The position numbers were made by a program, and so were the translations under genes. Shown one piece after another: positions 1-21,812 of a stretch of 21,812 nt of DNA. Position 1 is the stretch's first letter; each line of letters begins with the position of its first letter. Origin of the DNA: a virus; IMG/VR virus record IMGVR_UViG_3300036770_008448, positions 1 to 21,812 of that record. One strand, given 5' to 3'. The notes beneath the pieces were generated by a model that saw only the letters and a list, made by a program, of their open reading frames with translations, did no database searches and had not been told where the DNA came from.

Positions 1-389
1 CCGCCATACTGCTTCGCCACTGGTTCAATGCAAACGGTGCATTCGGCCTCTTCTAACTCTTGGTGACAAGCGGCAAGTCCATCCATTAGATAACGGCAAT
101 CGCCTTGTCTTAGTCCAGGGCTGCCGAGAATCATGCGCTTCCATCCCAAGGCTTTGGCTTGCTTGATCAACAGCGCAAGGCACTTCCGAAGACTAGCCTC
201 GTCCCAGAAAGCTTCAATGTCCATTCCATAGAATAATGATTGCGCCGAATATTTCTGCAAGTAGCCAGAGAAATGGCTATGCCTCTTGAAGGGCACCGCT
301 TCCAGAAGCTCAATGCCATCAGGCAAATGCAAAACAATATCCGCGTGATCCTCGGCTTCCCAGCCAATAGCGCTAACCCCGAGCTTCAT
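1..389 (-). CDS. TIM-barrel sugar isomerase/epimerase-like protein, 3' end outside window
   Basis: The frame starts at an ATG (complement of 387-389) and runs off the left edge, giving about 129 N-terminal residues. It opens MKLGVSAIGWE, followed by a PFKRHS segment, a SAQSLFYG segment, and later MILGSPGLRQGD and VCIEPVAKQYGG. Alternating short beta strands and helices with a G-S-P turn and a C-terminal IEP are typical of the xylose-isomerase-like TIM barrel family (sugar phosphate isomerases/epimerases, AP endonuclease 2 fold). The start overlaps the end of the epimerase gene by 17 nt, so the two are probably translated together. Substrate unknown; the pairing suggests carbohydrate metabolism or glycan modification. 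The family call is by pattern only, and metal ligands of the C-terminal half cannot be checked. Confidence 0.7.
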   Translation of the reverse strand, partial: MKLGVSAIGWEAEDHADIVLHLPDGIELLEAVPFKRHSHFSGYLQKYSAQSLFYGMDIEAFWDEASLRKCLALLIKQAKALGWKRMILGSPGLRQGDCRYLMDGLAACHQELEEAECTVCIEPVAKQYG

Positions 390-1122
390 TGATGAATTCT
401 CCAATCAGCGTGAGATTGTCCTTGCGCCCTGGCGGCCAATAAGCGCTGCTTGTATGCATTGTAAAGTGATTGTATTCAATTCTCTCTCCCATCGTTTTCT
501 TTACGGAAGGAAAGAATTTGTCTATAAGCGTTTCAGTTTCAATGGGGGCGGGGAATAAATTGGCAATGCCGTGAGCGGGGCACTTGCGCAAATCGCGCCA
601 GAGATTGTTCAGCGGATACCACTGATAACAACTATTGGCATTAATTTTTTCCACTTCATGATCATTGATCAAATCGAACAAAATGTTCTTCTTGATAAGT
701 CGATGGTAAAGAGCGGGAAGTCGGACAATTTGCAAGGAGTTGCACCAAAGTCTTTCCTTCACAAGCCCTTCAAACAGCAAGCGGTTTGAACCATAGCTTG
801 GCTTTTTCAGCGTGGGCGTCACGGTTTCATCCATAAACGCACACTCGGGCCCATACACATCGATTGTCGAAACAAGCGTCACGTGATCAGCGCAAATGCT
901 TGACAAAATATCAACAATGGAAAAGATATTTTGCAAGTCAGCTAGCGGATCTTGATTGACCTTCCACTTAGAAGCGGGCAGACAGCAAAGGACTAAATGG
1001 TCTATTGGCCAGTTTTCGCTCGTGATTTGATGAAAGTCTTTAGACGAATAGGTGCGGTCGAAGCTGGTTTGCTCTTGCAGCGCAGAGCCGACCAGTCCAG
1101 TGCTGCCAACGAGAACCTTCAT
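373..1122 (-). CDS. NAD-dependent epimerase/dehydratase (extended SDR-like)
   Basis: A 249-residue protein beginning MKVLVGSTGLVGSAL, a Rossmann GxxGxxG nucleotide-binding loop right at the N terminus. A VSTIDVYG segment near residues 84-91 matches the SDR beta-4/5 region that carries the catalytic Ser/Thr and the VYG signature. The expected YxxxK appears as Y110-GSN-R114, so the catalytic lysine is replaced by arginine; activity may be altered. It is short for an extended SDR (usually about 300), mainly in the C-terminal substrate domain. It lies 21 nt after the Mu F-like head gene and overlaps the sugar isomerase start. This is an accessory metabolic pair placed inside the head gene operon. 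Likely role: nucleotide-sugar conversion for virion or host-surface glycans, inferred. Confidence 0.75.
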   Translation of the reverse strand: MKVLVGSTGLVGSALQEQTSFDRTYSSKDFHQITSENWPIDHLVLCCLPASKWKVNQDPLADLQNIFSIVDILSSICADHVTLVSTIDVYGPECAFMDETVTPTLKKPSYGSNRLLFEGLVKERLWCNSLQIVRLPALYHRLIKKNILFDLINDHEVEKINANSCYQWYPLNNLWRDLRKCPAHGIANLFPAPIETETLIDKFFPSVKKTMGERIEYNHFTMHTSSAYWPPGRKDNLTLIGEFINEARG

Positions 1123-1143
1123 GGCAAAGACGCAATAATGCCA

Positions 1144-1824
1144 CTATACAGGCACTGTTGGCGCTTGCTGTCTGTAATAACGAACACTACAGCGGCACCT
1201 TGCCCCGCATTCGCAACGCTGGCCGGGCAGCGGAAGCGTGCCAATGGAAACTATTCCTTGTCCTGCGTATCGAAGACAGTCTTCGCAATGCTGGGCCTGG
1301 CTGTCCAAAATGCGTCGCATGAGACTATATCCTTGTCGCTGCTGCCGAAGTTCGGCACCCTGCCAGTAAGATCCGCGAACGCTTTGAGCATATAAGCCAA
1401 TGCGAGCCAGAGCCATGGGAGCAGAAAGGCGATTGCTAAGCAAGTCGGAAACAAAACGTTGGAGATAAGCATATTCTTCGCGAAGGCGCTGACCGATGCG
1501 GCCGTATTCCGCACTGCCCATGCCGGCTCGGCCACCATGGCCCACAATTGCTGCCTGAATATGAGCAGCCTTAAGCGATTCGCGGACACTCCCCTGCCAC
1601 TGATCAAGCGTGATGGATCCATCGATCAACATGCGCGTAAAGCGCCGCAGGCTTGCGTCCAGTTTATCAATACGCTTGTCTACAAGCCTTTCCACTGCCT
1701 CCCGGCTTAAAAAACGGCCTTTTTCGTCGCGATAACGACCGCTGTTCTGGTCATAAGACCATTCAGCGTCCATCCTGTTGGACAGGATAATTTCACTGAA
1801 GCTTCCGATATTATTCAGCATCAT
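1144..1824 (-). CDS. Mu F-like minor head / head morphogenesis protein
   Basis: A 226-residue protein. The N-terminal half is helical and charged. The C terminus has the cysteine-rich pattern AQHCEDCLRYAGQG, then LPLPGQRCECGARCRCSVRY, which matches the SPP1 gp7 / Mu gpF head morphogenesis family, where H-C-x-x-C and a later C-x-C pattern end in a basic hydrophobic tail. These proteins enter the procapsid next to the portal and are needed for proper head assembly. Its position directly after the portal gene, overlapping it by 14 nt, is the classic order portal - Mu F protein. Two adjacent ATG codons (1824 and 1821) could start it. It is shorter than many family members, which often have a larger N-terminal domain. 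Confidence 0.8.
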   Translation of the reverse strand: MMLNNIGSFSEIILSNRMDAEWSYDQNSGRYRDEKGRFLSREAVERLVDKRIDKLDASLRRFTRMLIDGSITLDQWQGSVRESLKAAHIQAAIVGHGGRAGMGSAEYGRIGQRLREEYAYLQRFVSDLLSNRLSAPMALARIGLYAQSVRGSYWQGAELRQQRQGYSLMRRILDSQAQHCEDCLRYAGQGIVSIGTLPLPGQRCECGARCRCSVRYYRQQAPTVPV

Positions 1825-3883
1825 CAGCTTCTAGTAGGTCCTTGAATTTTTCGGGAGCCTCTTCCTTCCATTGCTGCAGTGCTGCGTCAACATCCGCCTC
1901 GCTAATAAAAGCAGCCTCGTCAATGCCTCCAAGCATTAGCCCTTCCACTTGCACGGGCTCAATCGCATCCACTTTGCTGCTGACCATTTTCGCCGGCCCC
2001 TTTCGTTCTGGATTGGGGTCGGACTTGCGCTTGCGGGCCACAATTGTCTGTCGCTCCTCTTTGCTCATGGCCTGAGCTTTTGCCTTGGGCAAGCACTTTG
2101 GCTTTCCTTCTTTCTCTTCGCGCCCTCCACATTCACCAAGAATTTCTCCGTTAGCGCCAATCCTCACCCATTCTTCCTTAAACCATTTATCAAGATCGTC
2201 ATGATTCACGTCGCCATCGTCCCCCTTGAAGCCACTGCCGCCACCGTGCTTTTTCTTATAGAGTTCTTTGTACTTCTGCACCATGTAGGCGCTGGCATAA
2301 GCACTGGGCCACACCTTGAATTTTGACTTGGCGGCGGCAATTGCTTGCTGATGCAGGTCTTTGTCTTTGAACTGCACATCGCCCCGCACTTTTTCGAGGT
2401 CACGAGGCAAGAACAATCCTGCGGCGTCCTCTACTTCCCTGCTTCCATCCATTGGCAAGGTGCCGTTCTCTTCGTTCATGGGATCGCGTCCGCCAGGAGG
2501 CACGGCCAATCCACTCCCCTTCTGAGTGGAACCACCCCCTCCCTGAGTAGGAAGCTCGCGCACCACAGACGGATCGAGAGTAAGCTCCATCGACCACTCA
2601 GAGCCTCCATAGCGGGCGTCAGCCACCTCTTTGGGGCTCAGTACCCCGAGCTGTATGTAACGCCCGTCCACGGCCGCCACACGAGCCCTCACGTCGGCCT
2701 TCTCTCTTTCATTCAATTCGAACAAATCGTTAAACTTGATGCGCCACGATTCCGGCACTCGCCCATTCGTCGGCCCAGTCTTGCTAAGCATGATGTAAGT
2801 CATCAGCTTTTTAAGGGGGCGATGGAAAGTGGACTGTTGGTAATCAGCCAGTGTCTTGGCAAAATCTCGCTCTTCGCTTCGCCCAGTGGAACCAAGGCCG
2901 CTAGGACTTTCCCCAAACAGCACTGTGTGAGGAATTTTTGAAGCACCAATAATATCAACACGCATTTTTTCCAGAATTTCACCAACTCCACCAAAGTTCC
3001 GGCTGATAAAAGCAAGCTCCTCTTTCTCTGCGTCAATTGCATAGCCGCGATAAACGCTCTTGCTCATGTCGTTGAGGACAAGGCGATCTCTCACGTCTTT
3101 TTCTTTTCCCGCTGCAAGCATTTGAGCAAGCCCGCGAATCTTGTGAACAAAAATATCAAACTCGCTCAATAAAGTGGCAGCACTGTTTAGGCCGGTCCAA
3201 TAGTGCTTAAAACTTTCGTAGACAGTTTGTAAACTGCTCATTCCCCACCCATAATTTCTTTGCCTAATGCGGTAGGGAAGCCACTCGCCATCAAAACGCA
3301 AAATCCTGTCTTTATGGACGTAAGTGAGTTGCGGCTGCCGAATAAGATCGCCAGAAATAATTTGATAATAAGTTGCCTTGGAATAGTCGTACAAATTCTC
3401 TTCGTTGATCACTGGTGCAATTTGCCAGCGATCCAGCACTTCCATGCCTTCCACGGAATAGATGCGGCTTTTGTCAACTGGTTGATCCGCCGGCCTGCCG
3501 TCGTCAATGTAAAGAAGAATTACGGCTCCTCCATAGAGCCTGGAATTCTTAGAGGCGAGCATGAAGTTTTCAAGAATATACAAATCTTCAATCACCTGCT
3601 CGACACCCACCACTTCTTCTGCCGCCGCTCCTTCTCCGCCAAACAACACCTTGAAGCCCCTTCTTGTGGCTTGCTCTGCATAAATATCAACAATGCGACG
3701 GGGCAACCATTCGCCATAAAGAGCTTCTAGTTCTTCTTGCGCAAGAAAAATGATGGGCTGCGCTTGCGTGGCCAAACTTTTATCTCTGCCGGAAATGCCC
3801 ATGCCAGTGAGGGCGTTGGCAAGGCCGTCATTACGCAGTCCGTCTGCAGTGGCATGTCCTAGGTCAACTGCTTCTTCCGACAT
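1811..3883 (-). CDS. Portal protein (DUF1073-type) with C-terminal DUF5872-like extension
   Basis: A 690-residue protein. Roughly residues 40-440 read as a DUF1073-type portal: AQEELEALYGEWLPRRIVD, RLYGGAVILLYIDD, YGWGMSSLQTVYES, a long pore/stem-like helix region, then IPHTVLFGESPSGLGSTG and LNEREKADVRARV. The portal forms the dodecameric DNA entry ring at one capsid vertex and docks the terminase. After a Gly/Ser/Pro-rich linker, about residues 490-640 carry WPSAYASAYMVQKYKELYKK, DLDKWFKEEWVRIG, two ECG/PKC cysteine sites and SKEERQTIVARKRKSDPNPE. This resembles the small DUF5872 domain of viruses (function unknown). An acidic tail ends the protein. Fusion of the two is unusual. The ATG is 66 nt from the divergent plus-strand gene; no Shine-Dalgarno site is visible. 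Confidence 0.88.
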   Translation of the reverse strand: MSEEAVDLGHATADGLRNDGLANALTGMGISGRDKSLATQAQPIIFLAQEELEALYGEWLPRRIVDIYAEQATRRGFKVLFGGEGAAAEEVVGVEQVIEDLYILENFMLASKNSRLYGGAVILLYIDDGRPADQPVDKSRIYSVEGMEVLDRWQIAPVINEENLYDYSKATYYQIISGDLIRQPQLTYVHKDRILRFDGEWLPYRIRQRNYGWGMSSLQTVYESFKHYWTGLNSAATLLSEFDIFVHKIRGLAQMLAAGKEKDVRDRLVLNDMSKSVYRGYAIDAEKEELAFISRNFGGVGEILEKMRVDIIGASKIPHTVLFGESPSGLGSTGRSEERDFAKTLADYQQSTFHRPLKKLMTYIMLSKTGPTNGRVPESWRIKFNDLFELNEREKADVRARVAAVDGRYIQLGVLSPKEVADARYGGSEWSMELTLDPSVVRELPTQGGGGSTQKGSGLAVPPGGRDPMNEENGTLPMDGSREVEDAAGLFLPRDLEKVRGDVQFKDKDLHQQAIAAAKSKFKVWPSAYASAYMVQKYKELYKKKHGGGSGFKGDDGDVNHDDLDKWFKEEWVRIGANGEILGECGGREEKEGKPKCLPKAKAQAMSKEERQTIVARKRKSDPNPERKGPAKMVSSKVDAIEPVQVEGLMLGGIDEAAFISEADVDAALQQWKEEAPEKFKDLLEADDAE

Positions 3884-3899
3884 TGTTCACACTATTGGC

Positions 3900-3927
3900 T
3901 TGCTTCCATTCTAAACGTGGCTATGAT
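3900..3927 (+). promoter_or_regulatory. Candidate sigma70-type promoter for the packaging genes
   Basis: In the 65-bp divergent gap between the portal start (3883) and the plus-strand nuclease start (3949) there is TTGCTT (3900-3905), a 16-nt spacer and TATGAT (3922-3927). The -10 box differs from TATAAT at one position. It would start transcription near 3934, just before the ATG at 3949. Inferred from sequence only. Confidence 0.45.
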
Positions 3928-3948
3928 GACAGCGATGTTTTGTTAGTT

Positions 3949-4434
3949 ATGCCCACTCCCATTGAATTTGTCTTCTCCGAAGAAGAACGGAAGCAAGCGA
4001 TGGAGGAAGGACAACGGCGACAGTCAGTGAACGAAGCAAAAGGACTTCGCGGACGGAATAAGGGCGCGGCTCGTGGCGATCAAGCCCTGTCCATTCATTT
4101 GCTCGGCGCTGCGGGCGAGATGGCCGTAGCCTCGCACCTTGGGCTTAAGCATGAGCTTTACAAGGAAAGCGAAGCCAAGCGTGGTTCAGACGATTTGCCC
4201 GGCATTGATGTGAAGACAAGAAGCAAGCACCAGTACGACTTGATTGTACAAAAGAACGAAAACCCCGAGAAAAAATTTGTACTTGTGACCATTGAAAACC
4301 AAAAGACGCTGCTCCATGGCTGGTGCTACGGGAAAGAGGCGATGGAGGAGAGATTCTGGGCTGATCCTGCGCGAGGCAGGCCAGCTTATTTCATGCCTAA
4401 AGAACATTTGCGACCAATGTCCACCTTGAAATGA
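3949..4434 (+). CDS. PD-(D/E)XK-like nuclease-fold protein next to terminase
   Basis: A 161-residue protein from the ATG at 3949; an in-frame TTG at 3883 would add 22 residues but would overlap the portal start and the promoter. It contains GAAGEMAVASHLGL (E57), then GSDDLPGIDVKTRS (D81/D82, D87, K89) and a beta strand with FVLVTIENQ. Glu in helix 1 followed by D...D-x-K fits the PD-(D/E)XK nuclease-like fold, here G-I-D-V-K-T. A basic segment precedes the core (RGRNKGAARGDQ). It overlaps the terminase start by ATGA (4 nt), so coupled translation and a packaging-linked role are likely, for example DNA end processing or binding. The exact function is not known, and some members of this fold are inactive. 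Confidence 0.7.
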   Translation: MPTPIEFVFSEEERKQAMEEGQRRQSVNEAKGLRGRNKGAARGDQALSIHLLGAAGEMAVASHLGLKHELYKESEAKRGSDDLPGIDVKTRSKHQYDLIVQKNENPEKKFVLVTIENQKTLLHGWCYGKEAMEERFWADPARGRPAYFMPKEHLRPMSTLK

Positions 4435-5813
4435 GCAGCTCTCTCAAGTGCAGCGATTTTGCCAAGCACGTATTAAAACTGGAGCTTTGGCCTGAGCAAA
4501 AGCGCATTCTCGACGGCTACTTCGGTGGCAATAAAACTCACGCCGTATGGGCGCTTGGGCGACGCTGCGGCAAAACGCTTATGGCGGCCATTGCGGCTCT
4601 TTACGCCTGCTTTGTCTTGGAGGATCAATACAGAAGGCGCGTGCGCAAAACTGAAAAATGGTACATCCTTACCATCGCCAACGATCAAAGCCAGGCAAAA
4701 CTTGCCTTGAACAACATTCGCCAGTTGCTCATGGACAGCCCTCTCGTGGATGAAATCACGAGAGAAACTGCCACTGAAATTGAAACAAGCAACAATTGCG
4801 TGTTCCAGGCTATTCCTGCATCGGCCAGGGCCTCCCGTGGTAAAGCCGTGGTCATGCTCATTATGGACGAGCTTTCCTTCGCTATTGAAGGCGACGCTAA
4901 CCGTGGCGCAAAAGCCATTTATGACGCCCTGTCACCGTCCATCGCTCAGTTTGGCCAGCATGGTCGCATTCTTGAGCTGTCTTCTCCATGGCTCACTGAT
5001 GGCCTGTTTTATCAGCACTATTGCGAAGCAAAATCTGGAGAGTTTCCCTTTATGCAGGCAGTAAATCTCCCAACTTGGGAGGTGAATGTCAATTTGCCAT
5101 GGGGATGTGCATTCCTTGATGCCGAGCTAAAGCGTGATCCTGATAAATTTTGGGTGGAGTACGGGGCTCAATTTGCCAAGAACAATTCAGCATTATTGGC
5201 CACTGAAATTGTTGAAGCTGCCATAAATAAAAAGCGAGGAGTATTGTTCCCTGAAAAAGAATTTACTGGCACCTATGTACTTTCTTTGGACCCCGCCCGA
5301 GGTGGCGTGGGACGAGATGATTACACCGCTTGTATTGTTCACTATGAGGGCGAAAGGCTAGTGGTGGACAAGTTTCACGCCTTCGAGCCCGACTTTGAAA
5401 TTGGTGGCAAAAAAGAAGTGAATATGGCAAAAGTAGAAGAGTGGATCAAGGAGCACCATCGCATTTATGAGTTTCAGAGCATTGTTCTCGACCAGTTCAA
5501 TAGCAGCTTTATCATCCAAAATCTTTCCAAGGATTTCCCTATTGCAGAGCTAGCTTGGTCGGTCAGCACAAAAATGAAAGCTTTCAGCAAGATGAAAGAG
5601 CTTTTTAATGCTGGCCTAATTGAACTTTATCCTCATCAAAAAGCAATTACTCAGCTTAAAAATTTGAGCGTTATTTACAGAGCAAGTGGTCAGTGGGCGG
5701 TCACTGGAGGAAAAGAAGTGGGAGTGGACGACTATGCGTTTGCACTTGCAGCAGCTATTCTTGAAGCTTCAAAAGAGAATGACATTGACTGGCTGAATAG
5801 TCTTGTCCGATGA
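4431..5813 (+). CDS. terL: Terminase large subunit
   Basis: A 460-residue packaging motor. The ATPase domain has Walker A GRRCGKT (43-49), Walker B VVMLIMDE (140-147) with the catalytic Glu147, and a coupling SSPW motif (184-187). The C-terminal RNase H-like nuclease has D287 in SLDPARGG, D354 in IVLDQF and D433/D434 in GVDDYAFALAAAI, a complete acidic triad. The protein cuts concatemeric DNA and drives it through the portal using ATP. It starts in an ATGA overlap with the nuclease-fold gene. No small terminase gene was recognised nearby; one of the three small downstream proteins could fill that role, but none shows a clear HTH. Length is usual for the family. Confidence 0.95.
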   Translation: MSSSLKCSDFAKHVLKLELWPEQKRILDGYFGGNKTHAVWALGRRCGKTLMAAIAALYACFVLEDQYRRRVRKTEKWYILTIANDQSQAKLALNNIRQLLMDSPLVDEITRETATEIETSNNCVFQAIPASARASRGKAVVMLIMDELSFAIEGDANRGAKAIYDALSPSIAQFGQHGRILELSSPWLTDGLFYQHYCEAKSGEFPFMQAVNLPTWEVNVNLPWGCAFLDAELKRDPDKFWVEYGAQFAKNNSALLATEIVEAAINKKRGVLFPEKEFTGTYVLSLDPARGGVGRDDYTACIVHYEGERLVVDKFHAFEPDFEIGGKKEVNMAKVEEWIKEHHRIYEFQSIVLDQFNSSFIIQNLSKDFPIAELAWSVSTKMKAFSKMKELFNAGLIELYPHQKAITQLKNLSVIYRASGQWAVTGGKEVGVDDYAFALAAAILEASKENDIDWLNSLVR

Positions 5814-5822
5814 TTGTGCTTA

Positions 5823-5855
5823 GAATTTTCAGCAAATGTTGAAATTTCACTTTTT
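5823..5855 (+). terminator. Weak hairpin with T-run after terL
   Basis: Imperfect stem between 5823-5833 and 5838-5848 (loop AAAT), followed two bases later by TTTTT (5851-5855). The stem is AT-rich and has a mismatch, so termination may be partial. Confidence 0.35.
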
Positions 5856-5862
5856 CTGAAAA

Positions 5863-6039
5863 ATGATTGGCGTTGAACTTTCTAGCAAGGAACTATCTTT
5901 TCTCCTGGCCCTGCTAGAAGCGGACAGGCAAACGGCGCTTCAGCTTCTAGCCGCCGAACACGCTTACAAACCAACGCTCTTGCCAAAATTGCATGAAGCC
6001 GAGCGAGTGCTTAAAGCAATGAAAAACTTGGAAGGATAG
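5863..6039 (+). CDS. Small helical protein, 58 aa, unknown function
   Basis: ATG at 5863 to TAG at 6037-6039, starting MIGVELSSKELSFLLALLE and continuing as an amphipathic helical hairpin (ADRQTALQLLAAEHAY, then LHEAERVLKAMKNLEG). It follows terL by 49 nt on the same strand. No family recognised. Small helical proteins beside terL are sometimes small terminase subunits or head proteins, but nothing here proves that. Confidence 0.6.
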   Translation: MIGVELSSKELSFLLALLEADRQTALQLLAAEHAYKPTLLPKLHEAERVLKAMKNLEG

Positions 6040-6064
6040 ACTAAACACATTCCCCTTCCTTGCC

Positions 6065-6280
6065 ATGGCCTCGTCCTTCACTGCAGAAGAAGCCCTTGCC
6101 TGGGCCATGAAGGCTGCAGAAGCCGTAGAAGAAGCTGGCAAGAGCTTCGGCCCTATGAGCGAAGAGCTGCGCCTTGCAAAGGCTGCGTTTGAGCATTTTA
6201 TGGACGATTATCGCGAGCATTGGAACGATGCCTGCGAAAATCGCTTTGGCCATCAAGGGTGTAAAGAATACGACGTTTGA
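6065..6280 (+). CDS. Small alanine-rich helical protein, 71 aa
   Basis: Starts MASSFTAEEALAWAMKAAEA and is rich in Ala and Glu, with predicted helices through about residue 55, then an aromatic and His/Cys-containing tail (ENRFGHQGCKEYDV). It begins 25 nt after the previous gene. The bases before the ATG are pyrimidine-rich (CCCCTTCCTTGCC) rather than Shine-Dalgarno. Function unknown. Confidence 0.6.
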   Translation: MASSFTAEEALAWAMKAAEAVEEAGKSFGPMSEELRLAKAAFEHFMDDYREHWNDACENRFGHQGCKEYDV

Positions 6281-6283
6281 GAA

Positions 6284-6412
6284 ATGGTTTGTTTGTGCTA
6301 TAGCCTCCATGGGCAAAGGCATGAAATTAGAGTGCCGTTTCGCGAAGCTCGCTTCACCAATAAGCGTTTGTTCCTAGAGGGAGCCGCCGTCTACTGGAGC
6401 TTTCTCTGTTAA
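6284..6412 (+). CDS. Very small protein, 42 aa
   Basis: ATG at 6284, three bases after the previous stop codon, to TAA at 6410-6412. The product begins MVCLCYSLHGQRHEIRVPF and ends GAAVYWSFLC: a beta-rich, aromatic peptide. Support comes from the tight spacing and reading-frame composition. No family recognised. Its stop overlaps the TAA of a minus-strand frame (6409-6411), so transcription may converge here. Confidence 0.45.
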   Translation: MVCLCYSLHGQRHEIRVPFREARFTNKRLFLEGAAVYWSFLC

Positions 6413-6675
6413 GCTTGCAAAGCTTCCTGCAGGAGCCCGTTGGCCAACGGCTTGCCAGTATCCTCGTCAATGCTGGCACCATCGTGGATTCCGTTCACCG
6501 TCTTAAGTGAGTTGAAGCACTTGGGACACTTGGCAGAATGTCAGGGCCGCACCCTGTTTGTTTCCTGATGCGGAAACATTCTGCCTCTCGCCTCTTCTGA
6601 TGATGAAAGCTGGTTTGATTCCAGCGTGAGGCATGGTTTGATACACTGAAGATACGTTTGCCCTGCAAAGGGTGC
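6413..6675. other. Stretch with broken reading frames and palindromes, no confident gene
   Basis: No gene can be called with confidence. A minus-strand frame ending at 6409 reads SAKCPKCFNSLKTVNG then DEDTGKPLANGLLQEALQA but is closed by TGA at 6541-6543 with no ATG; only a GTG at 6498 would give a 29-residue product. The 6541-6777 minus frame lies directly upstream across that TGA. Plus-strand frame 2 reads CGNILPLASSDDESWFD between two TGA codons. The stretch also holds a perfect 14-bp palindrome (6437-6450, centred on GGCC) and the tRNA-like hairpin at 6583-6632. It may be decayed coding DNA or an unrecognised RNA. Confidence 0.5.
6583..6633 (+). other. tRNA acceptor/T-arm-like hairpin without D or anticodon arms
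   Basis: A T-arm-like hairpin, GCTGG / TTTGATT loop / CCAGC (6609-6625), is followed without a gap by GTGAGGC (6626-6632) and A. The complement GCCTCTC (6583-6589, six of seven pairs) lies 19 nt upstream of the T-arm. This reproduces the acceptor plus T minihelix of a tRNA, with 19 nt where D and anticodon arms should be; C56 of the T loop is T. It could be a tRNA remnant, a tRNA mimic or chance. Confidence 0.35.
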
Positions 6676-6825
6676 ATGCAAGCCATCCAGGAAACGGGGG
6701 ATGGGGACCATGGAGGAACGGTCGTGAACAAGCTCATGCTTGTGAAGCTGCAGCTCCTGAAGGCCGCAAGGCTTCATCAGGCGCAGTTGGCTTCAGTCTA
6801 CGGCTACCGCCCTTGTGTGGCCTGA
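6676..6825 (+). CDS. Possible small basic helical protein, 49 aa
   Basis: ATG at 6676 to TGA at 6823-6825. The frame is open from 6619 and reads convincingly upstream as well (FDTLKIRLPCKGC), so a TTG at 6658 or a lost start further up is possible. The product contains NKLMLVKLQLLKAARLHQAQ, a strong basic helix, and ends GYRPCVA. It ends three bases before the convergent DUF4278 stop, a neat junction that favours this strand. A minus-strand frame (6541-6777) competes. Function unknown. Confidence 0.35.
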   Translation: MQAIQETGDGDHGGTVVNKLMLVKLQLLKAARLHQAQLASVYGYRPCVA

Positions 6826-6828
6826 AGG

Positions 6829-6987
6829 CTACATCCAGCCGCCTTTGTCAACTTGACAGGGGCGGTATTTTTGTCCGCGATAGACAAGCCAGCGAGAAGG
6901 CAGATGAAGAAGTTGCCACCATGCAGAAAAGGCTTCGTGCTCCTCTTCCATGAAATAAGGAAGACCACGATAGACAAGGCGAGTCAT
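6829..6987 (-). CDS. DUF4278-like protein with two YRGxxY repeats
   Basis: From the ATG at 6987 the product is 52 residues and begins MTRLVYRGLPYF, with a second copy WLVYRGQKYRP near residues 33-43. The YRGxxY repeat is the hallmark of DUF4278, small proteins largely found in cyanobacteria and function unknown. This is one of the better host clues in the window. An upstream in-frame start at 7035 would add 16 residues that do not look like the family. First gene, in direction of transcription last, of the minus-strand cluster that begins upstream at the reductase genes. Confidence 0.65.
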   Translation of the reverse strand: MTRLVYRGLPYFMEEEHEAFSAWWQLLHLPSRWLVYRGQKYRPCQVDKGGWM

Positions 6988-7070
6988 GGAAGGCCATGCG
7001 CTTTCATTCAAGCTATCTCGCAAGCTTTGTAGCAATTGTTACACCGCTTACTTTATGGATTAAGAAATTG

Positions 7071-7271
7071 TTAACTATTTTCCTCTTGCTTGTGAATGTA
7101 CGTTTTTAATTCGCGCAAATATGCCCTAAGCGCTGCTGCTTTTTCAAGGTGCCAAGGATCACGATGGAGGAAGTAAAGCTCCATGTGGTTGTCAATGGCT
7201 TTCAGGCAATTATGAATGGGCGCGTTCCAGCGCGAGCGAACTGGCGTGTTAAACGTCCGACGTTCGTCCAT
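7071..7271 (-). CDS. Small helical protein, 66 aa
   Basis: Starts MDERRTFNTPVRSRWNAP and continues CLKAIDNHMELYFLHRD, then LEKAAALRAYLRELKTYIHKQ: two long amphipathic helices. It overlaps the end of the phosphoesterase gene by 23 nt, which supports co-translation. The conserved-looking N-x-C-L-K-A-I-D-N-H segment suggests a real family, which I cannot name. Confidence 0.65.
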   Translation of the reverse strand: MDERRTFNTPVRSRWNAPIHNCLKAIDNHMELYFLHRDPWHLEKAAALRAYLRELKTYIHKQEENS

Positions 7272-7809
7272 TGGCTTTGAAATAAGCCTTAATATCTTCT
7301 AATGCTACTGGCTCAAAGTTATTTCTCTCCAAGCATGCGTTGAAATAGCGCCTATCCACTTGCCCATCTTCTGTGTGTACAAGATGGCAATGGAGATGGC
7401 CGTGAACATTGCCTCGATAGTGTCCGACGAGTCCTTTGGGGTGGATGGGAATGTGCGTGAAGACTAAACCTCCAAGCATGGTGCTATCCCCATGGTGGAA
7501 ATAAGCTCCGCGAATATCGTCAAAATATTGAAGATAGAGCTTGGCGGGAAGACGATCATGATTGCCAGCAATTAGCACTTTCCTCCCATTGAAGCCCTCC
7601 AAAAACCTTAGGGCAGTCTTGGAAAACGCTACATCGCCAAGCACATACACATTATCCTTCTGATGAACTTTTTTATTCCAACGTTCTTGAATTTGTTCGT
7701 GCATCTCTTCGATGGAAGAAAATGGGCGCATTCGGGATCCATCTGGCGCGTCAAATTCCAGGATCTTGGAATGGCCAAGATGCAAGTCTGATGTGACAAA
7801 GGCGCTCAT
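7249..7809 (-). CDS. Calcineurin-like metallophosphoesterase
   Basis: 186 residues from the ATG at 7809; a TTG at 7818 overlapping the previous stop is possible but less likely. All metal-binding motifs of the family are present in order: TSDLHLGH (D8, H10), GDVAF (D59), GNHD (N83, H84), FTHIPIH (H119) and NVHGHLH (H136-H140). These bind a two-metal centre that hydrolyses phosphoesters. It belongs to the short phage/bacterial group with HLGH and HPKG loops. The natural substrate is unknown; nucleotide or nucleic acid end processing is possible. It follows the 66-residue gene at 7815-8015 closely. Confidence 0.88.
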   Translation of the reverse strand: MSAFVTSDLHLGHSKILEFDAPDGSRMRPFSSIEEMHEQIQERWNKKVHQKDNVYVLGDVAFSKTALRFLEGFNGRKVLIAGNHDRLPAKLYLQYFDDIRGAYFHHGDSTMLGGLVFTHIPIHPKGLVGHYRGNVHGHLHCHLVHTEDGQVDRRYFNACLERNNFEPVALEDIKAYFKANGRTSDV

Positions 7810-7814
7810 GATGA

Positions 7815-8015
7815 TCAATGCTTTTCGTAAACAACCTTACGTTCTACGTTTGGAGGCGCACTATCAAGATCTTCTAGGTGCTTCAAGGCGGCGTCAAACC
7901 TCAAAAAGGATGTGCCACGGCTCTCCCACCACCACAACACGCGCTCTTCCACGTCAAAGACTGGTTCCCACGGACGAACACAAGAGGGTCGCTGCCTGAT
8001 GCGAAATCGAGCCAA
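7815..8015 (-). CDS. Small tryptophan-rich protein, start uncertain
   Basis: The frame ending at TGA 7815-7817 reads WEPVFDVEERVLWWWESRG then FLRFDAALKHLEDLDSAPP and is clearly protein-like. The only in-frame ATG (8144) lies upstream of and would translate through the tRNA-like sequence at 8055-8123, so I prefer the TTG at 8015 (66 residues, MARFRIRQRPSC). No Shine-Dalgarno site supports either. It is followed closely by the phosphoesterase gene. Function unknown. Confidence 0.5.
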   Translation of the reverse strand: MARFRIRQRPSCVRPWEPVFDVEERVLWWWESRGTSFLRFDAALKHLEDLDSAPPNVERKVVYEKH

Positions 8016-8054
8016 TGCAGAAAAAGCGGGGCTTTTAGTGTAGCAAAAGAAAAA

Positions 8055-8123
8055 GGGCTCCTCCAGGAATCGAACCCGGCATTCTGGGCTATCGGCCCAA
8101 CGTGTATCCAACACTAAAGAGCA
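8055..8123 (-). tRNA. Degenerate tRNA-like gene, anticodon GAT (Ile) if functional
   Basis: On the minus strand: acceptor TGCTCTT (8123-8117) pairs with AGGAGCC (8062-8056) except the first pair; D stem GTGT/ACAC has only a 5-nt loop TGGAT; anticodon stem TTGGG/CCCAG encloses CCGATAG; T stem CCGGG/CCTGG encloses the consensus loop TTCGATT. CCA is not encoded and a T-rich run follows. The C at position 33 (normally T) and the short D loop are abnormal. So it could be a decayed tRNA-Ile(GAU), a divergent phage tRNA or a mimic. Confidence 0.5.
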
Positions 8124-8177
8124 AGAACGGTCCTCCCAAGGCAAGTGCCAAGTTCAGACCGTCAAGTAACTATAGCA

Positions 8178-8870
8178 CTAGGCGCGGCCGTAAGAAGGCA
8201 GGCTAGTGTTGCGCTTGGGCTTGTCACGCCCAAGGAGTTCGCCATTGAGGCGCTCCGCCATGTCCCAAAGCGGCTCCGTGGTCAATTCATCCCATCCTTT
8301 GCCCCCGTATTTAGCACTGCTGATAGTAGAAGGCTTTACGCCCCATGCTTCAGCCAATTGAGTGCGCAAGCCACGCAAATGCCGCATGTCTTTGGGAAGT
8401 CGCAACAACACCCTGACCTGGGCTTCGTTGAGCAGTGGGTCGCCAATTTTTTTGCGTGGACGCTTGGATCTGCCGTCAATGTACGCGGGCCAATACCCAA
8501 GATTACGTTTCATGTCGGCGGCATTTTCCTTGAGACTGCCCCATCTAAGGTTTTCTGGCACATTGTTGGTGTGAACGTCGTCGTAGTGCAAAACGTTTTC
8601 CTTCCCTTCTGGAGGAAGTCCATGGAAAGCAAGGCACACAAGGCGATCCACAAGAATTCTTTTCAGTTCTCCATTTTTAGACAGCATCACAGACATTCGC
8701 CCATGGCTCTTGCTGATATTAAACCGAAGGATTTTCTCTTTGAACACGCGAGTGCGCTCTTTGCCGTTCTTAGTATCCTTGACAACGCGTTGAACACTTT
8801 TGATACGTCCAAGACTTGAAGCTGCGTAATGGGTTTCGTAACCAGGAATGGGTTTCCAAATTTCTTCCAT
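8178..8870 (-). CDS. HNH endonuclease with NUMOD4 domain (homing type)
   Basis: 230 residues from the ATG at 8870; an upstream ATG (8888) adds six residues. The N terminus EEIWKPIPGYETHYAASSLG, then RIKSVQR, is the NUMOD4 DNA-binding motif. It is followed by an HNH_3 nuclease core: RLVCLAFHG (77-84), LHYDDVHTNNVPENLRWG (94-111) with H95, N103 and N107. A C-terminal region with AQVRVLLRL and TQLAEAWGVKPSTISSAK resembles a helix-turn-helix that would add DNA specificity. This domain order is that of free-standing phage homing endonucleases that spread by cutting related genomes. It sits just after the reductase genes, which are frequent homing targets. Confidence 0.88.
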   Translation of the reverse strand: MEEIWKPIPGYETHYAASSLGRIKSVQRVVKDTKNGKERTRVFKEKILRFNISKSHGRMSVMLSKNGELKRILVDRLVCLAFHGLPPEGKENVLHYDDVHTNNVPENLRWGSLKENAADMKRNLGYWPAYIDGRSKRPRKKIGDPLLNEAQVRVLLRLPKDMRHLRGLRTQLAEAWGVKPSTISSAKYGGKGWDELTTEPLWDMAERLNGELLGRDKPKRNTSLPSYGRA

Positions 8871-8936
8871 GAAAAAGGCGGAGAACAAGAACCCCGCCAG
8901 TTTAGCATGGATAAGCTGGAAGATTGCAAGTGGTCT

Positions 8937-9671
8937 CTAAGAATACATAGGCAGTGAAGTGTTGGGGCTTTCGAAAAAAGCAGGGCATCGGCTGCTGCGA
9001 GTTGCGGCCATTTCGGGAGCCTTGCCAGTCCAAAATAAAGAGCGAGATTGACGCAGCCAAAAATCTTTGTTCAGCCATTGATTGGACGAGGCGCCGAGAT
9101 CATCAAAAAGCCAAGCAACAGTGGCGGCGCGAAGTTTGTCAAGACTTTGGCTTTCCTTTTCCCCTAGTTCCTTGCTCACCATGGCATTGACCACGGTATG
9201 AACCCTTTCATCTCTCGAAATATCTTGCGAGACAGTGCGCATGCCCACGTCACCCGTCTGTCTGAAAAACGGAAGCGCCACGAAAAAAACAGAGCGTTCC
9301 ATAATGCCTGCCTTGAGAATGGGATGAGCAGGGTGCTCGTTCCAAGCTTTCAAAATGCTCATCACTTCACGCTCTGACTTTGCGTCAGTACCGTGGGCGT
9401 CGGCCACGTAGTTCAAAGCCTCCAAGTGGCGGTCCTCATCGTCCTGGTTAGAGCGAAGAGTCTCAATAAGGCCAGGGGTGGAGGGTAGTTCGCGTTTCAT
9501 ACCCTCCTCGAGAAGCTCCTTTACGGGAATTTCAAGGTGGCGCAATGCCAAAGCCTTAAGCAAAGTGCTTTCAGCGCCCTCTGTCACCTGTCCTTTTGCC
9601 ACTTGCACAGGCGTCCATGCACGCTTTTTGGCAAGGACATTCAAATAGGGACTCTGCTGGGAGGCGATCAT
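8937..9671 (-). CDS. nrdB: Ribonucleotide reductase small (beta) subunit, short cyanophage type
   Basis: 244 residues from the ATG at 9671; upstream frame to 9866 overlaps the alpha gene and looks non-coding. The ferritin-like metal site is visible as E79-D-R-H82, E125 (MERSVFF) and E155-R-V-H158 (SRDERVH), giving the E..ExxH..E..ExxH arrangement. The residue four after the first ExxH His, where E. coli NrdB has the radical Tyr122, is Leu86; a Tyr is at 88. The protein is much shorter than typical NrdB (320-380). It partners with the alpha subunit to make dNTPs from host NDPs during infection. The noncanonical radical position recalls reports on short cyanophage reductases; cofactor chemistry is inference. 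Confidence 0.78.
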   Translation of the reverse strand: MIASQQSPYLNVLAKKRAWTPVQVAKGQVTEGAESTLLKALALRHLEIPVKELLEEGMKRELPSTPGLIETLRSNQDDEDRHLEALNYVADAHGTDAKSEREVMSILKAWNEHPAHPILKAGIMERSVFFVALPFFRQTGDVGMRTVSQDISRDERVHTVVNAMVSKELGEKESQSLDKLRAATVAWLFDDLGASSNQWLNKDFWLRQSRSLFWTGKAPEMAATRSSRCPAFFESPNTSLPMYS

Positions 9672-9695
9672 ATTTAGGAAAGCGATGGAAAAGAA

Positions 9696-9722
9696 TGAAA
9701 AAGGGGAAGAAACTCCCCCTTT
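9696..9722 (-). terminator. Hairpin between the two reductase genes
   Basis: In the 73-bp gap between alpha stop (9745) and beta start (9671), the stem CCCCTTT (9716-9722) pairs with AAAGGGG (9700-9706) and is followed on the minus strand by TTTCATT. It resembles an intrinsic terminator and could lower beta expression relative to alpha, or act as an RNA processing site. Confidence 0.5.
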
Positions 9723-9744
9723 GTAAAGAACTATGGAGAGAGAA

Positions 9745-11193
9745 TTATTCAGCGCAGCTAGAGCAGAAGCCTGCATCCAAACTGCAAGTAACAACCTCTC
9801 CAGAAGGCTCGCTATCTTCGAGTCCAAATATGCTCTTGAAGTCGTCATCAAGAGCGGCGTAAGCATCGTCCTTTCTTTGCATGTCAGACATGACTTGCAA
9901 GGAATAGTACATGCTTGTCTGAGGAGAGTCTAGCCAATCTTGAAGGAACTCTCGATCGTAAGTAACCAGATCTCCCCATGTGTTCATGGAGTAACCGTGA
10001 AAAAGGCCAGTGGCTTGATACAAACGCACGAGTTCATTCACGACAAGAACGTAAGTGCTCCAGCCAACTTGTTCCGCAATTTCCACTTCCCCATAGTCAA
10101 AACTTTCCACGCCAAAAGTGCCAGAGTCCCTATCAACAAGCCGTCCAATGGGAGGGGCAATTTCAGGGGCAGTTGTAAAGCCTTTCTTATCGATATAGCG
10201 ATAAGAGCAAGATGCTGTGGGAGCAATGCAGAAAGCACGATGCATGCCAGCTTCACGAGCAATCTTTGCCGCTGCCTCAATGCCATTACGAATGGCTGCT
10301 GCAGCCCTGCCAGCAGGCTTCTCGCCCCAATAGTGGCACCATGGATGGGGGTCATCATCGTTCAGGGCTTCCAGGGCCTTCCCGAAGTCTTCGTAAGAAA
10401 TGCCATGGAGGGAAAGGAAGTTGGCAAGACCAAGCATGCCAAGGCCCACTTGCTTGTCAACAGAAGGAGGGAGATATTCGCCCGTATCGCCAACGCCCGT
10501 GCCGCCATGAAGCTCGCACAATTGCTCCATGCCCTCGACAAAAGCCGCTTCTACTTCGTCGATGTCGCAAGCACCCATGTTGACGTGCTGAAGAAGGCAA
10601 GTGCCACGGTGAGGAAGATAAACTTCAAGGCAGACATTGGCACGGATGCGCTTTCCTTCTTGATCGTACCGAATTTTGTTAAGCCAGATGTCGCCAGAAG
10701 CAATGCCTTTTAGCAGCTCATCAATAAGCTCTTGAGAAGAGTTCTCAATAAACTGTTCATCCACATTCACACACCTCTTCACCCATGGAAGCTCTTGACG
10801 AGAAGCTTTGATGAAATCAAGAATGTCAGGATGCGAATAGTCAAGATGAAGCACTACGGCCCCATTTTTATAGCGTCCGCCTCTGCGAAGAATTTCATTG
10901 AGCGTGGAATAAATTTTGCCGAAGCTAATGGGACCACTTGCAACAAGGCCTTTTCCATTTTCATCGCCTTTGCCACGCAGCTCAGACAAATGCACTGCTA
11001 CGCCTGCACCATTGCGCAGGCCATGAGAAACAAAACGCCACGATGCTTCAATGCCATTTTCCCCCTCCATTGAATCATCCACGACGAAGACCGTGCAGCT
11101 TACGGGCAGTCTTCCGTCTGCTTCGTCAAGCCAGCTTTGCACACGACCGGTGCGAGCAATCTTTTCACACTTCGCCTGTTCCTTGAGCTTCAT
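9745..11193 (-). CDS. nrdA: Ribonucleotide reductase large (alpha) subunit, short class I-like
   Basis: 482 residues. Catalytic residues are all present: C33 in LPVSCTVF and C199 in GTCLLQHVNMG (redox pair), and N186-x-C188-x-E190 (thiyl radical Cys188). PTASCSYRY lies in the barrel, a TSMYYSLQV segment provides the Tyr-Tyr dyad of class I radical transfer, and the tail ends FCSSCAE, the shuttle cysteines reduced by thioredoxin-type donors. The N-terminal ATP cone is missing, and the protein is far shorter than NrdA (about 760). The Tyr dyad and adjacent beta gene argue for class I rather than the B12-dependent class II to which such short phage enzymes have been assigned. A terminator hairpin (11201-11220) precedes the start, so it likely has its own promoter. 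Confidence 0.88.
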   Translation of the reverse strand: MKLKEQAKCEKIARTGRVQSWLDEADGRLPVSCTVFVVDDSMEGENGIEASWRFVSHGLRNGAGVAVHLSELRGKGDENGKGLVASGPISFGKIYSTLNEILRRGGRYKNGAVVLHLDYSHPDILDFIKASRQELPWVKRCVNVDEQFIENSSQELIDELLKGIASGDIWLNKIRYDQEGKRIRANVCLEVYLPHRGTCLLQHVNMGACDIDEVEAAFVEGMEQLCELHGGTGVGDTGEYLPPSVDKQVGLGMLGLANFLSLHGISYEDFGKALEALNDDDPHPWCHYWGEKPAGRAAAAIRNGIEAAAKIAREAGMHRAFCIAPTASCSYRYIDKKGFTTAPEIAPPIGRLVDRDSGTFGVESFDYGEVEIAEQVGWSTYVLVVNELVRLYQATGLFHGYSMNTWGDLVTYDREFLQDWLDSPQTSMYYSLQVMSDMQRKDDAYAALDDDFKSIFGLEDSEPSGEVVTCSLDAGFCSSCAE

Positions 11194-11200
11194 AAGACAA

Positions 11201-11220
11201 CAAAAGCCCGCCTAGCGGGC
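11201..11220 (-). terminator. Intrinsic terminator before nrdA
   Basis: Perfect 6-bp stem GCCCGC / GCGGGC with a 3-nt loop (11206-11220), followed on the minus strand by TTTTGTTG. It ends the transcript of the 62-residue gene at 11266-11454. Confidence 0.7.
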
Positions 11221-11265
11221 CAACGACCAACCAAAGCAGACTAGCGCAAAAACCTTTGCCCTCAG

Positions 11266-11454
11266 TCAATCACACAAGCCTTCAGAATCACTTCCGCTTT
11301 GAGCATCCTTTGCAAACAGCACAGCCTCGTTGCGAGAGCGAAAATAATAGGGCCGTCCTTCGTGAGCAATGAACCAGCTAAAGCCAGGCCGGCTATGAGC
11401 TGGCCACACCTTAATGCTGCCCACCATAAAAGGCATTGGCAAATCATCAAACAT
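11266..11454 (-). CDS. Small protein, 62 aa, unknown
   Basis: ATG at 11454. The product starts MFDDLPMPFMVGSIKVWPAH and contains GFSWFIAHEGRPYYFRSRNEA, a compact beta-sheet-like pattern with Trp/Tyr/Phe, then an acidic tail. A frame offset by one base (11262-11450) is a shadow with poor composition. The gene has its own terminator downstream, and its start faces the plus-strand gene at 11545 across a 90-bp AT-rich gap. Function unknown. Confidence 0.65.
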   Translation of the reverse strand: MFDDLPMPFMVGSIKVWPAHSRPGFSWFIAHEGRPYYFRSRNEAVLFAKDAQSGSDSEGLCD

Positions 11455-11544
11455 GGCTTGATGGCTATGATTTCTTAGGCTACTAGAAAAATAAAATACA
11501 AACGGTAAAATAGACTACGCAAAAGAAAATTTTTATTTTTGGCC
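11455..11544. promoter_or_regulatory. AT-rich divergent intergenic region
   Basis: This gap separates divergent genes. It is strongly AT-rich compared with its surroundings. TAAAAT at 11506-11511 could serve as a -10 box for the plus-strand gene; no convincing -35 box is seen. Only a weak promoter statement is possible. Confidence 0.3.
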
Positions 11545-12510
11545 GTGTACATCGCTCTTCTCTTCTCTGGTCATAGGCGTTCTTTCTTTAAGCATGTGGG
11601 ACGATGGAGAGAAATGATAAAAGAGCTGGAAGACGGAGGAGCTGTTGTTAATTGCTTCTTCCATTCATGGACTGTTGATTGTCATGCTGAGATGAAGGGC
11701 AATCGACGCATTGAAGGCTCCTATGTGAAAAGCCCGTTAGAAGACAAAGAGGGCATGATAGCGGCATTGCCGTTTCGCAATTATTTCTTTGAGGACGAAG
11801 AAGAGCAAGAGGCCTTTTTACAGCTTCCCGAAAGAGCATTTCTCTTGGACAAGCAAGCAGCGAAGAAGCACATTGGCATGCAACTCTATTCAATGCAGCG
11901 CAGCTACGAAGCAATGCTTCAATGGGAAAAGGAAAATAATATTGAGCACGATACTATCGTTAAACTTCGTTTCGACATTTTTCCTGCCAGATGGAACGTT
12001 CGGGAATTTTTTCTCTCCACTGACCATCGTTTCCAAAATTTATTGATTGCTGCAAACGAAAAGGCTCATCCCCACCCTGGCGGAGGCGGTGGCTGTCTTC
12101 AATGTGATCGCTTGCATGCTGAATGGTGGGAAGATCAATGGGAAGGAAAAAAGGAAGGGCCAGAGCCCACCACTGAATTGTGGCTGCATGAAGGCGCTCA
12201 CTCAAACGACATTTGCGACCTTTATGCCATTGGCAACAGAAAAACAATGGCTCGCTATATGACTGTCTATAGCAGAGCTGTTGAACTATATTCGCCAGAT
12301 CTTTTTGAGCGCTCTTATTACTATTGGCACAATGAAAAAAGAAAAGGAGCAATTGCTTGCTCCCATGACAGTGCTGATTTGAGAATTGCAGCATCAGGAA
12401 AGGAAATGGAAGACGAGCGCATTGCTTGCTTCTACCCTGAACGACTACAGCGTCTTAATTTAGAAGGTTTTGCAGTGTTGCATGCTGCTTCTGTTTTTTA
12501 TCGAGACTAA
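11545..12510 (+). CDS. Glycosyltransferase-like protein (SGHxR / FHSW type)
   Basis: 321 residues from GTG 11545; TTG 11539 would add two. It opens YIALLFSGHRRSFFKHVGRW and then VNCFFHSWTVD, the pattern of a poorly described family of polysaccharide-cluster proteins (usually SGQxR near the N terminus, FIHTW, then YSM..S and IVKLRFDI). Here YSMQRSYEAM and HDTIVKLRFDI occur at about 112-145. The fold is expected to be GT-A-like, with the R-x-D segment near the nucleotide-sugar site. A His/Gly-rich loop (HPHPGGGGGC) is unusual. It is the only plus-strand gene in an otherwise minus-strand block, AT-richer at its start, and ends in a 3-bp overlap with the convergent gene; it may be a late acquisition. 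Function inferred. Confidence 0.6.
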   Translation: MYIALLFSGHRRSFFKHVGRWREMIKELEDGGAVVNCFFHSWTVDCHAEMKGNRRIEGSYVKSPLEDKEGMIAALPFRNYFFEDEEEQEAFLQLPERAFLLDKQAAKKHIGMQLYSMQRSYEAMLQWEKENNIEHDTIVKLRFDIFPARWNVREFFLSTDHRFQNLLIAANEKAHPHPGGGGGCLQCDRLHAEWWEDQWEGKKEGPEPTTELWLHEGAHSNDICDLYAIGNRKTMARYMTVYSRAVELYSPDLFERSYYYWHNEKRKGAIACSHDSADLRIAASGKEMEDERIACFYPERLQRLNLEGFAVLHAASVFYRD

Positions 12511-12917
12511 TCAAGAACACTGGGCTTGACATAGGAAGCAAAGCGTTCTTCTAGGAAGTCGATGATAGTACCAGCGAAGCCTTCTTCAATAAATTCTTCC
12601 TTGAGCCAAAGAAATACAAGCCCCATGATGATTTCCGTAGTTTCGCAGGCATTAGTGGCAGGGTGTTCAATAGTGGCAAACACCCTGTCGAAAATGGTGG
12701 TCTCTTCAGCGGCGTTTTCTTTTTCTTGATCGCGCATGGCGGCAAGGTAGCCAAAGGCAGCAGCAGTGGCCATGTCTTTACAAATGGAAAAGCCTTTAAA
12801 GCGCTTCTTCAGGGCAGGAAGCTCTGAGCTGCTTGTGTGGTCCATGGCAAGAGCGAACAGTTCTTCGTCGAAGGGCACGGTGATCACCAGTCGGGGAGGG
12901 AGCCCCGATGGTTTCAC
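12507..12917 (-). CDS. Unknown protein, 136 aa, GTG start
   Basis: The preferred start is the GTG at 12917, which overlaps the TGA of the gene before it (GTGA). A second GTG (12887) lies in a duplicated copy of the same sequence context. The product reads LVITVPFDEELFALAMDHTS, then KGFSICKDMATAAAFGYLAAM and a long acidic helical C-terminal half ending FLEERFASYVKPSVLD. It is soluble, acidic and helical. No family recognised. Confidence 0.65.
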   Translation of the reverse strand: MKPSGLPPRLVITVPFDEELFALAMDHTSSSELPALKKRFKGFSICKDMATAAAFGYLAAMRDQEKENAAEETTIFDRVFATIEHPATNACETTEIIMGLVFLWLKEEFIEEGFAGTIIDFLEERFASYVKPSVLD

Positions 12918-12925
12918 CAGTCGGG
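12884..12925. repeat. 12-bp direct repeat at a start/stop junction
   Basis: TCACCAGTCGGG occurs at 12884-12895 and again at 12914-12925, exactly 30 bp apart, each followed by a GGAG-type purine stretch. On the minus strand each copy reads CCCGACTGGTGA, so the GTGA start/stop overlap of the neighbouring genes is duplicated. Confidence 0.7.
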
Positions 12926-13156
12926 ATAGGAGCAGGGTAGCTGGTCTTCGCCTTTTGTCAACTGCCAGTTCATTAAGTCCATTTGATGCCCGTGGTTACG
13001 GGCTAGCAGTCCTGAGCGGTAAAAGCTGGTCTTTTCTGGCTTGATGGCTTTCTCAAGCTCTCTTACTGCTTTGTTCCAAGAGCGCTCAGAAGGCACATAC
13101 ACCCTCCATAGTTCCGTCACTTCTACATAGTCGCAACGACTGTCCGTGTAAGCCAT
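12914..13156 (-). CDS. Small protein, 80 aa
   Basis: ATG at 13156, preceded by a pyrimidine-rich TTTCCTTTCTGCC instead of a Shine-Dalgarno site. It opens MAYTDSRCDYVEVTELWRVY, then has a basic helix (ERSWNKAVRELEKAIKPEK) and ends GEDQLPCSYPDW. Translationally coupled to the 136-residue protein by the GTGA overlap. Function unknown. Confidence 0.6.
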   Translation of the reverse strand: MAYTDSRCDYVEVTELWRVYVPSERSWNKAVRELEKAIKPEKTSFYRSGLLARNHGHQMDLMNWQLTKGEDQLPCSYPDW

Positions 13157-13208
13157 GGCAGAAAGGAAATCATGCTAACCGAAGCAATTATTGTTTTAAT
13201 TTGCTCAT

Positions 13209-13230
13209 AAAAGCCAGTTTGTTAACTGGC
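13209..13230 (-). terminator. Hairpin with T-run, minus strand
   Basis: Stem GCCAGTT / AACTGGC with a 4-nt loop (13213-13230), followed on the minus strand by TTTTAT. It lies upstream of the gene starting at 13156 and would stop minus transcripts from the structured region to the right. Confidence 0.5.
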
Positions 13231-13260
13231 ACAATCATCAAGAATCAAGCTATGACTACA

Positions 13261-13294
13261 GTCTCATTATGAGACAGCTTGAGACTCATGAGAT
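13261..13294. promoter_or_regulatory. TGAGAC operator array 1
   Basis: A palindrome GTCTCAT-T-ATGAGAC (13261-13275) is followed by further direct copies, TGAGAC at 13280 and TGAGAT at 13289. Copies begin at 13270, 13280 and 13289, about one helical turn apart. The start of the small plus-strand ORF lies inside the array. This is typical of cooperative repressor or initiator binding. Confidence 0.6.
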
Positions 13295-13467
13295 TAGCCT
13301 GTACACTGTATATAGGCGCAGCGTATTCCACTGACAAGCAACGCATCTACGAACGTTTGTCACGAGCAGTTAAGCTTCCTTCGCCTGAGCCGCTTCGAGC
13401 GGGAGCCCAAAGCGACCTTTTCATAGCGGCTCTTCTCAACAACCCTCCTCTCGACTGCTTCTTTTAA
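13288..13467 (+). CDS. Possible small protein flanked by operator arrays, 59 aa
   Basis: ATG at 13288 within operator array 1, to TAA at 13465-13467. The readable part is TDKQRIYERLSRAVKLPSP, then LRAGAQSDLFIAALLNNPPL, basic and helical. It lies between two copies of the TGAGAC array, so it could be an autoregulator, but no HTH or ribbon-helix-helix is clear. No other frame competes strongly here. Could also be spurious. Confidence 0.35.
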   Translation: MRLACTLYIGAAYSTDKQRIYERLSRAVKLPSPEPLRAGAQSDLFIAALLNNPPLDCFF

Positions 13468-13480
13468 GAAACCTTCGCTA

Positions 13481-13529
13481 GGAGCCCGTTACGAGCATTA
13501 GCCCCCAAGGCGTACGATCCTAGGGCTCC
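13481..13529. other. Structured hairpin, non-coding
   Basis: GGAGCCC (13481-13487) pairs with GGGCTCC (13523-13529); the interior contains a further TACG/CGTA pairing. There is no T-run, so it is not an ordinary terminator. It is part of the gene-free stretch 13468-13772. Confidence 0.4.
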
Positions 13530-13605
13530 CTCCCTGCCACCTTCCTTTCAACCATTTCTTTTCTGACAGTAGTTTGATCGCCCATGGTGTGCGCAGCTAC
13601 CGCCA

Positions 13606-13641
13606 GTCTCATTTAAGACTAGTTTGAGACAATATTGAGAC
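13606..13641. promoter_or_regulatory. TGAGAC operator array 2
   Basis: GTCTCA (13606-13611) followed by TAAGAC (13614), TGAGAC (13625) and TGAGAC (13636), with exact 11-bp spacing. Order and orientation match array 1 about 345 bp away, so this is a diverged duplicate. Confidence 0.6.
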
Positions 13642-13642
13642 T

Positions 13643-13700
13643 AAAGAAGGGGCACGAACAACGCCGCTTGGGGCGGCTCCTTAACATAGGCCCCTTCTTT
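13643..13700. other. Large inverted repeat with nested hairpin
   Basis: A perfect 11-bp inverted repeat, AAAGAAGGGGC (13643-13653) and GCCCCTTCTTT (13690-13700), encloses a second hairpin GCCGC / GCGGC (13663-13677, 5-nt loop). It directly abuts operator array 2. It could fold as a Y-shaped RNA or DNA cruciform. After it (13700-13750) come two related GCAC/GAACRATT blocks including a repeated ACAATCTTA. No gene is seen from 13468 to 13772. Confidence 0.6.
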
Positions 13701-13772
13701 GCACAATCTTATGTTTGAGAACGATTGCACGTTCGGGAACAATCTTAGTGCGCTCACTCCCTTTCGCAAGCT

Positions 13773-14066
13773 TTAGATCGTTCGCGCAGTGCGCACTAGC
13801 TTTCGGGCCATGGAAAATAAACGAAAAGAATGTAGCGCGGTGAGCAAAAGCAAAAAAAGTCGTTTGAAAATTACGTCGCTTTTAACGGGGGTAACCCCGC
13901 CCCAATCCACGCCCATACCACCCGCTACTGCTCTGTGTCTGTATCCGTTGCTACAGTTTGGCGGATTGGTTTGATCAGGAATGGTGATGAGTCGTTCGCA
14001 ATAGTCGCTGTTGTTGAGAATTTCCCCTACAAGCCCCAGGAACACCGATCTTTCCTGGGGCCCCAT
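13773..14066 (-). CDS. Unknown protein, 97 aa, possibly membrane-associated at C terminus
   Basis: ATG at 14066 with GGGGAAAG just upstream, one of the few purine-rich leaders in the window. It opens MGPQERSVFLGLVGEILNNS and ends with a hydrophobic then basic segment, KRLFLLLLTALHSFRLFSMA followed by RKLVRTARTI. A strong 10-bp hairpin (14033-14061) lies directly after the start codon. It follows the DUF7227-like gene by 14 nt. The hydrophobic C terminus may be a membrane segment. A plus-strand ORF (13789-13974) competes, but is less protein-like. Confidence 0.4.
   Translation of the reverse strand: MGPQERSVFLGLVGEILNNSDYCERLITIPDQTNPPNCSNGYRHRAVAGGMGVDWGGVTPVKSDVIFKRLFLLLLTALHSFRLFSMARKLVRTARTI
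14033..14061. other. 10-bp perfect hairpin at the start of the 97-aa ORF
   Basis: GCCCCAGGAA (14033-14042) pairs perfectly with TTCCTGGGGC (14052-14061), with a 9-nt loop. On the minus strand it begins a few bases after the ATG at 14066. No T-run; translation control or processing is possible. Confidence 0.5.
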
Positions 14067-14080
14067 CTTTCCCCGTAGCG

Positions 14081-14794
14081 TCAACCTGCGGCGCTCTGAG
14101 AGGCTTCCAGGCTAGCCTCCGCGCGCTTTTTGCCGGTACCATGGGCCAGGAAGCCAATGGCAACCCTTTTGCCGCGCTTGTGACACAGCATGCAGTCTGC
14201 GCAGGTTACAGTGTCGCTACGTTGTGCCGGACAAACTAGAACGATGTTGCCGGCTTGTGTGCGCCATTGCGTCCTAGTTTCATCGCTTTTCACTACAACG
14301 ACGGCAGGAAGATTGCAGGCGATTGTTTCATCCACTTGTGCCTCGCTTTCACAGCTTACGTTGATAGTGAACCCTGCGCGGTTTGCTTTCCTGATGAGAG
14401 AAAGATTCTCCCCTAGGGTTAGCTTGTGGTGAGTGTAAGTGTAGGCCCGCAAGTGTGACACTGCTAGGATCATCTTCCTGATAAAAGTTTCACTGATCTT
14501 TCCGTTATTGTGCGGAAGATCGCCGGCTTGGTTGTGGCGAAATGGCGAACCTGCAGGAAGGAAAGAAAGCTTATTCAGGAACTTGGCCCAACTTTCCCCA
14601 CGCTCGCCGCTGGTAACCTTAAGCCAGTGCAAGTTAAGCGGGCCAGACTGAGCGTAACAGCCGCCGCCATTCTCCGGCAGGAAAGGGCAGGAAGGGGAAC
14701 AAGTAGCCTTTGAACTTGTACTGACTGCCATCGGCCCGGTTTTGGCGTTGTCAGACTTAACGGTCAAATGGAAGGAACGCGCGGAAAGTTTCAT
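14081..14794 (-). CDS. DUF7227-like phage/plasmid protein, cysteine-rich
   Basis: 237 residues from the ATG at 14794 (the frame upstream to 14869 runs through the CTTT repeat). Motifs in order: MKLSARSFHLTVKSDNAKTG, KATCSPSCPFLPENGGGCYA, a RHNQAGDLP segment, RAYTYTHHK, KSDETRTQWR, VLVCPAQRSDTVTCADCMLC and RVAIGFLAHGTGKK. Two clusters of three or four cysteines suggest bound metal or an iron-sulfur cluster. I recognise this as a conserved family widespread in phages and plasmids (DUF7227 in recent annotations), function unknown. Its location beside the repeats and the origin-like region suggests a role in replication or maintenance, which is inference. Confidence 0.75.
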   Translation of the reverse strand: MKLSARSFHLTVKSDNAKTGPMAVSTSSKATCSPSCPFLPENGGGCYAQSGPLNLHWLKVTSGERGESWAKFLNKLSFLPAGSPFRHNQAGDLPHNNGKISETFIRKMILAVSHLRAYTYTHHKLTLGENLSLIRKANRAGFTINVSCESEAQVDETIACNLPAVVVVKSDETRTQWRTQAGNIVLVCPAQRSDTVTCADCMLCHKRGKRVAIGFLAHGTGKKRAEASLEASQSAAG

Positions 14795-14800
14795 GATTTG

Positions 14801-14833
14801 AAAGAAAGAAAGAAAGAAAGGAAAGAAAGAAAG
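14801..14833. repeat. Tetranucleotide tandem repeat (AAAG)n before the DUF7227-like gene
   Basis: Five AAAG units (14801-14820), one extra G, then three more AAAG units (14822-14833). On the minus strand this is a CTTT repeat ending only a few bases before the ATG at 14794, inside the 5' leader. Tetranucleotide repeats at such a position can change length by slippage. Confidence 0.85.
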
Positions 14834-14834
14834 C

Positions 14835-15050
14835 CTAGAAAGTTTCGCCCGGCTCATCCCATGCAACACGACGCCCGCTCATAGTCTGCCGATACTGCAG
14901 GGGCGGCAGGCTAGGGGCGGCGCCATTGCGAGACCTAGGGGCCGGCGGCATGGTCTCGCCCGGCATTACGGGGCGGCGCCATTGCGGGCGATCTGCAGGG
15001 AGACCATTGGCGCCCATAGTCCAAAACCCTAGAAGTTGTGAATCTTTCAT
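14835..15050 (-). CDS. Small proline/arginine-rich protein, 71 aa
   Basis: ATG at 15050, preceded by TACTTTCCTTTC, the pyrimidine-rich leader seen at many genes here. The product starts MKDSQLLGFWTMGANGLPA and is rich in Pro, Arg and Gly (PQWRRPVMPGETMPPAPRSR), probably disordered. A 17-bp direct repeat encodes parts of it. It ends just before the AAAG repeat and the DUF7227-like gene. Function unknown; the start overlaps the stop of a poorer upstream ORF (ATGA). Confidence 0.5.
   Translation of the reverse strand: MKDSQLLGFWTMGANGLPADRPQWRRPVMPGETMPPAPRSRNGAAPSLPPLQYRQTMSGRRVAWDEPGETF
14914..14986. repeat. 17-bp direct repeat pair
   Basis: GGGGCGGCGCCATTGCG occurs at 14914-14930 and 14970-14986, 56 bp apart, in different reading frames of the 71-residue ORF, so selection on protein sequence does not explain it. 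Confidence 0.75.
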
Positions 15051-15289
15051 GAAAGGAAAGTAGGAACTGCGGCGACCGTCTCCGATCGCTTGACGCCATC
15101 ATGCCGCCAATCTGGCCCACGGTCCAGGACCTTGGGACACTTGCGCAAGTGTCCCAAGGTCCTGGACGGTGTGGCGGTTTTGTGGTTTGGCCGATTGTCC
15201 AGGAGCCTACGGGGCGGCGACCATAAGGGGAAAGAAAGAAATCGCGCCCGCGCGGATACCATGCATCCCCCCACACTGTCAACCGCCAT
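15047..15289 (-). CDS. Doubtful ORF spanning the 46-bp palindrome, 80 aa
   Basis: The frame from ATG 15289 (or upstream 15352) ends in an ATGA overlap with the 71-residue gene, which is in its favour. The product reads MAVDSVGGCMVSARARFLSF and includes the palindrome translated as SRTLGHLRKCPKVLD. The opposite strand also has an open frame through the palindrome, so openness is weak evidence. Composition is Arg/Pro-rich. Possibly not translated. Confidence 0.25.
   Translation of the reverse strand: MAVDSVGGCMVSARARFLSFPLWSPPRRLLDNRPNHKTATPSRTLGHLRKCPKVLDRGPDWRHDGVKRSETVAAVPTFLS
15122..15167. repeat. Perfect 46-bp palindrome
   Basis: The left arm (15122-15144) and right arm (15145-15167) are exact reverse complements over 23 bp with no spacer; the centre is TTGCGCAA. 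Pairing continues imperfectly outward (15118-15120 with 15169-15171). There is no T-run. Symmetry of this length without a loop is known from telomere-resolution sites, dimer-resolution sites and origin structures. Confidence 0.9.
15253..15282 (-). promoter_or_regulatory. Candidate promoter reading toward the palindrome
   Basis: On the minus strand a perfect TTGACA (15282-15277), 18-nt spacer and TATCCG (15258-15253) preceded by TGG, an extended -10 form. It would transcribe the palindrome and the 71-residue gene. The -10 hexamer is weak. Confidence 0.35.
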
Positions 15290-15368
15290 TGTCACACTGC
15301 GCAACACCGCCGCCCATAGCGCGAGACGGGCGAGACTGAGCGCGATTGTCACATTCTGTAACGCGCTA

Positions 15369-15462
15369 TTTCCGATCGGCGAACCGGGGAATCGACTGGC
15401 CAGAATCCCCTATTCCCCACTAGGGAACCGGACAATAAAAGCGCACATTCCCGACCGGGGAA
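15369..15462. promoter_or_regulatory. Three TTCCC-N5-GGGAA operator-like palindromes
   Basis: TTCCC-CACTA-GGGAA (15413-15427) and TTCCC-GACCG-GGGAA (15448-15462) share perfect 5-bp arms with a 5-bp spacer; TTTCC-GATCG-GCGAA (15369-15383) is a diverged third copy. Additional GGGGAAT/ATTCCCC half-sites lie between them. Spacing of centres is 44 and 35 bp. Expected to bind a dimeric regulator. Confidence 0.65.
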
Positions 15463-15467
15463 CCGTA

Positions 15468-15476
15468 TTGTTCACA
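15468..15476 (+). promoter_or_regulatory. DnaA-box-like site
   Basis: TTGTTCACA differs from the DnaA consensus TTATNCACA at one position. It lies between the operators and the AT-rich inverted repeat. A single nonamer could occur by chance, so it counts only in this context. Confidence 0.3.
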
Positions 15477-15532
15477 ATCCCTTATATGATAAGCAATGCT
15501 GATAGATCAGGCCGGAATGATAAGATTTGCTT

Positions 15533-15572
15533 ATAATAGTACATTTGTACTATTATGCGGTTATGCGCATAA
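15533..15572. repeat. AT-rich inverted repeats beside the iterons
   Basis: ATAATAGTACA (15533-15543) and TGTACTATTAT (15546-15556) form a perfect 11-bp inverted repeat with a 2-nt centre, followed by the 12-bp palindrome TTATGCGCATAA (15561-15572). The 15480-15600 stretch is the AT-richest nearby and could be an unwinding region. No gene is seen from 15290 to 15719. Confidence 0.7.
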
Positions 15573-15601
15573 AAGCAATTGAGAATGCGTCGCAATTGCA
15601 A

Positions 15602-15710
15602 TAGATACCAAGCGAGCCGGACCCTAGATACCGAGCGAGCCGGACCCTTTTAGACTGCGAGCCGGGTCTTTTAGGCTCGCAGCCGGATCTTTTAAAACCA
15701 TAGCCGGACC
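15602..15710. repeat. Five iterons with AGCCGG core (origin-like)
   Basis: AGCCGG occurs at 15615, 15638, 15660, 15681 and 15702, spaced 23, 22, 21 and 21 bp, all in the same orientation. The first two units share GATACCRAGCGAGCCGGACC; later ones diverge but keep AGCCGGRYC and a TTTTA segment before it. Direct repeats of about 22 bp are the standard form of iterons that bind plasmid or phage replication initiators. The array ends 10 bp before the stop of the small gene at 15720. Confidence 0.75.
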
Positions 15711-15719
15711 TCACCAGCC

Positions 15720-15875
15720 TCACCAGTCTTCCTGCTTCTGAGCCGCTTCAATAGCGGCTTCTTCGTTGTCATACGGCCCTCCCACTTCATCCCCATCGTC
15801 TTCATACCAATACCAGCCTTCAACGAGTTCTGTGCCCTTGCAGCAGGCCTCAGAAAAATAATCAATGAGAATCAC
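15720..15875 (-). CDS. Small acidic protein, 51 aa
   Basis: GTG start at 15875, chosen because AGAGG lies 8 nt upstream and because stop-TC-start (TGATCGTG) matches three other junctions in this operon; TTG 15881 is the alternative. It begins MILIDYFSEACCKGTELVEG and continues WYWYEDDGDEVGGPYDNEEA, a compact pattern common in small phage proteins (WYWYDEDG..GPYDS). Last gene of the operon before the iterons. Function unknown. Confidence 0.65.
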   Translation of the reverse strand: MILIDYFSEACCKGTELVEGWYWYEDDGDEVGGPYDNEEAAIEAAQKQEDW

Positions 15876-15877
15876 GA

Positions 15878-16183
15878 TCAAGCCCTCTTGAATTTGGCGA
15901 GGTGAAGGTTCCACAATCCTTTGCCGATGCTGCCAGGCCTGTAGAGCACGTAGCACTTAGGACCAAGCACCATACAGCCCTCTCCATCATCAATAGGCTC
16001 TGCTTCATCCACCCAGAAGCCTTTACATTCTCCATTGTCATCAAACACTCCTATTTGATAGTCTCCGTCTTCTATGCACAGTCTCACATGGAAAAGGAGT
16101 TCTTTGAGAGAGCTGGCCTGATAGATGCCTTGCGTGGGAGGAAAATAAGGGCCGTTGTCAGAATAGTTGCGAATGGTGATCAT
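15878..16183 (-). CDS. Small protein, 101 aa
   Basis: ATG at 16183 in a 4-nt overlap with the previous stop. It starts MITIRNYSDNGPYFPPTQGI, then has YQIGVFDDNGECKGFWVDEA and GCMVLGPKCYVLYRPGSIGK. Beta-rich with several Gly-Asp turns. No family recognised. Middle gene of a five- to six-gene operon of tiny proteins. Confidence 0.65.
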   Translation of the reverse strand: MITIRNYSDNGPYFPPTQGIYQASSLKELLFHVRLCIEDGDYQIGVFDDNGECKGFWVDEAEPIDDGEGCMVLGPKCYVLYRPGSIGKGLWNLHLAKFKRA

Positions 16184-16335
16184 TGATCTTCTCCTCTGAT
16201 GAGTTCAGTGACGGAATAATTGGTGCCAGCTTCTTTGTAAATCAAATGGAGCTGATCACGCTCTTCTTCAGACTGAGCATAGTCTTCATAACCTTGATCG
16301 TCTTTGAACAGCCAAACAATGGAAAGGGCGGTCAT
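16180..16335 (-). CDS. Small acidic protein, 51 aa
   Basis: ATG at 16335 follows the previous stop as TGATCATG; its own TGA overlaps the next ATG (ATGA). It opens MTALSIVWLFKDDQGYEDYA and is acidic, with a helical middle (SEEERDQLHLIYKEAG). Unknown function; operon context supports it as real. Confidence 0.65.
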   Translation of the reverse strand: MTALSIVWLFKDDQGYEDYAQSEEERDQLHLIYKEAGTNYSVTELIRGEDQ

Positions 16336-16337
16336 GA

Positions 16338-16523
16338 TCAGTCCTCAATAATGCGAAAATCAGGATCGTTTGTTTTCTTTATCCATCGACATTGATTATG
16401 CTGCGGCAGCACAATGAAAAGCTTGTCGTGGTGATCTTGCTCAACAATGGCAGTAGTGATAGTGGTGCCAATGCGGCTACGGCCTTTGTTGCTGATGGCC
16501 AGGATGTTGATTGCGTCTTGCAT
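16338..16523 (-). CDS. Small protein, 61 aa
   Basis: ATG at 16523. It begins MQDAINILAISNKGRSRIGT and continues as beta strands (TTAIVEQDHHDKLFIVLPQH) then CRWIKKTNDPDFRIIED. Likely a small beta barrel. Its start lies inside the end of the basic 53-residue ORF. Function unknown. Confidence 0.65.
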   Translation of the reverse strand: MQDAINILAISNKGRSRIGTTITTAIVEQDHHDKLFIVLPQHNQCRWIKKTNDPDFRIIED

Positions 16524-16638
16524 GATGGAGCTGGTTGAGAAGGGCTTGTCTGCGGGCTCTGGCGGCCCTTAGGGCTTGTGGCTTGAGCCTCCGCTTGGGA
16601 GGCTTGCCGCTGTTGTGCTGGTGGTTAGGCACTTGCAT
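16477..16638 (-). CDS. Very basic small protein, 53 aa
   Basis: ATG 16638 overlaps the stop of the preceding gene by 14 nt; the end overlaps the next start by 47 nt. The product is rich in Arg, Lys, Gln, Asn and His (KPPKRRLKPQALRAARARRQ) and would be disordered or nucleic-acid-binding. The long overlap is a caution, but without it there would be a 101-nt gap in an otherwise gapless operon. Confidence 0.4.
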   Translation of the reverse strand: MQVPNHQHNSGKPPKRRLKPQALRAARARRQALLNQLHHARRNQHPGHQQQRP

Positions 16639-16801
16639 GGTTGAACACCGGTCGTATCCAGTGGCGATTGGCGGGGAAGCACTGTTGCATTTCTTGCTGC
16701 CAGAGCAGGGCTTCTTCACGATCGGGGCCGGTGAAGCCGCACTGGCGAATGGCTCCATCAGGGGTTTGCTCGAAAAGGCGGAAGAGAACGATGGTTTGCA
16801 T
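16625..16801 (-). CDS. Small protein, 58 aa
   Basis: ATG at 16801 to TAA at 16625-16627. It begins MQTIVLFRLFEQTPDGAIRQ, then GFTGPDREEALLWQQEMQQC: two beta strands followed by a helix, and ends WIRPVFNHASA. It is the first gene after the terminator at 16852-16876, so it probably heads an operon of small genes reaching 15720. Function unknown. Confidence 0.6.
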   Translation of the reverse strand: MQTIVLFRLFEQTPDGAIRQCGFTGPDREEALLWQQEMQQCFPANRHWIRPVFNHASA

Positions 16802-16851
16802 GGCTGGAAATCGGTGGAGAGCCCCTCGGCTCGTTGAAACAACAATAAAAC

Positions 16852-16876
16852 AAAAAGGGGCCGTTTCCAGCCCCTT
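16852..16876 (-). terminator. Intrinsic terminator after the DUF932 region
   Basis: Stem AAGGGGC (16855-16861) / GCCCCTT (16870-16876) with an 8-nt loop, followed on the minus strand by TTTTTGTTTTATT. A strong terminator just downstream of the stop at 16905. Confidence 0.8.
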
Positions 16877-16904
16877 AAACGATCACTGTTGCTTATCTTT
16901 ACAA

Positions 16905-17120
16905 TCAGGCCGCCAGAGCCAGGGCATGGGCTTTGGTGATGGTGGCAGCACCAGTGCCCCACCATTGGCTTTCCAGGCGCCTGCGAGCAGCCTCGATGTC
17001 ATCACCACGACCAGCCTCGTGCGTCACCCACTCGGTGATGGCGTTGTAGGCGCCCCAGTAGGTGCCTTGCACGCCTTTGATGTCGAAGCCAATGCCGTCA
17101 CCAGCAAACTTGTTGGCCAC
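16905..17120 (-). pseudogene. C-terminal piece of the DUF932 protein, separated by in-frame TAG
   Basis: This 71-residue segment is in the same frame as the DUF932 gene, beginning three codons after its TAG. It reads ANKFAGDGIGFDIKGVQGTY, WGAYNAITEWVTHEAGRGDD and LESQWWGTGAATITKAHALA. GT-W-AYNA-TE-V-H is the conserved C-terminal signature of DUF932 proteins, so the piece belongs to the same protein. A GTG at 17120 could restart translation. It may be a separate chain, a readthrough extension or a broken end. Confidence 0.75.
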
Positions 17121-17126
17121 GCTGTC

Positions 17127-17915
17127 CTACTGAGGCAGGTCAGCCAGTGTCTTGGGACGAGCAGTGGTCTTATCGCCGCGCTTAGCGTTGACAGTGCCAG
17201 CCAGTTGGTCAGCAAACACGGCTTCGCAATAGGCCTTGAACTGAGCACTGGTGCAGGGCTTTGCCGCCATTGCTTCCAGCTCCTCAAGCCCGGCAGTAAA
17301 TTGCTGGCGCTTGATGTCAATGATTTCGGGAAGCCTCTCGATCATTGCATTGGCGTTCATCGTGTGGCGAATGCTGATACGCTTGCCTTTGCCGGTGGCA
17401 CCAGTGTGTTCGGCATGGCCAAGAGCAGCGCTGAGCGTGTTGGCACAAACCACTCTCACGGGAGTGAAGAGGGTTTGGAAGGCGATGGAACCATCGTGGC
17501 TAGTGGCGCCAACAATGTACTGACAGATTTCATCACCCTTGAGCACTTCGCCTTCTGCGCCATTGATTTTGGCAGTGAAGGTGACTTTACGGCCCTCGTC
17601 GAGCACGCACACTGCGCTCATTTCTGCATCTTCGTGCAGGGCCTCGGCCAGACGAATGAGCTGTTCGTTCTGCACGAGCGTGTAGCTTTCTTTCTGAACG
17701 GAAAGCACTTTCCCATTGTCACCACGAGTGATGGCCTGGAAGCCTTCAATGGGCTGGCCAGCGGGATCAAAGATGGGAGTGCTGATGACTTCCCAGTCGG
17801 CTTCGCCAAGGGCAAAAGCTTCGCGAGCAGGGAGGGTGCCATCCACCACGTGACCAAGCTTGTGCCAAGCGGCTTGGCCGTGGAAGAAAGCGCCGGAAGA
17901 AAATTGATGAGCCAT
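17127..17915 (-). CDS. DUF932 (TIGR03299-type) phage/plasmid protein, amber-terminated
   Basis: 262 residues from the ATG at 17915. It begins MAHQFSSGAFFHGQAAWHKL, followed by GEADWEVISTPIF, a LSVQKESYTLVQNEQ segment, a KVTFTAKINGAE strand and FQTLFTPVRVVCANTLSAAL, the standard motif order of the DUF932 family. These occur in phages, plasmids and mobile elements; function unknown, perhaps linked to replication or host interference. The frame ends TLADLPQ-TAG and then continues with the missing C-terminal domain (16905-17120). A promoter-like TTGACT-N17-TAACTT lies upstream. Confidence 0.85.
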   Translation of the reverse strand: MAHQFSSGAFFHGQAAWHKLGHVVDGTLPAREAFALGEADWEVISTPIFDPAGQPIEGFQAITRGDNGKVLSVQKESYTLVQNEQLIRLAEALHEDAEMSAVCVLDEGRKVTFTAKINGAEGEVLKGDEICQYIVGATSHDGSIAFQTLFTPVRVVCANTLSAALGHAEHTGATGKGKRISIRHTMNANAMIERLPEIIDIKRQQFTAGLEELEAMAAKPCTSAQFKAYCEAVFADQLAGTVNAKRGDKTTARPKTLADLPQ

Positions 17916-17957
17916 GGGTTTGGAGAGAAGGGAGCGGGGTCGAGCCGCTTGATCCAA

Positions 17958-17986
17958 AAGTTAGCCCTTGTTCCGACAAAAGTCAA
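17958..17986 (-). promoter_or_regulatory. Candidate promoter for the DUF932 gene
   Basis: On the minus strand TTGACT (17986-17981), 17-nt spacer, TAACTT (17963-17958), about 43 nt before the ATG at 17915. Spacing is ideal and both boxes differ from consensus at one or two positions. Confidence 0.5.
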
Positions 17987-18019
17987 ATGGAGCAAGGGCC
18001 AGTTAACAAATCGTCACAA

Positions 18020-18280
18020 TCAACGACGTTGGTCGCAAATGCCAGCGAGCATCTCGCCCACATAAGCCTGAACAGCACGAAGCTGATCAAAAGCATCGTC
18101 ACGCTCAGCACGAGCCTGGTAGTAGGCGCCAGGCGCTTGCGGATAGAAATCCCGACCATTCAACTCGGCTTTTGCCAGGGCATCAATGGCCTTGTCAATG
18201 GCATCGTACGCAGCAGCGTAACCATCGCGCAGCGTGGTAAAGCCGGTGCCGTTGAGATGGACGGTAGGAACGGTTGCCAT
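18020..18280 (-). CDS. Small helical protein that accompanies DUF932, 86 aa
   Basis: ATG at 18280, following the previous stop as TGATCATG. It begins MATVPTVHLNGTGFTTLRDG and continues with helices (AYDAIDKAIDALAKAELNGR), then DFYPQAPGAYYQARAERDDA. I recall similar VHLNGT..YPQ.PGA proteins beside DUF932 genes in phages and plasmids; function unknown. A 104-nt gap with the candidate promoter separates it from DUF932. Confidence 0.75.
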   Translation of the reverse strand: MATVPTVHLNGTGFTTLRDGYAAAYDAIDKAIDALAKAELNGRDFYPQAPGAYYQARAERDDAFDQLRAVQAYVGEMLAGICDQRR

Positions 18281-18282
18281 GA

Positions 18283-18534
18283 TCAGAGGCTCTTGTAGGA
18301 GAAAGTGACGTTGCTAATGGCAGGGTTGATGTCCTTCCAGGATTGCAGGTAGTAAGCGGAAGCTGGCACCACCCACAAGCCAAGGTTTGAAACAATGGGG
18401 GGCTCGTGCTCGGGGAAGGCAAGACGCTCTACTTCCTTGCTGGTGTGTTCGGCAATGGTGCCATCAGTGAAGTGGAGCAGTTCTTTGCGGAGGTAGCGGC
18501 GGATGGGACCGCTGTGTTGGGAGTAGTTGACCAT
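18283..18534 (-). CDS. Unknown protein, 83 aa
   Basis: From the ATG at 18534, preceded by ACCTTCCTTTCCTCCC. It starts MVNYSQHSGPIRRYLRKELL and contains HFTDGTIAEHTSKEVERLAF and NLGLWVVPASAYYLQSWKDI. The upstream frame to 18615 is ruled out by composition and by a GGAGGG/CCCTCC hairpin (18586-18608) in the leader. No family recognised. Confidence 0.65.
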   Translation of the reverse strand: MVNYSQHSGPIRRYLRKELLHFTDGTIAEHTSKEVERLAFPEHEPPIVSNLGLWVVPASAYYLQSWKDINPAISNVTFSYKSL

Positions 18535-18619
18535 GGGAGGAAAGGAAGGTGGACCTCGCGGCCCTGTGACAGTAATGTACAGGCAGGAGGGGCCTGGCCA
18601 GTCCCTCCGCAACAATTGT

Positions 18620-18802
18620 TTACAAACGGCCTGGGCTCTGCGTGCCCTGTACCACCATGAACGTTTTGGTGATGAACACGGCCTTGAGGCTTCTGGCTTG
18701 TCGTTCTAGGGCTTGCCTGTCAGGGCTGGAGTCGAGCATGGTCCATGCCATGTCCGACAGTGCCCATAGGCTCCAGAAGTTGTCGCGATCAAGAACTGCC
18801 AT
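18620..18802 (-). CDS. Small protein, 60 aa
   Basis: ATG at 18802 after the junction TAATCATG. It starts MAVLDRDNFWSLWALSDMAW and has a basic middle helix (DRQALERQARSLKAVFITKT) before a Gly/Ser-rich tail. The Trp-rich amphipathic N terminus might contact a membrane or a partner. Function unknown. Confidence 0.6.
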   Translation of the reverse strand: MAVLDRDNFWSLWALSDMAWTMLDSSPDRQALERQARSLKAVFITKTFMVVQGTQSPGRL

Positions 18803-18804
18803 GA

Positions 18805-19083
18805 TTAGAACACCAGCTCCTTACCATTGGCCTTGATGCTGGTCACGCGCTCGCAATCAAACGAACGCCAGGCTCCTTGCCCTTCCTTGCGGGCGATGGC
18901 GAAATCGCGGCAGCGGATGATCGAGGGCTTCTTGAGAGCATGGCCCGTGCCCTTGATTTCTTGCGAGTCGCGAGGGTTGAACTGAAGCTTGCGCACGGCG
19001 CCATCAGCCTTGACAAACTGCACGCTGATGATGCTGCTGCCAGCCTCGAAAACGAACTGCTTAATGATGCTGGTTTTGTCCAT
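18805..19083 (-). CDS. WYL_2 / Sm-like SH3-fold protein
   Basis: 92 residues from the ATG at 19083; the frame continues to 19164 but that part lacks family features. It contains IISVQFVKADGAVRKLQFNP, a QEIKGTGHAL segment and RDFAIARKEGQGAWRSFDCE followed by RVTSIKANGKELVF. The order V-x-F-x-K-x-D-G-x-x-R ... IKG-x-G ... WRS ... RV--I---G matches the WYL_2 (DUF2693) family of phage proteins with an Sm-like beta barrel. The molecular role is unknown; nucleic acid binding is suspected from the fold. The leader CTTTCCCTTCCCTCCA is pyrimidine-rich. Confidence 0.75.
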   Translation of the reverse strand: MDKTSIIKQFVFEAGSSIISVQFVKADGAVRKLQFNPRDSQEIKGTGHALKKPSIIRCRDFAIARKEGQGAWRSFDCERVTSIKANGKELVF

Positions 19084-19163
19084 TGGAGGGAAGGGAAAGG
19101 TGGGCTCGCGCCCTTGGTGACCATGATCGCTGGTCCGAGGCCTTTTGTGAAGCCCCTGGGCCA

Positions 19164-19346
19164 TTAGCGCTGCTTATGGGTAATAGTGCTGGGCAAGTGC
19201 TCAAAGCGACAGTACTGTTGAGGATGGTGCTCTATGCATTTGGAGTAGGCTTGCTGATTGTCTGGCTGCTGGGGATGGGTCACATAGGACCAGGCCAGAA
19301 CAGTGAGCATGCCAGAAAGCGCAGCAAAAGCAAAGAAGGACTGCAT
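19164..19346 (-). CDS. Small signal-anchored protein with two cysteines, 60 aa
   Basis: ATG at 19346 (leader CCTCTTTTCC). The N terminus MQSFFAFAALSGMLTVLAWS is a membrane segment with few charges, followed by a soluble part holding CIEHHPQQYCRFEH. Small single-pass proteins with a C-x7-C motif like this are common in phages near lysis genes, and an Rz-like or spanin role is conceivable. The longer ORF to 19577 is mostly a shadow of the RlpA-like gene and terminator. Confidence 0.65.
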   Translation of the reverse strand: MQSFFAFAALSGMLTVLAWSYVTHPQQPDNQQAYSKCIEHHPQQYCRFEHLPSTITHKQR

Positions 19347-19432
19347 GGAAAAGAGGCGAACCAGCTCACAATACCGAGCCAGCCCGCCCCCATTGAGCCT
19401 TTGTTGCTTTTTGCAATACAAGGCCAGCCGGC

Positions 19433-19460
19433 AAAAGAAAAGCGCCCCTTGCGGGGCGCT
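19433..19460 (-). terminator. Intrinsic terminator after the RlpA-like gene
   Basis: Stem AGCGCCCC (19441-19448) / GGGGCGCT (19453-19460) with a 4-nt loop, followed on the minus strand by TTTCTTTT. Confidence 0.85.
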
Positions 19461-19482
19461 CGTGGATTCTCGTTCTTCGGCA

Positions 19483-19845
19483 TCATGCCCTGGCGTAGCA
19501 GAGTCGTGCAACTCCTTGTGAGGGATTGGCCACGCGAGCAAAAGCACCGTAAGAAAGGTCAAGAATGCGATCGCCATACCAAGGACCTCGGTCGGTCACC
19601 CTCACCATCACTGACTTCCCATTGGCTGGATTCACCACGCGCAAGCGGGTGCCGAGAGGAAGCGATGGAGAGGCAACTGTGAGGCCGTAGGCATCAAAGC
19701 GACTGCCATCAGCGGCTCTTTGGCCGTGATAGCCATCACCAATGCCATAGTGCGAAACCGAGCCGCACGACGATCCAGCCTCCGCAGCAAATGGTACCAA
19801 AGCACCAAGGGCAACGGAAGCAGCAGAGAGAAAACGAAAAAGCAT
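19483..19845 (-). CDS. RlpA-like double-psi beta-barrel protein, secreted
   Basis: 120 residues. The N terminus MLFRFLSAASVALGALVPFA is a signal peptide with cleavage likely at AEA. The mature part has SHYGIGDGYHGQRAADGSRF, GLTVASPSLPLGTRLRVVNP and VRVTDRGPWYGDRILDLSYG, the three conserved stretches of the RlpA-like DPBB domain with the T-D-R-G-P active-loop motif. RlpA proteins are septal lytic transglycosylases; here the domain stands alone, without SPOR. Two cysteines near the ends could form a disulfide. Likely role: cell wall degradation during lysis or entry. A terminator follows. The leader is pyrimidine-rich (CTTTCTTTTCCTG). Confidence 0.85.
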   Translation of the reverse strand: MLFRFLSAASVALGALVPFAAEAGSSCGSVSHYGIGDGYHGQRAADGSRFDAYGLTVASPSLPLGTRLRVVNPANGKSVMVRVTDRGPWYGDRILDLSYGAFARVANPSQGVARLCYARA

Positions 19846-19947
19846 CAGGAAAAGAAAGTAAGTAGCAGGGACCAGGGAGTCGCCTCCTGGCAGCCCTTAC
19901 TGTACCAAAGTCGTCAAGACCTTGTGCCGGGGCCCAGTCAAGGTGCT

Positions 19948-20067
19948 ATGCTTTGCAAGCTTGAGTTGGTCCTGAGCGAAAGCTCCGTCGTTGACGCCGT
20001 AAGGGTGGACGCTTCAGAACAGTGGGTGACTTCGCGAGAACCACCAAGGCAATGCATGGGCCTGTAG
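19948..20067 (+). CDS. Possible small plus-strand gene, 39 aa
   Basis: ATG at 19948 to TAG at 20065-20067, starting MLCKLELVLSESSVVDAVRV and ending VTSREPPRQCMGL. It is the only reasonable plus-strand frame before a strong plus-strand terminator (20123-20149), which implies that something is transcribed here. The region could instead encode an RNA: GAGCGAAAGCTC hairpins occur both within it (near 19974) and in the terminator. No family recognised. Confidence 0.35.
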   Translation: MLCKLELVLSESSVVDAVRVDASEQWVTSREPPRQCMGL

Positions 20068-20122
20068 GGCACTGTTCCCCTTTGTTGAGGGACAATGGAG
20101 CATCGGAAGCTTAAGCAGCGGG

Positions 20123-20149
20123 AAGGGGGAGCGAAAGCTCCCCTTTTCT
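20123..20149 (+). terminator. Strong intrinsic terminator, plus strand
   Basis: Stem GGGGAGC / GCTCCCC (20126-20132, 20137-20143) with a GAAA tetraloop, followed by TTTTCTATT and preceded by AAG. It ends a short plus-strand transcript in an otherwise minus-strand block. Confidence 0.75.
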
Positions 20150-20180
20150 ATTGCTTTGTGGGAGGCTTAGCTCCTTGCAT

Positions 20181-20204
20181 TAAAAAGCGCCCCTTAAGGG
20201 CGCT
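20181..20204 (-). terminator. Intrinsic terminator, minus strand
   Basis: Stem AGCGCCC (20186-20192) / GGGCGCT (20198-20204) with a 5-nt loop and TTTTTA on the minus strand. It overlaps the stop codon of the 46-residue gene by two bases. Confidence 0.8.
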
Positions 20205-20343
20205 AGTGATTGACGCTGATCCAAGAAGTGTCTCCTGGTATGGGCTCCATGCCTACTTCCCAGTCATCATAGTCATCATCATTGCGCAGGGCCGCTCCCT
20301 GTTTGTCAGTATTGGTAGGGTTCGCTGCTGATTGCCACTGCAT
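20203..20343 (-). CDS. Small acidic protein, 46 aa
   Basis: ATG at 20343, overlapping the previous gene by 38 nt; TAG at 20203-20205 lies in the terminator. Product starts MQWQSAANPTNTDKQGAALR and continues NDDDYDDWEVGMEPIPGDTS. Acidic and aromatic. Terminator fusion with the stop supports it as a real gene end. Function unknown. Confidence 0.5.
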   Translation of the reverse strand: MQWQSAANPTNTDKQGAALRNDDDYDDWEVGMEPIPGDTSWISVNH

Positions 20344-20638
20344 AAGCTTCAAGGTAAGCCATAAGATCATCTTCGGACGGAGCTTCAGTTTGAATTTCAT
20401 CGTGCTGTTGCTTGTGCTTGGAATGGGCTCCTTTGAGGCTGAAAAAGAGCCTTTCCATCACAAGACGGTTGGCCATATTTTCCTCGTGAAGCATGGTCTC
20501 TTCTAATGTAATGAGCCATTCTTCAAGGTCTTTAATGCGAAAGCTCCATGCAACGACAGGGTGATTGCCGTTCATCACCAGAGCATTGCTCTTGGTGAAA
20601 GCAGAAGTGCCAAGCGAGTCGCGGTAGATGGTTGCCAT
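20306..20638 (-). CDS. Unknown protein, 110 aa
   Basis: ATG at 20638, leader CACTTTCCTTCCC. It starts MATIYRDSLGTSAFTKSNAL, continues HPVVAWSFRIKDLEEWLITL, then has a Lys/His-rich linker (KGAHSKHKQQHDEIQ) and an acidic helix (PSEDDLMAYLEAYAVAI). Soluble and helical. TTGACG lies 54 nt upstream. No family recognised. Confidence 0.65.
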   Translation of the reverse strand: MATIYRDSLGTSAFTKSNALVMNGNHPVVAWSFRIKDLEEWLITLEETMLHEENMANRLVMERLFFSLKGAHSKHKQQHDEIQTEAPSEDDLMAYLEAYAVAISSEPYQY

Positions 20639-20715
20639 GGGAAGGAAAGTGGATTGATCGCCTGCTTAGTGTGCCGCTGCTCTCGAGCCTTCGTCAAGCC
20701 TTCTGGCGATTAGCG

Positions 20716-21069
20716 CTACTTATCGTTGGTTTTCCATGCCATCGCCAGCATTCTTCCCTTGCCTACCGGCCTCAACACCACATGTCTCCCTGCCCTGACG
20801 ATCACATTTTGGAAAGCCTGCCGCTTAGCTTTGTTCAATGGTTCAAGAGGCTCTTCCAGCCAGCTCGATGCCCAATCGGCCAGTTCCTCCACGTCGCTTA
20901 GTTCAGACGTGCGCAGAACGAAATGGCGCCCTTGCTGGGCCATCTTCTTCCACGCGGGATGCACCAACGGTTCTTCTGCTGCCACATACTCAGCTTCTTG
21001 CTTCAAGATGGGCGGAATGCAAATGGTGACCATGGGAGGCATGATTAGCGCAGGGGCTGAGGAGGTCAT
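20716..21069 (-). CDS. Unknown protein, 117 aa
   Basis: ATG 21069 is chosen because it follows the previous stop after two bases; ATG 21033 (after GCCTCCC) is the alternative and would give 105 residues. It has MVTICIPPILKQEAEYVAAE, EEPLVHPAWKKMAQQGRHFV and SSWLEEPLEPLNKAKRQAFQ, then RHVVLRPVGKGRMLAMAW. Alpha/beta soluble protein with helical middle. No family recognised. Confidence 0.65.
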   Translation of the reverse strand: MTSSAPALIMPPMVTICIPPILKQEAEYVAAEEPLVHPAWKKMAQQGRHFVLRTSELSDVEELADWASSWLEEPLEPLNKAKRQAFQNVIVRAGRHVVLRPVGKGRMLAMAWKTNDK

Positions 21070-21071
21070 CG

Positions 21072-21212
21072 TCAAAGCAAAGCAACAACAAAAGCAATGG
21101 GAAGGGGAACTGTCTCATAAGCAAGCAGCCGAGCCTGATTTTCGTTATAGGCCAAGAGGCACAATTGCAAACCGTTCTCAAAAATAATCTTATAAGGGCC
21201 TAGCCAGCTCAT
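21072..21212 (-). CDS. Small protein, 46 aa
   Basis: ATG 21212 in an ATGA overlap with the preceding gene. It starts MSWLGPYKIIFENGLQLCLL and continues AYNENQARLLAYETVPLPIA, ending in a hydrophobic stretch (FVVALL). Pattern: beta strand, helix, beta strand. Too short for automatic calls, but flanked exactly by neighbours at both ends. Confidence 0.6.
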   Translation of the reverse strand: MSWLGPYKIIFENGLQLCLLAYNENQARLLAYETVPLPIAFVVALL

Positions 21213-21673
21213 GATTCCCCTCCGTTGAAAATGTCTTCTACGCTACGGCCGCTCTCTTCAATTTGTTCAAGCACTGCCTGATTGATTTGCTTCTTCAGCG
21301 CGTTTCGATAGTCTTCGTCTCCACCAAACGAGCCAATGTCCGCAAGAATGCGAAGGGCAGTGGTGATTTTTGATAAGTCGTTCATGGTAAGCATGGCTTC
21401 TGCATAGCCATCGTTAGCCAAATGCTCTTCAAGCATTTCTTGATGAGTGGAGGCCCATTTACCAATGGCCACCATGCCCACTTGTTTCAAGGCTTCATCA
21501 CCAAACTGCTCATACAAATCTTCCAAGGCTGCTGCCATGGCGGGGGGCATGGCATAAGTGGAGGGATCGTCCAGGAAAGGCTCGAGGTGTTCGTTGATGG
21601 CTTCCCGCTGCTTAGCCTTTGCGCCCTGCGCTTTGCGCAAGAAATCGCCAACAGAACCAAGCGAAAAATCCAT
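21209..21673 (-). CDS. Unknown helical protein, 154 aa
   Basis: ATG at 21673, leader TGCTTTTCTTCC. It starts MDFSLGSVGDFLRKAQGAKA; long helices follow (PPAMAAALEDLYEQFGDEAL, KQVGMVAIGKWASTHQEM) and it ends ESGRSVEDIFNGGES. Acidic, all-helical, no cysteine. TTGACA occurs 44 nt upstream but without a good -10 box. First gene of the operon that includes the next two. Function unknown. Confidence 0.65.
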   Translation of the reverse strand: MDFSLGSVGDFLRKAQGAKAKQREAINEHLEPFLDDPSTYAMPPAMAAALEDLYEQFGDEALKQVGMVAIGKWASTHQEMLEEHLANDGYAEAMLTMNDLSKITTALRILADIGSFGGDEDYRNALKKQINQAVLEQIEESGRSVEDIFNGGES

Positions 21674-21758
21674 GGAAGAAAAGCAGCAACACTAGCCTGA
21701 CGACAAGCGAAGCCATTGTCAAGCCCTATGAAGCTTAAGAAACAATGGGAAGGGAATG

Positions 21759-21812
21759 TTAGGGCTCATCGTCTTCTGGCGCGGCCAAGAGCGGCCTACT
21801 GGTGCCCGTTGG
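21759..21812 (-). CDS. C-terminal end of a gene entering from the right edge
   Basis: Only 17 codons are visible, reading PTGTSRPLLAAPEDDEP before TAA (21759-21761). A short Pro/acidic tail ending D-D-E-P is plausible for a DNA-binding or single-strand-binding protein, but too little is present to say. The next gene starts 86 nt downstream. Confidence 0.4.
   Translation of the reverse strand, partial: PTGTSRPLLAAPEDDEP

Follow-up and report, generated by a model that had tools for sequence, protein, structure and literature searches.

The window, the whole stretch of 21,812 bp that was analysed, is IMG/VR virus record IMGVR_UViG_3300036770_008448, a piece of a Synechococcus siphophage of the S-CBS4 kind. 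The portal protein that it encodes shares 64% identity with its counterpart in Synechococcus phage S-CBS4, and genes for terminase, portal and ribonucleotide reductase (RNR) are recognisable. Two TGAGAC arrays lie inside a non-coding gap (13157..14080, no strand assigned to the gap or to either array), an intergenic control region and candidate replication origin, with a DUF7227 gene on one side and p80, p136 and RNR on the other. The DUF7227 gene, p80 (12914..13156) and p136 (12507..12914) are all on the minus strand; the RNR large-subunit-like gene (9745..11193) is the next on that strand, past an opposite-strand ORF. No family match was obtained for p80, the first gene downstream of array 1, and p136, the gene linked to the arrays, gives an all-helical model of low confidence. 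The terL gene (4431-5813) lies about 7.5 kb from the arrays on the strand opposite to the array-side genes. An Rfam search of the gap and a DNA search against cultured phages returned no match. Elsewhere in the window, a tRNA-Ile (GAT) is predicted at 8055-8122 on the minus strand, and the early region contains two overlapping tandem repeats of 21-23 bp (15602-15694). The RNR start codon stands in the context GTCTTATG in the window and L002, and in the context GTCTCATG, after a GC-rich hairpin, in L013, L017, L020, L045, L049, L051, L094, L100 and L124.

Array 1 (13261..13294) reads GTCTCA-N3-TGAGAC-N4-TGAGAC-N3-TGAGAT, with GTCTCA at 13261, TGAGAC at 13270 and 13280, and TGAGAT, which has one mismatch, at 13289, so that the steps are 9, 10 and 9 bp. 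Array 2 (13606..13641) reads GTCTCA-N2-TAAGAC-N5-TGAGAC-N5-TGAGAC, with GTCTCA at 13606, the one-mismatch site TAAGAC at 13614, and TGAGAC at 13625 and 13636, in steps of 8, 11 and 11 bp. From start to start the arrays are 345 bp apart. The sequence-only reading had described two arrays about 345 bp apart, each of a GTCTCA and three TGAGAC-type sites, and both were found at the positions and spacings that it gave. The single site is a hexamer, often half of the near-palindrome TGAGWCTCA. Counted over the entire window, TGAGAC shows no enrichment (11 observed versus 8.8 expected; at least 11 in 27 of 100 shuffles), and 6 of the 11 copies sit within the two arrays. A motif scan of the window thus shows TGAGAC to be clustered and phased, not evenly frequent and unphased. 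The window holds two three-site clusters, whereas none of 2000 dinucleotide-preserving shuffles held even one, and no hexamer other than GTCTCA/TGAGAC forms two of these clusters in the window.

The arrays had also been said to bracket a small ORF and a structured non-coding region, and neither part of this description was supported. The ORF looks non-coding and was rejected as a gene, as its alignment with L004 is broken by many gaps and its codon changes are 20 non-synonymous versus 3 synonymous. The case for a structured RNA between the arrays is weak, because the folding z-scores of -1.1 and -1.3 are nothing unusual and the covariation term is positive. Beside array 2, a long and unusually stable hairpin AAAGAAGGGGC..GCCCCTTCTTT (13643..13700, minus strand; z of -3.9) abuts the array and is kept in relatives; it is a possible terminator of the DUF7227 side. 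An inverted repeat GCCAGTTAACAAACTGGC (13213..13230, minus strand), conserved as GCCARTTAAYAAACTGGC, lies between array 1 and p80 and appears terminator-like or operator-like. Inspection of aligned sequences also revealed a conserved gap core (GGGGCGGGG..ACCCC box and GAGCAGTAGCGG; 13858..14010, minus strand), which in relatives comes after DnaA boxes and a TTGACA-type promoter.

The TGAGAC arrays are a genuine, conserved element, kept in related genomes. Both are present in the sister genomes L051 and L493, with array 1 found in L051/L492 and L493, and array 2 in L002, L004, L051, L100, L493, L497 and L500. In L002 and L004, which have array 2, the slot of array 1 is occupied by a T5orf172-like gene of the winged-helix group, and a gene of this type fills the slot at several loci without array 1; the 215-aa gene is perhaps mobile. 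In more distant relatives, a homologue of array 1 stands upstream of p80 or p136 and follows the scheme GTCTCA-TGAGAC-N5-TGAGAC-N5-TGAGAC-N3-AGTYATAG. Array 1 of the window is of equal length and aligns with this version without gaps, its middle site being on the other strand. Together with its flank it makes up a 47-bp composite element (13249..13295, minus strand) that has the length and register of the relatives' array upstream of p80/p136 and ends in AGTYATAG, the window's copy of which is AGTCATAG (13250-13257, minus strand). The promoter-proximal TRAGAC and AGTYATAG are retained in almost every one of 14 distinct sequences, and mean pairwise identity is 0.78 in the hexamer columns versus 0.52 in the spacer columns.

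In the relatives, the array stands at a fixed place in front of the operon, its distance to the downstream gene being about 65-110 bp for p80 and, in the absence of p80, about 190 bp for p136. Arrays also occur in six other records, which are 33-74 kb long and have them at a single locus only, although shared descent among the relatives means that genome counts overstate independence. Within the gap, the position of the arrays shifts among three sites across genomes. No TGAGAC arrays are present in S-CBS4, G017 or G005. In L504/L100 and L031/L039 there are several TGAGAC clusters per gap, some of them beside another small gene that precedes p80.

When the genes of the array-bearing genome G030 were compared, the p136 family was found in G001, G031, G032, G034 and the window and was absent from G017 and S-CBS4; a few other G030 ORFs partly match this pattern. 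The array itself had led to several of the relatives, so the search was repeated with the p136 protein as the sole query. This gave 32 loci, including near-duplicates and records already in the comparison set, and arrays were present upstream of p136 in 22 of the 31 with usable upstream sequence (18 strict, 4 relaxed). Downstream of p136, no array occurred in 95 kb at the same loci. A p136 homologue was not found in L017, L020, L023 and L025, and the sites there adjoin DnaA boxes. As a candidate binder of the arrays p136 itself was rejected, since its helical model is weak and no PDB match had an E value below 3, and no cognate regulator was identified among the phage genes examined. A promoter test at array 1 showed that AGTYATAG is conserved, and no good sigma-70 or consensus promoter was found there on the operon strand.

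Phased, conserved and confined to one locus in a control region, the sites argue for cooperative protein binding. Binding on one face of the DNA, as the sequence-only reading had proposed, is supported by the 11-bp spacing kept across relatives, as well as by the stronger conservation of hexamers than of spacers, the single-locus occurrence and the upstream-only placement at p136. Judged from the sequences, the arrays are most likely a protein-docking site of this group of cyanobacterial viruses. The reading that we favour, and to which we give an even chance, is that they are cooperative sites for a putative phage-coded sequence-specific DNA-binding protein, where array 1 most likely controls the p80-p136 operon and array 2 is probably an upstream control site. 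Adjacent sites about one helical turn apart would align the bound subunits on one face. Array 1 would govern transcription of p80-p136, with the promoter-proximal TGAGAC at a fixed distance from AGTYATAG, and its effect could be activation or repression. Array 2, next to the strong hairpin, would probably act as an upstream control site for a transcript crossing the gap, and looping may perhaps join it to array 1; both the binding and the looping are what we infer for the arrays.

The gap of the relatives also bears hallmarks of an origin. The cyanobacterial DnaA box consensus is TTTTCCACA (PMC4674748). Between DUF7227 and RNR, 29 relatives, several of them close kin of each other, together have 23 boxes of the form TTTTCCACA or TTATCCACA, versus 0 in the other 180 kb. 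The window's own gap contains no DnaA box, exact or with one mismatch. An inverted pair of DnaA boxes is followed directly by 1-4 copies of TTTGAGACTCA in L017, L018, L023 and L025, an imperfect DnaA-like pair directly precedes 3 copies of TTTGAGACTCA in L020, and the boxes are in tandem in L004 and L094. Lone TGAGAC sites about 38-67 bp apart occur downstream of the DnaA pair in L020 (5270-5502) and L017 (5073-5305). The detrended GC-skew minimum falls in the gap or the equivalent junction in five of six near-complete genomes, namely in the gap of G030, G017, G031 and G032 (the limits of the last two gaps being approximate) and, for S-CBS4, at the record junction that corresponds to it. In G001 the minimum is elsewhere, but the skew changes sign at the gap. 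No AT-rich unwinding element was found, and the AT content of the array region (±600 bp) is close to the genome average. In L037 (3904-4105; G001 43904-44105), about 200 bp of AT-rich sequence with repeats of about 10 bp (GAAATGTTAA), a possible unwinding element, lies about 2 kb from the arrays. We found no open paper reporting DnaA boxes at a cyanophage origin. The gap is the main control region of the phage and probably also its replication origin.

The arrays could accordingly be initiator iterons of a phage origin, a possibility that we hold tentatively, in which a phage initiator would bind the phased repeats, alongside host DnaA in genomes that have boxes, and would open the origin. The confinement of all 23 boxes to the gap and the position of the skew minimum agree with such a role, as do the copies of TTTGAGACTCA that come right after a DnaA or DnaA-like pair in five relatives and the two arrays of an unrelated contig, L116, each with a TTATCCACA, around an AT-rich stretch by a primase-helicase gene. 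However, G017 and S-CBS4 have the skew minimum without the arrays, the gap of the window has no DnaA box and is not AT-rich, and the arrays occupy three different places within the gap. The gene for the primase-helicase (Toprim + AAA_25; G001 56785-58764) is moreover about 15 kb away and is also present in the array-less S-CBS4. The skew and DnaA evidence counts against operon control insofar as it is equally compatible with a replication role of the gap. The weak p136 model, the failure to find a good promoter at array 1 and the sites beside DnaA boxes in L017, L020, L023 and L025, where no p136 homologue turned up, also weigh against the favoured reading. We nevertheless rate control of the p80-p136 operon somewhat above initiator binding, on the strength of the constant register with AGTYATAG, the linkage to p136 and the retention of the skew minimum by relatives without arrays. 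One role does not exclude the other, and the repressor switch and the initiator-binding region suggested earlier may each still apply, as array 1 precedes an operon and the relatives' gap carries origin hallmarks.

Similar arrays occur in other viruses and in bacteria. TGAGAC-N5-TGAGAC-N5-TGAGAC was found in 98 stretches in IMG/VR. Among non-redundant viral matches with diverged spacers, TGAGAC at 11 bp gave 20 (13 non-coding), versus 5 (0 non-coding) for TGAGAC at 12 bp, 3 (1 non-coding) for the control hexamer CAGAGT and 6 (3 non-coding) for TGACGA. The excess of 11-bp TGAGAC arrays across viruses is real and modest in number. An inverted GTCTCA at most 14 bp before the first site accompanies 3 of 51 non-redundant viral arrays and 6 of 96 bacterial arrays among the matches listed, and it never follows the last site in either group. 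Genes near the viral arrays include those for terminases from several families, primase-helicases, integrases and a tail sheath, and the bacterial arrays among the matches listed have no common neighbour. Two inverted arrays in L116 (2240-2650), each a TTATCCACA plus three TGAGAC, flank the AT-rich stretch and adjoin a Toprim/DUF5906/D5 primase-helicase, and this region looks like a compact replication origin. No paper tying TGAGAC to phage or plasmid iterons was found. The virus-wide pattern gives a lead and falls short of demonstrating a system. We consider it rather unlikely that the head-inverted, 11-bp-phased array represents a docking element that is widespread and so far undescribed, used by one or by convergent protein families at control or replication regions of many unrelated phages and some bacteria, of which the cyanosiphophages would have a version at a DnaA-assisted origin.

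Host regulators are commonly recruited by phage promoters, and OmpR/PhoB-type response regulators recognise directly repeated sites with a spacing of about 11 bp. This likeness in spacing and the presence of 11-bp arrays in bacterial genomes would suit a binding site for a host transcription factor, but that is very unlikely, as neither of the two cyanobacterial matches among those listed passed the spacer-divergence filter, and linkage to one phage gene family, p136, better fits a phage factor. A packaging site (cos or pac) for the small terminase subunit is suggested by the 11-bp TGAGAC arrays that are often near terminase genes of several families in other viruses. We set it aside as highly improbable because the orientation of the arrays relative to terminase is, on inspection, inconsistent among viruses and some arrays are instead near integrase, primase or tail-sheath genes; the window's terminase is also distant and on the other strand, and the same terminase and portal are found in relatives without arrays. 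That the arrays are due to chance or are a functionless minisatellite is scarcely credible, even with an 11-bp unit that varies from 1 to 4 copies across L017-L025, since the hexamers stay while the spacers diverge, the register with AGTYATAG is conserved and no shuffle reproduced a cluster.

The analysis locates, in cyanosiphophages, a region whose roles in replication and control can be tested, and ties the array sequence to the uncharacterised p136 gene family, a neighbour of ribonucleotide reductase. The arrays also offer a specific bait sequence for the putative phage DNA-binding protein.

Several known systems resemble the arrays in part. Cooperative operators with sites one helical turn apart are bound by ribbon-helix-helix proteins of the Arc/MetJ type and occur as OmpR/PhoB-type boxes. 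The arrays share with them hexamers about 11 bp apart, the near-palindromic TGAGWCTCA and a location before a small operon, and they differ in sequence and in the leading inverted site. Iteron origins with DnaA boxes are known from theta plasmids and from phage P4, whose ori/crr is used with the alpha primase-helicase, and their usual unit is 17-22 bp. Short direct and inverted repeats in a non-coding control region are common to both, as are DnaA boxes, here in the relatives; directly repeated phased sites are present in the non-coding region of the window, where an initiator role is a candidate one. In contrast, the unit here is 11 bp, the gap is without an AT-rich stretch or an adjoining initiator gene, and the window has no DnaA box. 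The parC centromeres consist of 11-bp repeats bound by ParR and are similar in their tandem direct 11-bp units, but parM/parR genes were not recognised in the genome parts scanned here. Synechococcus phage S-CBS4 has homologues of the portal, terminase, RNR and replication genes and a skew minimum at the equivalent place, and it differs from the array-bearing phages in having neither TGAGAC arrays nor p136.
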